Assembly: GCF_026247885.1 (NCBI RefSeq)
Contig: NZ_CP110921.1
Span: 1,426,001 to 1,490,000, forward strand
Direction of reading: 5' to 3'
Length of the DNA stretch: 64,000 bases
Source of the DNA: Methylococcus mesophilus
GTDB taxonomy: Bacteria > Pseudomonadota > Gammaproteobacteria > Methylococcales > Methylococcaceae
This document shows, in pieces, positions 1-64,000 of the stretch. Position 1 is the stretch's first letter. Each line of letters starts with the position of its first letter. The notes beneath the pieces were generated by a model that did no database searches, had not been told where the DNA came from, and saw only the letters and a program-made list of their open reading frames with translations. A program made the position numbers and the translations under genes.

Positions 1-465
1 CTCCTGGAAATCTGCAGGGGCTCGCAACTCGGCGCCGAGATCGTTTTCGGCGACATTCCCGTCATCGACGTCGCCATGGAACTGGCCCAGGACGGCTACG
101 CCACCGGCGCCGCCGCCCGCAACTGGGACAGCTACGGCGCTTCGGTCCGTCTGAGCCCCGAGTTGGCCGAATGGCAGCGCAAGCTGCTGTGCGATCCCCA
201 AACCAGCGGGGGCCTCTTGGTCGCCTGCGATCCGGCGAGCGCCGGCGAGGTCATGGCCTTGTTCGAGTCGCAGGGCTATGCTCAGGCGGGCCGGATCGGG
301 CGGATGCGGGAGCCGGGGGGTGTGACAGGCATCTGCGTTGAGATGATGAAAGATAACCCCCCTCAATCCCCCCTTGTCAGGGGGGAAGATACACCATCAT
401 CTCAGTCCCATTTCGAGGGAAAAACCGAAGCGTCCTCGCCGCACCCCCTTGATAACCCCCCCTGA
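1..465 (+). CDS. selD: Selenide, water dikinase, C-terminal part (5' end outside the window)
   Basis: This is the C-terminal third of SelD, which makes selenophosphate from selenide and ATP for selenocysteine and selenouridine synthesis. The frame is open from base 1. The segment LLCDPQTSGGLLVAC, with the QTSGG signature, is typical of the AIRS C-terminal domain of SelD. The family normally ends soon after the AGRIG / VTGICVE stretch (about base 345). Here the frame runs on into a G/C-run repeat, adding roughly 35 low-complexity residues (NPPQSPLVRGED and onward) before a TGA at 463-465. The tail is therefore repeat-encoded and may not be functional. Family assignment is confident; the tail interpretation is inference. 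Confidence 0.9.
   Translation, partial: LLEICRGSQLGAEIVFGDIPVIDVAMELAQDGYATGAAARNWDSYGASVRLSPELAEWQRKLLCDPQTSGGLLVACDPASAGEVMALFESQGYAQAGRIGRMREPGGVTGICVEMMKDNPPQSPLVRGEDTPSSQSHFEGKTEASSPHPLDNPP
353..386. repeat. C-run/G-run palindromic repeat, copy 1
   Basis: A run of seven Cs, then TCAATCCCCCCTTGTCAGGGGGG, forms an imperfect hairpin (CCCCCC/GGGGGG arms around TTGTCA). It lies inside the extended 3' end of selD and is translated as NPPQSPLVRG. The same arms recur about 80 bases downstream. Confidence 0.7.
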
Positions 466-474
466 TAAGGGGGG
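449..474. repeat. C-run/G-run palindromic repeat, copy 2
   Basis: TTGATAACCCCCCC followed by TGATAAGGGGGG repeats the hairpin of copy 1, with CCCCCC/GGGGGG arms around TGATAA. It supplies the TGA stop of the extended selD frame and merges directly into the G-tract array that follows. Confidence 0.7.
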
Positions 475-510
475 CGGGGGGTTGGGGGCGGGGGGTTGGG
501 GGCAGGGGGG
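469..510 (+). repeat. G-tract tandem array, potential G-quadruplex
   Basis: Six G tracts of 5-6 bases each lie at 469-474, 476-481, 484-488, 490-495, 498-502 and 505-510, separated by C, TT or CA. Within it a 14-base unit (GGGGGGTTGGGGGC) is perfectly duplicated at 476-489 and 490-503. On sequence alone it fits an intramolecular G-quadruplex on the plus strand, just before the DUF559 gene. Confidence 0.7.
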
Positions 511-521
511 TTCAGAGGGCC

Positions 522-884
522 ATCTACCTCCCCTACGACAAGAACCTCACCGCCCTGGCCCGTGAAAACCGCAGGAGCCCCACCCCGGCCGAATCCCTGC
601 TCGGGAACAAAGTGCTGCGCTGCCCCCAGTTCGCTCGGTACAAGTTCCTGCGGCAAAAACCCCTGGGCGCCTATATCGTCGATTTCTACTGCTCCGAGCT
701 CCAGCTGGTCATCGAGATCGATGGCGACAGCCATGCCCGGCAAATCGGATACGATGGCGAACGAACGCGCTTTCTGAATTCCCTTGGGCTGGAAGTGGTT
801 CGTTATGCCAACCAGGAAGTCCTGCGGAATCTCGCGGGTGTTTTTTCCGATTTGTCACGCCGCATCGAGACCAAGCCCGCGTGA
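522..884 (+). CDS. DUF559 endonuclease-like protein with obscured 5' end
   Basis: The product belongs to the DUF559 family, a small nuclease-like fold related to Vsr and PD-(D/E)XK enzymes; no cellular role is established. Visible family features are YDKNLTALARENRR at the N-terminus, then LGAYIVDFYC, VIEIDGDSHA (acidic core) and GLEVVRYANQEVLRN. The frame is open back to 456, but no ATG, GTG or TTG occurs in it before a GTG at 612, which would remove conserved N-terminal residues. Conserved sequence begins at about the ATC at 522, so the start is either a rare codon there or was lost when the G-rich repeat formed. It may be a pseudogene. The start given is provisional. Confidence 0.6.
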   Translation: MYLPYDKNLTALARENRRSPTPAESLLGNKVLRCPQFARYKFLRQKPLGAYIVDFYCSELQLVIEIDGDSHARQIGYDGERTRFLNSLGLEVVRYANQEVLRNLAGVFSDLSRRIETKPA

Positions 885-999
885 CGCGGCCCGGGGCGCC
901 GCCGGCCATCCCTTGCAGCAAACCGGCCCCACAAGCACTAGAATCTCCCCACCGGAACCGACCGTCCCGGCCGTCATGCAGCCTTAACCGGAGACTCCC

Positions 1000-2913
1000 A
1001 TGGCCAAGAACACCCAGAATTCCACACCGCCCCGCAAGCTGTTCGACACCCTGAGCGATTTCTGGCAGCGGGCGAAAAGCGAAGCCGGCGTCTCGGGCGA
1101 TGGGCCCGACAGCACCCGCCGCCGCAACAACATGATTCTGTACCTGCTGCTGGTGCTGTCGACCCTGTACCTGCTGAACGGCTACCAGACCCTGCGCAAC
1201 GAGGAAATCCCCTACAGCGAATTCCTGAAGGCGGTGTCCGAAGGCAAGGTGGAGGAAGCGGTCGTCACCGAGCAGGCCATTTCGGGCACCCTCAAGCCCG
1301 AAGCCGAAGGCGAATCGCCCAGAGCCTTCATCACCGTGCCGCTGTGGAACCACGAACTCGCCGCGGAACTCGAAAAAAAGGGCGTGAAATACACCGTCCG
1401 CTACGGCAGCAATTGGTTCAGCAACCTGATCTTCAACTGGGTCGTACCGATCGCCCTGCTGACCCTGTTCTGGACCTGGATGGCGCGGCGCATGACCGGA
1501 GGGCGGGGTTTCCTGAGCATCGGCAAGAAGACCAAGATCCAGGCCGACACCGCCGCCAAGGTCACTTTCGGCGACGTGGCCGGGGCCGACGAGGCCAAGC
1601 AGGAGCTGCGGGAAACGATCGAGTTCCTGCAGAACCCTACCCGCATCCAGAGCTTAGGGGGACGCATGCCCAAGGGCGTGCTGCTGGTCGGCCCGCCCGG
1701 CACCGGCAAGACCTTGCTGGCCCGCGCCGTCGCTGGCGAAGCCGGGGTGCCGTTCTTCAACATCAGCGGCTCGGAATTCATCGAACTGTTCGTCGGCGTC
1801 GGCGCCGCCCGCGTGCGCGACCTGTTCGAACAGGCCCGCCAGAACGCCCCTTGCATCATCTTCATCGACGAGCTCGACGCCATCGGCCGCTCCCGCGGCG
1901 GCCCGGTGGTGATGGGCGGCCATGACGAGCGCGAGCAGACCCTCAACCAGCTGCTGACCGAAATGGACGGCTTCGACCCCTCGGTCGGGGTCGCTGTGAT
2001 GGCCGCCACCAACCGCCCGGAAATCCTCGATAAGGCCCTGCTCCGCTCCGGCCGCTTCGACCGCCAGATCGTGGTGGACAAGCCGGGACTGGAGGACCGC
2101 GTCGCGATCCTCGAGCTGCATACCCAAAAAATGAAGCTCGACCTGGACGTCAACCTGCGTGTCGTCGCCCAACGCACACCCGGCTTCGTCGGCGCCGACC
2201 TGGCCAATGCCGCCAATGAAGCCGCCATCATCGCCGTGCGCGCCAACAAGACGGCGATCGGCATGGCGGATTTCGAAGCCGCCATCGACCGCATCCTGGC
2301 CGGGCCGGAGAAGAAGAGCCGCTTGCTCAGCGATGCCGAGAAACACCGCGTGGCGGTGCACGAATCCGGCCACGCCCTGGTCGCCGAAATCGTGCCTACC
2401 GGCGAACCCGTGCACAAGGTCTCGATCATTCCCCGCGGAGCGGCGGCCTTGGGCTTCACCCTGCAATTGCCGGTGGAGGAGAAGTTCCTGTCGACCGAAC
2501 AGGAGCTGAAGGACCAGATCGCCATCCTGCTGGGCGGCCGCACCGCGGAGGAACTCGTGTTCGGCGAATGCTCCAGCGGCGCCCAGAACGACCTGGAAAA
2601 AGCCTCGGAAATCGCCCGCACCATGGTCTGCAGCCTCGGGATGAGCAAAGTGCTCGGTCCCCTCACCTACGGCCGCCGCCAGCAACTCGCCTATCTCAAC
2701 GTCGAAGGTATCGAGGAACGCAACTTCAGCGAGGAAACCGCGAGGCTGATCGACAACGAGGTGCGGAAACTGGTCGAGGAAGGCCTGCAGCGGGTGCGCG
2801 AGATCCTCACCCAGCGCCGCGCCACGCTGGACAAGCTCGCCGCCCTGCTCAAGGAAAAGGAAGTCGTGAGCGGCGAGGAAGTCAAAACCGTCATCCGCGA
2901 AGCGGCATCCTAG
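1000..2913 (+). CDS. ftsH: ATP-dependent zinc metalloprotease FtsH
   Basis: This is a membrane-anchored AAA+ protease that degrades misassembled membrane proteins and regulatory proteins. The 637 residues show a hydrophobic segment near residues 44-60 ([15 protein letters not shown]), a periplasmic part, and a second membrane segment near 145-160. The AAA domain follows, with Walker A GPPGTGKT (about 231-238) and Walker [10 protein letters not shown] (from about 285). Then come the SGRFDRQ second-region-of-homology motif and the zinc-binding HESGH at 454-458. The length is normal for the family. An upstream CCGGAG lies about eight bases before the ATG. It has no close operon partner upstream; the exchanger gene begins 22 bases after it. 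Confidence 0.95.
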
Positions 2914-2935
2914 CGAACGCGAAAAAGGCCGCCGG

Positions 2936-3958
2936 GTGGCTGCGCCGGAATTGCTGATTCCCTGGGCGGAATTCCTGTTGTGCGTCGCGCTCATCGGCAT
3001 GGCGGGGTTCCGGCTCTCCCGCTACGGCGATGTGATCGCGGAGAAGACCGGCCTCTCGGGGAACTGGATCGGCCTGATCCTGCTGGCCACGGCGACCTCA
3101 CTTCCGGAACTGATCACCGGCGTCAGCGCGGTCACCGTCGCGGCGGCTCCGGACATCGCCGCCGGCGACGTGCTGGGAAGCTGCGTATTCAACCTCGCCA
3201 TCCTCGTCGCCCTGGACTTCCTGCATCGGCACGAGTCGGTCTACCGCCGCGCCAGCCAGGGCCATCTGCTCTCGGCGGGCTTCGGGATCATCCTGCTCGG
3301 CCTGGTGGGCATCAACCTGTTGCTGGCCGACAAGGACATCGTACCGGCGCTGGGCTGGGTCGGGCTTTACTCCCCCCTGCTCGTTCTGCTGTACCTGTTT
3401 TCGATGCGTGCCGTGTTCCTTTATGAACGCGAGCAAATGGCGGCCTTCACGGACGATGTGACCGAACAATATCCCGGCATCAGCCTGCGGCGGGCGCTGG
3501 CGCAATATTTAGGCTCTGCCGCCGTGGTCGTCGGCGCGGGTGCCTGGCTGCCCTACATCGGCACGGCGCTGGCCGAAGTCATGGGCTGGAACAAGAGCTT
3601 CGTCGGCACCCTGTTCGTCGCCGCCGCCACCTCGATGCCGGAATTGAGCGTCACGATCGGTGCAGTGCGCATCCGGGCCGTCGACATGGCGATCGCCAAT
3701 CTGCTGGGCAGCAATCTGTTCGACCTGTGCATCCTTGCGGTCGACGACCTGGCTTTCCTGCCCGGGCCGCTGCTGTCGCATGTCTCGTCCGTCCACACCC
3801 TGTCGGCATTCTCGGCCATGGTCATGACCGGCATATTCATCGTAGGCCTCCTCTACCGCGCCGGCACCCGGCTGTTCAGGACCGTCGGCTGGGTCAGCAT
3901 CGCCCTGCTGCTGGTATACCTGGGCAATGCGTACGTGCTTTACCTTCATGACCGTTGA
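2936..3958 (+). CDS. Na+/Ca2+ exchanger-type cation antiporter (CaCA family)
   Basis: An inner-membrane protein of 340 residues with about ten hydrophobic segments, likely exchanging Na+ or H+ for Ca2+. The two alpha-repeats of the CaCA superfamily are clear. The first has ATATSLPELITGVSAV followed by GDVLGSCVFNLAIL; the second has AAATSMPELSVTIGAV followed by NLLGSNLFDLCIL. Both carry the (T)S-x-PE signature of the ion-binding site. The GTG start at 2936 is chosen because hydrophobic sequence begins right after it and GAAAAAGG lies just upstream. It follows ftsH closely and may be co-transcribed. The transported ion cannot be read from sequence alone. Confidence 0.85.
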   Translation: MAAPELLIPWAEFLLCVALIGMAGFRLSRYGDVIAEKTGLSGNWIGLILLATATSLPELITGVSAVTVAAAPDIAAGDVLGSCVFNLAILVALDFLHRHESVYRRASQGHLLSAGFGIILLGLVGINLLLADKDIVPALGWVGLYSPLLVLLYLFSMRAVFLYEREQMAAFTDDVTEQYPGISLRRALAQYLGSAAVVVGAGAWLPYIGTALAEVMGWNKSFVGTLFVAAATSMPELSVTIGAVRIRAVDMAIANLLGSNLFDLCILAVDDLAFLPGPLLSHVSSVHTLSAFSAMVMTGIFIVGLLYRAGTRLFRTVGWVSIALLLVYLGNAYVLYLHDR

Positions 3959-3961
3959 GCG

Positions 3962-3990
3962 GTTGAAAACCGGCGCAATAGTCTCCAATT
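3962..3990 (+). promoter_or_regulatory. Candidate heat-shock (sigma-32-like) promoter of htpG
   Basis: TTGAAA at 3963-3968 and CTCCAAT at 3983-3989 are separated by 14 bases. This resembles the sigma-32 pattern (CTTGAAA, 13-15 bases, CCCCATNT), about 60 bases before htpG, which is heat-shock controlled in other bacteria. Pattern match only. Confidence 0.35.
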
Positions 3991-4048
3991 CGGCAAGCTG
4001 AAATCTTCAACTTTCAAGCTCCACAACTCAAAGGGGGAACCTACACCC

Positions 4049-5953
4049 ATGACAGTCGCCGAAAACCGAGTGACCCTGGGCTTCGAAGCCGAGGTCAAGC
4101 AACTGCTCCAGCTGATGATCCATTCCTTGTACGGCAACAAGGAAATCTTCCTGCGCGAGCTGATTTCCAACGCCTCCGACGCCGCCGACAAGCTGCGCTT
4201 CAGCGCGCTCGGCAACGAAGCGCTGTATGAGGGCGACAGCCGGCTCCGGGTGCGGATCGAGTTCGACAAGGCCGCCCGCACCGTGAGCATCAGCGACAAC
4301 GGTATCGGCATGACGCGCGAGGAGGTGCAGCACAACATCGGCACCATCGCCCGCTCGGGCACCCGACAGTTCTTCGAATCGCTGACCGGTGACGAGAGCA
4401 AGGACAGCCAGTTGATCGGCCAGTTCGGCGTGGGCTTCTACTCCGCCTTCATCGTCGCCGACAAGGTGGTGCTGGAAACCCGCAAGGCGGGCGCTCCGGC
4501 CGAGGAAGGCGTGCGCTGGGAGTCCGCCGGCGAAGGCAATTACAGCCTGGAATCCGCGGCGCGGACCGAGCACGGCACCCGCGTGACGCTGCACCTGCGC
4601 GAAGGCGAGGACGAGTTCCTGGATGGCTGGAAGCTGCGCTCGATCGTCCGCAAATTCTCCGACCACATTTCCCTGCCCATCGAGATGCTCCAAGAGGCCG
4701 GCGAGCCCAAGGAAGGCGAAGAGCCGGCTGCCGAGGTCTGGGAGACGGTCAACAGCGCCTCCGCACTGTGGGCCAAGAACCGCGAGGAGATCACCGACGA
4801 GGCCTACAACGAGTTCTACAAGCACGTCTCGCACGATTTCCAGGAGCCGCTGGCCCGCGTCCACAGCCGGGTCGAAGGCACCAACGAATATACCCTGCTG
4901 CTCTACGTCCCCAAGCACGCGCCGTTCGACCTCTGGGACCGCGATTCCAAACGCGGGGTAAAGCTCTACGTCCGCAAAGTCTTCATCATGGAAGACTCGG
5001 ACAAGCTGATGCCGCGCTACCTGCGCTTCGTCCGCGGCGTGATCGATTCCGACACCCTGCCGCTCAACGTTTCGCGCGAAATCCTCCAGGAAAACAAGCA
5101 GCTGGAGAAAATCCGCGGCGGTGCGGTGAAGAAAGTGCTGGGTCTGCTGGAAGACCTGGCGAACAACGAGCCGGACAAGTACAAGGAGTTCTGGGGCGAT
5201 TTCGGCCAGGTGCTCAAGGAAGGCCTCATCGAGGACTTCGCCAACAAGGACCGACTCGCCAAGCTGCTGCGCTTCAGCTCCACCCACACGGACAGCGAGG
5301 ACCAGACGGTTTCCCTGGACGACTACCTCGGCCGGATGCAGGAAGGCCAGGACAAGATCTATTTCGTCTCGGCCGAGAGTTTCGGCGCCGCCAAGAACAG
5401 CCCGCACCTGGAAATCTTCCGCAAGAAGGGCATCGAGGTGCTGCTGCTGAGCGACCGCATCGACGAATGGCTGGTCGGCTACCTGACCGAATACGAGGGC
5501 AAGTCGCTGCAGTCGGTGGCGCGTGGCGACCTGGACCTGGGCAAGCTGGCAGGCGAAGAGGAAAAGGCCGAAGCGGAAGCCGAGAAGGCGGAATTCGCCC
5601 CGCTGGCCGAACGGCTTAAAAAGGCGCTGGAGGCCCAGGTGAGCGACGTCCGCCTGACCCACCGCCTGACCGATTCACCGGCCTGCCTGATCTCGGAATC
5701 CTACGGCATCAGCCGGACCATGGAGCGGATCATGAAGACCGCGGGCCAGGACGTCCCCGGCAGCAAGCCGATCCTGGAAATCAACCCGCATCACGGTTTG
5801 ATCGCGCGCCTGAAGACGGAAAGCGAGGATGCCCGCTTCGAGGACCTGGCTTCCGTCCTGTTCGATCAGGCCGTGCTGGCCGAGGGCGGCCAGCTCGACG
5901 ACCCGGCGGCGTTCGTGCACAAGCTGAACGGATTGCTGCAGAGCCTGCTCTGA
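4049..5953 (+). CDS. htpG: Molecular chaperone HtpG (bacterial Hsp90)
   Basis: A cytosolic ATP-dependent chaperone of 634 residues, normal for the family. The N-terminal GHKL ATPase domain shows [17 protein letters not shown] (N near residue 41), SDNGIGM and [11 protein letters not shown]. The middle domain has [11 protein letters not shown] with the catalytic arginine region. The C-terminal dimerisation domain ends in a short polar tail. The ATG at 4049 is the first start giving the expected N-terminus ([20 protein letters not shown]); GGGGGAACC lies upstream. It is a single gene, convergent with gltA, and probably heat inducible (see the upstream site). Confidence 0.96.
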
Positions 5954-5961
5954 AGCCTCTC

Positions 5962-5989
5962 AGGCCCTTCGGCGAGCGCCGCGGGGCCT
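5962..5989. terminator. Hairpin between convergent htpG and gltA
   Basis: AGGCCC and GGGCCT arms enclose a second pairing (CGGCG/CGCCG) in the 40-base gap between two convergent genes. It has only a short T tract, so it is a plausible but weak bidirectional terminator. Confidence 0.45.
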
Positions 5990-5993
5990 TTCC

Positions 5994-7283
<1,290 letters not shown>

Positions 7284-7573
7284 AAGGAATCCATATTTTG
7301 GGACAGCAATTCAAACTCTATAGTCGGCACCTGGGTCCCCAAAACCCTTTCCGCGTGCTGCTTTGCGGACCCGTGCCGTTCGCCGTGCGATGAATGCATC
7401 TTATCCGGGAAGCGGACACACTTGGGCTGATCTTAACATTCCTTTTGCGCACACTGGACTTCATCGGTTAGGGTTACAGGCTGCCGCCCACCTTCGAGCG
7501 CTCAGCGGGATCGCCCGTAGACGGACGCCGCGGCCTGATTTAACCAGCGGAATGAAATACCAGGAGGAATAGA

Positions 7574-8779
7574 GTGGAGAGCTTCCGGACCGACCTTTTG
7601 TTGATTGCGCTCATCGCGATGCTCGCGCCCCTGCTGGCCGAGTTGCCGAAAAGCTTTCGGATGCCCATCGTCGTAGCGGAAATCGTTATGGGCATCATCG
7701 CCGGACCGCAGGTGCTGCATCTGGCGGAACCGTCCCTGGTTGTCGACGCGCTGGCCCGTCTCGGCTTGACCTTCCTGATCTTCCAGGTCGGCATGGAAAT
7801 CGATCTCGGGAAAATCGGAATGCGGCCACTGGCGATCGGGGCGCTCGGTTGGGCGCTGTCCTTCGGCGTTGCCATTCTGTGCGTGCTCCTGTTCCAGGCA
7901 ATGGGCTTGATCCCCCTGCCGCTGCTGCTGGCTGCGGCAGCTCTGACCACCACCGCGCTGGGCATACTCGTGCCCATCCTGCGCGACTCCGGGGAAATCG
8001 ATACCGAATTCGGCAAGTATGTGGTGGCTTCTGGAGCGTTCGGCGAACTCGGCCCGATGTTCCTCTTGTCCTTCCTGGCGATTCCGGACGACAGCAATAT
8101 CCTCCATACCCTGTTCGTGCTTTCCTTCGTGGCGATCACCCTGGTTACGGCATACCTTGCCATCCGGGTCCGGTCCTCGAAGGTGATCGATCGCCTCGCC
8201 CGCTCCATGCAGCGCAGCGGTCAATTTCCCGTGCGCATCTGTATCGCCCTGCAGGCGCTCCTGATCCTCCTGGCCGGGAAGTTCGGCCTGGACATCGTCA
8301 TGGGCGCCCTCGCCTCGGGCATGGTCGTGGGACTCGCCAGCAAAGGACCCGGAGGCGAGGCACTGCGGTCCAAACTCGACGCCATCGGATACGGCTTTCT
8401 CGTCCCCATATTCTTCGTCACGGCAGGCATACGGTTCGATCTCGACGCGCTCTGGGCAAGTCCCCTCGCGCCGCTCCAGGTCGTCATCCTGCTCGGGTTG
8501 CTCATATTGGTCCGGAGCGTTCCCTTGTGGGTTTACCGGCGCAGTCTGGCGCCCGCCGACGCCATCCCGTTCATGCTGTATTCCGCGACGGGTTTGCCTC
8601 TGATCGTCGTGATCACCGAGATCGCCCTGTCGTCGGACCTGATGTCGCCGGAACGTGCGGCGGTCCTGGTCAGCGCCGGCATGATCTCGGTACTTGCTTT
8701 CCCGATTCTGGCCGACAGGCTGCGAATAAAGCTCGGCCTGCCGGCATCAGGAGCCGAAGTCCCTATGCATGAGAAGTGA
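7574..8779 (+). CDS. CPA2-family cation:proton antiporter (Kef/Nha-type membrane domain)
   Basis: An integral membrane protein of 401 residues with about 12 hydrophobic segments, probably exchanging Na+ or K+ for protons. The Na_H_Exchanger fold is suggested by the N-terminal [18 protein letters not shown] (gate-like) and [19 protein letters not shown] segments, and by [12 protein letters not shown] later on. It lacks the TrkA-N nucleotide-binding domain found on full-length KefB/KefC proteins. The GTG at 7574 is preceded by AGGAGG (7562-7567) at ideal spacing, which fixes the start. A small secreted protein gene follows seven bases after its stop, probably in the same transcript. Ion specificity is unknown. 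Confidence 0.8.
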
Positions 8780-8785
8780 GCGTTC

Positions 8786-9211
8786 ATGAAAACCCATGCC
8801 CAGTTCCCCTATGTGGCCGTCGCGGCTCTGCTGCTGCAGGCGTGGCTTACCGCCCTCGGCGACGACTCCCCCAAAGAATCGCCGTCGATCGAGGACATCG
8901 GACACAAGATGAAGGAAACCGCCCGGGCCATCGGCGACTACTCCTCTCAGAAGGGGAACGAGGCCGCCGACTCCGTGAAATCCGGATTCAGCGAGCTGAA
9001 GTCACGAACCGGCGAACAGTGGCAGCAGGTCGACCGGGCAGCACGGGACACGTCGAAGGAAACGCTCGACCAGGCCTCGACCCAGGCGGATCGCATCAAA
9101 ACCGGCTCGCAGGACGCCTGGGGCCATCTCAAGAAAGGATTTTCCGACGCGTTTTCATCATTCCGAAGGGCTTGGGACAAAGACCGTCGGGACAGCGACT
9201 CGAGCGAATAA
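8786..9211 (+). CDS. Secreted, amphipathic helical protein of unknown function
   Basis: A 141-residue protein that I do not recognise. It opens with a signal-peptide-like stretch ([20 protein letters not shown], cleavage probably near ALG). The rest is almost entirely charged and helix-forming, with recurring short stretches such as [31 protein letters not shown] and THE-like Asp/Lys/Ser spacing in [16 protein letters not shown]. This pattern resembles LEA- or apolipoprotein-like helical proteins. There are no cysteines in the mature part and the C-terminus is acidic and serine-rich (DRRDSDSSE). It sits between the CPA2 antiporter and msrP, and its ATG follows the antiporter stop by six bases, so co-expression with the antiporter is likely. 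Confidence 0.6.
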
Positions 9212-9285
9212 AGCGGCCCGTCGCGGCCGTGGGGCGACATGCAGTACCATCAGGTACCACTCGCCACTGGAGCCGGGAGACTGCC

Positions 9286-10218
<933 letters not shown>

Positions 10219-10231
10219 GGGAAGGAAGCAT

Positions 10232-10849
10232 TTGCGGCCCGAACCGAACGCACTGCGGGCCGCGGAAACCGCCGTGTTTCTCGCGGCCCTGATTCCGCTG
10301 GCAAGGCTCGCCGCCGGCGCCGCGCTCGGCACCCTGGGCGCCAATCCCATCGAAAAGATCATCCGGACGGCGGGCTACTGGACCCTGAGCTTTCTGCTCA
10401 TCACCCTCGCCGTCACGCCCTTGCGCATCCTCCTGCGGCAGCCCTGGCTGGTGCGTTTTCGGAGGATGCTGGGCTTGTTCGCATTCTTCTATGGCACACT
10501 GCATTTCACCGGCTATCTGGTGCTGGACCAGTTCTTCGACTGGCAGGCGATACTGAAGGACATCGCGAAACGCCCGTTCATCACGGTGGGCTTCCCTTCT
10601 TTCGTGCTGCTGATTCCGCTGGCGGTCACGTCAACCGATGCGATGATGCGCCGGCTCGGCGGCAAGCACTGGCAGCGCCTGCACCGGCTGGTCTACGTCT
10701 CGGCCGTCGGCGGGGTGATCCACTACCTGTGGCTGGTGAAGAAGGACATCGCCGATCCTCTGAGGTTCGCGATCCTGCTCACCGTGCTGCTCGGATTCAG
10801 GGCGATCGTCCTGCTGCGCCGCCGCGCCCGCGCGGTCTCGGCGGCTTGA
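10232..10849 (+). CDS. msrQ: Haem-binding membrane subunit MsrQ
   Basis: A six-helix inner-membrane b-type haem protein that passes electrons from the quinone pool or flavin reductase to MsrP. The 205 residues contain LLGLFAFFYGTLHFTGYLVLD and KHWQRLHRLVYVSAVGGVIHYLW-type segments, with the histidines expected to bind haem. TTG at 10232 is chosen as start because GGGGAAGGA lies just upstream and earlier in-frame ATG would overlap the end of msrP with an unrelated sequence. The short spacing to msrP supports an msrPQ operon. Confidence 0.9.
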   Translation: MRPEPNALRAAETAVFLAALIPLARLAAGAALGTLGANPIEKIIRTAGYWTLSFLLITLAVTPLRILLRQPWLVRFRRMLGLFAFFYGTLHFTGYLVLDQFFDWQAILKDIAKRPFITVGFPSFVLLIPLAVTSTDAMMRRLGGKHWQRLHRLVYVSAVGGVIHYLWLVKKDIADPLRFAILLTVLLGFRAIVLLRRRARAVSAA

Positions 10850-10858
10850 GCTTTCCCG

Positions 10859-11113
10859 TCAACGCACCAGGACCCAGGGAAAAACCACCGTATAGGTCAT
10901 GCCGTACACCGCCCCATAGACCGTCAGCCGGCAAGCGCGGCCGATCGCCGGGACGATTCCTGCGCGTCCGGCCGGCGCAGCCGCGACCGGGGCATCCATC
11001 GATCCGGCAGCCGGAATCCCTGCCGCAGCCGCCGTTGTTTCCGCGTCTTCGGCCGGCTTCCGCCGTGCCTTGCGCACTGCGGTCGAGAGTTTCACCTTGC
11101 TGTTGTTCGCCAC
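10859..11113 (-). CDS. Small hypothetical protein downstream of parA
   Basis: An 84-residue product of unknown family. The GTG at 11113 is preceded by GGAAGG, which sets the start. The N-terminal half is basic and alanine-rich (VKLSTAVRKARRKPAED, then TTAAAAGIPAAG), followed by Ala/Pro linker sequence. The C-terminus (LTVYGAVYGMTYTVVFPWVLVR) is hydrophobic and could be a short membrane or protein-binding segment. It lies 25 bases after the ParA-type ATPase on the same strand, so it may be the partner of that ATPase. This is inferred from position only. Confidence 0.5.
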   Translation of the reverse strand: MANNSKVKLSTAVRKARRKPAEDAETTAAAAGIPAAGSMDAPVAAAPAGRAGIVPAIGRACRLTVYGAVYGMTYTVVFPWVLVR

Positions 11114-11138
11114 GATGCCTTCCTTCAAGCACTGAGAT

Positions 11139-11762
11139 TCAGAATACGGCGGGGCCGCAAATCCACCGATACAAACGATCGATCTCCTCCGCCCCCTTGC
11201 CCCGCGGTTCGAATTCCTGGATCGACTTGCCGCAAGTGAGCGAATGCACGTAAGCCGCGCGCTGCACGATGCGCACCGGGGCCAGCGTGACCTCATAGCC
11301 GGCGACGGCTTCCGCCGCCTCGTCCGCCAGCGCTCCGCGCGAGGGAATCGAATTCAGCACCACCGCCGCGGGTGTACCGGCCAGCCGGGCCAGGTCGATG
11401 GTGGTGCCGATCGCGTGCAGATCGAGCACCGCGGGCCGGCAGGGAATGAGGATCAGATCGGCGGCACGCGCCGCCGCCAGCGCTGCAGTCTCCGAATGCG
11501 GCGCCGTGTCGATCACCGTGAAACCGCCGCCGTCGGCACGGGCTCTGTCCAGGCATTGCTGCAGGCGGTTCGCCTGGGCCGACTCGACCCGCGGCGCGAG
11601 CGCCTCCCGGTTGTCGCCCCAGACGCTGGCGCTGGCCTGGGGGTCCAGATCGACCAGCGTGACGCTCCGGACTCCCGCAAGCTCCGCCGCAACGGCCAGG
11701 TTGATGGCCAGAGTGGTCTTGCCGGCTCCGCCTTTCTGCGAAATCACTGCGATGATTTTCAT
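11139..11762 (-). CDS. Orphan ParA-family ATPase
   Basis: A deviant Walker-type ATPase of 207 residues, of the kind that positions plasmids, chemosensory arrays or other cargo. It shows the signature KGGAGKTT (residues about 10-17), the A' motif LVDLDPQASASVW, and a B motif in FTVIDTAPHSE. No ParB gene or parS-like site is seen nearby, so a chromosome-partition role is unlikely. The only linked gene is the 84-residue protein downstream, with the GGDEF protein divergent. The start ATG gives a standard MKIIAVISQKGG beginning. Confidence 0.85.
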   Translation of the reverse strand: MKIIAVISQKGGAGKTTLAINLAVAAELAGVRSVTLVDLDPQASASVWGDNREALAPRVESAQANRLQQCLDRARADGGGFTVIDTAPHSETAALAAARAADLILIPCRPAVLDLHAIGTTIDLARLAGTPAAVVLNSIPSRGALADEAAEAVAGYEVTLAPVRIVQRAAYVHSLTCGKSIQEFEPRGKGAEEIDRLYRWICGPAVF

Positions 11763-11899
11763 GGCCCAAAGCTACTGGACAAGCCCTATCCGGGTCAACC
11801 CGCGCCACGCTGTGCGGCTGATGCAAAGCCGGCTAAACTCAGGACTGTCGGCAAACCGGCCCGGTTTCCAGCCGCTACCAGCAACCTTGGAACGCCACG

Positions 11900-13252
11900 A
11901 TGCTCCGACTGACCCGCAAAGTCTTCGTCGACCTGTCGATCTGGATGATCGGCTTCGGCCTGTTGATCGGGCTGATTTTTCCGTTCTTCGCACTGAGTCT
12001 GGGGATTCCTTCCTCATTCGTCCTGACGCCCTGGTTTTTCGCGGCTTGCATCACTGCCGGATTCGCCGTGGGTGCGATGAACATTGCGCTGGCGCGTTCG
12101 GTCGTCGGCGAGCGGCTGCGGCTGCTGGCGGAACGGATGAGCCTGGTCGCAAGCCGGCTGAGAAGCATGGCGCACGGCGACACTGCCGAAAAATGCACCC
12201 CGGACCATTGCACCATCCAGGTCGATTCCGACGACGAAATCGGCGACAGCACCCGGGCATTCAACCAGTTGATCCATGCGCTGGCGCTTTCGATCGAAAC
12301 CGAAACGGCGGTGCGCAACTTCACAGAGATGTTGGTCAGCCAGCTCGACGTGCATCAGCTTACCGAACAGGCCTTGGCGCTCTTGCTGCAGCACACCGGC
12401 GCGGACGGCGGGGCGATCCTGATCGAAGTGGAGGGAGAAATCCGGGTCGCGGCGTCGCAGGGCATCGGCAGCGCCCACACTCTGGGGAACAACGACCGCG
12501 TCCGCAGCGCCTTGCGGAGCGAGCGCCGCCACAGGGTGAAACTGCCCGAGGACCTGGTGGTGGACGGCATGCTGGCGCAGTTCCGGCCGCGGGAAGTCAT
12601 CATCGACCCCGTGCTGCACAAGGAGGTGATCCTCGGGGCGGTCGTGCTGGCCAGCGGTCATGGCTTCAGTGCCGAAGACCGGAATCGTCTGGACGTCTTC
12701 GAAAGAGGCCTCGCGCTGGCATTGCACAATGCGCTCCTGTACGACCGTTTGCAGACCCTGGCTGCGCTCGATCCCCTCACCGGCGCCTACAACCGCCGGT
12801 TCGGGATGGCCCGGCTGGGCGAAGAGTTCAGGCGCGCGGTCCGGCTGAACCTGCCGCTCGGCCTCCTGATGTTCGACATCGACTATTTCAAACGAATCAA
12901 CGACACCTACGGCCATCTGGCCGGCGACCGGGTGCTCGCCCGCGTCGCCAAAACCGCGCGCACCGTGCTGCGCGAGGGGGACGTCCTGGTCCGCTACGGC
13001 GGCGAGGAGTTCATCGCGGTCCTGCCCGCCGCATCACTGCACGACCTCGAATACGTAGGCGAGCGACTGCGCCACATGGTCGAAGACCTCATACTGATGG
13101 ATGGCGACCAGTCGATACGCGTGACTGTCAGCATCGGGGCGACCGCGTATCCTGACACCGACGTGGAAAACGACACCGCCCTGGTCGACCGTGCCGACAA
13201 GGCGCTTTACACCGCGAAATCGGGCGGGCGCAACCGCGTGGTCGTCACCTGA
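11900..13252 (+). CDS. Membrane diguanylate cyclase with HAMP-like, GAF and GGDEF domains
   Basis: Predicted to make cyclic di-GMP from two GTP. The 450 residues begin with two hydrophobic segments (about 10-35 and 45-65), then a HAMP-like linker. A GAF-type sensor region follows (roughly 130-280: ALLLQHTGADGGAILIEVEG onward). The C-terminal GGDEF domain has LDPLTGAYNRRFGM, LLMFDIDYFKRIND and the active-site RYGGEEF. An inhibitory I-site RxxD (REGD) lies five residues before GGEEF, so product inhibition is expected. The ligand of the GAF region cannot be read. It is divergent from the parA gene. Confidence 0.9.
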   Translation: MLRLTRKVFVDLSIWMIGFGLLIGLIFPFFALSLGIPSSFVLTPWFFAACITAGFAVGAMNIALARSVVGERLRLLAERMSLVASRLRSMAHGDTAEKCTPDHCTIQVDSDDEIGDSTRAFNQLIHALALSIETETAVRNFTEMLVSQLDVHQLTEQALALLLQHTGADGGAILIEVEGEIRVAASQGIGSAHTLGNNDRVRSALRSERRHRVKLPEDLVVDGMLAQFRPREVIIDPVLHKEVILGAVVLASGHGFSAEDRNRLDVFERGLALALHNALLYDRLQTLAALDPLTGAYNRRFGMARLGEEFRRAVRLNLPLGLLMFDIDYFKRINDTYGHLAGDRVLARVAKTARTVLREGDVLVRYGGEEFIAVLPAASLHDLEYVGERLRHMVEDLILMDGDQSIRVTVSIGATAYPDTDVENDTALVDRADKALYTAKSGGRNRVVVT

Positions 13253-13288
13253 CGCCGCATTTCCCTCGCTCTTGCAACAGGACACGAC

Positions 13289-13783
13289 ATGAACATCTAC
13301 GACTTCGAAGTCCGCACCCTGGACGGCGAAACCATTCGCTTGGACGTCTACCGGGGCGAGGTTCTCCTGATCGTCAACGTCGCCAGCCGCTGCGGCTTCA
13401 CCCCGCAGTACGCCGGCCTGGAAGCGCTGTACCGGCGCCACCGCGACGCCGGCCTGGTGGTGCTGGGCTTCCCCTGCAACCAGTTCGGCGCCCAGGAGCC
13501 GGGCAGCGAGGCGGAAATCAGGCAGTTCTGTTCGAGCCGGTACGAAGTGAGCTTCCCGCTGTTCGCGAAGATCGAGGTGAACGGCGAGCATGCCCACCCG
13601 CTCTACGCCTATCTCAAGTCCGCGCAACCGGGGCTGCTCGGCAGCGAAGCCGTCAAATGGAATTTCACCAAGTTTCTGGTCGGCCGCAACGGTGAAGTCG
13701 TCAGGCGCTACGCCCCGACCGCGGCGCCGGAGAGCATCGAACCCGACCTCTTGCCGCTGCTGGCCGCGGGGAGCGGGGGCTAG
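13289..13783 (+). CDS. Glutathione peroxidase (cysteine type)
   Basis: A thioredoxin-fold peroxidase of 164 residues that reduces hydroperoxides; bacterial members often use thioredoxin rather than glutathione. The active-site segment NVASRCGFTPQY has a TGC cysteine codon where animal enzymes use selenocysteine. The Gln and Trp of the catalytic tetrad lie in FPCNQFGAQEPG and VKWNFTKFLV. An ACAGGACACG sequence precedes the ATG. Its TAG stop overlaps by four bases the stop of the convergent solute-binding protein gene. Confidence 0.92.
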   Translation: MNIYDFEVRTLDGETIRLDVYRGEVLLIVNVASRCGFTPQYAGLEALYRRHRDAGLVVLGFPCNQFGAQEPGSEAEIRQFCSSRYEVSFPLFAKIEVNGEHAHPLYAYLKSAQPGLLGSEAVKWNFTKFLVGRNGEVVRRYAPTAAPESIEPDLLPLLAAGSGG

Positions 13784-14523
13784 GGACTGTAGTTGTGGGC
13801 ATCCAGAATGCGGCCGTAGGTGCCGTCGTTCTTCATCGCCTTGAGAGTCCGGTTGAAATCGTCGACGATCCGCGCGTGATTGGGATTGGCGCGGCTGACG
13901 GCGATGTGGAGCTGCTCCAGGCCGACCGGCCGCGGCAGGAATTCGAGGCGGTTCTCGCTCTCGGGCAGGTATCTCTTCGCCGTGTATTCCAGCACGTGCT
14001 TGTCGTCGATCACCAGATCGCATTGGCCCTCCACCAGTTCGGTCAGCGCCTCGACCAGGGTGTCGTTGGCGATCTTCAGCACCCCGCCCGCACGGAGAAA
14101 TCCTGAAGGATAGCCGTAGTTCTTCACCATACCGATTCGCAGGCCCCGGATGTCGCCGTAATCCTCGAACTCGATGTCGGTCCATTTGCGCTTGACGAAG
14201 CGGACGTCGTTGACGAGGTAAGGATCGCTGTAGTCGAGATATTGGGCGCGTTCGTCGGTGTACCAGATGTTCGCGACCACGTCGTAGACGCCGATGCTCG
14301 CCCCTTCCAGGTCGCGCGACCAGTCGTCCACCGTGAGTTGCGTGGTGTAACCGGCGCGGGAAAACACGGCGGACACCAGATCGATGGCCAGACCGCCGCC
14401 CGTGGCGGTCGGGTCGACATAGGGCGGCCACTCGTCGGCCACCACGCGCAATTGCTCGGCCCTGGCGGCCAGGGCAAAGAACAACAGCATGGCAGCCAGA
14501 CTCAGCTTAGGCAGTTTGGACAT
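13780..14523 (-). CDS. Periplasmic solute-binding protein (SBP_bac_3 type)
   Basis: A 247-residue protein of the family-3 extracellular solute-binding proteins (amino-acid ABC transporters or signalling). The ATG at 14523 opens a clear signal peptide (LSLAAMLLFFALAARA, cleavage before EQLRVV). Family features include ADEWPPYVDPTATGGGLAIDL near the N-terminus, EDYGDIRGLRIGMVKNYGYP and GQCDLVIDDKHVLEY. No permease or ATPase genes are adjacent, so it may be an orphan receptor or serve a distant transporter. The ligand is unknown. Confidence 0.8.
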   Translation of the reverse strand: MSKLPKLSLAAMLLFFALAARAEQLRVVADEWPPYVDPTATGGGLAIDLVSAVFSRAGYTTQLTVDDWSRDLEGASIGVYDVVANIWYTDERAQYLDYSDPYLVNDVRFVKRKWTDIEFEDYGDIRGLRIGMVKNYGYPSGFLRAGGVLKIANDTLVEALTELVEGQCDLVIDDKHVLEYTAKRYLPESENRLEFLPRPVGLEQLHIAVSRANPNHARIVDDFNRTLKAMKNDGTYGRILDAHNYSP

Positions 14524-14854
14524 CTTGGGACCCCGTTCCTTGATGAAATTGGTCGATGGCAGCACGGTTGAAGGAAATGCGCAATGGCTGCGGTGGGAGA
14601 AAAATAGCACTCGCGCGGCCCACCGCGCTCGGTTCGGAAGTGTAGAGGGAGTAAGCGACGAAATCGAGACGCTGGAAATTTCGAACAAGTCCGGCTACGG
14701 GCTTTGCGCACAGATGGCTATACTTTGGACCGGCGCTGGAGTTATGCAATTTACGCGCTGCCGGGCGCCTGACTCAGGAGCCTACCCGGCCGGAACCGGA
14801 AACAACGCGCACGGGGACCCAAACCCTGTCGATAAATACGATAAAGAGGCTGCC
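14524..14854. other. Divergent intergenic region, no gene seen
   Basis: These 331 bases separate the minus-strand solute-binding protein gene from the plus-strand DUF1800 gene and must hold both promoters. A long frame from the DUF1800 gene stays open across it, but it has no ribosome-binding site and no family similarity. I see no RNA gene or repeat. Confidence 0.5.
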
Positions 14855-16603
14855 ATGACCCGCGCAAGAATCCCCGACATCGGGTTCCACGGATCCCGAA
14901 ATCCAGCATTGGAAAAAGTATCGAAACCCGTGCGCTGGTTGCCAGCCGCCGGAGCCGTCGTCTTGCTCGGCGCGACCGCTTTGGACACGCAGGGCGCCTC
15001 CGCGGCGGTCAACACCGCCGATGCGGTACGCTTCCTCGAACAAGGCAGCTTCGGGCCGACCGATGCCGCCATCGCGGAAGTGCAGAAACTCGGCTTCAGC
15101 GGCTGGCTGGACATGCAGCGCAACCTCCCGGCTTCGCGCTTTCCGGATCTGCCCGAGTTTCCTTCCAATCCCGCGGAAGGCTGCCCCAAGGACGATCCGT
15201 CAACTTCCCAGAACTGCTACCGGGACCATTACACCCAGTTTCCCCTGCAGATGCAGTTTTTCCTGCATGCCTTGGGCGGGACGGACCAACTACGCCAGCG
15301 GGTGGCTTTCGCATTGAGCCAGACGCTCGTGGTGTCCGGGGTCCAGATCCAGCAGCCCAGTGCCCTGGCGCCCTACCTCAACATCCTGGCGGACAACGCG
15401 TTCGGCAATTATCGCGACCTGCTGGAAAAAATCACGCTGAATCCCGCCATGGGCGATTACCTCGACATGGTGAACAACGACAAGCCGAGCAGCGACGGCA
15501 AGTTCAAACCCAACGAAAACTACGCCCGCGAAATCCTGCAGTTGTTTTCGATCGGCCTCTATCAGTTGAACACGGACGGCACCCTCAAGCTCGATTCGAA
15601 AGGCCAGTCCATCCCGACCTATACCCAAGACACCATCGGGAACTTCGCCCGCGTCTTCACCGGCTGGACCTATGCCCCCAAGGACGGCGCCACGCCCAAG
15701 AAGCACAACCCGCGCAACTATCTCGTTCCCATGGTGCTGTACCGGGTCAACGGCGCGGACACCAACCACGACAAGGGCGCGAAGCCACTGCTCAGCTATT
15801 CTGGCGCGGTGTATTCCACGTTGCCGGCCAACCAGGACGGGGAAACCGACCTCAAACAGGCGCTGGACAACATTTTCCGGCATCCCAACGTCGGGCCTTT
15901 CATCGCCAAGCGGCTGATCCAGAACCTGGTGACCAGCAACCCGAGCGCGGCTTACGTGGGACGGGTCGCCAGGGTATTCAATAACAACGGCTCCGGCGTC
16001 CGGGGGGATCTGTTCGCCACCGTCAGGGCGGTCCTGCTCGACAAGGAAGCGCGCGGCGCTTCGCGCCGGGAAGCGGGATATGGGCGGTTGCGAGAGCCGG
16101 TGCAATTCGTAACCAACCTGCTCCGCGCATACAACGCCCAGAGCGACGGTGTGCTGGCCGAACTCCCCAAGGCCATGGGCCAGAACCTGTTCTACTCGCC
16201 TTCCGTCTTCAACTATTACCCCCGTGAATACACCGTCCCCGGAACGGCGCTGCAAGGGCCGGAATTCGGCATCGAGTCCAGCGCCGCCGCGCTCAACCGC
16301 GCGAACGTCGCCTATCTCCTGATTCTTTCGAAACTGCAGCTTCCGGGGGCGACGACGCCGACCACGATCGATCTGAGCGGACTCGACGCCCTGGGCGCCA
16401 ATCCGGACGCCACCCAGCTCATCGAATCGATCAACCGGCTGCTGATGCACTCCTCGATGTCGAAGGACATGAAGACCACCGTCGGCGCCGCCCTGCCATG
16501 CACGCGCAAGGCCGGCCAGGGCAGCTGCACGGAAGCGCATCTGCGCGCGCAGATCGCCCTCTATCTCGTCGCGACCTCGTCGCAATATCTGATCCAGAGG
16601 TAA
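14855..16603 (+). CDS. DUF1800 family protein
   Basis: A 582-residue protein of the DUF1800 family, usually encoded next to a DUF1501 partner and of unknown biochemical role. The ATG at 14855 follows AAAGAGG. A hydrophobic segment ([16 protein letters not shown]) near residues 28-45 indicates export. Family features include [72 protein letters not shown] and [12 protein letters not shown]. It ends five bases before the DUF1501 gene, so the two form one operon. Confidence 0.88.
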
Positions 16604-16608
16604 CCGCC

Positions 16609-17964
16609 ATGATGTCACGCCGAAAATTTCTTAAGCAGTCGAGCCAGACACTGGGGGCAGCCGCCCTGCTTTCCAGCCTCGGCCGGATCGTCCCGGCCCA
16701 GGCCGCCGCGGGCGATTACAAGGCCCTGGTCTGCATCTTCCTGGCGGGCGGTAACGACAGCAACAACACCGTCATCCCCTACGACGACTATGCCGCGTAT
16801 CAGGCGGTCCGCGGCACCGGCGCGCTGCTGAACATCCCGCAGGCCCAACTGCTGCAGATCGCCGCGGCCAGCCACCAGGACAAGCTGTTCGGGCTGCATC
16901 CCAGCCTGCCGGAATTGCAGGCGCTCTATGCCTCCGGCAGACTCGCGGTCCTGGCCAACGTGGGCACGCTGGTCCGCCCGATAACAAAAACCGAGCTGCT
17001 GGGCAGCGGACCGCGCCCGGAAAACCTGTTCTCGCATTCGGACCAGCAGGCCCAGTGGCAGTCGGCCACGGCTTCGAGTTCCGGCCAGTCCATGCCCACC
17101 GGGTGGGGCGGGCGGCTGGCGGACGACATCGGGAGCGCCTACAACCCCGGCATCAGCTTTCCCATGGTCACCTCCCTTGCGGGAGTGACCCTGTTTTCCA
17201 CCGGCAAGACCACCAGCCCGATCGTTCCCGGTGCGACGCTCATCGGCCTCGACGGCAAGGACCCGGTGGCGACGGCGGCCTATAACGCCGTGCGCAAGCT
17301 CCAAGGGCTGGACCTGGGGATGACCTTGGTCAAGGCCAAGAGCGCCATCACTTCGTCGGCCATCGACAACAGCCGAACCCTGCAATCGGCGCTGAAAAAC
17401 GCACCGGCTCTGTCCACCCCCTTCCCCGGCACCAGCATAGGCGGCCAGCTCAAGACCGCGGCCAGCATCATCGCCGCGCGCGGCACGATCGGCCTCAGCC
17501 GGCAGATATTCTTCTGCACCCTGGGCGGCTTCGACACCCACGCCGGACAGCCGGGAACCCAGAGCAGCCTCCTCGCCCAGCTCAGCCAGGCCATGAAGGC
17601 GTTCTACGACGCCACCGCGGAACTCGGCGTGGAAGCCAACGTCACCACCTTCACCCTCTCGGACTTCAACCGCACCTTCCAGCCGAACTCCGGCCTCGGC
17701 ACCGACCACGCCTGGGGCAGCCATCATTTCATCCTGGGAGGCGCCGTGAACGGCGGTGATTTCTATGGCCGGTTCCCGGCGCTGCAACTGAAGGGGCCGG
17801 ACGACCTGACCGGCGAGGGTCGCTGGATACCCACCACTTCGGTGGACGAATACGGCGCGAAACTGGCGGAATGGTTCGGGGCCGCGGACCTCGCCGCGGC
17901 ATTTCCCAACCTCGGCAACTTCGACACAGGCCGCACCGATCTCGCCTTCATGAAGGCCGGCTGA
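16609..17964 (+). CDS. DUF1501 family protein, Tat-exported
   Basis: A 451-residue member of DUF1501, an alkaline-phosphatase-like (sulfatase-fold) family of unknown substrate. It begins with a twin-arginine signal ([20 protein letters not shown]). Characteristic segments are [34 protein letters not shown] and a C-terminal [17 protein letters not shown], which carry likely metal ligands (Asp and His). The ATG at 16609 is five bases after the DUF1800 stop. Both proteins are probably extracytoplasmic partners. Confidence 0.9.
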
Positions 17965-18022
17965 TCGGCGCTGCGGATCATCAATGCTCCGGAGCGTCGA
18001 ACCCGCTCCGGCGCCCTCGCGA

Positions 18023-19195
18023 TCAATCGAACTTCAATTCCAGGACGGACACGTCGTCTTCGAACTCGGCACGGTCCTGGATGGCACGCATCGCCGCCAG
18101 CAGCTCCCGCGGCCCGCCGCCGGCCGAAGCGACCGACGCCAGCTGGTCCATGAACTCGCCGAAGGTGAACTCTTCCCCGCCGGGGCGCGTGACCTCGTAA
18201 ATCCCGTCGCTGAACAGATAAACCGCAGCGGCCGGCGGTAATCGGAATTCTGCTGTAGCAAAAACGGAATCGCTCATGACACCGATGGGCATGGCCTGCT
18301 GACGCAGCTCCGCGGGCGCGCTGCCGGCCGCGATGACGATCGCCGGGGGATGCCCCGCGCTGGCGTACCGCACCTTGCGGGTGGTCCGCTCGAACACCCC
18401 GTACCAGATGGTGAAATACAGCAGATTGTGCTCTTCCATGGCAAAGGCTTCGTTGAGCGCGCCGAGCACGGACGCCGGGTCCAGGAAATCCACCTCCGTG
18501 AAGGTGCGCCGGCTGACGGCCGCCATTGCCGATACCGAGAGCAGGGCCGGCCCCACGCCATGGCCGCAGACGTCCAGGAGGAAAAATGCGAAATGGCCGG
18601 GATCGACGTCGAAATAGCCGAAGGAATCCCCTCCCAGCGTGGTGGAAGGCACGAACTCCCAGGCGCTGCGGATGGGCCCCGCGAGTATCGGCGCCGGCAG
18701 TTGCGAGCGCACGTAGCTCGCCGCTTCGTGCAGTTCCGCCGCCAGCGCGCCGTAGGCCTCGTCGCGCTGCAACTGGGCGATGTAGGCATTGGAATGGTAG
18801 CGCAGGCGGGCGATCAGCTCGATGCGGTCGGGCAGCTTGACCAGGTAGTCGTTCGCCCCCCGTGCGAAGGCTTCCGCCTTCACCGTCGGCTCCTCCTTGC
18901 TCGACAGCACGATCAGCGGGATGTTGCGGGAAGCCGGATGTTCCCGGAACCGCACCACCAGATCGAGGCCGTCCACGTCCGGCATCACCAGATCCTGGAG
19001 GATGATCGTGGGCCTTACGCGCTCCGCTTCCGCCAGCGCCTGGGTCGGATCGCTCAGGAAATGGAACTCGATGTCGGTCTCGTCCTTCAGCAGGCGGCGG
19101 ACGGCTTCGCCGATGATCTTCTGGTCGTCGATCAGCAGCACGACGACGGGGTGGGCAACCGCGAGCACCCCGGCCACCCCTTTCTCTTCACTCAT
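18023..19195 (-). CDS. Response regulator with PP2C/SpoIIE-type phosphatase output
   Basis: A 390-residue last gene of the Wsp-type operon. Residues about 15-135 form a receiver closely resembling that of WspR: VVVLLIDDQKIIGEAVRRLL, PTIILQDLVMPDVDG (acceptor Asp present) and GANDYLVKLPDRIELIARLR. A short linker leads to a SpoIIE/RsbU-type serine phosphatase domain with GGDSFGYFDVD, FFLLDVCGHGVGPALL and a terminal EDDVSVLELKF carrying the metal-binding aspartates. So the output is protein dephosphorylation, not c-di-GMP synthesis as in WspR. It overlaps the upstream cheB-like gene by eight bases. No anti-sigma antagonist gene is seen in the window. Confidence 0.87.
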   Translation of the reverse strand: MSEEKGVAGVLAVAHPVVVLLIDDQKIIGEAVRRLLKDETDIEFHFLSDPTQALAEAERVRPTIILQDLVMPDVDGLDLVVRFREHPASRNIPLIVLSSKEEPTVKAEAFARGANDYLVKLPDRIELIARLRYHSNAYIAQLQRDEAYGALAAELHEAASYVRSQLPAPILAGPIRSAWEFVPSTTLGGDSFGYFDVDPGHFAFFLLDVCGHGVGPALLSVSAMAAVSRRTFTEVDFLDPASVLGALNEAFAMEEHNLLYFTIWYGVFERTTRKVRYASAGHPPAIVIAAGSAPAELRQQAMPIGVMSDSVFATAEFRLPPAAAVYLFSDGIYEVTRPGGEEFTFGEFMDQLASVASAGGGPRELLAAMRAIQDRAEFEDDVSVLELKFD

Positions 19196-20255
19196 CAGAA
19201 GCTCCCTGGGAAACTCGTCCCGGTTCGGATAACGAACGTATGTGCTCCACCACGGCGGGCGCGATCCGGTTCAGAGGCAGAACGGCGCTGGCCGCTTGCT
19301 CCCGGACCGCGGCCCCCGGCATGCCCCAGATGACGCTGGTGTTCTCGTCCTGTGCGATCGTCATCATGCCCGCCCGCCTTAAAGCCAGCAGGCCCGCTGC
19401 ACCGTCCCTGCCCATCCCGGTCAGCAGTACCCCGCAACCGGCCAGGCCAGGGACAACGGCGAGGCTTTCGAACAGCCGGTCCACCGACGGGCAGTGGTTG
19501 GCCTTGTCCTCGGCATCGGCGTAGTGGAGCCGCATCCGGCCATCCAGCACCATGTGCGCCTCGCGAGCGGCAAGGAATACCGTAGCAGGCCTGATCCGCT
19601 CCGGCCGCTCCAGCAGCCTGACTTCCAGCGGCGTCTGGCGCGACAGCCAGTGTGCCAAGTTGTCGGCAAAACGCGCATCCAGATGCTGCACCACCAGGAC
19701 GGCAGCGGGAAAATCGGCCGGAAGCCCGGCGAGAACGACGCCGAGCGCATGGGGACCGCCGGTCGAGGACCCGATTGCCACCACCGGCACCGCCCCGCCG
19801 TTCGACGGCCGAAGCGGCCGAGGCGCTGGCTTTCCCGCGGATGCCCCTTGGAGCGGCGCGGCCATCAGGGCACCCACCGTTGCTATCTTGCGCAACAGCT
19901 CGCCGGCACCGGCAATCTCCTTGCCATCACCCACCCTTCGGGGCGTCTCGACGGCATCCAGCGCACCAGCTGCAATCGCCTCGTAGACTCGGGTGAATGC
20001 ACCGGCGATCGTCGCCGTCACCACCAGGATGGGGCAAGGGGTCGTGCCCATGATACGGCGGGTGGCTTCGACGCCATCCATCGCCGGCAGATGCATCGCC
20101 ATCAGAATCAGATCCGGTCTGTCGGCGGCGCAGCGGGCCACGGCTTCCTTCCCGTCGAGGGCGGTCCAGCAGACCTCCAGGCCGGTCGCCGGCTCGACCA
20201 CGCAACGCAAGGTTTCGATCGCCTGAAGGTCGCCGTTTACGATCGCGATTCTCAA
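19188..20255 (-). CDS. CheB/WspF-like methylesterase with degenerate receiver
   Basis: A 355-residue chemosensory methylesterase that would demethylate a chemoreceptor. The C-terminal domain has its catalytic elements: VAIGSSTGGPHALG (Ser), VVQHLDARF (His) and LTGMGRDGAAGL (Asp). The N-terminal receiver is degenerate. The acceptor position reads DLILMAMHLPAMDG, with Ala53 (codon GCG) where the phospho-acceptor Asp is expected. The acidic pocket is also altered (IAIVNGDLQAIE). Control by phosphorylation is thus unlikely. It overlaps the cheA stop by four bases (ATGA). Confidence 0.9.
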   Translation of the reverse strand: MRIAIVNGDLQAIETLRCVVEPATGLEVCWTALDGKEAVARCAADRPDLILMAMHLPAMDGVEATRRIMGTTPCPILVVTATIAGAFTRVYEAIAAGALDAVETPRRVGDGKEIAGAGELLRKIATVGALMAAPLQGASAGKPAPRPLRPSNGGAVPVVAIGSSTGGPHALGVVLAGLPADFPAAVLVVQHLDARFADNLAHWLSRQTPLEVRLLERPERIRPATVFLAAREAHMVLDGRMRLHYADAEDKANHCPSVDRLFESLAVVPGLAGCGVLLTGMGRDGAAGLLALRRAGMMTIAQDENTSVIWGMPGAAVREQAASAVLPLNRIAPAVVEHIRSLSEPGRVSQGASDE

Positions 20256-22507
20256 ACGGCGGCCTCGCCGATCAGCTCCCGCACCGCCTGGATCAGCGTA
20301 TCGTCGCGGAATCCGCTCTTGGCGAGGTAGTAGTCCGCGCCCGCCTCCAGTCCAGCCATCCGATCCTCCTCCCTGTCCTTGTACGAAACGATCATGACGG
20401 GCAGCCGCTCGAAACGGGCATCGGCCCGTATACGCCGCACCAGCTCGATGCCGTTCATGCGCGGCATGTCGACGTCGCTCACCACCAGATCGTAGCGGCC
20501 CAGCCCCAGCGCATTCCAGCCCTCCATGCCGTCGACCGCCACGTCCACCTCGTAGCCGTGGTTTTCGAGCAGCCGCCGTTCCAGTTCGCGCACGGTGATG
20601 GAATCGTCCACCACCAGGATCCTGCGGACACGCTGGCGCTCGGGCGCCGCCCGGTTCCGCCGTCCGACCGCCAGCCCGCCCGACAGCATCGAGGCGATGG
20701 ACCGGAACAGGTCGTCCACGTCGAGAATCAGCACCGGCATCCCGTCCTCTCCGACCGAAACGGCGCTGACGTGCGGGACCTTGCCGAATCGCGTATCCAT
20801 GGGCCTGACCACCAGCTCGGATTCGCCGAGGAAGTCGTCGACCTCGATGGCGTAGGATTCCCCCTGGTTCATCAGAACTACCGCATGGATACGGTCCGCC
20901 GTCGTATCCGGAGCCCCCATGTCCAGCAGCCCTCGGGCGGCGACCAGGGCAATGTTCGCGCCGTCTGCTACGAAATAGCTTCGGCCTTCGACGGTCTTGA
21001 GTTCGGAAAGCCCCAGCGCCGCCAGGTAGCCGATGCGCGCCAGGGGAAAGGCATAGGGCTCGCCGCCGAGGCGGACCAGCAGGGTGCGGACCACCGAGCG
21101 CGTGACCGGAAGCTGGAGCCGGAATACCGTGCCGCGGCCAGCCTCCGACTCGACCGATACCGAGCCGCCTTCGGCATGGACCATGGATTGCACGACGTCC
21201 AGGCCCACGCCGCGGCCCGAAACCCGGCTGGTCATGTCACGCGTCGACAATCCCGGCAGAAACAGAAAGTCGAACAGCTCCGCGTCGGTCATGTGCGTCG
21301 CCAGCGCCGCGGTGGTCAGGTTGCGTTCGACGATCTTCCGCCGGAGCCGCTCGCGGTCCACGCCGCGACCGTCGTCGCTCACCGAGATCAGCAGCAGTCC
21401 GGCGCGATGACGCGCCTCCAACCGCAGGCTGCCGCTTTCCGGCTTCCCCGACGCCCGCCGCTGCTCCGGCTGCTCCAGGCCATGATCCAGCGCGTTCCGG
21501 AGCAGATGGCCGAGCGGCGCCTCCAGCTTGGCAAGGATGTCACGGTCAACCAGGGTGGCGCCGCCGCTGATCTCGAAATGGACCTGCTTGCCCAGCTCCC
21601 GCGCCAGATCGCGGACCTGGCGCGGAAACGAGCGCGTTCCCTCCTCGAAAGGACGCATCCGGCCGGCCACCACTTCCCTGAACTGGGATTCGGCAGTCAA
21701 CGCCGCACGGCGCGCGTGAGCATCCAACTCTTCGAGCGTCCTCGCCAGCCCGTTGCGTATTTCTTCCAGCAGCCGGAGTGCGCTCCCGCCCTGATCTTCT
21801 TTTTTCTGCAGCACGGCCGCCAGCCGGCCGAGGCCACGGCGAGTGGTCTCCAGCCCGGCGAGGGTGTCCTCCATGCGGTGCGCCTCCACCAGCGACTCGG
21901 AGGCCAAGCTGATGATCCGGTTGAGCACCTCGGCGCTGATTTTGACGGAGCGGTCAGACGCCCCGGCGGCCGGGGGCTCCGGTGCCGGCGCGGCGGGCGG
22001 CGCCACGGCTTCGGTTTCGGAAGGAGGCGGCGCGGCTGCGGCGACCGCCGCCGGGGCCTTGGCGGCGGTCGCGGCGGCTCCTGACCCGGCGGAGCCGCCG
22101 GCCATATCCGATTCCGCCTTCTCGATATCCCGCAAACGGCGCTCCAGATCGTCCGCCGCGTCCGCCTGCGCCACCAGCCAGGCCGGCAGGTCCGGCTCGT
22201 CCACCTGCGCCAGGGCGACGATCCAGTCGACGCCCTTGAGCAGCACGTCGACCCGCGCCGGAGTCAGCGCCAGCCTGCCTTCCTTGGCCGCCACCAAGCC
22301 GTCCTCCATGGCGTGAGCGATGCCGACCGCCGCGTCCAACCCCAAGACCCGCGCCGCCCCCTTGAGCGAATGGGCCGCACGCATGAGCGACTCGATCTGC
22401 GCGGGTCCGGCGGGTTCCGCTTCCAGCGCGATCAGGCCCGCGGTCAGGACGCCCGTATGGGTGTCGACTTCCTCCCGGAACAAGTCCAGCAGGGCGAAAT
22501 CGCTCAT
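20252..22507 (-). CDS. Hybrid chemosensory histidine kinase CheA/WspE-like
   Basis: A 751-residue kinase with an N-terminal HPt domain (AHSLKGAARVLGL, His near 47), an Ala/Pro-rich linker (about 150-200) and a dimerisation region. The HATPase domain follows (RNALDHGLEQPEQRR, SDDGRGVDRERLRR, GRGVGLDVVQSMVHAEGG). A CheW-like domain (about 470-600) and a C-terminal receiver with an intact acceptor (LVVDDSITVRELE, LVVSDVDMPRMNGIEL) complete it. This is the WspE domain order. Start and stop overlap both neighbours by four bases, so translation is coupled along the operon. Confidence 0.93.
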   Translation of the reverse strand: MSDFALLDLFREEVDTHTGVLTAGLIALEAEPAGPAQIESLMRAAHSLKGAARVLGLDAAVGIAHAMEDGLVAAKEGRLALTPARVDVLLKGVDWIVALAQVDEPDLPAWLVAQADAADDLERRLRDIEKAESDMAGGSAGSGAAATAAKAPAAVAAAAPPPSETEAVAPPAAPAPEPPAAGASDRSVKISAEVLNRIISLASESLVEAHRMEDTLAGLETTRRGLGRLAAVLQKKEDQGGSALRLLEEIRNGLARTLEELDAHARRAALTAESQFREVVAGRMRPFEEGTRSFPRQVRDLARELGKQVHFEISGGATLVDRDILAKLEAPLGHLLRNALDHGLEQPEQRRASGKPESGSLRLEARHRAGLLLISVSDDGRGVDRERLRRKIVERNLTTAALATHMTDAELFDFLFLPGLSTRDMTSRVSGRGVGLDVVQSMVHAEGGSVSVESEAGRGTVFRLQLPVTRSVVRTLLVRLGGEPYAFPLARIGYLAALGLSELKTVEGRSYFVADGANIALVAARGLLDMGAPDTTADRIHAVVLMNQGESYAIEVDDFLGESELVVRPMDTRFGKVPHVSAVSVGEDGMPVLILDVDDLFRSIASMLSGGLAVGRRNRAAPERQRVRRILVVDDSITVRELERRLLENHGYEVDVAVDGMEGWNALGLGRYDLVVSDVDMPRMNGIELVRRIRADARFERLPVMIVSYKDREEDRMAGLEAGADYYLAKSGFRDDTLIQAVRELIGEAAV

Positions 22508-23157
22508 CGCAACAGGGCCTCCAGCGCCCCGAACAGGCGTTCGGCGTCCAGCACCGCTATGCTGCCCACATGATGCCTCACCAGCCAGCGGGTATATGCG
22601 TCCGCGGCCCGGCCGACCGTCGCCGGCGGCCTGCTTTCCTCACCCAGGATCAGACGTCTCGCGCCCAGGATGGCTCCGACCGGAAACACCAGCCGGCGTC
22701 CCTCCCCGCCGCAGACCAGAACCAGTTCACTCGTGGAATCGGCTTCGGTTTCGATGCCCAGGACGGCAGCGAGGGAAAAATATGGCATCAGGTCGCCGCG
22801 CACGCTCATGATTCCCAGGAACTCCTTACCGCTGCGGTGCGGAACGCTCCGCCAGGGGCCCGGCGCGACGCCTTCCCGCACCCGCTCCGCCGGCAGGGCG
22901 AACCACTCCGCCCCCAGCCGGAAGACTACCAGCGACGTCCGCTCCGCCGCGTCCGCGTCCGGAACGGCCGAGAGTTGTTCGGTCCAGCGGTCGATGCTGT
23001 CCTCGGCAGGCAGCCGGTCGAACAACGCACGGCCCGCGGTCTGATAAACGCCGCAGCTGCGGCAATGGATCACCTCGGCGAGCCGGGAGCACTCGCGGCT
23101 CCCGTAGATGCCTGTTTGGTTCCAGCAGCTTCCCTCCGGGATTCCCGCTTCCTTCAT
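22504..23157 (-). CDS. CheW-like adaptor with N-terminal cysteine motif (WspD-like)
   Basis: A 217-residue coupling protein linking receptor and kinase. The first 50 residues hold a Cys-rich segment typical of WspD-type proteins: SCWNQTGIYGSRECSRL followed by VIHCRSCGVYQTAGRALFDR, with cysteines in CxxC spacing. The CheW fold follows (LVVFRLGAEWFALPAERVRE, FLGIMSVRGDLMPYFSLAAV). Whether the cysteines bind metal or sense redox is not known to me. Four-base overlaps with both neighbours indicate tight coupling. Confidence 0.85.
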   Translation of the reverse strand: MKEAGIPEGSCWNQTGIYGSRECSRLAEVIHCRSCGVYQTAGRALFDRLPAEDSIDRWTEQLSAVPDADAAERTSLVVFRLGAEWFALPAERVREGVAPGPWRSVPHRSGKEFLGIMSVRGDLMPYFSLAAVLGIETEADSTSELVLVCGGEGRRLVFPVGAILGARRLILGEESRPPATVGRAADAYTRWLVRHHVGSIAVLDAERLFGALEALLR

Positions 23158-24410
23158 TGCCCACCCTCGCCGGCGGCGGAGCGGTTGCGAAGCTGGCGGG
23201 CGCGCTCGCCATCTCCGCGCCGCTCGTGCAGGGCGGCCATGTGCAGCAGGCTTTCGCCGTGTGAAGGGGCCAGATAAAGCGCCTGGCGGAAATATCTCAG
23301 CGCTTCGTCGTCCCGGTTGGCCGCAGACATGACGATCCCAAGCAAGGCGTGGACCTCCGGATCATGCGGGTGCGAAGCCAGATAGCCGAGACAGAGGCGT
23401 TCCGCACCCGCGTAGTCCCCACTGTCCGCCAGGGCGCGCGCGGTGCTGATCGCTGCGCCGTCGTCGAACGGCACGGCACGCGCGGCTTCCTTGGCACCAG
23501 AGAGCGAATCCGGCCTCGAAGGCCTCGCGCCCCCCGGCGCATCGCGCCTGACCGCCTTGGCGGCCACCGGCCGGGATGGACGAGCGGGAGGGGGCTCCGC
23601 TTCGGCCGCGTCCTGCCGTATCCAGGAGAATGCTCCGGCCGCGCCGTGCCGCCGGAACCCCCGGTCGATCCCGCCGATGCCGTCGGCGTGCCCCAGAACC
23701 AGCAGCCCGCCCGGATCGAGCGCCTCATGGCAGCGTGCAATGACCCGCTCCCTGAGATCGGCCTTCAGATAGATGAGGACGTTGCGGCAAAACACGGCAT
23801 GGTAGCGACGGCCGCCGTCACCCCAGCCCGGGTCGCCCAGATGAGCGACCCGGAACTCGACACCGCCCCGAAGCCCATCCTTCACACGGTAGCGGCCCTG
23901 ACCGATCTCATCGAAGTAGCGGCCCCGCCAGGTACCGTCCCCAGGACTCCGGAACGAGCGTCCGCCGTAGATTCCCGCACTGGCCCCCTCGATGGCTCTC
24001 GCACTGATATCCAGGGCTTCGACCTGGAAGTCCCCCTGTTCCAACCCAGCCTCCCGCAGCGCGATGACGATGGACCAGGGCTCCTCCCCCGTCGAACAGC
24101 CCAGGCTTAGCGCCCGAAACGGCCCAGTCCGCCGCTCCAGCCGATGCCGGACGGAAAATTCGGTCAGCAGTTCGAAAGCCGGCGGCTCCCGGAAAAACCA
24201 GGTTTCGGGCACCAAGACTGCCTCCAGCAGACGCGCCTGCTCCTCGGTATCCGCCGCCAACCTCGCCGGATAGGCCGCGGCGCAGCAGCCGGCGGCGGCG
24301 AGCCGCCGCTTCAAGGCGCATTCGACGGCAGCCTCGCCCAGGGCGTGCGGCTCGAGCCCGGCGGTCGCCAGCCAGTCCCACAGCCAGTCGATGTCGCCAT
24401 TCAGCCGCAC
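23154..24410 (-). CDS. CheR methyltransferase with C-terminal TPR (WspC-like)
   Basis: An SAM-dependent methyltransferase for chemoreceptor glutamates, 418 residues. The CheR domain covers about 1-275: VPETWFFREPPAFELL, LSLGCSTGEEPWSIVIALRE (SAM site), FQVEALDISARAIEGA, YHAVFCRNVLIYL. A Pro/Ala-rich linker leads to TPR-like repeats (GDYAGAERLCLGYLASHPHD, NRDDEALRYFRQALYLAPSH), the WspC layout. The frame is open to 24515, but GTG at 24410 is preceded by GAGGTGG and yields the expected beginning. It overlaps the upstream cheW stop by ten bases. Confidence 0.88.
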   Translation of the reverse strand: MRLNGDIDWLWDWLATAGLEPHALGEAAVECALKRRLAAAGCCAAAYPARLAADTEEQARLLEAVLVPETWFFREPPAFELLTEFSVRHRLERRTGPFRALSLGCSTGEEPWSIVIALREAGLEQGDFQVEALDISARAIEGASAGIYGGRSFRSPGDGTWRGRYFDEIGQGRYRVKDGLRGGVEFRVAHLGDPGWGDGGRRYHAVFCRNVLIYLKADLRERVIARCHEALDPGGLLVLGHADGIGGIDRGFRRHGAAGAFSWIRQDAAEAEPPPARPSRPVAAKAVRRDAPGGARPSRPDSLSGAKEAARAVPFDDGAAISTARALADSGDYAGAERLCLGYLASHPHDPEVHALLGIVMSAANRDDEALRYFRQALYLAPSHGESLLHMAALHERRGDGERARQLRNRSAAGEGGQ

Positions 24411-24862
24411 CGGTCCACCTCGGCGCACAAACGGGTCAGTTCCTCCGTTGCCAGAGGTTGCCAGCGGATGATCTGCAGCAGAACCCGGTCCAGGCCGGCC
24501 ACCGCGCCCAGCCACTCGGCGCCCGGAATGCTGACGCCGGTCTCGCGAAGCGCGTCCCGATCGACTGTCTCGGTACCGGTCACCCGCTCGGCCAGCAGTC
24601 CCAGGCCAGGCACGGCGCCCAGGTCTTTGGCATTTCCGACCAGAAGCAGACGCGTACTGAGGAGGCTGCGGGAGGGCTGACCCGCGATCAGCAGGCTCAG
24701 ATCGACAGCCGGCAACACCGCGCCACGATAACGGAACACGCCTGCCACCCAGGCCGGCGCCTGCGGCAGCGGACGCAGTCTGGGAACCTGGGTCACCGTA
24801 AAGACATCTGCAGCGGGCAGTGCATAATGCTCACCGCCGATCTGGAAGGGTACGAGCAACAT
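24401..24862 (-). CDS. CheW-like adaptor (WspB-like), first gene of the chemosensory operon
   Basis: A 153-residue CheW-domain protein: MLLVPFQIGGEHYALPAADV, then PAWVAGVFRYRGAVLPAVDL. It should couple a chemoreceptor to the CheA kinase. The ATG at 24862 is preferred over 24886 because the family begins near it. It is the promoter-proximal gene of the minus-strand operon. In other Wsp operons the receptor gene wspA precedes wspB, but here a divergent yfbR gene starts 112 bases away, so no receptor gene is linked. Confidence 0.85.
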   Translation of the reverse strand: MLLVPFQIGGEHYALPAADVFTVTQVPRLRPLPQAPAWVAGVFRYRGAVLPAVDLSLLIAGQPSRSLLSTRLLLVGNAKDLGAVPGLGLLAERVTGTETVDRDALRETGVSIPGAEWLGAVAGLDRVLLQIIRWQPLATEELTRLCAEVDRCG

Positions 24863-24974
24863 AGTCCGACGATCATACCGGCCCACGCATTTTTCTGCAT
24901 GCCGCGATCTCCCGCCAGACCGGCGTTCTTACGCCATCAGACCTGCATCAAGACTGCGTGTGATCAGCAATCCC

Positions 24975-25562
24975 ATGAACGAGAGCCCGTTTTTCGCCCA
25001 CTTAGGCCGCCTGCGCTGGATCAAGCGCTGGGGCCTCATGCGCAACGCCTACGAAGAAAACGTCATGGAGCACAGCTGGGAAGTGGCCGTCATCGCCCAC
25101 GCCCTGGCGGTGATCCGCGGCGAAATCTTCCAGCGGCCCATCGACGCCGAGCGGGTCGCGACCGCCGCGCTTTACCACGACGTGAGCGAAGCCATCACCG
25201 GGGACCTGCCCACGCCGATCAAATACCACTCCCCCGCCATCCGCGACGCCTACAAGGATCTGGAGCAAAAGGCCTCGCAGGAACTGCTCGCCCTGCTGCC
25301 GGAAGCGCTGAAACCGGCATTCGCCCGGATGCTGCTGCGGGAAGCCATCCCGGAAGAGTTCTGCGTCCTCATCAAAGCCGCCGACCGCATCGCCGCCTAC
25401 CTGAAATGCTGCGCCGAACGGCGGGCCGGCAATACGGAATTCGTCAACGCGGAACAAGAAATCCGGGAAAAAATCCGGCAGCTGGAGTTGCCGGAAGTCG
25501 ACTATTTCATGGCCGTATTCGTGCCCGGCTATGAACTGACGCTGGACCGCCTGGTGCTCTGA
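24975..25562 (+). CDS. yfbR: 5'-deoxynucleotidase YfbR-like HD-domain protein
   Basis: A cytosolic HD-superfamily phosphohydrolase that dephosphorylates deoxynucleoside 5'-monophosphates. The 195 residues begin ESPFFAHLGRLRWIKRWGLM, matching the YfbR N-terminus, which supports the ATG at 24975 over a GTG at 24960. Metal ligands are seen in NVMEHSWEVAVIAHALA (His), AALYHDVSEAITGDLPTPIK (HD motif) and IKAADRIAAYLKC (Asp). It is transcribed divergently from the chemosensory operon and stands alone; the accessory island begins directly after it. Confidence 0.9.
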   Translation: MNESPFFAHLGRLRWIKRWGLMRNAYEENVMEHSWEVAVIAHALAVIRGEIFQRPIDAERVATAALYHDVSEAITGDLPTPIKYHSPAIRDAYKDLEQKASQELLALLPEALKPAFARMLLREAIPEEFCVLIKAADRIAAYLKCCAERRAGNTEFVNAEQEIREKIRQLELPEVDYFMAVFVPGYELTLDRLVL

Positions 25563-25572
25563 GTATTTGTCG

Positions 25573-25998
25573 TTACGCGCCGCGCAGATCCCTTTCCATG
25601 CCATCGATACCGTCGCTTATGGCGCTGCGCACCAGTTCCGCCACCGATGCGGCATCCTCCGGCTCCGACTCGAAATCGATGGTCCAAACCACGATCGCTA
25701 AGCCATCGTAAGACTTGAATACTTCCACCGTGCCTTTGTAGTAGGTGACAGGAAACGGAGACAAGGGCCGGAGATAGGTCAGCCTCATGGTGACATCGTC
25801 GATCTCTTCGATGGTGTCCTTGATCTCACCGCCGCCCGCCACGGTCATGTACCGCAATGCACCGGCTCCCTTGCCCTCCAACCTGCACGTCTCGATGATC
25901 GGAAACCAGACATCGAGCCGCCCTATGTTTCGGACCGCTTTCCAGACCACATCCGCGGATACGTTCAGTTTTTTTGCAATGGGTTGCTTGGTAAGCAC
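25573..25998 (-). CDS. SRPBCC family protein (polyketide cyclase/dehydrase-like)
   Basis: A 141-residue START/SRPBCC-fold protein, a ligand-binding fold of unknown specificity. Seen are PIAKKLNVSADVVWKAVRN at the start, the conserved gxGaLRYMTVAGGGEIKDTIEE region and a C-terminal amphipathic helix (ELVRSAISDGIDGMERDL). The GTG at 25998 is preceded by GAGGAG at eight bases, which decides the start. It faces yfbR tail to tail (10-base gap) and marks the edge of the accessory island. Confidence 0.75.
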   Translation of the reverse strand: MLTKQPIAKKLNVSADVVWKAVRNIGRLDVWFPIIETCRLEGKGAGALRYMTVAGGGEIKDTIEEIDDVTMRLTYLRPLSPFPVTYYKGTVEVFKSYDGLAIVVWTIDFESEPEDAASVAELVRSAISDGIDGMERDLRGA

Positions 25999-26229
25999 AG
26001 ATATCTCCTCGATCAATTTGGACAACACAACGATTGCACTGGCGGCGCCGACTCCGTCGAATCCCGATCGCCTACGGCCCGCCCAGCACACTGTCTCAGC
26101 ACCGCCTGGAACCCGTATTGGAAAAATCCGACAGAGCAGAACGGCGCGACGCGCATCGCGGCGCCAATCCGCCGACCGGCGAGAAGACGCATGGACTGCG
26201 TCTGGAAATAACTTTTATGGGAAAACCGG

Positions 26230-27066
26230 CTAATCGCTGTGATATCCGGCCACATTTAAATTCAGCAATCCGGAGCATCGTATAGTCCCGGACGCCTTCA
26301 CTTGAGGATAAATGGACTCTGGCGGCATCCCGTAAAACTCCCGGAACTCGTGAATCATATGGCTTTGATCGTAGTAGCCTGCCGCGTACGCGAGATCGGC
26401 CCAACTCGAATATTTTCCGGTCTGTAATATCGCGCTCCGCAGACGGACTATGCGGGCGTATTTCTTAGGCGTAGCGCCGATATGAGCCTGAAACCGCCGT
26501 TCGAGCGTGCGCTCACTCAAGCCCAGGGTACGGGCAACCATAGAAATAGGACAGCTTCCGCCGGATTCATCGAGCGCCTTGCATGCGGTTTGAACCAGCA
26601 CGTCATCATTACCGACATTCAAACGGGAGAGCAGGAACTGCTCGACGCATTGAACGCGTTCACTCGCCGCCGTCTTGAGAGCCAACTGGTCCTCGATTTC
26701 CTCTATCGAATATTTAGGAAAAATATCCCGGCAATCGACCCGCCTTTCCGCGCAATCTCTCGCAACACCCCGGCAGAACACATTCAACCCCCAAGGAGTC
26801 AGCCGCGCCGAAACCCCCGATACCTTACCTGACGCACCGAGGTCGCTTCGAAAACTCTGGAAACCGGCGAGTCCGCTACGTGTCGTATAAGTTTGCCCCT
26901 TGTGCTTCGTAGTGAGCAAATCGCCGTATAAAAAGCACAAATAGGTTGCGGTATCCGGAAGAATAGAGAGCGCGAGGTTATCGCCGCCCAGCAAATCCTC
27001 ATAATCCCAAAACGCCGAGACAAAAGGCGCCAACAAACGGGATGGCCGAAAAATCCTCAAGCTCAT
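26230..27066 (-). CDS. AraC-family transcriptional regulator
   Basis: A 278-residue regulator. The N-terminal part (SRLLAPFVSAFWDYEDL, LSILPDTATYLCFLYGDLL) resembles the DUF6597-type sensor region of AraC proteins. The C-terminal helix-turn-helix pair is clear: ISMVARTLGLSERTLERRFQ and WADLAYAAGYYDQSHMIHEF, then REFYGMPPESIYP. The ATG at 27066 places the conserved region right after the start; a GTG at 27099 is an alternative. Its ligand and targets are unknown. Codon use and base composition look A+T-richer than the core genes. Confidence 0.8.
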   Translation of the reverse strand: MSLRIFRPSRLLAPFVSAFWDYEDLLGGDNLALSILPDTATYLCFLYGDLLTTKHKGQTYTTRSGLAGFQSFRSDLGASGKVSGVSARLTPWGLNVFCRGVARDCAERRVDCRDIFPKYSIEEIEDQLALKTAASERVQCVEQFLLSRLNVGNDDVLVQTACKALDESGGSCPISMVARTLGLSERTLERRFQAHIGATPKKYARIVRLRSAILQTGKYSSWADLAYAAGYYDQSHMIHEFREFYGMPPESIYPQVKASGTIRCSGLLNLNVAGYHSD

Positions 27067-27192
27067 ACTAAGCGTTAAGAAAGAAAAGTCATGCGTCACC
27101 TCGGCATGGATTCGCTACGCGCTCTGACGAGTGCCGAGGCCCAGGTTACATGGATGTATCAGCCTTGCCATCCCTGGCTTCTCCATTCCGGC

Positions 27193-27217
27193 ACAAATCC
27201 GCCGGGAGCGGATTTGC
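27193..27217. repeat. Hairpin repeat, copy 1 (CAAATCCGC / GCGGATTTG)
   Basis: A nine-base-pair stem, CAAATCCGC and GCGGATTTG, closes a CGGGA loop. The flanks (CCCCGAAGGG and GGCAGGAT downstream) are shared with the copy at 53474, in opposite orientation. It is a dispersed, REP-like element in the gap between the AraC and GNAT genes. Confidence 0.65.
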
Positions 27218-27324
27218 GTTTCCCCGAAGGGCGGCAGGCAGGATGGCCAGCCGTGAGTCCATGCCGGAATGACGAGCGATGCGGCATTCATTTATTTACG
27301 CTTAGTGACGGACAGCATGACATC

Positions 27325-27804
27325 TCACAATAAGGAGCGGAGCGCGTTCGCCCAGCGTTCCGCCTGATGGATGTAGGTTTCGTTGACCAAACCCCATCCG
27401 AGAGCCTGTGACTGATTTTCGAAAATGGCCATTGCTGTCGTCATGCGTTTGAAGCCCAGGCTGCGATAAAAAGGTTCCTTGCCAGGAGCGGAATACAGAA
27501 TAATCTTTTTATGCCCTGCCGACAGTGCGATAAGTTTTCCAACGATTCCTCTCCCAATGCCAGCGCCTTGGTGCGATGGAAGCACCGCTACGTCACAGAT
27601 ATATGAGCAGTCCGCCCCGTCGGCCAGAGCCCGCCCGACACCCACTATCCGGCCATCATCGTACACAAACAGCCTATATAGGCTGTTTGAAAAGACCTTC
27701 TCAAGATCAGAAGGACTCTTCTCTCCAAGCGGGGCCGCACGGTAAAGAGCGGCAAGCTCATTCCAATCGACACCGTCCAATGATTCTTTCCATTCAAGCT
27801 TCAA
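27325..27804 (-). CDS. GNAT family N-acetyltransferase
   Basis: A 159-residue acetyl-CoA-dependent transferase of unknown substrate. The GNAT core is clear: LFVYDDGRIVGVGRALAD, SYICDVAVLPSHQGAGIGRG (motif A, with the Q-x-x-G-x-G/A pyrophosphate loop) and KIILYSAPGKEPFYRSLGFK. It has its own start with no upstream partner within 150 bases. Together with a second GNAT gene at 28.6 kb it is typical of the small single-gene content of this island. Confidence 0.82.
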   Translation of the reverse strand: MKLEWKESLDGVDWNELAALYRAAPLGEKSPSDLEKVFSNSLYRLFVYDDGRIVGVGRALADGADCSYICDVAVLPSHQGAGIGRGIVGKLIALSAGHKKIILYSAPGKEPFYRSLGFKRMTTAMAIFENQSQALGWGLVNETYIHQAERWANALRSLL

Positions 27805-27956
27805 TCGAAATTCCGGAAAATTTAAACGTTGAATATAACGAGCGACCTAGCAAACGGCGAAGCCGGCTGCCTGTCCTACCGTCCGTGACGAACTGACCGG
27901 TATGGCGGCATCCTGTCAGAAGGCCAAATCGTCACCGCCAAACCTCTTGTGTACCT

Positions 27957-28493
27957 TCAAAGCAGGGCTTCGAACTTGTCGAGCTGTTGCTGCCACCCCA
28001 ATGTTCCAAAGAACTTCATGATGAGCGGGATGCCGACTTCAGTGATGGCGATCGTGGTTTTCCCCGCCGCCTCCTTGAACTCCACTGTGACGGTGATTTC
28101 ATCTGGCCACTTGCCAGGAACACGTACGTCCGATCCCGGTATGGCCTTGCCGTTTTCGTCGGAGAATGACATCGTTGAAACGATTCTCGTGTTAGGGACG
28201 ACCTCTTTGTAACTTCCCGCATTCCAGACTATCTCGCCTGTCCGCGAACGCATGGAAAGCAAATAGGCGCCACCCACGCGAAGATCGTTTGTTACAACGG
28301 GAGCGGTGTAGTCCTTTGGCCCCCACCATTTCTTGACCGATTCCGGGTCATTCCAGACCTGCCACACTCTTTCGACGGGAGCAGAAACGGTCCGTTCGAC
28401 ATAAACTGTCGAGCTGCGACCACGAGCGATGAACAGAAAGGCAATAAAGAGTAATAAAACCACTGACGAGATAGCCACGATTTTGATTAGCAT
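27957..28493 (-). CDS. Membrane-anchored SRPBCC/AHSA1-like protein
   Basis: A 178-residue protein with an N-terminal membrane anchor (IVAISSVVLLLFIAFLFIA) followed by an AHSA1-type SRPBCC domain. Domain features are VERTVSAPVERVWQVWNDPE, VKKWWGPKDYTAPVV, VGGAYLLSMRSRTGE and WQQQLDKFEALL. AHSA1 domains are best known as activators of Hsp90, but most bacterial copies are of unknown function. The anchor is uncommon for the family. It stands alone between two GNAT genes. Confidence 0.75.
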   Translation of the reverse strand: MLIKIVAISSVVLLLFIAFLFIARGRSSTVYVERTVSAPVERVWQVWNDPESVKKWWGPKDYTAPVVTNDLRVGGAYLLSMRSRTGEIVWNAGSYKEVVPNTRIVSTMSFSDENGKAIPGSDVRVPGKWPDEITVTVEFKEAAGKTTIAITEVGIPLIMKFFGTLGWQQQLDKFEALL

Positions 28494-28616
28494 ATGAGAG
28501 ACTCCTTAGTTCGGATGTCACGTTGAGATTATTCAGCACTTCGTCTGCCATCGTCGTTTCCTCTGTCCCGGTGAGCTTGTTTACGCTCTCCTGCGCCCAG
28601 GTTCGGCTTCATTGTT

Positions 28617-29030
28617 TCATTCTATCACTTTCGACTTGGCTAGAATCCAGGCTGATTTATGGGCCTCGAAGCCGATCCGCGGATAGTAAGTTTCCGCGTT
28701 CGGTGCGGCCAACAAAATAATCTTCGCTCGCGGCCCTAACCTCGATTGAGTCAGCCGGACCAGTTCTCGGCCAATCCCCGTCCGCTGATAGTTTGTATCA
28801 ACTGCAAGATCAGAGAGATAGCAACAATACTCAAAATCCGTGAGTGAACGCGCCACGCCAATAAGCTTTTGATCGTCCCATGCCGTGCATAGCAGATTCG
28901 CGTGCTGCAACATGGCCAGCAGGCAACGCGGATCATCCACCGGGCGACGTTCCGCCAATGTGGAACGCCGTAACAGGTCTCCGAACTCTTCCGAAGTAAT
29001 AGCGACAGAACTCTCGTAGCGGATATTCAT
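28617..29030 (-). CDS. GNAT family N-acetyltransferase
   Basis: A 137-residue GNAT protein. Motif A reads YLSDLAVDTNYQRTGIGREL, and the later motif reads IILLAAPNAETYYPRIGFEA. The N-terminus (EEFGDLLRRSTLAERRPVDD) matches small bacterial GNAT enzymes that often travel in mobile gene cassettes. The substrate is unknown. The gap downstream to the SRPBCC gene (28494-28616) contains nothing I recognise. Confidence 0.82.
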   Translation of the reverse strand: MNIRYESSVAITSEEFGDLLRRSTLAERRPVDDPRCLLAMLQHANLLCTAWDDQKLIGVARSLTDFEYCCYLSDLAVDTNYQRTGIGRELVRLTQSRLGPRAKIILLAAPNAETYYPRIGFEAHKSAWILAKSKVIE

Positions 29031-29058
29031 ATCTTTGCCGAAATCTCAGTTCATGTAG

Positions 29059-29084
29059 GTCCGATTAGCGCAGCGTAATCGGAC
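29059..29084. repeat. Palindromic element GTCCGATTA / TAATCGGAC
   Basis: Nine-base arms GTCCGATTA (29059-29067) and TAATCGGAC (29076-29084) flank GCGCAGCG. The type is common as dispersed palindromes near accessory genes in proteobacteria. It lies upstream of the second GNAT gene, in a 246-base gap that otherwise holds no gene I can support. Confidence 0.55.
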
Positions 29085-29276
29085 GAATGTCATTCGCCGC
29101 CGTCGACCGAAACGCCTATATCGCCGCACCAGTACCCAGGATAGATTCCATTCGCGAGATACCGGTGCAAGGTGGAATACGGCCAATCCCGCGTACACAG
29201 GACATAGCCAGATTCAAGCGGATTCACTTATACATCATCCACATGCCGTCGGTAGTTATCTTGTCAGACATACACT

Positions 29277-29492
29277 TCAGATACCTTCCTGACCACGAAA
29301 ATATGCCACAAGCGCGTTTGCATGGCCATGCCCCATCTTGTACTCGTTCTTTAGCCAGGCGACCATATCCATATGCTTAAGGTCTTTTTGATCTTTCAGC
29401 AAATCAAACCAGTGGCCGACAGGAAACCCATATTTCTTTTCAATCGAAGGGAAATACGAAGCCGGGCCTTTAACCTTTTCATCTTCAGACAT
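29277..29492 (-). CDS. DUF4287 domain protein
   Basis: A complete 71-residue protein of the DUF4287 family; the function is unknown. The family segments PASYFPSIEKKYGFPVGHWF and LKHMDMVAWLKNEYKMGHGH are present. A GGAGTGACGA sequence precedes the ATG at 29492. Family members are often found alone or fused to DUF5655. The 267-base gap on its upstream side contains only a weak 49-codon frame. Confidence 0.8.
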   Translation of the reverse strand: MSEDEKVKGPASYFPSIEKKYGFPVGHWFDLLKDQKDLKHMDMVAWLKNEYKMGHGHANALVAYFRGQEGI

Positions 29493-29759
29493 TCGTCACT
29501 CCTGGTCGGTGATTTTTGCGAATGGGAATGCTCTATTCATAGAATGAATAATAAACATAGATAAAGCCTCGCCCATAATTCCTGCCAAACTCCAAGATTA
29601 CGTGCATAAACTGCGACGCACAAGCTGCCTCAATAACACCGACGAGAAATAGATGCAGAGCGGGCCACCCAATATTCGCCATCGCATCGGTTGCTCCCTG
29701 TGCGCTGAGTCATTGTAGTGCGACTGGTCCGGTGAGCATGAAGAGTGCAATGAACTCAA

Positions 29760-30239
29760 TCATCGACCACCCGGCTTTCTTTCTGGGACCCGCCTGTCTG
29801 CCCAACGTTGAATGCTTCGGTCCGAGGCATTCACCCCAGCCCATTCGAGAGCCGGCCGATGATCATCGAATATACGCATTTCTATGGCCTTGCCGTTGCG
29901 GAGCGTATAGGCAGCCGCATGCCGTCCTTCGCGCCACTCCGTCTCGCTCTTCAGTCTCACCCGCACGTATATGAACACGATGACCTTATCGCCAACGACG
30001 ACGAACCGCTCCGGCTCGCAGGCTCCTTCGGCCCAAGTGCTCCGCGCCTGTGACAGGTGCGCTTTTACTTCTGCATAACCCCGATATATCCCGCCACCTG
30101 GGTAGTCCGCTGGTTCGATCTACACAATCTGCGGGGCAAATGCTTCGACGGCTGCATCGATATCGCCCCGGTTGAGCGCAGCATATGTCTCCCTCAATGC
30201 GTCGGTCTCAGTTGCAACGGTCGGTGTCGATTGGTCCAT
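29760..30239 (-). pseudogene. SnoaL-like protein interrupted by one amber codon
   Basis: Reading from ATG at 30239 gives a SnoaL/NTF2-like protein (DALRETYAALNRGDIDAAVE, then EAFAPQIV). A TAG at 30120-30122 interrupts the frame. It then continues without a shift as IEPADYPGGGIYRGYAEVKA, ERFVVVGDKVIVFIYVRVRL and further to a TGA at 29760. Homologues normally have Trp at the interrupted position (VxW-x-EP), so one TGG-to-TAG change explains it. The whole frame would encode 159 residues. The rest looks intact, which suggests a recent event or a sequencing error. Confidence 0.75.
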
Positions 30240-30269
30240 ATTTATCTCGCGGTGTTCAAACATCTGAAT

Positions 30270-30833
30270 TCACAGGTCTTGCACGGCTTCAGGCGCAAGG
30301 TCCGGTGGAATGACCGGTTGGGCCGCTTTTCGGGCAGCAGAGGCAACTCGCTTCTTGAACTTTTCTGTAGCTAGCTGATAGGACTCTGCAAGGAGTGGTT
30401 TGAGTTCGTTCAGCGTTTCTGGCGACGGATTCTTAACCGCAATCCAGCACATCCAGCCATAGACTGGGTGGGGCGTGACAATATTGGACTGCGTAAAGTC
30501 ATGGTCTGAATTGACGATGCAACCGGCAGAAGGCCGGTCGGGGACAGTGCCAAAACGTTCGATAAATGCACGCTTGGAAATGCCAACATTGAGGCGAAAT
30601 TCGCCAGCGCCGATCTTCGAAGCGTGATCGTTTGCGCCGTCACTTTCCTTGAATGTCAGGAAGTAAATCCCCTTGGGAAGTTGACGATTCGGGTTGTAAA
30701 AGAGCGCTCGCTCTCCCCAGTTGAAATCATAGACGACATTTGGGAACGAACGCTGAACGTACTCCACGATCTGGTCAATGGTCAGCCGCACAGGATGCAA
30801 GCAGTCGAAAAATAGCGCGCCCGCGTCGCTCAT
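30270..30833 (-). CDS. DUF6194-like protein
   Basis: A 187-residue protein that I place in the DUF6194 family on recalled features: TIDQIVEYVQRSFPNVVYDF at the start, then GAGEFRLNVGISKRAFIERF and NIVTPHPVYGWMCWIAVKNP. The function is unknown. The C-terminal tail is Ala/Lys-rich (RVASAARKAAQPV). Its ATG overlaps the stop of the upstream membrane-protein gene (four bases), so the two are translated together. Confidence 0.65.
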   Translation of the reverse strand: MSDAGALFFDCLHPVRLTIDQIVEYVQRSFPNVVYDFNWGERALFYNPNRQLPKGIYFLTFKESDGANDHASKIGAGEFRLNVGISKRAFIERFGTVPDRPSAGCIVNSDHDFTQSNIVTPHPVYGWMCWIAVKNPSPETLNELKPLLAESYQLATEKFKKRVASAARKAAQPVIPPDLAPEAVQDL

Positions 30834-31258
30834 TGCGCTCCCTCATGCAGTCGCCAGTGCACCCAAGTGCCTGCTAACGCGGCAATCGGCAATTCAACAA
30901 ATCCCCACGCGACGGTAGCTATGGCAATGGGTGCTGTAACGAAGCCCGCAAGCAACATTCCCCACTGCACCCAGGCCCAGACGAGGAACCACACACAAAG
31001 GCCAGAGACGATGCCGGCGCGATTGGGGTCGGGAAGGGCGAGCCTGAAAGTAACCGCTAGCCAGACAGAAAAGATGCCAAGGAGCAACAGCTTAAGCACT
31101 CCTTGTGCTGCGACGAGTGGGGTTGGGTGCGGAAGGGTAAAGCGTAATAACAGGTTGGCCCATTCGTCAGCGAGTACTACCAAATTTAGGACTGCTTCAC
31201 CAGCGAGGATTATGAGTCCGGCAGCAACGCCGCCGACGAGTAGTGGAAACGGTTTCAT
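30830..31258 (-). CDS. Small four-helix membrane protein
   Basis: A 142-residue hydrophobic protein with about four membrane segments (LLVGGVAAGLIILAGEAVLN, VLKLLLLGIFSVWLAVTF, LCVWFLVWAWVQWGMLLAG, TVAWGFVELPIAALAGTW). I do not recognise the family. Four-base overlaps link it to the TfoX C-terminal-domain gene upstream and the DUF6194 gene downstream, giving a small operon of unrelated proteins. Confidence 0.65.
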   Translation of the reverse strand: MKPFPLLVGGVAAGLIILAGEAVLNLVVLADEWANLLLRFTLPHPTPLVAAQGVLKLLLLGIFSVWLAVTFRLALPDPNRAGIVSGLCVWFLVWAWVQWGMLLAGFVTAPIAIATVAWGFVELPIAALAGTWVHWRLHEGAQ

Positions 31259-31548
31259 GAGGAGCTCCGGCTTCTTTCTTCTTCCTCAAGAGCAAGCAGC
31301 AAACTGGCCCGACGTTTCTTGGCGATATCTCTCCAATGCTCCCCGGTGAGTAATCCTTCCAGCCCCCACAGGAAGTTCAGGCTGGGCTTGAAGTTCAGGC
31401 TAGGGTTTTCTCCGGCAGCGCGTTTAACCATCAAATAGGTGCGCACGGAACCAAGCTCAAGAAGCTGCGGTAGCGAAGTAATTCCAGCGGCGCGCAACAC
31501 TTCACCTGACTTCGGGCCGACTCCGGGGAATAGTCTTTCTTTTTTCAT
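31255..31548 (-). CDS. TfoX C-terminal-domain protein (helix-hairpin-helix)
   Basis: A 97-residue protein matching only the C-terminal domain of TfoX/Sxy competence regulators: LFPGVGPKSGEVLRAAGI, LPQLLELGSVRTYLMVKRA, FLWGLEGLLTGEHWRDIAKK. Stand-alone copies are common and their function is unknown. A short direct duplication, SLNFKPSLNF, sits where other members have one copy. The ATG at 31548 is chosen because the domain begins there. The gene upstream ends 14 bases before it. Confidence 0.75.
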   Translation of the reverse strand: MKKERLFPGVGPKSGEVLRAAGITSLPQLLELGSVRTYLMVKRAAGENPSLNFKPSLNFLWGLEGLLTGEHWRDIAKKRRASLLLALEEEERSRSSS

Positions 31549-31562
31549 GCTTAATATGAAAG

Positions 31563-31763
31563 TTATCGTTCCAATTCTTTCCACTCATCTGTTAAGAGGC
31601 CTGAAAACCCCCAGTTTTCCTCGTCAATTTCCTGAATGACAACATGGGTATGCTCTGGTTTTTTGCCCAATATGCGCGCAAAGGAATCGGTTACTTCTTT
31701 AACGAGTTGAGCCTTTTGTGCCCGCGTGGCGCCCTTTGTGATTTGTATATTTACATATGGCAT
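31563..31763 (-). CDS. 4-oxalocrotonate tautomerase-family protein
   Basis: A complete 66-residue tautomerase. After removal of Met1 the protein starts with the catalytic Pro (MPYVNIQITKGATRAQKAQL). Other family segments are KPEHTHVVIQEIDEENWGF. Such enzymes catalyse keto-enol tautomerisation or dehalogenation, but the substrate here is unknown. It is probably the first gene of the small operon with the TfoX-domain gene. Confidence 0.85.
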   Translation of the reverse strand: MPYVNIQITKGATRAQKAQLVKEVTDSFARILGKKPEHTHVVIQEIDEENWGFSGLLTDEWKELER

Positions 31764-31829
31764 TTGGGTTTCCCATCAGAAACATGCGGAGATGATTTCT
31801 CGTTTTGCGCACCAACAAAGTCATCCTCG

Positions 31830-32342
31830 TCAAGCGCCCCAGGCCAGCGCTACCCTCTTGAATGCCAAGTTCAATCCAATGCCCAGTCCTACCTGCAACG
31901 CAAATGGAAGCCAACTACGGAATGCGCTACCGGCAGTCCCGTTGCTCCTGACATAACAGCAGCCAACATAGTGAAAAAGTAGAGCTGCTGAAACGCCGAC
32001 GAAATTGGCCAAGATGTCCCGCAGGCGACAGTGGCCTTCCACGAAGAACAGTTGGGTACATTCGACAGCCAACGAGAAGAACAGGATCAAGATCAGGGCT
32101 TGAGGATAGAAACGCACTTCATCTCCCCAGTACCGCAATACCAGAAGAACAAGCAGCCCGTACCCAACTACATGTGAACTATTCGTCAGCGCAAGCGACA
32201 AATCAAGCGCGGTCAGCCCATAATGCACAGAGCCAATGTGCGTCTGAAAGCCGCTCTGGAGTGGAGTGTACAGCACGTACATCGCCCCAAGCACTAAGAG
32301 CATGACGCCCGCCTGCCGCTGGCTTATGTATGGAATGCGCAC
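31830..32342 (-). CDS. VanZ-like membrane protein
   Basis: A 170-residue protein with about five membrane segments and VanZ-like features: LSLALTNSSHVVGYGLLVLL, ILFFSLAVECTQLFF and CRLRDILANFVGVSAALLF (conserved E-x-x-Q and D-x-x-x-N). VanZ proteins are linked to glycopeptide tolerance; most members are uncharacterised. The GTG at 32342 is the most likely start. A longer frame begins inside the attC-like site at 32388. Its position just past that site suggests it was carried as the next cassette, but I find no attC at its own 3' end. Confidence 0.7.
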   Translation of the reverse strand: MRIPYISQRQAGVMLLVLGAMYVLYTPLQSGFQTHIGSVHYGLTALDLSLALTNSSHVVGYGLLVLLVLRYWGDEVRFYPQALILILFFSLAVECTQLFFVEGHCRLRDILANFVGVSAALLFHYVGCCYVRSNGTAGSAFRSWLPFALQVGLGIGLNLAFKRVALAWGA

Positions 32343-32387
32343 TGTTGCTCTACATTTCTTCACGACGTCGGGAGGCCGGTGCAATAG

Positions 32388-32444
32388 GCCCAACGCCTTA
32401 GCTAACCGGCGGCGAAGCCGTCCGAGTTGAGCGCAATGTTAGGC
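32388..32444 (-). repeat. Integron attC-like recombination site (57 bp)
   Basis: Read on the minus strand it starts with GCCTAAC (32444-32438) and ends with GTTGGGC (32394-32388). These fit the consensus boxes RYYYAAC and GTTRRRY. Between them lie CTCAACTCGGACGGCTTCGC and CGCCGGTTAGCTAAGG, which form the imperfect hairpin expected for attC. It begins 12 bases after the stop of the DUF6151 gene. Confidence 0.75.
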
Positions 32445-32456
32445 ACAACGCCATTA

Positions 32457-33032
32457 TTAGAGTGGTGTATGCCGTTCCGCTTCATTCAGAATATGAGGAG
32501 CGACGATAGGAGTTACGCCATCCTCGGCAAAGAATGGCGATGGCTTGAATTTTTTGAGCAATTTACCTTTCAGCATGAACGGCATTACGGTTACAAAAGC
32601 TCGCAAGTTGAATTTTTCGGGTGTACCAGCGGGCGGCGTTCCCTTTGCATAGCGACCCATGATGCGACTGCGAACCGGCCCCAGCGCTTGATCGACTCCG
32701 ATCGTGTACACGCAGCGCAGAAAACCCGCCCACGGCTCTTTGGGCCGGATATTAACAATGGGCGTATTGCAGCACGAAGTGGAAAAACGGAATGTTCCGT
32801 TAGGCGACAACTGCGTGCATTTCAAGTGCTCCAATCCGCTGAAAATTTCAACATCAGCGGGATATGCGGGAATTACCTCTGTGCCGCCATTGGCGTCAAG
32901 TAGATCATCACGTTTAAGGTGATGCAGATAAGACTGGCAATCATCGCAATAACAGACCAGGCGCCCTGGTGTGTTGTTGGGGAAGGCTTTGAGTTTGGCG
33001 CGGAATTTTCCACATCCACACTGTATTTCCAT
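32457..33032 (-). CDS. DUF6151-like (GFA-type) cysteine-rich protein in a gene cassette
   Basis: A 191-residue protein beginning MEIQCGCGKFRAKL, with RLVCYCDDCQSYLHHL and FSTSCCNTPIVNI. The spaced cysteines resemble the zinc-binding GFA (glutathione-dependent formaldehyde-activating) fold as found in DUF6151. The catalytic role is unproven. The ATG at 33032 is preceded by AAGGAG. attC-like sites lie 51 bases upstream and 12 bases downstream, the geometry of a single-gene integron cassette. Base composition is A+T-richer than the core genes. Confidence 0.75.
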   Translation of the reverse strand: MEIQCGCGKFRAKLKAFPNNTPGRLVCYCDDCQSYLHHLKRDDLLDANGGTEVIPAYPADVEIFSGLEHLKCTQLSPNGTFRFSTSCCNTPIVNIRPKEPWAGFLRCVYTIGVDQALGPVRSRIMGRYAKGTPPAGTPEKFNLRAFVTVMPFMLKGKLLKKFKPSPFFAEDGVTPIVAPHILNEAERHTPL

Positions 33033-33083
33033 GTTGCAAATTCTCCTTGGGTCACAGATTGATGGCAAGCTCTGAATGTCTTT

Positions 33084-33179
33084 GCCTAACGTCTAAGCAT
33101 TTATCCGTCGTGCGCAGACGAGGATATCTGGATTCATGGATTCACACTTGCGCGCATGACGGGTAAATGTTTGTTGGAC
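33084..33179 (-). repeat. Integron attC-like recombination site (96 bp)
   Basis: On the minus strand it starts with GTCCAAC (33179-33173) and ends with GTTAGGC (33090-33084), matching RYYYAAC and GTTRRRY. Long arms pair imperfectly: CATTTACCCGTCATGCGC near one end and GCGCACGACGGATAAATG near the other. This is the same orientation as the site at 32388, and the two enclose one gene. Confidence 0.75.
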
Positions 33180-33228
33180 TAAGCCGCGACCACCCCGAGC
33201 TTGGGGCACAGGGACGGCCCATCTTGAT

Positions 33229-33722
33229 TTAAGGGGATTGTATTCCGCAGTCCAAACCCGGGGAACCTGCGGGGAGCGGAAATCTGCCGCCCTTCGGGAG
33301 GACATCGCGGATTTTGGTGGCTTACGGCGATTTTCTCAGTCCGTTTCATGATCGTTCTTTGGCGAAATTCGGGGATTCTGACGGATGAGCGCAAACGGGC
33401 TCCCAGACCGCAGCGGGCCTGTCGCGAAGGGAGCGGGAGAATGGGAAGGAATCGTGGGGCGTCGTCACCCTCCAGTCATTCGTTTCGGTGCCAGAACGGC
33501 GGTGATCCGTAGCTGGCCCTGCCGGCAGTGGGGAGAGGGGTAGTCGTCGAAGGGCGCAGGCGCTTTCCGATCCTCGGCAGCCTCTTCTCGTGGTGCGGCG
33601 TCGATCGTCGCCCGGCACGGCAGCGGTTGGCGAGCCAGCCGAAGTGGCGGATGCGCATGAAGCCCTTGGGCAGCACATGCAGCAGGAAACGCCGGAGCGG
33701 TTCTTCGCCCGGCAGATTCCGC
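33229..33722 (-). pseudogene. IS91-family transposase C-terminal remnant
   Basis: Minus-strand translation from the end of parC gives NLPGEEPLRRFLLHVLPKG then FMRIRHFGWLANRCRAGRR, the C-terminal signature region of IS91-type Y2 transposases. The frame then breaks. Related sequence appears in other frames: RITAVLAPKRM-like text, and near 33260 a tail reading GLDCGIQSP before TAA. No N-terminal domain or catalytic tyrosines are present. It is therefore a decayed 3' fragment, lying between the attC site and parC. Confidence 0.55.
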
Positions 33723-35957
<2,235 letters not shown>

Positions 35958-35976
35958 GGTGGATGCTTGCACAGGT

Positions 35977-37863
35977 TCAGATATCGGCCAGATTGCCCTT
36001 TTCTTCCAGCCAGACGCGGCGGTCCCCTGCCCGCTTCTTGGCCAGCAGCATGTCGAGGCGCTCGTCGGTGGCGGCCGGGTCGTCCAGCGACAGCTGTACC
36101 AGCCGCCGGGTGTCGGGATTCATGGTGGTTTCGCGCAGCTGCGAGGGGTTCATCTCGCCCAGGCCCTTGAAGCGCAGCACGTTGATCTTGCCCTTGATCT
36201 TCTCGGCTTCGATGCGGTCGAGCACGCCTTTCTTCTCCGCCTCGTCCAGCGCGTAATACACCTGCTTGCCGACGTCGATGCGGTACAAGGGCGGCATGGC
36301 GATGAAGACGTGGCCGGCCTCGACCAGGGCGCGGAAATGGCGCAGGAACAGGGCGCACAGCAAGGTGGCGATGTGGTTGCCGTCGGAATCGGCGTCGGCC
36401 AGCACGCAGATCTTGCCGTAGCGGAGGCCGCTCAAGTCGCTGGCGGCGGGGTCGACGCCGATGGCCAGGCTGATGTCGTGCACCTCCTGCGAGCCCAGAA
36501 TGGCGCCGGACTCCACTTCCCAGGTGTTCAGGATCTTGCCGCGCAAGGGCATGATGGCCTGGAAGTCCTTGTCGCGCGCCTGCTTGGCCGAACCGCCGGC
36601 GGAGTCGCCCTCGACCAGGAACAGCTCGGTGCGGTTGAAATCCTGCGCCGCGCAGTCGGCCAGCTTGCCGGGCAGCGCCGGGCCGCTGGTGACTCGCTTG
36701 CGGGTGACCTGACGGCTGGCGCGCAGCCGCTTCTGGGCACTTTCGATCACCAGTTCGGCGATGCGCTCGCCGACCGTGGGGTGCTGGTTCAGCCACAGAC
36801 TGAAGGCGTCCTTCACGACGCCCGAGACGAAGGAAGCGCATTCGCGCGAATTCAGCCGCTCCTTGGTCTGGCCGGCGAACTGCGGCTCCTGCATCTTCAC
36901 CGACAGGACGTAATTGCAGCGCTCCCAGACGTCGTCCGGCGCGATCTTGATCCCGCGCGGCAGCAGGTTGCGATACTCGCAGAATTCCCGCACCGCCTCG
37001 GTCAGGCCGGTGCGCAGGCCGTTGACGTGGGTGCCGCCCTGCACCGTCGGCACCAGGTTGACGTAGCTCTCGGTCACCGGCGCTGCGGTTTCAGCACACC
37101 AGAGCAATGCCCAGTCCACCGCCTCCTGGCGGCCTTCCATCGCTCCGGTGAACGGCTCCTCCGGTATGCACGCGCTGCCCTGCAACTGGTCCAGCAGGTA
37201 TTGCGGCAGGCCGTTCTGGTAGCACCAGGTTTCGGTGTCGCCGCTGGCGTCGTCGGTCATCCGGATTTCCAACCCCGGGCACAGCACGGCCTTGGCGCGC
37301 AGCAGATGCTTGAGACGCGATCGGGAAAACCGGACATTGTCGAAATAATGCGCTTCCGGCCAGAATCGCACCGTCGAACCGGTTTCGCGCTTGGGCGCGG
37401 TGCCGGTCTCGGCCAGTTCACTCACCTTTTCGCCCTTTTCGAAAGCAATGGCGTGGACCTTCCCGTTGCGCCGCACCTCGACCTCCAGCCGCAACGACAA
37501 GGCATTGACCACGGACACCCCGACGCCGTGTAGGCCGCCGGAATAGCGGTAGGCCTTCTGGGAGAACTTGCCGCCGGCGTGCAGCTTGGTCAGGATCACC
37601 TCGACGCCGGAGACGCCGAGTTCCGGGTGTATATCTACCGGCATGCCGCGGCCGTCGTCCCGCACCTCCAGCCCGCCGTCGGCCAGAAAGCGGACCTCGA
37701 TGAGGCGGGCGAAGCCGGCCAGCGCCTCGTCCACGGCGTTGTCGATGACCTCCTGGGCGAGATGGTCGGGCCGGCTGGTGTCGGTGTACATGCCCGGCCG
37801 GCGGCGAACCGGATCCAGGCCGCTCAGGACTTCGATGGCTGATGCGTCGTAAACTTCATTCAT
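35977..37863 (-). CDS. parE: DNA topoisomerase IV subunit B
   Basis: The ATPase subunit of topoisomerase IV, 628 residues, close to the usual 630. GHKL motifs are [30 protein letters not shown] and [17 protein letters not shown]. The TOPRIM domain has [18 protein letters not shown] and [17 protein letters not shown]. The ATG at 37863 gives [20 protein letters not shown]; an upstream in-frame start lacks family similarity. It forms an operon with parC. Confidence 0.95.
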
Positions 37864-38018
37864 TGGGTGAAATGGCGTGCAGAGTGGGGATAGGGACGCG
37901 GCGGCCGTCACAAACAGCGGCGCATTTTAATCAACTTGACAAGTTTGAGATAATGCCGCGTTCGGCCCCGATGCAAACCCGTCACCGCCGCACCTTACGA
38001 CTACCGCACAGAACCCCC

Positions 38019-38249
38019 ATGGCCCGTAAACCCCCGAGCTTTGAAGAAGCCCTAGCCGAGTTGGAGCAACTGGTGGAACGCATGGAACAGGGCAACTTGC
38101 CGCTCGAAGAGTCCCTCAAGCTGTTCGAACGGGGCATCGAGCTCACGCGGACCTGTCAAAAGTCACTGCAGGATGCCGAACAGAAGGTCCAGATCCTGCT
38201 AGAAGAAAACAGTTTACCCACTTTGAAGCCTTTTCGTGATGAACCCTGA
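38019..38249 (+). CDS. xseB: Exodeoxyribonuclease VII small subunit
   Basis: A 76-residue partner of XseA in single-strand DNA degradation. The family core is [19 protein letters not shown] and [20 protein letters not shown]. The ATG at 38019 gives the standard MARKPPSF beginning. Its 3' end overlaps the start of ispA by 11 bases, the usual xseB-ispA-dxs arrangement of gammaproteobacteria. Confidence 0.93.
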
Positions 38250-39141
38250 ACAATCTCTGCGCGATTTCATGCAGTCCTGCCAGGAGCGGGTCGAACGGGC
38301 GCTGGATGCGCGCCTGCCGGCCGCCGACCGCATGCCGGAACGGCTCCACCAGGCCATGCGCTACTCGGTGCTCGGCGGCGGCAAGCGCATGCGCCCCCTG
38401 CTCACCTACGCGACCGGCCAGGCCATCGGCGCGCAAGCGGACCTGCTCGACGGTCCCGCCTGCGCGGTCGAATTCATCCACGTCTATTCGCTGATCCACG
38501 ACGATCTGCCGGCGATGGACGACGACGACCTGCGCCGCGGCAAGCCGACCTGCCACAAGGCCTATGACGAGGCCACCGCGATACTTGCCGGCGACGGCCT
38601 GCAGGCCCTGGCTTTCCATGTGCTCGCCCAGGACCCCAGCATCGCCGTACCGGCGGAAAACCGCATCGCGATGGTCGAAACCCTGGCGCAAGCCAGCGGC
38701 CCGGCCGGCATGGTCGGCGGACAGGCGATCGATCTGGATTCGGTGGGCAAGAAACTGGACCTTCCGGGCCTGGAGAACATGCACATCCGCAAGACCGGCG
38801 CTCTGATCCGCGCCAGCGTGCGGCTGGCCTGCCTGGCCCGCCCCGGCCTGCCGGCCGAGCAAGCCGACCGCCTGGACCACTACGCCAAGTGCATCGGCCT
38901 CGCCTTCCAGATCCAGGACGATATCCTCGACGAGGAAAGCGACACCCAGACCTTAGGGAAAACCCAGGGCAAGGACCGCGACCACAACAAGCCCAACTAC
39001 CCTGCCCTGTTGGGGCTCGGCGGCGCCAAGGAGAAAGCGAAGGAAATGCACGAAGCCGCACTGGAAAGCCTGGCCGGCTTCGGTCCCGAGGCCGATCTGC
39101 TGCGCGAACTTTCCCGCTTCATCATCCAGCGGCAGAGCTAG
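38239..39141 (+). CDS. ispA: Farnesyl diphosphate synthase
   Basis: Condenses DMAPP and IPP to geranyl and farnesyl diphosphate, the substrate of the squalene synthase encoded 4 kb downstream. The 300 residues contain the first Asp-rich motif [17 protein letters not shown] and the second in [19 protein letters not shown], plus [15 protein letters not shown] near the N-terminus. The ATG at 38239 is used; a GTG lies one codon earlier. It is translationally overlapped with xseB and followed by dxs. Confidence 0.95.
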
Positions 39142-39267
39142 AGACAGGCCGTGCTTTCCTTGAAAGGCGGGGACCGCGGTTACATAATTCCCGAGTAACC
39201 TACTTTACTTATTAAGTCTGGACAGCCGAAGCCTCCGGCCGGACCGAGCAACCTGGAACGCGATTAC

Positions 39268-41187
39268 ATGACCGAAACCACAAGATATGCCCTTCTCGAA
39301 GCGGCAGACAATCCCGCCGCACTGCGCAACCTGCCGGAAGACAGGCTGCCTGAGCTCGCCGAAGAACTGCGGGGCTATCTCCTGGCGAGCGTGAGCCAGT
39401 CGGGCGGCCATCTGGCCGCAGGGCTCGGGACGGTGGAATTGACCATCGCGCTGCATTACGTCTTCAACACGCCCGAAGACAAACTGGTCTGGGACGTCGG
39501 CCACCAGGCCTATCCGCACAAGATATTGACCGGACGCCGCGCCCGACTCCCGACCATCCGCAAGAAGGACGGATTGTCAGCCTTCCCCAACCGCGCCGAA
39601 AGCCCTTACGACTGCTTCGGCGTCGGCCATTCCAGCACCTCGATCAGCGCCGCCCTCGGCATGGCCGTCGCTGCCGGGCTGGACCGGCGGCCCAGCCATG
39701 CGGTGGCGATCATCGGCGATGGCGGCCTCACGGGCGGCATGGCCTTCGAGGCCCTCAACCACGCCGGCACCCTGGACGCTAACCTCCTGATCATCCTCAA
39801 CGACAACGAGATGTCGATCTCGCCGAACGTCGGCGCGCTCAACAACTATCTGGCGAAGATTCTGAGCGGGAAGTTCTACTCGTCGGTCCGCGAAGGCGGC
39901 AAGCACATCCTGGGCCGCCACATGCCCGGCGTGTGGGAGCTGGCGCGCCGCGCGGAAGAGCATGTCAAGGGCATGGTGGCGCCCGGCACCTTGTTCGAAG
40001 AACTGGGCTTCAATTATTTCGGGCCGATCGACGGCCACGATCTGGACACCTTGATCACCACGCTGCGCAATCTGCGCGACCAGAAAGGCCCACGCTTCCT
40101 GCACGTCGTTACCCGCAAGGGTAAGGGCTACGCGCCGGCGGAAAAAGACCCCGTCGCCTACCACGGCGTCGGCGCGTTCGACCTGGACGCCGACGAACTG
40201 CCCAAGTCCAAACCGGGGACACCGACCTACACGGAAGTATTCGGCCAATGGCTGTGCGACATGGCCGCGCGGGACAGGCGCCTGCTGGGGATCACTCCGG
40301 CGATGCGCGAGGGCTCGGGCCTGTTCGAGTTTTCCCAGCGCTTCCCGGAGCGCTACTTCGACGTCGGCATCGCCGAGCAGCATGCCGTGACGCTCGCCGC
40401 GGGTCAGGCCTGCGAAGGCTATAAGCCGGTGGTGGCCATCTATTCCACCTTCCTGCAGCGCGCCTACGACCAGCTGGTGCACGACGTCGCCCTGCAGAAT
40501 CTGCCGGTGCTGTTCGCGATCGACCGCGCCGGTCTGGTCGGCCCGGATGGCCCAACCCACGCCGGCAGCTTCGACCTGAGCTTCATGCGCTGCATTCCCA
40601 ACATGCTGATCATGACACCGGCGGACGAAAACGAATGCCGGCAGATGCTCTACACCGGCTTCGTCCACGACGGACCGGCGGCCGTCCGCTATCCGCGAGG
40701 CAGAGGCCCCGGCATCACGCCCGAGGAGACCATGACTGCGATTCCCCTCGGCAAGGGCGAAGTGCGCCTCTCGGGCAAAGGCACCGCCATCCTGGCCTTC
40801 GGCACAACCCTGGCGGCCGCACTCGCGGTCGGCGAACAACTCGGCGCCACCGTCGTCAACATGCGCTTCGTAAAACCGCTCGACGAGGCGCTGATCCTGG
40901 AACTGGCCGGCAGCCACGACCGCTTCGTCACCGTCGAGGAAAACGCCGTCGCGGGCGGCGCGGGCAGCGCGGTCAGCGAATTCCTCACAGCCCAGCGCTG
41001 CGGGATTCCGGTCTGCCAGATCGGGCTGAAGGACGAATTCCTCGACCAGGGCAGCCGCGAGGAACTCCTGGCCATCGCCGGCCTGGACCAGGCCGGCATC
41101 GCCCGGTCGATCGACGCCTTCCTTCAGGCCACGGCTGCCACCGAAAAATCCCAGCGCGCCCGCAGCTCGGGCAAGGGCAAGCACTGA
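39268..41187 (+). CDS. dxs: 1-deoxy-D-xylulose-5-phosphate synthase
   Basis: A thiamine-diphosphate enzyme making DXP from pyruvate and glyceraldehyde-3-phosphate, the entry step of the MEP isoprenoid pathway. The 639 residues include [36 protein letters not shown], the ThDP motif [20 protein letters not shown] to [10 protein letters not shown], and the catalytic Glu in [17 protein letters not shown]. The C-terminal domain is complete, with a basic tail ([13 protein letters not shown]). Its stop overlaps the start of apt (TGATG). Confidence 0.97.
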
Positions 41188-41702
41188 TGGACAAGCTGCG
41201 CTCCCACATCCGCGACATCCCGGATTTTCCAAAACCAGGCATCCTGTTCCGCGATATCACGCCGCTGGTCAAAGACCCGGCGGCGATGAGGCTCGCCGTC
41301 CACCAGCTCATCCACCCCTTCATCGGCGATAACATCACCGCCGTGGCTGGCATGGAGGCGCGGGGCTTTATCTTCGGCGCGCTGGCGGCCTGGGAGCTGG
41401 GGGTCGGCTTCGTGCCCCTACGCAAGCCGGGCAAACTCCCTTACAACGTCCAGGCCATCGACTATGACCTGGAATACGGCTCCGCCCGCCTGGAGGTACA
41501 CCTGGATGCGCTAGGGGTAGGCGACCGCGTGCTGATGGTCGACGATCTGCTGGCCACCGGCGGCACGGCCCGCGCCAGTTGCTCACTGGTGGAAAACCTG
41601 GGTGCCGAAATCGCGGCCTGCGCTTTCGTGGTCGAACTCGATGGACTCGAAGGACGGCAGGCTCTGAATGGCCGCCGCGTGCATTCGCTGCTGCACTACT
41701 GA
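41187..41702 (+). CDS. apt: Adenine phosphoribosyltransferase
   Basis: Salvages adenine to AMP with PRPP. The 171 residues include IPDFPKPGILFRDITPLVKD, GMEARGFIFGALAAWELGVG, and the PRPP-binding loop VLMVDDLLATGGTARASC. The ATG at 41187 shares a base with the dxs stop, so it is translated by coupling. A strong terminator follows after about 25 bases, ending the xseB-ispA-dxs-apt transcript. Confidence 0.95.
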   Translation: MDKLRSHIRDIPDFPKPGILFRDITPLVKDPAAMRLAVHQLIHPFIGDNITAVAGMEARGFIFGALAAWELGVGFVPLRKPGKLPYNVQAIDYDLEYGSARLEVHLDALGVGDRVLMVDDLLATGGTARASCSLVENLGAEIAACAFVVELDGLEGRQALNGRRVHSLLHY

Positions 41703-41726
41703 CGCTCTTCCGTTTCCCTCGGGCGC

Positions 41727-41756
41727 AAAAAAGCCGGCCTCGAAGCCGGCTTTTTT
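41727..41756. terminator. Bidirectional intrinsic terminator between apt and hpnH
   Basis: AAGCCGGC (41731-41738) and GCCGGCTT (41745-41752) pair around CTCGAA, flanked by an A run on one side and a T run on the other. It serves both convergent genes. Confidence 0.92.
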
Positions 41757-41779
41757 GCTTGCGCCTTACCGTGGCTGGA

Positions 41780-42895
41780 CTATTCGACCACTTCGATGCG
41801 GGTCGCCGGACGCACCTTGACTGGAATCGCCCCAGGCGCTTCGGTCTCGTATTCCGGCTTCGGCTCCGGTGCCATTCCCCCTGCCGTTTTCGGCCCGAAT
41901 AGGGCGACCCAGGCCGCTTTCCAGGGACGGTGCATGGCATCTTCCACCGCACTGGCCTCGTAGCCGCAGTGCGCCATGCAGTTGGCGCATTTCGGATTTT
42001 TCGAATTGCCGTACTTGTGCCAGGGCGTTTCGTCCATCAAGGCCCGGAAGGAAGGCGCATAGCCCTCGTCCACCAGCAGATAGCACGGCTTCTGCCAACC
42101 GAAGATGTTTCGGGTCGGATTACCCCAGGGCGTGCAGTTGTAACTCTGGTTGCCCGCCAGGAAATCGAGGTACAGCCCCGAATGGTTCAAACGCCAGCCG
42201 CGCCCCCGGCCGAGTTTGAACACTTTGCGGAACAGCTCTTTACTGTCCCGCATCCGGATGAAGATGTTCTGCAGCGGCGCGTGCTCGTAGCTGAAGCCCG
42301 GCGCGATGGTCACGCCTTCGACGCCCAAGCGCTTGGTGTGGTCCAGGAACTCGGCCACCTCCTCAGGCGACTCGCCCTGAAACAGGGTGCAGTTGATGGT
42401 CACGCGAAAACCGCGGGCGATAGCCATCTCGACGGCTTCGACAGCCCGGTCGAACACGCCGGTCTGGCAGACCGACGCATCATGCCTGTCGCGGTTGCCG
42501 TCCAGGTGGATCGACAGCGTCAGAAACGGGGAAGGCTGGTAATCGTCGATCCGTTTCTTGAGCAGCAGCGCGTTGGTGCACAGATAAACGTATTTCTTGC
42601 GCTCGATGATGCCGCGCACGATCTCGGGCAATTCCTTGTGGAGCAGCGGCTCGCCCCCGGCGATGGACACGATGGGCGCACCGCACTCGTCCACGGCCTG
42701 AAGCGACTCTTCGACGCTCAGGCGTCGGTTCAAGATCTCGTCCGGATAATCGATCTTCCCGCACCCGGCGCAGGCGAGGTTGCAGCGGAACAACGGTTCG
42801 AGCATCAGCACCAGAGGATAGCGCTTGACCCCGAAAATTTTCTGTTTGAGCAGATACTTTGCGACGGTCAGTTGTTGACGCAGTGGAACGCCCAT
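41780..42895 (-). CDS. hpnH: Adenosyl-hopene transferase HpnH (radical SAM)
   Basis: Adds the adenosyl group to diploptene, the first step of side-chain extension to bacteriohopanepolyols. The 371 residues have the radical-SAM cluster motif CNLACAGC (Cys38, Cys42, Cys45), SIAGGEPLLHKELPEIV and a C-terminal Cys-rich region (NSKNPKCANCMAHCGYEASA). HpnH-specific text includes GRGWRLNHSGLYLDFLAG. GAGGAG precedes the ATG at about eight bases. It is divergent from the squalene synthase operon, and the two share a 350-base intergenic region. Confidence 0.95.
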   Translation of the reverse strand: MGVPLRQQLTVAKYLLKQKIFGVKRYPLVLMLEPLFRCNLACAGCGKIDYPDEILNRRLSVEESLQAVDECGAPIVSIAGGEPLLHKELPEIVRGIIERKKYVYLCTNALLLKKRIDDYQPSPFLTLSIHLDGNRDRHDASVCQTGVFDRAVEAVEMAIARGFRVTINCTLFQGESPEEVAEFLDHTKRLGVEGVTIAPGFSYEHAPLQNIFIRMRDSKELFRKVFKLGRGRGWRLNHSGLYLDFLAGNQSYNCTPWGNPTRNIFGWQKPCYLLVDEGYAPSFRALMDETPWHKYGNSKNPKCANCMAHCGYEASAVEDAMHRPWKAAWVALFGPKTAGGMAPEPKPEYETEAPGAIPVKVRPATRIEVVE

Positions 42896-43190
42896 TCGTT
42901 TCTCCTCGATTCTATAGCTGGCGAGACGGAACGGCGTAAGACAACCGCCCCGACAGTCGGTTCATGTCGGCCCAAAGGCACTCCGGCCAAACTCTTGCCC
43001 GATAAGCGCCGCCCATGACGACGTTGCGGGACATTTTCCTAGTCTGGCGCTAGGGATTGAGCCCGGATTGTAACAACAATCCTTTTTCTTGTTTAAAAAA
43101 TGGGGTTTGCGGCATTCCCTTGAATGGGTACGCATGCTAGCATCCAGTTGCATATTACTCAACTCATCTTTGATAAAAAAACAACAGAAC
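42896..43190. other. Intergenic region between hpnH and the sqs operon, with palindromes
   Basis: No gene is seen. It holds the hpnH ribosome-binding site and presumably its promoter. Two palindromes stand out. GGATTGT/ACAATCC (43065-43082) is followed by five Ts, so it could act as a weak terminator or operator. ATGCTAGCAT (43134-43143) is a perfect ten-base palindrome. The stretch 43075-43195 is notably A+T-rich. Confidence 0.45.
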
Positions 43191-43218
43191 TTGACTCAAG
43201 CGCCCGAATAGGTAGACT
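43191..43218 (+). promoter_or_regulatory. Candidate sigma-70 promoter of the sqs-shc-hpn operon
   Basis: TTGACT (43191-43196) and TAGACT (43213-43218) are separated by 16 bases, 30 bases upstream of the AAGGAG at 43233-43238. The -35 is good and the -10 weak. Pattern match only. Confidence 0.45.
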
Positions 43219-43247
43219 TTCACCCCTTTTACAAGGAGTTAGCCACT

Positions 43248-43289
43248 GTGGCCGACTCGAGCTCCAGCAACCGACGCCTACCCCGATGA
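43248..43289 (+). CDS. Possible 13-codon leader peptide coupled to squalene synthase
   Basis: A GTG at 43248 preceded by AAGGAG (43233-43238) opens a short frame, MADSSSSNRRLPR. Its TGA (43287-43289) overlaps the ATG of the squalene synthase gene (43286-43288). The downstream ATG has no ribosome-binding site of its own, whereas this short frame has the only good one. Translation of the enzyme may thus depend on termination of the leader. This is inference from layout, with no family support. Confidence 0.4.
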   Translation: MADSSSSNRRLPR

Positions 43290-44374
43290 GCGGAACATCC
43301 CCCTCGCAACCTGCGATGCACGAGAACATGTCGGACGACGAGTTCCAGGCCTATTTTCTGGACGGGGTGTCGCGCACTTTCGCCCTGACGATCCCGAGAC
43401 TGCCCGAAAGCTTGGCCCGCCCGGTATCCAACGGCTACCTGTTGTGCCGGATCGTCGACACCATCGAGGACGAGGTGGCACTCGGCTCGGCGCAGAAGAG
43501 ACGGTATTGCGAACGCTTCGCGCAGGTCGTCGCCGGTCATGCGCCGGCCGCCCCGCTCGCCGACGAGCTTTTTCCGCTGCTCTCGGAACAGACCTTGGCC
43601 TCCGAGAGGGAACTGGTCGCCGCCATTCCGCGCGTCATCCGCATCACCCACGGCTTCGCCCCGCCCCAGCAGGAGGCATTGGCCGAGTGCGTAGCCACGA
43701 TGTCGAGGGGAATGGCCGAGTTTCAGGACAAAGACCTGAGCCACGGGCTCAAAGATCTACGGCAGATGGGCGATTATTGCTACTACGTCGCCGGTGTGGT
43801 CGGCGAAATGCTGACCCGACTGTTCTGCCATTATTCGCCGGAAATCGCCGCGCACCGGACCCGGCTCATGGAACTCGCGGTATCGTTCGGACAGGGCCTG
43901 CAGATGACCAATATCCTCAAGGATCTGTGGGACGACTATTCGCGAGGCGTCTGCTGGCTTCCGCAGGACGTGTTTTCGGGTTGCGGCTTCGCGCTGTCCG
44001 AATTGCGCCCCGGCCACAACAATCCGGATTTCGTCCGCGGCTTCGACCGGCTGATCGGGGTAGCGCATGCGCATCTGCGCAACGCGCTGGATTATACGTT
44101 GCTGATCCCGAGCCATGAAACCGGCATCCGCGAATTCTGCCTGTGGGCGCTGGGCATGGCGGTGCTGACCCTGCGCAAGCTCCACGGCAACCTTTATTTC
44201 AGCGATTCCAGCCAGGTCAAGATCACGCGGCGGGCGGTCAAGGCGACGATACTCGCCTCCCGGCTGACCCGCGGCAACGACACCTTGCTGAAGACGACCT
44301 TCCGGCTCGCCGGACTCGGCCTGCCCACTGAGGTGCCTGCCGCCGTGCTCCAGCCCAGGCCCATCGACATTTGA
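43286..44374 (+). CDS. sqs: Squalene synthase (farnesyl-diphosphate farnesyltransferase type)
   Basis: Joins two farnesyl diphosphates via presqualene diphosphate to squalene. The 362 residues resemble the single-enzyme squalene synthases of eukaryotes rather than the bacterial HpnC/HpnD pair. Seen are VSRTFALTIPRLPESLARPV, the first Asp motif CRIVDTIEDE, DYCYYVAGVVGEMLTRLF and QMTNILKDLWDDYSRG with the second Asp motif. ATG at 43286 overlaps the leader frame; an in-frame ATG at 43316 is an alternative. shc follows after 31 bases. No hpnE-like desaturase gene is present here, which fits a one-step enzyme. Confidence 0.88.
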   Translation: MSGTSPSQPAMHENMSDDEFQAYFLDGVSRTFALTIPRLPESLARPVSNGYLLCRIVDTIEDEVALGSAQKRRYCERFAQVVAGHAPAAPLADELFPLLSEQTLASERELVAAIPRVIRITHGFAPPQQEALAECVATMSRGMAEFQDKDLSHGLKDLRQMGDYCYYVAGVVGEMLTRLFCHYSPEIAAHRTRLMELAVSFGQGLQMTNILKDLWDDYSRGVCWLPQDVFSGCGFALSELRPGHNNPDFVRGFDRLIGVAHAHLRNALDYTLLIPSHETGIREFCLWALGMAVLTLRKLHGNLYFSDSSQVKITRRAVKATILASRLTRGNDTLLKTTFRLAGLGLPTEVPAAVLQPRPIDI

Positions 44375-44405
44375 ATACGCACCGAACCTCCAGGAAACAT
44401 CGCCC

Positions 44406-46370
44406 ATGTTGAGAGAAGCGACAGTAATATCCAACCTCGAACCGCCGCTGACCGCCACATATGTCGAGTCTCCTCTCGATGCGGCGATCCGCCAGGCCAA
44501 GGACCGTCTGCTGAGCCTGCAGCACGTGGAGGGCTACTGGGTGTTCGAACTTGAAGCCGACTGCACCATCCCGGCCGAGTACATCCTGATGATGCATTTC
44601 ATGGACGAAATCGACGGCGAGCTGCAGGCCAAGATCGCCAACTATCTGCGCACCCATCAGAGCGCCGACGGCAGCTATCCGCTGTTCCAGGGCGGCGCCG
44701 GCGACATCAGCTGCACCGTCAAGGCCTATTACGCACTCAAGCTGGCCGGCGACTCCATCGACGCCCCTCACATGAAGCAGGCCCGCGAGTGGATTCTGGC
44801 CCAGGGCGGCGCGGCGCGCTCCAATGTATTCACGCGCATCATGCTCGCCATGTTCGAGCAGATCCCTTGGCGCGGTGTCCCCTTCATCCCGGTGGAAATC
44901 ATGCTGCTGCCCAAGTGGTTTCCGTTCCACCTGGACAAGGTGTCGTACTGGTCGCGTACGGTCATGGTGCCCCTGTTCATCCTGTGCAGCCACAAGGTGA
45001 CCGCCCGTAACCCGTCCAAGACCCAAATCCGCGAACTGTTCACGGTAGACCCGCAACAGGAGCGCCATTATTTCGACCATGTCAGGACACCGCTCGGCAA
45101 GGCCATCCTCGGCCTGGAGCGTTTTGGCCGGCTGCTTGAGCCGCTGATCCCGAAAGCCATGCGCAAGAAGGCCACCCAGAGGGCCTTCGAGTGGTTTACG
45201 GCGCGGCTCAACGGCGTCGACGGACTCGGCGCGATTTTCCCGGCCATGGTCAACGCCTACGAGGCGCTGGATTTCCTCGGCGTGCCGCCGGACGACGAGC
45301 GCCGCAGAATCGCCCGCGAGTCCATCGAGCGGCTGCTCGTGTTCCAGGGCGAGAGCGCCTACTGCCAGCCCTGCGTCTCGCCGATCTGGGACACCGCCCT
45401 CACCTCCCTGACCTTGCAGGAAGTGGCTCGCCATACCGCCGATCTCCAACTCGACGCGGCTCTGCACAATGGGCTTAAGTGGCTGGCTTCGAAGCAGATC
45501 GACAAGGATGCGCCCGGCGACTGGCGGGTCAACCGGCCCGGCTTGGAGGGCGGCGGCTGGGCCTTCCAGTTCGGCAACGACTACTATCCGGACGTCGACG
45601 ACAGCGCCGTCGTGGCCCATGCGCTGCAAGGCTCGGAAGACCCGAGCTTCGACGAGACCCTGCGCCTGGCGGCCAACTGGATCGCCGGCATGCAGTCCAG
45701 CAACGGCGGATTCGGCGCCTTCGACGCCGACAACACCTATTACTATCTCAACTCCATTCCCTTCGCCGATCACGGCGCCCTGCTCGACCCGCCGACGGCC
45801 GACGTCAGCGCCCGCTGCGCCATGTTCCTCGCCAAATGGGTGAACCGGCAACCGGAGCTGCGCCCCGTCCTGGACCGCACGATCGAGTACCTGCGCCGGG
45901 AACAGGAAGCCGACGGCTCCTGGTTCGGCCGCTGGGGCACCAACTATATCTACGGCACTTGGTCGGTCCTACTGGCCTACGAGGCCGCCGGCATTCCGAA
46001 CGACGACCCCGGCGTGCGCCGCGCGGTGGCTTGGCTCAAGAGCGTCCAGCGCGAGGACGGCGGCTGGGGCGAGGACAACTTCAGCTACCACGACACTTCG
46101 TTCCGGGGCCGCTTCCACACCAGCACGGCATTCCAAACCGGCTTCGCGCTGATCGCGCTGATCGCGGCGGGCGAAGCCCGATCGCCCGAAGTGCAGGCCG
46201 GCGTGGACTATCTGCTGCGGCAGCAGCAGCCCGACGGATTCTGGAGCGACGAATGCTTCACCGCACCGGGCTTCCCCCGCGTGTTCTATCTGAAATATCA
46301 CGGCTACGACAAATTCTTCCCCCTGTGGGCACTGGCTCGTTACCGTAACGAACGCTACGCCCGGGCGTGA
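44406..46370 (+). CDS. shc: Squalene-hopene cyclase
   Basis: Cyclises squalene to hopene and hopanol at the cytoplasmic membrane. The 654 residues show multiple QW repeats (for example QSADGSYPLFQGG, QSSNGGFGAFDAD, QREDGGWGEDNF, QQPDGFWSDE). The acid motif PDVDDSAVVAHALQG has DVDD at about 396-399, with the catalytic Asp. Length and motif order are normal. The ATG at 44406 follows a CAGGAAAC. Its stop TGA overlaps the GTG start of hpnG, so the two are coupled. Confidence 0.96.
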   Translation: MLREATVISNLEPPLTATYVESPLDAAIRQAKDRLLSLQHVEGYWVFELEADCTIPAEYILMMHFMDEIDGELQAKIANYLRTHQSADGSYPLFQGGAGDISCTVKAYYALKLAGDSIDAPHMKQAREWILAQGGAARSNVFTRIMLAMFEQIPWRGVPFIPVEIMLLPKWFPFHLDKVSYWSRTVMVPLFILCSHKVTARNPSKTQIRELFTVDPQQERHYFDHVRTPLGKAILGLERFGRLLEPLIPKAMRKKATQRAFEWFTARLNGVDGLGAIFPAMVNAYEALDFLGVPPDDERRRIARESIERLLVFQGESAYCQPCVSPIWDTALTSLTLQEVARHTADLQLDAALHNGLKWLASKQIDKDAPGDWRVNRPGLEGGGWAFQFGNDYYPDVDDSAVVAHALQGSEDPSFDETLRLAANWIAGMQSSNGGFGAFDADNTYYYLNSIPFADHGALLDPPTADVSARCAMFLAKWVNRQPELRPVLDRTIEYLRREQEADGSWFGRWGTNYIYGTWSVLLAYEAAGIPNDDPGVRRAVAWLKSVQREDGGWGEDNFSYHDTSFRGRFHTSTAFQTGFALIALIAAGEARSPEVQAGVDYLLRQQQPDGFWSDECFTAPGFPRVFYLKYHGYDKFFPLWALARYRNERYARA

Positions 46371-47077
46371 TTCGGATCGGTGTCGTCGTCGCCCTGCCGG
46401 CCGAATGCCGTACGCTGACGCGGCGCCCGCTGCGCCGCCGCGAACCGCTGGCCGTCAGTGACGCGCTCCACCTCTGCCTGTCCGGGAGCGGCCCGGACAA
46501 TGCGGCGAAGGCCGCACTCCGGCTGGCAGAAGCGGGCTGCACCGCCCTGGTCAGTTGGGGATGTGCCGGCGCACTGGGGGGGCATCTGGCGTCCGGCGAC
46601 CTTATGCTGCCCGCCGAAATCGCTTGCGCCGACGGCACGGTATTGCCTGCACATCCCGACTGGCACCGAGCCGCTGTGCGGTATGCAGAAGCCCTTCCCT
46701 GCAAGGTGTCCACCGGACGGGTAACCGCCAGCGACGGCGTCGTCCACGGCCGCGACGCCAAGCGGGCGCTGGCGGCCGCCACCGGCGCCGACGCCGTCGA
46801 CATGGAAAGCGGCGCCATCGCCCACACTGCAATGGCGCTGAAACTGCCGGTGCTGGTGATCCGCGCCATCGCCGACGACGCGGCAACGGCAATTCCCCGC
46901 AGCGTGCTCGATGCGCTCGACCCGGACGGCAATACCCGGCTCCCGAGGCTGGTCGCCAACCTGGCCCGGCGGCCTTCGGAAATTCCCGACCTGATCCGTT
47001 TGGCCATGGCTTTCAAGGCGGCATCCGCAACCCTGCACGCGATGAGCCCGCATCTGCGCGTTCCCGGAAAACTCTGA
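46367..47077 (+). CDS. hpnG: Hopanoid-associated phosphorylase HpnG
   Basis: A nucleoside-phosphorylase-like enzyme that removes adenine from adenosyl-hopane to give phosphoribosyl-hopane, the step after HpnH. The 236 residues start IRIGVVVALPAECRTL and contain SGSGPDNAAKAALRLAEAG, SWGCAGALGGHLASGDLML and ADAVDMESGAIAHTAMAL (phosphorylase active-site region). The GTG at 46367 overlaps the shc stop (GTGA). Confidence 0.9.
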   Translation: MIRIGVVVALPAECRTLTRRPLRRREPLAVSDALHLCLSGSGPDNAAKAALRLAEAGCTALVSWGCAGALGGHLASGDLMLPAEIACADGTVLPAHPDWHRAAVRYAEALPCKVSTGRVTASDGVVHGRDAKRALAAATGADAVDMESGAIAHTAMALKLPVLVIRAIADDAATAIPRSVLDALDPDGNTRLPRLVANLARRPSEIPDLIRLAMAFKAASATLHAMSPHLRVPGKL

Positions 47078-47085
47078 CTCAAGCA

Positions 47086-49740
47086 ATGTCCAAAGGAAAA
47101 AAGACCGTTACGCAGGAAACCCGGACGAGCTTTCTCATCCGGCTGATGCACGGATGGGAATCCAGGGTGCTGACCCATCCCTGGCTGGTCCTGTTCTTCG
47201 CGTTTGCCGCCTGCGGCCTGACGCTGCAATACACGATGAAGAACCTGACCGTGAACACCAACACGGCGGACACCATCTCGACGGAACTCCCGTTCCAGAA
47301 AAACAGGATCAGGTTCGAAACCGAATTCCCCCAGGACGTCTCCACCATCGTGCTGCTGGTCGAAGGCAAGACGCCCGAACAGGCTTCCGATGCCGTCGAC
47401 GCGCTGCAGCAGAAGCTGGCCGGGCAAATGGCGACGATCGAGTCGGTCTATGTACCCGATGGCGGCGACTTCTTCGCCCGCAACGGACTCTTGTATCTGA
47501 GCCTGAAGGACCTGGAAAAGGTCAGCCAGGATCTGTCCGCCGCCCAGCCATTCTTCGGACGGCTGGCCGAAGACAACAGTCTCGACGGCTTCTTCGGCAT
47601 CTACGCCCAGGCGCTGGATGCCAAGGAATCTGACCTGCCCGTCGAACTGGGCGCCTTCACCCGCCGCCTCAACGAGGCGTTTCAAGCCGCGGTGGACAAC
47701 CGCCCCTACCGCCTGTCCTGGCAACAGTTGATCATGGGGCAGAAGGAAGGCCTCGGCATCACCAAGCGTTTCATCGTCATCCGGCCGAAACTCTTCTTCG
47801 AGGAACTGATGCCTGCGGCGAAGGCCATAGCCACCATCGACCAGGCCGTAGACGGTATTCGCGCCGATGCCCTGTCCGACGTCCAGGTGCGCAAGACCGG
47901 CGAAGTCGTCCTCGAATACGAGGAGATGCTGACGGTGCAGGAAAGCGTCACCATCGCCGGCGTGGCTTCCGCCGTGCTGGTCTGCCTCACGCTGTGGCTG
48001 GCCTACCGCTCGTTCAAGCTGATGCTCGCCACTTTCCTGACCCTGGGCATGGGTCTGGTGTTCTCCATGGGTTTCGCCACCCTGGCCATCGGCCAGCTCA
48101 ACCTGATCTCCATCTCCTTCACCGTTCTGTTCATCGGCATGGGGGACGCTTATTCGTCCCATTTCTGCCTGCGTTATCGGGAGCTCATCCTGCGGGGCAT
48201 GCCGCAGCGGGCCGCCTTGCGCGAAACCTTCGCGTCGACGGGATCGGCGCTGCTCCTGTGCACGCTGACCGCCGCCATCGGCCTCTACGCATTCATCCCG
48301 ACGGCCTATTCCGGCGTCGCGGAACTTGGCATCATCGCCGGCACCAGCATGTTCATCGCCCTGGCCACCACCTTTACGGTGCTGCCCGCGATCATGAACA
48401 TCCTGCCCTATAAGCCTTCCCGCCGTGCGGTCCAGCACAGGCCGCGCGCGCTGACCCGGGTACTGCTGTCCAACTGGCCGATGCGCTATGCCGGGCCGAT
48501 CCGGATACTGACCCTGATCCTGGGCATCGCTGCCGGCGCGCTGCTGAGCCGGATCGTGATCGACTTCAACCCCATCAACCTGCGCGACCCGGCCACCGAA
48601 TCTGTCGAGACTTTCAAGTACCTGCTGAAATCCCGCGACACCTCGCCGATGACCCTGGCTTCGCTCGCCTTGAACGAGGAGGATGCGCACACCCGGATTC
48701 ACCGGTTCGAGAAACTCTCCTCGGTAGACAGCGTGCGCAGCGTATTCGATTTCGTTCCCGACCGGCAGGACGAGAAGCTTGCCGCCATTGCGGATCTGGC
48801 GCTGGTGCTCGGACCTCAACTGCAGAATTTCCCGGCCGCCTCCGAGTCCAAGCCGAACCTGCCGACTCTGGAAAAACTGCATGCCGCGCTGCGCAAGCGC
48901 CTCGAAAAAGGCCACGATGCCGATGTCGCCGCGCTGGATGGCACCCTCGAAAAGCTCCTGGAAGAACTCCACACATCGCCCCCTCACGCTGTTCAACCCC
49001 GTCTCGACGCGCTCGAAAAAAGCGTTCTGGGCGGCTTGAGGAAAACCATCAGCCATCTGAATACCAGCCTGGAAGCCGAGCCGATCACTCTGGACTCCCT
49101 CCCCGCGGATATCCGCGAGCGCTGGATCGGCAAGGACGGGCTTTACCGCCTGCAGATATTTCCCAGACACGACCTGAATGATCTGGACAAGCTGCGGGAA
49201 TTCATCCAGCAGGCCCAGACGGTGGACCCCGACGTGACCGATCTGCCGGTGACCTACCTGGAATCGATGAACGCCGTCATCGTCGCTTTCGCACAGGCTT
49301 TCGGAACGGCGCTCGGTGCGATCACGCTTCTGCTGCTGCTGATACTGAGAAACCTCAAGGATACCCTGCTGGTCCTGTTGCCCCTGCTCCTCGCCTCTCT
49401 GTTTACCGCAGCCATGACGGTGCTCATCCAGGTACCCTTCAACTTCGCCAATATCATCGCCCTGCCGCTCCTGTTCGGCCTGGGCGTCGACAACGGCATC
49501 CACATGGCACACCGGCTGCATTACCTGAATTCCACCCGCGATGCCCTGCTGGACTCCAGCGAAGCCAAAGGCGTGTTCTACGGCGCCCTGACCACCGTAT
49601 TCAGCTTCGCGAGCCTCGCGTTCACCCCGCATCCGGGCATGTCGTCCATGGGCATCCTGCTCGCCATCGGCCTGATGCTGTCCCTGGTCTGCGCCCTGAT
49701 AGTGCTGCCGGCATTCGCCGCGCGCCGGGTCAAGGCCTGA
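47086..49740 (+). CDS. hpnN: RND-family hopanoid transporter HpnN
   Basis: An MMPL/RND-type inner-membrane protein of 884 residues, thought to move hopanoids towards the outer membrane. It has an N-terminal membrane segment (HPWLVLFFAFAACGLTLQY), a large periplasmic loop (NTNTADTISTELPFQKNRIR), then a membrane bundle with ISISFTVLFIGMGDAYSSHF. A second loop and a second bundle follow (NFANIIALPLLFGLGVDNGI, then FTPHPGMSSMGILLAIGLML). The ATG at 47086 is eight bases after the hpnG stop; weak AAGCA precedes it. It sits in the operon between hpnG and hpnO. Confidence 0.92.
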   Translation: MSKGKKTVTQETRTSFLIRLMHGWESRVLTHPWLVLFFAFAACGLTLQYTMKNLTVNTNTADTISTELPFQKNRIRFETEFPQDVSTIVLLVEGKTPEQASDAVDALQQKLAGQMATIESVYVPDGGDFFARNGLLYLSLKDLEKVSQDLSAAQPFFGRLAEDNSLDGFFGIYAQALDAKESDLPVELGAFTRRLNEAFQAAVDNRPYRLSWQQLIMGQKEGLGITKRFIVIRPKLFFEELMPAAKAIATIDQAVDGIRADALSDVQVRKTGEVVLEYEEMLTVQESVTIAGVASAVLVCLTLWLAYRSFKLMLATFLTLGMGLVFSMGFATLAIGQLNLISISFTVLFIGMGDAYSSHFCLRYRELILRGMPQRAALRETFASTGSALLLCTLTAAIGLYAFIPTAYSGVAELGIIAGTSMFIALATTFTVLPAIMNILPYKPSRRAVQHRPRALTRVLLSNWPMRYAGPIRILTLILGIAAGALLSRIVIDFNPINLRDPATESVETFKYLLKSRDTSPMTLASLALNEEDAHTRIHRFEKLSSVDSVRSVFDFVPDRQDEKLAAIADLALVLGPQLQNFPAASESKPNLPTLEKLHAALRKRLEKGHDADVAALDGTLEKLLEELHTSPPHAVQPRLDALEKSVLGGLRKTISHLNTSLEAEPITLDSLPADIRERWIGKDGLYRLQIFPRHDLNDLDKLREFIQQAQTVDPDVTDLPVTYLESMNAVIVAFAQAFGTALGAITLLLLLILRNLKDTLLVLLPLLLASLFTAAMTVLIQVPFNFANIIALPLLFGLGVDNGIHMAHRLHYLNSTRDALLDSSEAKGVFYGALTTVFSFASLAFTPHPGMSSMGILLAIGLMLSLVCALIVLPAFAARRVKA

Positions 49741-49793
49741 GGGGCTTGGTGTAGAATGCGGAATTTGACAATTTACCAAACCCGAGGTTGTTG

Positions 49794-51182
49794 ATGTCGA
49801 GTCGTATTGCCGACCTGCTGAAGAACCGCAGAGGCGAAAATTTCGATCTGCATGAGAAACATCTCAATACCCAGATGGTCCGGGTGTTGAAGACGATCGG
49901 CTACGACCGGGTGTACGTCCGGGCGCAAGGCCCTTACCTCTACGACGACCAGGATCGGGAATACCTTGACCTCCTCAGCGGCTTCGGCGTGTTCGCCCTG
50001 GGACGCAACCATCCCAAGGTGGTCGCCGCGCTGAAGGACGTGCTGGACGCCCAGCTTCCCGATCTGGTCCAGATGGACGTATCCCTCCTGAGCGGCCTGT
50101 TGTCGGAAAAGATCCTGCAGCGCTGCCCCGGCGACTTATCGCGGATGTTCTACTGCAACTCCGGCGCCGAAGCGGTGGAAGCGGCCATCAAGTTTGCCCG
50201 CTACACCACCAAGCGGGAAAAAATCGTGTATTGCGAACACGGCTTCCACGGCCTCACCCTGGGGGCGCTTTCGCTGAACGGCGAGCAGGTGTTCCGCGAC
50301 GGCTTCGGCCCGTTGCTGCCGGCCTGCACCGCTGTGCCGTTCAACGACCTCGGCGCCCTCGAGGCCGCCATCTGCCACAACGACGTGGCCGCCTTCATCG
50401 TCGAGCCGATCCAGGGCAAGGGCGTCAACCTGCCGGATGACGGCTATCTGGCCGAGGCCGCCCGCTTGTGCCGGAAGCACGGCACGCTATTCGTCGCAGA
50501 CGAGATCCAGACCGGCATCGGCCGCACCGGAAAATTCTGGGCCATCGAACATTGGGATGTGGAACCGGACATGATCCTGATGGCGAAGGCGCTGTCGGGC
50601 GGATTCATTCCGGTCGGCGCCGTCGCCATGAAAAAGCACATCATGGAGGCGGTGTTCAACCGGATGGACCGCGCCGTCGTCCACGGCTCGACCTTTTCCA
50701 AGAACAACATGGCGATGGCGGCCGGCATCGCCACCCTCGACGTCATCGACGAGGAAGGCCTGGTCGAAAATGCGGCGCGGATCGGCGAACAGATCACTTC
50801 CGGAATCCGGGCGATGGCCGACCGCTACGAATTGCTGCACACGGTGCGGGGCAAGGGCATGATGATCGCGGTCGAGTTCGGCGCCCCCCGCAGCTTTTCG
50901 CTCAAGGCCGCCTGGAGCCTGCTGGAAACCGCCAACAAGGGGCTGTTCAGCCAGATGATCACCATTCCGCTGTTCAAGAATCACCGCATCCTGAGCCAGG
51001 TGGCGGGGCACGGCATGAACGTGGTCAAGTTCCTGCCGCCGCTGGTGATCGGCCAGAAGGATGCCGACTGGGTACTCCAGGCCATGGATGCGGTCGTCGC
51101 CGATTGCCACAAGGTCCCCGGCGCCATCTGGGACCTGGGCAAGAACCTGACCAGCCACGCCCTGAAAGCCAAGGCCGGCTGA
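49794..51182 (+). CDS. hpnO: Aminotransferase HpnO (aminobacteriohopanetriol synthesis)
   Basis: A class-III PLP aminotransferase of 462 residues that would aminate the hopanoid side chain to give aminotriol-type hopanoids. Motifs are FYCNSGAEAVEAAIKFARY, CEHGFHGLTLGALSLNG, FVADEIQTGIGRTGKFWAIE, and the PLP lysine in MILMAKALSGGFIPVGAVAM. The ATG at 49794 is preceded by GAGG at six bases; two TTG codons precede it in frame. It is the last hopanoid gene of the operon, and CopC/CopD-like genes follow. Confidence 0.9.
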   Translation: MSSRIADLLKNRRGENFDLHEKHLNTQMVRVLKTIGYDRVYVRAQGPYLYDDQDREYLDLLSGFGVFALGRNHPKVVAALKDVLDAQLPDLVQMDVSLLSGLLSEKILQRCPGDLSRMFYCNSGAEAVEAAIKFARYTTKREKIVYCEHGFHGLTLGALSLNGEQVFRDGFGPLLPACTAVPFNDLGALEAAICHNDVAAFIVEPIQGKGVNLPDDGYLAEAARLCRKHGTLFVADEIQTGIGRTGKFWAIEHWDVEPDMILMAKALSGGFIPVGAVAMKKHIMEAVFNRMDRAVVHGSTFSKNNMAMAAGIATLDVIDEEGLVENAARIGEQITSGIRAMADRYELLHTVRGKGMMIAVEFGAPRSFSLKAAWSLLETANKGLFSQMITIPLFKNHRILSQVAGHGMNVVKFLPPLVIGQKDADWVLQAMDAVVADCHKVPGAIWDLGKNLTSHALKAKAG

Positions 51183-51209
51183 CCCTTCACCCCAACACGA
51201 CAGGTAGCC

Positions 51210-51590
51210 ATGTTCCCACGCGCCATCAATCAATCCGGACGGCTCATGCCGGCGATCGCCCTGTGCCTGCTCGCGCTCACTCCCAAGGCCTGGAGCCACG
51301 CCGTCGTCACCGAATCCTCGCTGACCAGCCACCCGGTGAAGCCCAACCATCCGACCAAGGTCGTGCTGTTTTTCAACTCCGGGGTCGAACTCGCCCTGTC
51401 GCGGGTCTTTCTGGTCAGCAAGGGCGACGTGTTCCACCCGGTCAACATCGCCAACGGCAAAAAGGCGGGCGAGATGCTGGTCGATATTCCCCCGCTGGAA
51501 CCCGGCGATTATGCGCTGAAATACAAGGTGTTCGCGGCGGACGGCCACTTCACCGAAAACGTGATCCGCTTCCGCGTCGACAACCCGTAG
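51210..51590 (+). CDS. CopC-domain periplasmic copper-binding protein
   Basis: A 126-residue exported protein. A signal peptide (LMPAIALCLLALTPKAWS) precedes the mature N-terminus HAVVTESS, whose His1 is the expected copper ligand of CopC. The fold signature continues with VVLFFNSGVELALSRVFLVS, PPLEPGDYALKYKVFAADGH (second His) and FTENVIRFRVDNP. The CopD-like membrane gene begins 18 bases after it. In methanotrophs such pairs are plausibly tied to copper supply for methane monooxygenase; that link is inference. Confidence 0.88.
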   Translation: MFPRAINQSGRLMPAIALCLLALTPKAWSHAVVTESSLTSHPVKPNHPTKVVLFFNSGVELALSRVFLVSKGDVFHPVNIANGKKAGEMLVDIPPLEPGDYALKYKVFAADGHFTENVIRFRVDNP

Positions 51591-51608
51591 TTCGAGGTCG
51601 TACAACCC

Positions 51609-53285
51609 ATGTTCATACAAGGCCTGGCCAATTTCATCGATGATTTCCTCGGCGGCTTGATGCTCATCAGCTATGCGCTGATCGTCGGCAGCCTGATCTG
51701 GGCGGCCTGGATTCTGCGGATTTGGGACAGATCCTCGGCCGGCGCCGGCGCGCCGGAACCGGTCGTCGCCATCTGTGTCCGCATACTGAAAGCCGGCGCG
51801 ATCACGCTGGCCGCCATGCAAGGCACCAAGCTGCTGATCAAGGGCCTGCTGCTCGCCGCTACACTCGGCGATTTCCCTCTCGGCGCCTACATGGGCACGG
51901 TGCAGTTCATCGCCGGCCTGCTTCGCTTCATCCTCTCGTGCGGGTTCATCTACCTGGCGGTGCAGCTCAGCGCCGCGCCGCGCAACCGCTCCGCCTGGAA
52001 CACCGCGGCCGTCCTGACCGTGCCGCTGGTGATCAGCGGCGCCTGGCTGGTCCACGGCGTCGGGCGTTTCGAGCACCGCGAACAGCTCATGGTCATGACG
52101 GTGATCCACCAGCTGGCCGCCGCGGTCTGGTTCGGCGGCGTCGCCCAGCTTCTGTTTCTGTGGCATACCCGGCGCTCGGAGCAGGCGGCGCACGAATTCT
52201 GGCCGCTGGCGATCACGCGTTTCGGCTGGCTGGGCGCAGCCTCCGTGCTGCTGCTCGTTTCCACCGGCCTGCCACTGGCCATCGAATACATCGGCTCGCT
52301 GGACGGTTTGTTCGGCACCGGTTACGGCGCTCTGGTGGCCACCAAGGTTGCGCTGATGGGCGGCGCGCTCTACTTCGCCTACCGCAACCGCAAGGCGGGG
52401 AAGGAATGGAAGCTGCGGGGCGCCTCGGCCGACCTGACCGGCAAAGTGCCCTACTTCATCGAAGCCGAGACCTTCGTACTGGTGGGCGTGCTGTTCGTCG
52501 CCGCGACGCTGTCTTCACAACCGCCGTCGGTGGACATCAAGGACACCACTGCGACGGTCTCGGAAGTGGCCTACATGTTCGCGCCGCGCCTGCCGAAGAT
52601 CAGCTCGCCGACGCACGAGCAGCTTCTGGCCGGGGAAGCGGGCCGGGTCGCCGTGGTGGACAAGGTACCGTCGGTCGCCGCCACCGAGTGGTCGGACTAC
52701 AACCACAACATCTCCGGCATTTTCCTCACCGGCATGTGCCTGGTGGCGATGCTGTCCTATACCGGGCGCTTCCGCTGGACCCGTTATTGGCCGGTGGGCT
52801 TCATCGGGCTGAGCATCTTCCTGTTCTTCCGCAGCGATGCGGAAACCTGGCCGCTCGGTCCCATCGGCTTTTGGGAGAGCACTTTCGGCAACGGCGAGGT
52901 ATTCCAGCACCGCATCGCCACGCTGCTGGCCTTCCTGCTCGGCGTGATGGAGCTACGCGCCCGCACCCGGCCCGATGCGGATCGGCTACGCTACATGTTT
53001 CCGGTGCTGAGCGCGTTCGGCGGCATCCTGCTGCTGACCCACTCGCACGCGGAGTTCGAGCTCAAGAGCGAATATCTGATCCAGTCGACGCACACCGCGA
53101 TGGGCCTACTGGCAGTCGTGGTCGCCAGCGGTCGCTGGCTGGAACTGAGGCTGGCAGCGGCGCCCGCGTCCTCTTCGAGGACCGTAGCCGGGTTCGACGA
53201 AGGCCACGTCGCCGGCTTCCTGTCCATCCTCGCCATGTTCGTGATCGGCAACTTCCTGATGTTCTATCGGGAACCGCTGTACTGA
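51609..53285 (+). CDS. CopD-like copper transport membrane protein
   Basis: An inner-membrane protein of 558 residues with about 13 hydrophobic segments. The CopD domain is recognised in GAWLVHGVGRFEHREQLMVM, HQLAAAVWFGGVAQLLFLWH and STGLPLAIEYIGSLDGLFGT, with conserved histidines for metal passage. A loop at about 300-370 (SSQPPSVDIKDTTATVSEVA) and a second membrane bundle follow, longer than minimal CopD. It is paired with the CopC gene, which suggests copper import or periplasmic copper handling. Confidence 0.85.
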   Translation: MFIQGLANFIDDFLGGLMLISYALIVGSLIWAAWILRIWDRSSAGAGAPEPVVAICVRILKAGAITLAAMQGTKLLIKGLLLAATLGDFPLGAYMGTVQFIAGLLRFILSCGFIYLAVQLSAAPRNRSAWNTAAVLTVPLVISGAWLVHGVGRFEHREQLMVMTVIHQLAAAVWFGGVAQLLFLWHTRRSEQAAHEFWPLAITRFGWLGAASVLLLVSTGLPLAIEYIGSLDGLFGTGYGALVATKVALMGGALYFAYRNRKAGKEWKLRGASADLTGKVPYFIEAETFVLVGVLFVAATLSSQPPSVDIKDTTATVSEVAYMFAPRLPKISSPTHEQLLAGEAGRVAVVDKVPSVAATEWSDYNHNISGIFLTGMCLVAMLSYTGRFRWTRYWPVGFIGLSIFLFFRSDAETWPLGPIGFWESTFGNGEVFQHRIATLLAFLLGVMELRARTRPDADRLRYMFPVLSAFGGILLLTHSHAEFELKSEYLIQSTHTAMGLLAVVVASGRWLELRLAAAPASSSRTVAGFDEGHVAGFLSILAMFVIGNFLMFYREPLY

Positions 53286-53321
53286 TCTAACGATCATGGC
53301 GACCAGCCGCCCAGGACGATG

Positions 53322-53347
53322 ACAAATCGGCAGGAAGGCCGATTTGC
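53322..53347. repeat. Hairpin repeat, copy 2 (CAAATCGGC / GCCGATTTG)
   Basis: The stem CAAATCGGC / GCCGATTTG with an AGGAAG loop matches the elements at 27193 and 53474, except for a paired base change at stem position seven. It lies 37 bases after the CopD-like gene. Confidence 0.55.
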
Positions 53348-53473
53348 GCGCTCTGCGCCGAAAGGGTGGGATACAGGGAGGTATCGCATGAGCGCCGCCG
53401 TCCGCTATGGTCGTTCTCCTCGTCTCCGGCACTTTCATACCGGGCTATCCTGCCCGGCACCCTTCGGGTCAAT

Positions 53474-53498
53474 GCAAATCTGCTCCCGGCAGATTTGT
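53474..53498. repeat. Hairpin repeat, copy 3 (inverted)
   Basis: On the minus strand it reads CAAATCTGC, CGGGA loop, GCAGATTTG. Its flanks (CCCGAAGGG, GGCAGGAT) match those of the copy at 27193. The region 53286-53555 between the CopD-like gene and the terminator holds no gene I can support, only these repeats. Confidence 0.65.
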
Positions 53499-53555
53499 CC
53501 CAGCGGGAGAAGGGAGTAAAGGTGCTGCGACTTTCACGTTAAGGATCGTCGCGAG

Positions 53556-53587
53556 CAAAAAAGGCATCCCGCGGGATGCCTTTTTTA
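53556..53587. terminator. Bidirectional intrinsic terminator
   Basis: GGCATCCCGCGGGATGCC (53563-53580) is a perfect nine-base-pair palindrome flanked by AAAAAA and TTTTTT. It ends the CopD-side transcript and the convergent MlaC/HpnM-like gene. Confidence 0.92.
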
Positions 53588-53610
53588 CCGTCCCCTGCTG
53601 TAAAGCAAGG

Positions 53611-54240
53611 TCAACTCTTGGAGTTGTTATCGTTGTTGGCGTAGTCCGTGATCTTTTGAGTCAGCTTGCTCATGAGCACATCGAAACCTTCGCGGTCGAT
53701 CACGCTGGTGTACTGGGCCTTTTTCAGTGCCAGATCGCTGATGCCGTCAACGACGATGTTGATGATCTCCCACTTCCCGTCGAACTGGTTGACCATATAG
53801 TCGAATTTCACGGGAGTTTCCTTCGGTGCCACCATTTTGTACCGCACCACCACTCGATCGGGTTTGGCCGCCTGATCCGAGTCGTACTGGAATTGTTCGC
53901 CGCCATAGCTGTTGAACTGGGCAGCATAGGTGGCGATGCTCAGTTCCGTGAGTTTCTTCACGAACTCCCTCTTCTGCTCGTCGCTCAACGTCTTCCAGTG
54001 GGACCCCAAGGCGATCTGCGCAACGGCTTCGAACTGGAACACCTCGCGCACGACGGGGTCCAGCTTCTTATACCGCCCTTGATAACCGAGTTGTTTTGCA
54101 TTTTTCATCACGTCGATGAGCGCGCCGTTCAATTTGTCCACCACCACACGCGCAGCTTCCGTGCCGGTATCGGCTGTCGCGACCCTTCCGGCCGACAGCA
54201 TCAAGGCCAGCGCCAGCCCGCCAAGAATTCGTAACAACAT
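53611..54240 (-). CDS. MlaC/Ttg2D-family periplasmic lipid carrier (HpnM-like)
   Basis: A 209-residue exported protein of the toluene-tolerance/MlaC family; the hopanoid-associated member is called HpnM. The signal peptide MLLRILGGLALALMLSAGR starts at 54240, preceded by GAGGA. The domain shows LGSHWKTLSDEQKREFVKKL, QFQYDSDQAAKPDRVVVRYK and KWEIINIVVDGISDLALKKA. Proximity to the hopanoid operon favours a lipid or hopanoid shuttle partner for HpnN, but the mlaFEDB genes are absent here, so the exact role is inference. Confidence 0.85.
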   Translation of the reverse strand: MLLRILGGLALALMLSAGRVATADTGTEAARVVVDKLNGALIDVMKNAKQLGYQGRYKKLDPVVREVFQFEAVAQIALGSHWKTLSDEQKREFVKKLTELSIATYAAQFNSYGGEQFQYDSDQAAKPDRVVVRYKMVAPKETPVKFDYMVNQFDGKWEIINIVVDGISDLALKKAQYTSVIDREGFDVLMSKLTQKITDYANNDNNSKS

Positions 54241-54438
54241 GTAATTCCTCACCATAGGCATATTTACAACAAAATATACCATAACACCCACAGTCCCCGA
54301 ATCAGTTTCGAACGCAATGAGGACCGCCAGCTCCCTTCGAAGGAGACATTACGTTCGACAACGGCCGAAAAGGCATAGGAGGCTGGGTGCACGGGGAAAG
54401 CGTACGACTTGCCTTCGCCGAAGCGGACGGGATGACGC

Positions 54439-56937
54439 TTACCGGCGCTGTAAGCGCAGGGAATTCAACACGACGGAAACGGAACTGAAAGCCATGGCCC
54501 CGGCCGCGATCATGGGACTCAGCCGCCCCATGACTGCGAGCGGGATGGCGATCGTATTGTAGCCGAAGGCCCAAGCGAGATTTTGATGGACGACCTGCAG
54601 CGTGAAGTGGCTAAGCGCCATACCGTCCGCCACCCGGCTGATGTCGCCCTGGCTGATGATCATGTCGGCGGTCTGGATAGCCACGTCGGTACCACTGCCT
54701 ATCGCAAAGCTCACGTCCGCGGCGGCCAGCGCGGGCGCGTCGTTGACGCCGTCGCCGATCATCCCTACCCGCTCCCCCTGCTCCTGCAGGGCGCGGATGA
54801 TCTCCAGCTTCTGCTCCGGGCGGGCGCGGGCAGTCACTTCCGCGATGCCCACCTGCTGCGCGATGTGCTGGGCAGCCGCTTCCACGTCGCCGGTCACCAT
54901 CAGAGTCCGGACGTCCAGGTCCTGCAGCCTTTCGATGGCGGCCAGCGCGTGCTCGCGGGGCCGGTCCGCAATGCCGAACACCGCCGCGAGCTTGCCGTCC
55001 AGCGCCATGAAAACCGGCGTCTTGCCCTGCCCGGCCAGGCTCGAAGCCGGCTCCAGGGCCGCGGCAAGATCGACGCCGGAGTCCACCAGCCATTCAGCAT
55101 TGCCAATCAGCACCTCGCGGCGCTCTACCCGCGCGCGGATGCCACGTCCCGGCACGCTGTCGAATTCATGGGAAACCAGGGGTTCGGCTCCAGCGTCCTG
55201 CGCCTTGCGCACGATGGCCCGCGCCAGGAAATGCTCGGAGTCAATTTCCGCCGCCGCCGCCAAGCCCAGCAACCGGGGCTCACCCAGCCGCGAAAACCGG
55301 ACGATGTCGGTGACTTCCGGCTTCCCCTCGGTGATGGTGCCGGTCTTATCAAACACGACCGCGGTGAGTTTCGACGCCATCTCCAGACTTTCGCCATTGC
55401 GGATGTAGATGCCCTTGCGGGCGGCCTGTCCGGTGCCGACCATGATCGCCGCCGGCGTCGCCAGACCCAGCGCGCAGGGACAGGCGATGAGCAGTACCGC
55501 GATGGCGTTGGCGGACGCCCTGGCCACCGATACGCCGAGCCAAGTCCAGCCGATTAACGTGCCGGCGGAAATCACCAGCACGGTCGGCACGAACACTGAC
55601 GAAACCCGATCCACGGTCTTCTGAATCGGGAGCTTCGACGACTGGGCCTGCCCCACCATGTGGATGATCCCGGCCAACACCGTATCCTCCCCCACGGCCG
55701 TGACCCTGACCTGGAGCGCGCCGGTGCCATTGACACAGCCACCGATCACCCGATCGCCGGGCTGCTTGATCACGGGAACGCTTTCGCCGGTCACCATGGA
55801 TTCGTCGATGCCGGAACTGCCGGTGAGGACTTCGCCGTCGGTAGGCAAGCGGTCGCCGGGACGCACGCGCACCACATCACCCACCTTCAAGGCCTCGACC
55901 GGTACCTCGAACTCCCCGCCGTCCTTGAGCAGCGTAGCGGTGGCGGGCTGCAGGTCGAGCAGGCGTCGGATCGCTTCATGGGCACGGCCGCGGGTGGTCT
56001 CCTCCAGGTAGCGCCCGTACAGCACGAAGCTCACGATGGCGGCAGCGGCCTCGAAATAGAGTTCCCCCCGCCGCGTCAGCAAGGCGACGACGCTGGAACC
56101 ATAGGCCGCGCCGACGCCCAGCGCGACCAGGGAGTCCATGTTGGCCGTCCCCTGCCCCGCGAGTCTCCAAGCCTTGGAGAAAAACGAGCGGCCGCTGCCG
56201 AACACCACCGGCGTGGTGAGAATAGCGCTCAACCAAGCCCATGCCCGCCCGTGCGGCATCACCATTCCGAGCACCACCACGGGGGCGCTGAGCAGGGCCG
56301 ACACCAGGGCCTGGCGCCGCGCCAGCCGCAGACGTTCGGCTTCCCGTGCCGCCATGAGTTTGCGCTGGACGATGCTGTCGGCCGCCTGCGCGCGGTAGCC
56401 GATCCGCGCAATGGCTGCCATCACGGCGTCGCGGCTGAGGACGGCCCGGATCGTAGCGGTCTCCGTGGCGAAATTGACCGAAACGTCACGGATACCCGGC
56501 TGCCGCTTCAGCATCATTTCGATGAGCAGCGAGCAGGACACGCAGGTCATCCCTTCGATTGCGAACTGCCATTCGCGCACCGGCCCGTCGCCACCACTGC
56601 CGCCGAGCGCTTCCGGCGCCTGCTTGCGGCGCCCGAGGCTGGCGATCAGATGATCCGCCACCTGCAGCAGATTCGAGCGCGGAAGCAGGTCCGGATTGAA
56701 ACGGATTGCCACCGAACCGAGGTCCGCCACCACCCGGACGGACCGTATCCCGGAATGCTTGAGCAGAAGAATCTGCAAGAGGTAGCAGCGCTCCGCATCC
56801 TTGCGCAGTGCCGGCGCCCGGATCCGGATACGCCGCCGCAAGGCATGCACGACCTCCAGGTTGGGCCAGGCATGGGCGAACGGCGCCGCCGCCGCGGCGC
56901 GGGCCGTCGAAACCTCGGAACCTGTGGCGTCAGACAT
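54439..56937 (-). CDS. P1B-type copper-transporting ATPase
   Basis: An 832-residue metal pump. An N-terminal region without CxxC resembles a degenerate HMA domain, followed by a true HMA with EGMTCVSCSLLIEMML. The membrane metal site CPC lies in LLIACPCALGLATPAAIMVG, the phosphorylation motif is VVFDKTGTITEGKPEV, and the hinge is MIGDGVNDAPALAAADVSF. CPC suggests Cu(I). The N-domain HP signature reads DSEHFLARAIV, with Phe in place of the usual Pro. It overlaps by eight bases the HMA2-like gene upstream, so both are expressed together. Confidence 0.93.
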   Translation of the reverse strand: MSDATGSEVSTARAAAAAPFAHAWPNLEVVHALRRRIRIRAPALRKDAERCYLLQILLLKHSGIRSVRVVADLGSVAIRFNPDLLPRSNLLQVADHLIASLGRRKQAPEALGGSGGDGPVREWQFAIEGMTCVSCSLLIEMMLKRQPGIRDVSVNFATETATIRAVLSRDAVMAAIARIGYRAQAADSIVQRKLMAAREAERLRLARRQALVSALLSAPVVVLGMVMPHGRAWAWLSAILTTPVVFGSGRSFFSKAWRLAGQGTANMDSLVALGVGAAYGSSVVALLTRRGELYFEAAAAIVSFVLYGRYLEETTRGRAHEAIRRLLDLQPATATLLKDGGEFEVPVEALKVGDVVRVRPGDRLPTDGEVLTGSSGIDESMVTGESVPVIKQPGDRVIGGCVNGTGALQVRVTAVGEDTVLAGIIHMVGQAQSSKLPIQKTVDRVSSVFVPTVLVISAGTLIGWTWLGVSVARASANAIAVLLIACPCALGLATPAAIMVGTGQAARKGIYIRNGESLEMASKLTAVVFDKTGTITEGKPEVTDIVRFSRLGEPRLLGLAAAAEIDSEHFLARAIVRKAQDAGAEPLVSHEFDSVPGRGIRARVERREVLIGNAEWLVDSGVDLAAALEPASSLAGQGKTPVFMALDGKLAAVFGIADRPREHALAAIERLQDLDVRTLMVTGDVEAAAQHIAQQVGIAEVTARARPEQKLEIIRALQEQGERVGMIGDGVNDAPALAAADVSFAIGSGTDVAIQTADMIISQGDISRVADGMALSHFTLQVVHQNLAWAFGYNTIAIPLAVMGRLSPMIAAGAMAFSSVSVVLNSLRLQRR

Positions 56938-57514
56938 TGCGGGGACGCCGTGACCGGACCAAAAGGAAAATCATGTAGAACACCGCCATCCACTCGTAGC
57001 GGTAGCGAAATGGCTGTCGCAGCCAGTGCTGGGTGATGAGGTGCCAATGCAGCTTGATGAGATAGAGCACCAGCACGTCGTTGAAGAATTCTATCAACCC
57101 TCTTTCACGGGCCGGCGTCAGCAGCTTGGGCGAATTTTTCACGCTTCGCTTGGCGAGGATTTTCATGGCCGCCAGGGTCTCTCCCGCCTCCTGTGCTTTT
57201 TCCCGCAGCCAGCCGATAGGCCCGCCCATCGGGACGCTCACGGCCCCCTGCGCCCGGCCGGCCTGCCCGACGCCGGCGTCGACGAGTTGGCCCAGCCCCC
57301 GCCCAATGGCTTTGAGGTCGCAGACGGCGATGTCGAAGCGCACCGACAGCTTGCGGCTGCCAGGCGACAGGCTGACCCGGTAAACGCCGTCGAGCGCACG
57401 CAGGACCGACTCGATCTGAGCGCGCGCCGAAACCTCGCAGAGTTCCGCCGGCAGATCGAATCGCACGTGACCGGAACCGCTGTAGCGCAAAATTATCTGT
57501 TTTTTCAGTGACAT
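56930..57514 (-). CDS. HMA2-like domain membrane protein
   Basis: A 194-residue protein. The first 85 residues form a ferredoxin-like HMA2-type domain lacking CxxC (SGHVRFDLPAELCEVSARAQ, VYRVSLSPGSRKLSVRFD). An amphipathic middle part follows. The C-terminus has a hydrophobic stretch (WMAVFYMIFLLVRSRR) that may anchor it. It resembles the degenerate first domain of the downstream ATPase. Overlap with the ATPase gene points to a joint role, perhaps in assembling or regulating the pump. No ligand residues are evident. Confidence 0.65.
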   Translation of the reverse strand: MSLKKQIILRYSGSGHVRFDLPAELCEVSARAQIESVLRALDGVYRVSLSPGSRKLSVRFDIAVCDLKAIGRGLGQLVDAGVGQAGRAQGAVSVPMGGPIGWLREKAQEAGETLAAMKILAKRSVKNSPKLLTPARERGLIEFFNDVLVLYLIKLHWHLITQHWLRQPFRYRYEWMAVFYMIFLLVRSRRPRNV

Positions 57515-57565
57515 GATCTCAAGGTCAGACGATAACAGGCTGCCGGCGGGTTTTTATCCGTGTAT

Positions 57566-58000
57566 TCAGGCGTCACCCCGTTCCGAGCCTTCCTGACGCT
57601 CGGCCAGCATATCTTCCAGGTTTTCCCGCTGCTGAAGAATGAAATCCTTGCCGCCTTCCGCCACGCTCATAGCCGAGCCGACGATTTCCTTGCGGTATTT
57701 GTGAATGTAATAGCCCGCCGCCATGCCGAGACCGAACAGAACCAACGGATGGGTGAATACCCGCTTCAGCAACGACCTTCCGGTGTGCGTCCCCGCCGTC
57801 GCGGCGGCCCCAACCGCTGCGCCCTTGGCCACCGCGGCGGCGTTGTGGGACGACTGGACCAGATGGCGGGCGCCTTGCATCGCACCGTGACTCATCATGC
57901 CCTCCATGCCGGCCATCGGACCCATCATCCCGTGCTCCATCGCCTTGGCCGCACCTGCCGCCACTTCCGTCATCGCTTTCCCGCCGTGTACATGAGCCAT
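57566..58000 (-). CDS. His/Met-rich small membrane protein
   Basis: A 144-residue protein of no family known to me. The first 45 residues are rich in Met and His (AHVHGGKAM, MEHGMMGPMAGMEGMMSHGA), a composition typical of copper-binding tails. Then come an alanine/glycine-rich stretch, one membrane segment (HPLVLFGLGMAAGYYIHKYR) and a charged C-terminal helix (RENLEDMLAERQEGSER). It sits 51 bases upstream of the HMA2-like gene on the same strand, so a metal-delivery role beside the ATPase is plausible. Confidence 0.65.
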   Translation of the reverse strand: MAHVHGGKAMTEVAAGAAKAMEHGMMGPMAGMEGMMSHGAMQGARHLVQSSHNAAAVAKGAAVGAAATAGTHTGRSLLKRVFTHPLVLFGLGMAAGYYIHKYRKEIVGSAMSVAEGGKDFILQQRENLEDMLAERQEGSERGDA

Positions 58001-58083
58001 GATCTAGTTCCTCGTTGACTATGCCGAATATTCCGACGCCCCGCCCGTCAGGGGAGCGATCGAGAGCCGGCCCCGATTATCGG

Positions 58084-58287
58084 TCATTTGTTCGAATGAG
58101 GTAAATCCGGCGCTTCCCCATGGCAGGGGGGGGCCTCGGCAAGGATCTCGTACTCGTGAAGCATCGCGTAGATGCCCTGGCAGCCTTCACAGCAGAAAAC
58201 CTTGAGCCCGCCCGTGGTGTTCAGGGGAAAGCCCGGCGGAATCACGGGCAGGCTGCACAAGTCACAAACACGCGGTTCGGTGTCCAT
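58084..58287 (-). CDS. Small Cys-rich metal-binding protein
   Basis: A 67-residue protein with RVCDLCSLPVIPPGF near the N-terminus and VFCCEGCQGIYAMLHEYEIL after it. This matches the cysteine-rich domain found at the N-terminus of FixI/CcoI-type P1B-ATPases, here as a separate polypeptide. The C-terminus is His/Cys-containing (PPCHGEAPDLPHSNK). It is the first gene of the metal operon with the His/Met-rich protein, the HMA2-like protein and the ATPase, and probably binds or delivers copper. Confidence 0.75.
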   Translation of the reverse strand: MDTEPRVCDLCSLPVIPPGFPLNTTGGLKVFCCEGCQGIYAMLHEYEILAEAPPCHGEAPDLPHSNK

Positions 58288-58344
58288 CCATCGTCTCCTT
58301 GATGTCTCTTACGAAAAATCAATCAAACCTAGGCAGTTATAATA

Positions 58345-58380
58345 AAAAACTCCGCAGCGGCTTGCACAGCCTGCGGAGTT
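58345..58380 (-). terminator. Intrinsic terminator of the 90-residue membrane protein gene
   Basis: AACTCCGCAG (58348-58357) and CTGCGGAGTT (58371-58380) pair around a 13-base loop. On the minus strand the stem is followed by TTTTTATTATA, 33 bases past the stop of the gene at 58413. Confidence 0.85.
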
Positions 58381-58412
58381 CACGCTGGCCTATCCGGCCG
58401 GAGGACGGAAAT

Positions 58413-58685
58413 TCAGTGACAGCTGAAGCTTATGGTCGCAGCTTCGGCGCCGTCGCCGGAGCCGCGAATGGCGCGGCTGGAAGCTTTCATGAGGGCGATT
58501 CGGAGAGCACCGGTCAGACTGGTCCCCAGGCCGACCTGAGTGGCAATCGCAGGCACCAGGATCAATGAAGCGAAGGCGAGGCCGGTGCCGATCAGCAGCG
58601 GTCCGATGGGCGCATCCTGTTTCCGCGCGCGGGCCGTTTTCGGCTTTTCGACGGTTTTCACATGGGCTACCTGGGAATTTTTCAT
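58413..58685 (-). CDS. Small single-pass membrane protein, unknown function
   Basis: A 90-residue protein starting MKNSQVAHVKTVEKPKTARA, a basic cytoplasmic part. One hydrophobic segment (IGPLLIGTGLAFASLILVPA) follows, then a small-residue-rich C-terminus ending in SFSCH. I do not recognise a family. It has its own terminator and lies between the metal operon and the TauE/SafE-like gene. The Cys-x-His-type end could bind metal, but that is speculation. The 322-base gap to the next gene (58686-59007) shows nothing further. Confidence 0.5.
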   Translation of the reverse strand: MKNSQVAHVKTVEKPKTARARKQDAPIGPLLIGTGLAFASLILVPAIATQVGLGTSLTGALRIALMKASSRAIRGSGDGAEAATISFSCH

Positions 58686-59007
58686 GTTCGGCTCGCTCTG
58701 ATGAGAATGAATGCTGCGACGAAACAATCTTTTTCAACATTCGTGCCCAATGCCTAGTCGCTTGATTCGCAAGCGCCAACGACTCAACTGAGGATCAGGG
58801 ATACAGATAGGCATGGCGTATCACACAGGCAAACTGTGTGATATCCCACACCTCTCCCGCACGACCCAGCTCCCGATTCGCGCCAAGGCCTGCCGATCCG
58901 GCCGGATTTGACGCCGGACAAGCTGGCAGAAAATCTGCACGCCTTATAATCTCCGAGGCCTCTTGGCTGTCTTCACACCTCATCCGTACCACAACCCGAT
59001 CGGAAAC

Positions 59008-59940
59008 ATGAACTCGACCAACGCAGCGAACCGGCAATCCCTCGCGAGTCCCTCAGCCTGGCTCACAAGGCCAGGCGCGATCGTCCTGGGACTCCTGGGT
59101 GTCATCGCGATCCTCTTCCTGGACGAACGCATGGGCGCTCTGGCCCAAATGCCAGCGCTCGGGCGCGACATGAACTACTGGCTGCTGTTCGTGACCGGTC
59201 TTCTGACCGGTTTCCATTGCGTCGGCATGTGCGGGGCGCTGGTGCTTGCCTATGCCACCAAACCCGCCAGCGGCGGCAAGCCCTCTCCGCTCTCCCACCT
59301 GCTCTACGGTACCGGCAAGACCCTGTCCTATACCTTGATCGGCGCGGTTTTCGGCCTGATCGGATCGATTTTTTCGTTCTCGCCGGTGCTTCGGGGCGCC
59401 ATCGGCATCGCCGCCGGCCTGTTCCTGGTCCTGTTCAGCTTAGGCACGCTGCGCTGGGTGCCGGCCTTGAGCCATTTCCAGATCAAGACCCCGGGCTTCC
59501 TGCTACGGTTCATCGGCACCCAGTCGAGGCAGTCCCACAGCCCCTTCGTCATCGGCCTGCTCAACGGTCTCATGATCATCTGCGGTCCGCTGCAAGCCAT
59601 GTATGTCATGGCCGCGGGCACCGGCAGCCCGGTCGAAGGAGCCCTGCTGATGTTCTTTTTCGGTCTGGGGACGCTGCCGGTGATGCTCAGCTTCGGCTGG
59701 TTCGCCGCGCTCATTTCGGCCGGACTGAAACCCAAGCTGGTCCGCTTCTCCGGCATCATCGTGCTGATCCTGGGAATACTGATGGTCAATCGCGGCCTCA
59801 AGACCAGCGAAAGCGGATTCGACTTCCACTCCCTGCTGGTGGGGCTCTCCGGCTTCACCGAATCACGCTGGGGCTTCGTGCTCGCCACGCCGGATGCCCC
59901 GCTGCCGCAGGACATGTCCGGGATGCACCACAACCACTGA
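59008..59940 (+). CDS. Sulfite exporter TauE/SafE-type (UreH-like) membrane protein
   Basis: A 310-residue membrane protein with about seven hydrophobic segments. The family signature GLLTGFHCVGMCGALVLAY carries a conserved His and two Cys, and the second repeat has GLLNGLMIICGPLQAMYVM. Members of this group occur beside copper ATPases and cytochrome oxidase assembly genes, and some handle copper or nickel. The C-terminus is His-rich (DMSGMHHNH). ATG at 59008 is used; an earlier in-frame start at 58963 lacks support. Its place beside the metal operon suggests metal transport. Confidence 0.75.
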   Translation: MNSTNAANRQSLASPSAWLTRPGAIVLGLLGVIAILFLDERMGALAQMPALGRDMNYWLLFVTGLLTGFHCVGMCGALVLAYATKPASGGKPSPLSHLLYGTGKTLSYTLIGAVFGLIGSIFSFSPVLRGAIGIAAGLFLVLFSLGTLRWVPALSHFQIKTPGFLLRFIGTQSRQSHSPFVIGLLNGLMIICGPLQAMYVMAAGTGSPVEGALLMFFFGLGTLPVMLSFGWFAALISAGLKPKLVRFSGIIVLILGILMVNRGLKTSESGFDFHSLLVGLSGFTESRWGFVLATPDAPLPQDMSGMHHNH

Positions 59941-60069
59941 AGCCTCTTTCCGTAGGGGCGGGAAGTCGACCGGACGAGAAGCGGCCCTGTGCCGGCGATT
60001 TTGAATCGGCCCGCCGGCACCGCTAGAATCGGCGCCTCTTCTCTCAACTTCCTCCGGCGAACTCCCATC

Positions 60070-60684
60070 TTGCACGACACCGAATTCGAAACCCGCGCGG
60101 CCGAACTGATCGATGCGGGCCGCTTCATCGACGGCCGCGGCTGGGTTCCCGCCACCAGCGGCAATTTTTCCGCCCGCCTGAGCGATGGCCGGATCGCCAT
60201 CACGGTTTCCGGCCGGCATAAGGGCCGCCTGCGCCCCGAGGACATCATGCTGGTGGATGCCGAGGGCCGTTCGCTCGACGGCAAGAAACCCTCAGCGGAA
60301 GCCGTACTGCACACCGGCATCTACCGGCGCTATCCCGATGTCGGCGCCATCCTGCACCCGCACTCGCCGGCCGCTACCCTGCTGTCGCGGCTGGTCGCCG
60401 GCGAAGTGATCCTGGAGGACTACGAGCTTCTGAAGGCGCTGGCCGGCATCGACAGCCACGAGACCCGAGTCGCCGTGCCGATCTTCCCCAACGACCAGAA
60501 CATTCCCCGCCTCGCCCTGAAAGTCGAGGAGTACATCGAGATGCACGGCGACCTTCACGCTTACATCATCGCCGGCCACGGCTTCTACACCTGGGGAAAA
60601 TCGGTTGCCGATGCGCTGCGCCATGTGGAAGCGCTGGAATTCCTCTTCGACCTGGAAACCCGCATACACGGAGTCAAACGATGA
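60070..60684 (+). CDS. mtnB: Methylthioribulose-1-phosphate dehydratase
   Basis: Second enzyme of this part of methionine salvage: dehydrates methylthioribulose-1-phosphate. The 204-residue class-II aldolase fold has PATSGNFSARLSDGRIAITV, SAEAVLHTGIYRRYPDVGAI, LHPHSPAATLLSR (zinc His pair) and YIIAGHGFYTWGKSVADALR (third His). TTG at 60070 gives the expected length; the open frame further upstream has no family match. Its stop overlaps mtnD by four bases. Confidence 0.9.
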   Translation: MHDTEFETRAAELIDAGRFIDGRGWVPATSGNFSARLSDGRIAITVSGRHKGRLRPEDIMLVDAEGRSLDGKKPSAEAVLHTGIYRRYPDVGAILHPHSPAATLLSRLVAGEVILEDYELLKALAGIDSHETRVAVPIFPNDQNIPRLALKVEEYIEMHGDLHAYIIAGHGFYTWGKSVADALRHVEALEFLFDLETRIHGVKR

Positions 60685-61241
60685 GCCTTCTGACCATACA
60701 CCCTGAGTCCGGGACCTCGGCGCCGGAGATCTTCCGCGACGGTGACGCGATTGCGGAGCGGCTGGCTGAAATCGGCGTTTTGTTCGAGCGCTGGCAGGCG
60801 GGCCGGGCATTCGAACCGGATGCCGAGCAGCAGACGATCCTTGCGGCCTACGCCGATTCGGTCGAACGCTTGAAGGCGAAATACGGTTTCGAATCGGCCG
60901 ACGTCATCAGCGTCGGCCCCGATCATCCGCAGAAGGACGAACTGCGGGCACGCTTCCTGAACGAGCATATTCACAGCGATTTCGAAGTTCGCTTCTTCGT
61001 CGAAGGCCGCGGCCTGTTCTACCTTCACCCCGGCGACCGCGTCTACGCCATCCTGTGCGAACGGGGCGACCTCCTGAGCGTCCCCTCAAATACCCGCCAC
61101 TGGTTCGACATGGGCGCCGAACCCTGCCTGAAGTGCATCCGGCTGTTCACCACACCGGAAGGCTGGATAGCGGATTTCACCGGCAACGACATCGGCGAGC
61201 GGTTTCCCAGGCTCGAAGAATATCTGAGGACTTTCGCATGA
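60681..61241 (+). CDS. mtnD: Acireductone dioxygenase
   Basis: A cupin enzyme that oxidises acireductone to the keto-acid precursor of methionine (Fe form) or off-pathway products (Ni form). The 186 residues hold the metal motif in EHIHSDFEVRFFVEG (two His and Glu) and the second His in SNTRHWFDMGAEPCLKCIRL. ATGA overlaps join it to mtnB upstream and mtnC downstream. The bound metal cannot be told from sequence. Confidence 0.93.
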   Translation: MSLLTIHPESGTSAPEIFRDGDAIAERLAEIGVLFERWQAGRAFEPDAEQQTILAAYADSVERLKAKYGFESADVISVGPDHPQKDELRARFLNEHIHSDFEVRFFVEGRGLFYLHPGDRVYAILCERGDLLSVPSNTRHWFDMGAEPCLKCIRLFTTPEGWIADFTGNDIGERFPRLEEYLRTFA

Positions 61242-61921
61242 TCCGGGCGATCCTCACCGACATCGAGGGCACGACCTCCTCGCTGTCCTTCGTGAAAGAA
61301 ACGCTGTTTCCCTATGCCCGCGCCCGAATGGCGGATTTCGTCCGCGGCCGCGCCGACGACGCCGCCGTACGAGGCCTGCTCGCCGATGCCAAGGCTGCGG
61401 CCGGAGACGCTTCGTTGGACGATGAAGGCGTCATCGCCCAGTTCATCCGCTGGATCGACGAAGACCGCAAGATCACGCCGCTCAAGGCTATTCAGGGCCT
61501 GATCTGGGAAGAGGGCTACCGCAATGGCGATTTTTTCGGGCACGTGTACGACGATGCCGTGCGACGGCTCAAAGCCTGGCATGAACAGGGTATCGACCTG
61601 TATGTGTTCTCCTCGGGCTCGGTCCATGCCCAGCAACTGCTGTTCGGCCATACCCGCTTCGGCGATCTCAAACCGCTGTTTTCCGGCTACTTCGATACCC
61701 GCATCGGCGCGAAGCAGGAACCCGACGCCTACCGTGACATCGCCCGGCAAATAGACCTGCCGCCCGACGAAATCCTCTTCCTCTCGGATATCGAAGGCGA
61801 GCTGAATGCCGCCTGGGAAGCGGGCTTAAAGACGTTCCTGCTGGTCCGCGACGGCGGGACGAAGACCAGCGATCATCCCCAGGGAGCGGACTTCGACGCC
61901 ATCCAGCCGGAACTCTTCTAA
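61238..61921 (+). CDS. mtnC: Enolase-phosphatase E1
   Basis: A HAD-family bifunctional enzyme of methionine salvage that enolises and dephosphorylates diketo-methylthiopentyl-1-phosphate to acireductone. The 227 residues begin IRAILTDIEGTTSSLSFVKE (nucleophile Asp and E-G-T), with VFSSGSVHAQQLLFGHT and a later LFLSDIEGELNAAWEAGLK. ATG at 61238 overlaps the mtnD stop. The mtnA and mtnK/mtnN genes are not in the window. Confidence 0.93.
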   Translation: MIRAILTDIEGTTSSLSFVKETLFPYARARMADFVRGRADDAAVRGLLADAKAAAGDASLDDEGVIAQFIRWIDEDRKITPLKAIQGLIWEEGYRNGDFFGHVYDDAVRRLKAWHEQGIDLYVFSSGSVHAQQLLFGHTRFGDLKPLFSGYFDTRIGAKQEPDAYRDIARQIDLPPDEILFLSDIEGELNAAWEAGLKTFLLVRDGGTKTSDHPQGADFDAIQPELF

Positions 61922-62162
61922 ACCTCCGAAACGCCGCAGGTTGCCGCAATCCGGACCGCGATTTGAAACAGTTTCGTAACATTCGAAGGGTTGATTTCAG
62001 ACGTTCATAGCGCTTACAGTTCGGCCTTTGCCCGATTTGGGTGCGGCGATGCCGCCCCTCGGGCCACCAGGATGTCGCAAAAGCCACTGGCAACGGGCTC
62101 CGGCCTCAGCGGCTTTTTCCGCACCCTGTCATCAAGATGTTCGACTACCGATAGGGGTAATA

Positions 62163-62750
62163 ATGGGATTCAATTCGTCCTTGCGCCCGCCCGTGCGCGC
62201 ATCCGAACCCAATCTCAGCCGCCGCAGTTTTCTCACTCGTGCAGGGATCGCCGCCACCGGGGCCCTGCTGATTCCCAGCTTCGATGCCTACGCGTACTCC
62301 TTGAGCAGAGAGCGCACCCTGTATCTCTACAACAAGCATACCGGCGAAGACTTGACCCTGGTATGCTGCCCGGAGCGAAATTACGACCGCGGTCTGCTGC
62401 GGCAATTCAGCCACTTCCTTCGGGATCATCACGCCGAGGAAAGCTATCCCATGGATCCGGGGCTGATCGACATTCTCTACGCGATTTCCGCAATGACCCG
62501 CTCCAGCGGCACCTTCGAAATCATTTCCGGCTATCGCGCCCCGGAAACCAACCGGATGCTGCGCAAGCACAGCCACGGTGTGGCGGAACACAGCCTGCAC
62601 ATGGAGGGAAAGGCGATTGATCTGCGCATGAGCGACGTCAGCACCCGAGCGATTCGTAAGACCGCGCTGGCGCTGCAGTACGGCGGCGTAGGTTATTACC
62701 GCCGCGCCGATTTCGTTCATCTGGACACGGGGCGCATCCGCTCCTGGTAA
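62163..62750 (+). CDS. YcbK/DUF882-family peptidase, Tat-exported
   Basis: A 195-residue protein with a twin-arginine signal (NLSRRSFLTRAGIAATGALL). The DUF882 (peptidase M15-like) domain shows YNKHTGEDLTLVCC, EIISGYRAPETNRML, HGVAEHSLHMEGKAIDLRM (zinc-binding His and Asp) and GGVGYYRRADFVHLDTGRI. It probably cuts peptidoglycan peptides in the periplasm. The ATG at 62163 is preceded by AGGGGTAAT. The 241 bases before it contain its promoter and no gene. Confidence 0.9.
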   Translation: MGFNSSLRPPVRASEPNLSRRSFLTRAGIAATGALLIPSFDAYAYSLSRERTLYLYNKHTGEDLTLVCCPERNYDRGLLRQFSHFLRDHHAEESYPMDPGLIDILYAISAMTRSSGTFEIISGYRAPETNRMLRKHSHGVAEHSLHMEGKAIDLRMSDVSTRAIRKTALALQYGGVGYYRRADFVHLDTGRIRSW

Positions 62751-62927
62751 GGCCCTCGGCCGGACACGCTGGACAGGTCGGGCCCGCTTGCGCAAACTAT
62801 GCGGGACCCGCCGTACGGTCGCCGGTGCCCTCCGCGGCCGGCCTATCGCTTGCCCGGTTCTTTTCAGGATACTCCGGCCGCGGGACGAGACGGTTCGCCC
62901 ACCTTTGGAATGGATACTCGCCTACGC

Positions 62928-63272
62928 ATGAAAACCCTGCGCCTCATCCTGCTGTGCTTGATCTTCACCACCGCCCAAAATGCCGCAGCCATGGGACCGA
63001 ACACGCTGAAGGGCCCCATGAGCTTCATCGAAGTGCTCAATGAGGTATTGATCATGCGGCCGGTCGGCCTGGTGGCCACGATCGTCGGCACGACGCTTTT
63101 CCTGGCAACCAGCCCCTTCACCGGCATCGCCTCGGCGGCCGAGCCACACGACGCCTTCCGCAAGGCCGGCGATGCTTTGGTGGTAGGACCGGCGGCGTTT
63201 ACTTTCTCCCGCCCGTTCGGCGTCTACGGCTACAACCCGAAAGGGGTTTATCCGGACCGCCGGCCGGACTGA
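62928..63272 (+). CDS. Small exported or membrane protein, unknown function
   Basis: A 114-residue protein with a signal-like N-terminus (LRLILLCLIFTTAQNAAA) and a second hydrophobic stretch (GLVATIVGTTLFLATSPFTG). The C-terminus reads FTFSRPFGVYGYNPKGVYPD. Similar short proteins are annotated only as hypothetical. ATG at 62928 is chosen to start the signal; ATG at 62910 is an alternative. It precedes tpm by 19 bases and may share its transcript. Confidence 0.6.
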   Translation: MKTLRLILLCLIFTTAQNAAAMGPNTLKGPMSFIEVLNEVLIMRPVGLVATIVGTTLFLATSPFTGIASAAEPHDAFRKAGDALVVGPAAFTFSRPFGVYGYNPKGVYPDRRPD

Positions 63273-63291
63273 GCGCGGAAATTCGCAGGCC

Positions 63292-63960
63292 ATGGATCCC
63301 GATTTCTGGCACGAGCGCTGGCAGCAGAAGCAGACGGGCTTTCACCAAATCCAGGTCAATCCGCTGTTGGAAACTATCTGGCCTCGATGCATCGGTCCTG
63401 CGCTGCCCAGGGTTTTCGTTCCCCTCTGCGGCAAGTCCCTGGACATGATCTGGCTGCGGAATCGGGGGCATTCCGTACTCGGGAACGAACTCAGCCCCAT
63501 CGCGGTCGACGAGTTCTTCCGGGAAAACGGCTTGTCGGCGGTTACGACACCGCTCGGAAACGGCTTCGTCCGCGCCGAGAGCGGCGATATAAGCCTACTG
63601 TGCGGGAACTATTTCGACTTGACCCCGGACCTCGTCGGCAAGGTCGGAGCGATCTACGACCGGGCAGCGCTGGTGGCGATGCCCCCGGAAATGCAGGGCC
63701 GCTACGCCGAGCAGGTCTTCCGGCTGCTGCCGGAAACCCCGCCCATGCTGCTCATTACGCTGGAATACAACGCAGAGGAAATGAGCGGCCCGCCGTTCCC
63801 CGTCCCTGAGGAAACGGTGGTTCGCCTGTTCGGACCAGCCTACCGGATCGAGTTGCTGTCGGCGCGCGATGCGTTGGAAGGGAATCCGCAGCTGCGCGCC
63901 AAAGGATTGAGCCGCCTGACCGAAAAGGCCTATTGGCTGCAGGCCCAGGCTTCGGCCTGA
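63292..63960 (+). CDS. tpm: Thiopurine/tellurite S-methyltransferase-like protein
   Basis: A 222-residue SAM-dependent methyltransferase of the thiopurine methyltransferase family; bacterial members methylate selenium and tellurium oxyanions or thiopurines. Family text includes DFWHERWQQKQTGFHQIQVN, RVFVPLCGKSLDMIWLRNRG (SAM loop), VLGNELSPIAVDEFFREN and GAIYDRAALVAMPPEMQGRY. The ATG at 63292 fits the usual start. The true substrate is unknown. Confidence 0.92.
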   Translation: MDPDFWHERWQQKQTGFHQIQVNPLLETIWPRCIGPALPRVFVPLCGKSLDMIWLRNRGHSVLGNELSPIAVDEFFRENGLSAVTTPLGNGFVRAESGDISLLCGNYFDLTPDLVGKVGAIYDRAALVAMPPEMQGRYAEQVFRLLPETPPMLLITLEYNAEEMSGPPFPVPEETVVRLFGPAYRIELLSARDALEGNPQLRAKGLSRLTEKAYWLQAQASA

Positions 63961-63975
63961 ACCATGAGCGCAGGC

Positions 63976-64000
63976 TCAGCGGCGCCCGCGGCCGCCCGAG
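63976..64000 (-). CDS. Possible 3' end of a minus-strand gene (Gly/Arg-rich tail)
   Basis: At the window edge the minus strand reads SGGRGRR followed by TGA (63976-63978). Such tails are common in RNA helicases and RNA-binding proteins. Only eight codons are visible, so this is a weak call. A plus-strand ATG at 63964 is the alternative. Confidence 0.25.

Follow-up and report, generated by a model that had tools for sequence, protein, structure and literature searches.

A Wsp-type chemosensory operon of Methylococcus mesophilus with a predicted SpoIIE/RsbU-type phosphatase as its output

The Wsp operon has the order CheW–CheR–CheW–CheA–CheB–response regulator, and its response regulator, WspR, carries a GGDEF domain and makes c-di-GMP. 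The present study suggests that this chemosensory core serves a different output in Methylococcus mesophilus. Specifically, a minus-strand operon at positions 18023–24886 of the window (the whole stretch of 64,000 nucleotides that was analyzed) consists of six overlapping ORFs whose domain content, assigned by Pfam, reads CheW, CheR-TPR, CheW, CheA-REC, CheB, REC-PP2C, which is the wspB-C-D-E-F-R order with wspA missing. The output domain is, by its sequence, a SpoIIE/RsbU-type phosphatase with predicted activity. Combined with the arrangement of genes in related genomes, this leads us to a model that we consider fairly probable as a whole, in which a periplasmic ligand would act through a receptor and CheA on the REC-PP2C protein, whose dephosphorylation of a STAS protein would operate a partner switch. 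The six genes are:

24401–24886, minus strand: CheW, WspB-like (Pfam CheW 1.3e-19; alternative start ATG 24862)
23154–24515, minus strand: CheR methyltransferase with C-terminal TPR, WspC-like (Pfam CheR 1.2e-33, TPR models)
22504–23157, minus strand: second CheW, WspD-like (Pfam CheW 2.4e-17)
20252–22507, minus strand: CheA with C-terminal receiver, WspE-like (Pfam Hpt, HATPase_c, CheW and Response_reg; motif positions)
19188–20255, minus strand: CheB, WspF-like (Pfam CheB 2.7e-56 and REC; alignment of 91 CheB)
18023–19195, minus strand: REC-PP2C output protein (Pfam, PDB sequence matches, alignments, predicted structure, fold match)

The original prediction had recognized six overlapping minus-strand genes in the wspB-C-D-E-F order plus a last gene, and both the ORFs and their Pfam domains agree with it. 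It had placed the upstream end at 24862, which is an ATG within the first CheW gene, the longest frame of which begins at 24886. The later junctions of the operon overlap by 4, 4, 4, and 8 nt. In its longest frame the CheR gene shares 115 nt with the first CheW gene, and its true start is probably a later GTG near 24410. CheA has the Hpt phosphorylation His, the N-box, G1, G2, and the receiver Asp. In CheB the catalytic Ser-His-Asp is intact and the receiver has Ala53 instead of the acceptor Asp, and because of this replacement adaptation may be weak in this system. The acceptor position is Asp in 68 of the 91 aligned CheB proteins, Gly or Ala in 20, Glu in 1, and a gap in 2; the 20 with Gly or Ala belong to the Methylococcaceae, two cyanobacterial loci (L152 and L153), and two loci from Acidobacteria (L099 and L104). 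Pfam found no receptor (wspA/MCP) gene within the operon or the 64-kb window. Convergent with the operon is a DUF1800 and DUF1501 gene pair (14489–17964 of the window); checking at 29–34 kb of the window did not bear out a suspected duplication.

The 390-aa output protein comprises a receiver (REC, 8.5e-20) and a SpoIIE domain (1.7e-36, residues 199–389) alone, Pfam finding no kinase/anti-sigma domain of the CrsR/HsbR type. Among 177,635 distinct PDB sequences, the receiver (residues 16–153) best matches 3bre (1.4e-55), P. aeruginosa PA3702, which we take to be WspR, followed by 3i5a (5.9e-52); the best match after those two stands at 9.1e-33. The top full-length match is the REC-PP2C protein RssB of P. 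aeruginosa (3eq2, 9.1e-33). The acceptor Asp of the receiver, D68, and the aspartates D190, D208 (DxxGHG), D330 (SDG), and D380/D381, which presumably bind metal as their counterparts in SpoIIE/RsbU do, are invariant in all 22 sequences of the family and all 38 of a wider set, the protein of the window being counted in both alignments. The predicted structure (mean pLDDT 92.5, pTM 0.75) has a long helix, at about residues 124–165, that joins the two domains. Its top Foldseek matches are RssB 3f7a (4.0e-27) and 3eq2; WspR 3bre ranks lower, as do PP2C domains from SiaA, SpoIIE, and the RsbU part of Rv1364c. Collectively, Pfam, the invariant aspartates, and the fold match rule out a C-terminal domain that is non-PP2C or inactive by sequence. 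The original prediction, of a WspR-like receiver fused to a SpoIIE/RsbU-type domain rather than GGDEF, is thus borne out, and neither of the observations that it named as able to overturn it, a profile placing the domain outside PP2C/SpoIIE or a loss of the metal-binding aspartates, was made.

The genome that carries the window is a single contig of 4.34 Mb. All three of its CheW matches lie within the operon, a second CheW set being absent; its two MCP matches both lie about 0.95–0.97 Mb from the operon, and flagellin has no match in the genome. The operon is, as judged from this inventory, the signaling core of the sole chemosensory system found in this genome. A receptor half is located at 465–478 kb, 0.97 Mb from the operon, where genes for an MCP, a Peripla_BP_5 protein, a STAS protein, an NCS2-type permease, and then a carbonic anhydrase run in one direction and an RsbW-like kinase gene is divergent. 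The MCP contains HAMP, and its dCache match is weak (0.00019, below the Pfam cut-off). The genome has one UrtA match, this binding protein, which scores 448 bits, below the cut-off of 492.75, and is similar to 8tg1 and to urea-binding proteins. Among the matches listed, the signaling domains of both MCPs are closer to receptors of Wsp-type operons than to other receptors; for the first MCP the values are 2.6e-47 to 1.5e-124 vs 2.9e-23 and weaker (best 70 of 86 matches), and for the second the comparison covers the best 70 of 85. Ser56 of the STAS protein (475 kb), which we assume from SpoIIAA-type proteins to be the phosphosite, is invariant in 13 of 13 sequences. The kinase (478 kb) has RsbW as its nearest PDB match (2.1e-16), and its ATP-binding residues E54, N58, D89, G115, and G117 are invariant in 15 of 15.

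The permease of this module has a C-terminal extension (L007:10322–10849) that resembles a degenerate RsbW-type kinase domain without the N-box Asn. In a profile–profile comparison this domain and the kinase are collinear over 130 columns (66.6%, E 5.4e-5), the controls giving 0.8% and 0.1%. The resemblance is supported only by this comparison with the kinase: the domain profile matched nothing among PDB sequences at E <= 1, and Pfam gave HATPase_c_2 at 0.078 in one homologue and nothing in another. Elsewhere in the same genome, at 371.4–373.0 kb, a second REC-PP2C gene, with a more distant receiver, adjoins another RsbW-like kinase gene.

The operon and the module are unlinked in all six Methylococcus genomes searched, so that their pairing is drawn from relatives. 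In these six genomes the kinase, STAS, and receptor genes are clustered, at most about 6 kb apart, and the module stands away from the operon, in five by position and in one (G093) only by a separate contig. The survey covered 151 genomes of the order. At E <= 1e-30, 36 of them have REC-PP2C matches; the stricter threshold of E <= 1e-100 leaves 22, which divide into 16 outside and 6 within g5, a genus with dual outputs. The sensor domain of the receptor (E <= 1e-60) occurs in 14 of the 16 REC-PP2C genomes outside g5 vs 1 of 135 others, that one (G107) being 83% complete. The two exceptions are G075, whose contig ends before the expected place, and G058, which lacks the sensor domain. In G058 the STAS and kinase genes are far off and two other receptors adjoin the operon, in which no CheR or CheB was recognized and REC-PP2C directly follows CheA. 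In eight genomes outside Methylococcus (G067, G011, G064, G029, G099, G083, G075, and G105), no more than about 11 kb separates the STAS gene from REC-PP2C; at the same distance the receptor is found in seven of these (not G075) and the RsbW-like kinase in seven (not G067). The partner-switch connection of the original prediction is supported by this proximity in relatives, the genes being apart in Methylococcus. At another locus (L207) a binding protein of this type is encoded next to a probable hybrid kinase, a protein that combines the receptor's sensor with a weak CheA-like match and a receiver.

We propose that the UrtA-like binding protein presents a small ligand in the periplasm to the Wsp-class chemoreceptor with its dCache-like sensor, and that the receptor and the two CheW proteins would control CheA. 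CheA would then phosphorylate the REC-PP2C receiver at D68, which would raise or lower the activity of the phosphatase towards the STAS protein, while the RsbW-like kinase would rephosphorylate the latter. Whether the STAS protein is phosphorylated would decide its binding partner and thereby control a downstream target, which may be a sigma factor or the permease of the module. What we infer in this scheme is which ligand is sensed, that phosphotransfer occurs, that the STAS protein is the substrate, and in which direction and on what target control acts. Since the only chemotaxis-like system ends in a phosphatase and no flagellin gene was found, it probably works through a protein-binding on/off switch and not through swimming or c-di-GMP. 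A more far-reaching conjecture, which we regard as doubtful, starts from the resemblance of the permease extension to a degenerate RsbW-type kinase: after REC-PP2C has dephosphorylated it, the STAS protein could bind the permease directly, so that the receptor array would control solute uptake. On a broader scale, and just as doubtful, the phosphatase output may be a major, ancient branch of the Wsp-type systems, c-di-GMP being one output among several (GGDEF, PP2C, and adenylate/guanylate cyclase).

Three other explanations have to be weighed against this model. REC-PP2C might act on another STAS/kinase pair (at 511 kb or in the 371–382 kb group), or its substrate might be a phosphoprotein other than STAS; the linked module would then be a receptor module and no more. 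The operon is unlinked to any STAS or kinase gene in Methylococcus, and the genome, which the original prediction had suggested searching for STAS antagonists and anti-sigma kinases, does contain further candidates (6 STAS matches in all and 16 to HATPase_c_2); these, with the second REC-PP2C beside a kinase, make cross-talk or another substrate possible. We nevertheless think this explanation unlikely, for a family homologue of the 475-kb STAS protein is encoded near REC-PP2C in the eight genomes and the best-matching kinase in seven. The Wsp system of Pseudomonas senses surfaces, and the gene order, the WspR-type receiver, and the Wsp-class receptors would fit a strict surface-sensing system with a phosphatase in place of the c-di-GMP output, as the suggestion of surface or contact sensing in the original prediction implied. 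That suggestion fares poorly: because the linked receptor of the relatives is dCache-like and encoded beside a UrtA-like binding protein, a soluble ligand fits better, and we give surface sensing only a slim chance. Least probable of all, and to our minds scarcely credible, is ordinary chemotaxis or control of gliding by the sole Che system; CheA, CheW, CheR, CheB, and MCPs are all present, but flagellin has no match, the output gene encodes a phosphatase, and M. capsulatus Bath, which has one CheA and very few MCPs, is described in the relevant passages of PMC6956133 as non-motile. The main text of the M. capsulatus genome paper (PMC517821) mentions neither chemotaxis, flagella, and motility nor carbonic anhydrase.

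The original prediction also held that this cluster had swapped its output. The PP2C domain does stand in place of GGDEF on a Wsp core, but the claim was too local: an exchange unique to this genome is ruled out by the occurrence of REC-PP2C with a Wsp core across many phyla. A scan of genome contigs gave at least 532 REC-PP2C relatives, of which the best 80 by similarity to REC-PP2C were kept. The 76 loci (L079–L154) drawn from this best-scoring part all have REC-PP2C, and 48 also encode a Wsp-type CheA (E < 1e-100), so the search for WspR-like receivers fused to PP2C that had been proposed found them in number; because the loci were ranked by similarity to REC-PP2C, the sample favors phosphatase output. 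The other 28 have no Wsp-type CheA, many of the contigs being short, and three of the 76 (L079, L086, and L090) are also in the survey of the order. The collinear order CheW-CheR-CheW-CheA-CheB-REC-PP2C is found in 25 of the 76; these are assigned to nine phyla, with four loci unassigned, which we count as at least eight since "Myxococcota" is doubtful for two "Deltaproteobacteria" loci. REC-GGDEF loci have the same order with GGDEF last (MWRWABG in L158 and L189–L191 vs WRWABP in the window). They were collected with a WspR-query phylum search, whose 266 matching genomes out of 398 (E <= 1e-35) are not used as a count because other GGDEF proteins match too. A STAS or kinase gene lies within the locus in 16 of 82 PP2C-only loci (ten Methylococcaceae loci and the window included) and in 5 of 7 dual loci; among 26 GGDEF loci there is one such case, in which a protein of 405 aa matches weakly (1.7e-5). 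Neither gene is seen in the stretch covered for 66 of the 82, among them the window, and many stretches end early. Adenylate/guanylate cyclase domains are a further fusion partner of WspR-type receivers (L098:8350–9810, L156:9983–11464, and L157:9917–11470), in L098 and L157 beside a Wsp-type CheA.

Five g5 genomes (Ca. Methylumidiphilus, L069–L073) have a cluster that combines two receptors and a Wsp core with REC-GGDEF and, in divergent orientation, REC-PP2C, apparently one array with two outputs, and in four of the five a STAS gene lies beside REC-PP2C. We dropped the idea that these clusters are the ancestor of the Methylococcus cluster, because g5 CheA groups apart from other Methylococcaceae CheA in a quick tree. 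This tree comprised 76 of 82 rows, duplicates (L086 and L090) and divergent sequences (L088, L119, L141, and L144) having been dropped; it requires five label changes for PP2C (two forced by starred branches), two for GGDEF (one forced), and two for PP2C vs GGDEF alone, with 20 of 73 inner branches open. The tree built from REC (129 of 133 rows, the duplicates L086 and L090 again dropped) had too few columns. Outputs are strongly clustered in both trees, and neither settles the direction of the exchange or the ancestral output.

The system shares with Pseudomonas Wsp its gene order, a WspR-type receiver (3bre, 1.4e-55), and Wsp-class receptors, and differs in having PP2C for GGDEF, an operon without a receptor gene, a receptor linked to a binding protein, and a CheB receiver without the acceptor Asp. 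RssB of P. aeruginosa (3eq2, 3f7a), which has the same REC-PP2C domain order, is the best full-length PDB match in sequence and fold; however, the RssB score is 112 bits vs an NCBIfam cut-off of 700, and the receiver of the output protein is closer to that of WspR than to that of RssB. By analogy, the nearest functional precedent is the Shewanella oneidensis Che1 locus, a chemosensory cluster in which a partner-switch regulator, CrsR, and an anti-sigma antagonist, CrsA, are also encoded; for RpoS regulation, the passages of PMC9855816 on this locus state that Che1 "could be involved", and they place it in another chemosensory class, as an F7-class array. P. aeruginosa HsbR resembles the proposed control of STAS dephosphorylation by receiver phosphorylation, since its phosphorylated form drives dephosphorylation of the STAS protein HsbA, but according to the relevant part of PMC6482189 it is fed by HptB and hybrid kinases rather than by a receptor-CheW-CheA core. 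Unlike CrsR and HsbR, the REC-PP2C protein has no third, kinase/anti-sigma domain. A Wsp-type operon with PP2C output is undescribed in the open-access literature searched; prior mention is possible in subscription papers or in the Wuichet and Zhulin classification, which lay outside that scope.

The logic of a phosphatase output thus has a precedent in Shewanella Che1-CrsR-CrsA, and the Wsp-type variant is broadly distributed. If our model is true, the Wsp core would be a general signal processor whose output has been exchanged while its receiver and kinase were kept, and systems annotated "Wsp" could not safely be assumed to make c-di-GMP. The UrtA-like binding protein offers a concrete candidate route for the ligand. 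Furthermore, since flagellin has no match in this genome, chemosensory signaling could be studied here apart from chemotaxis.
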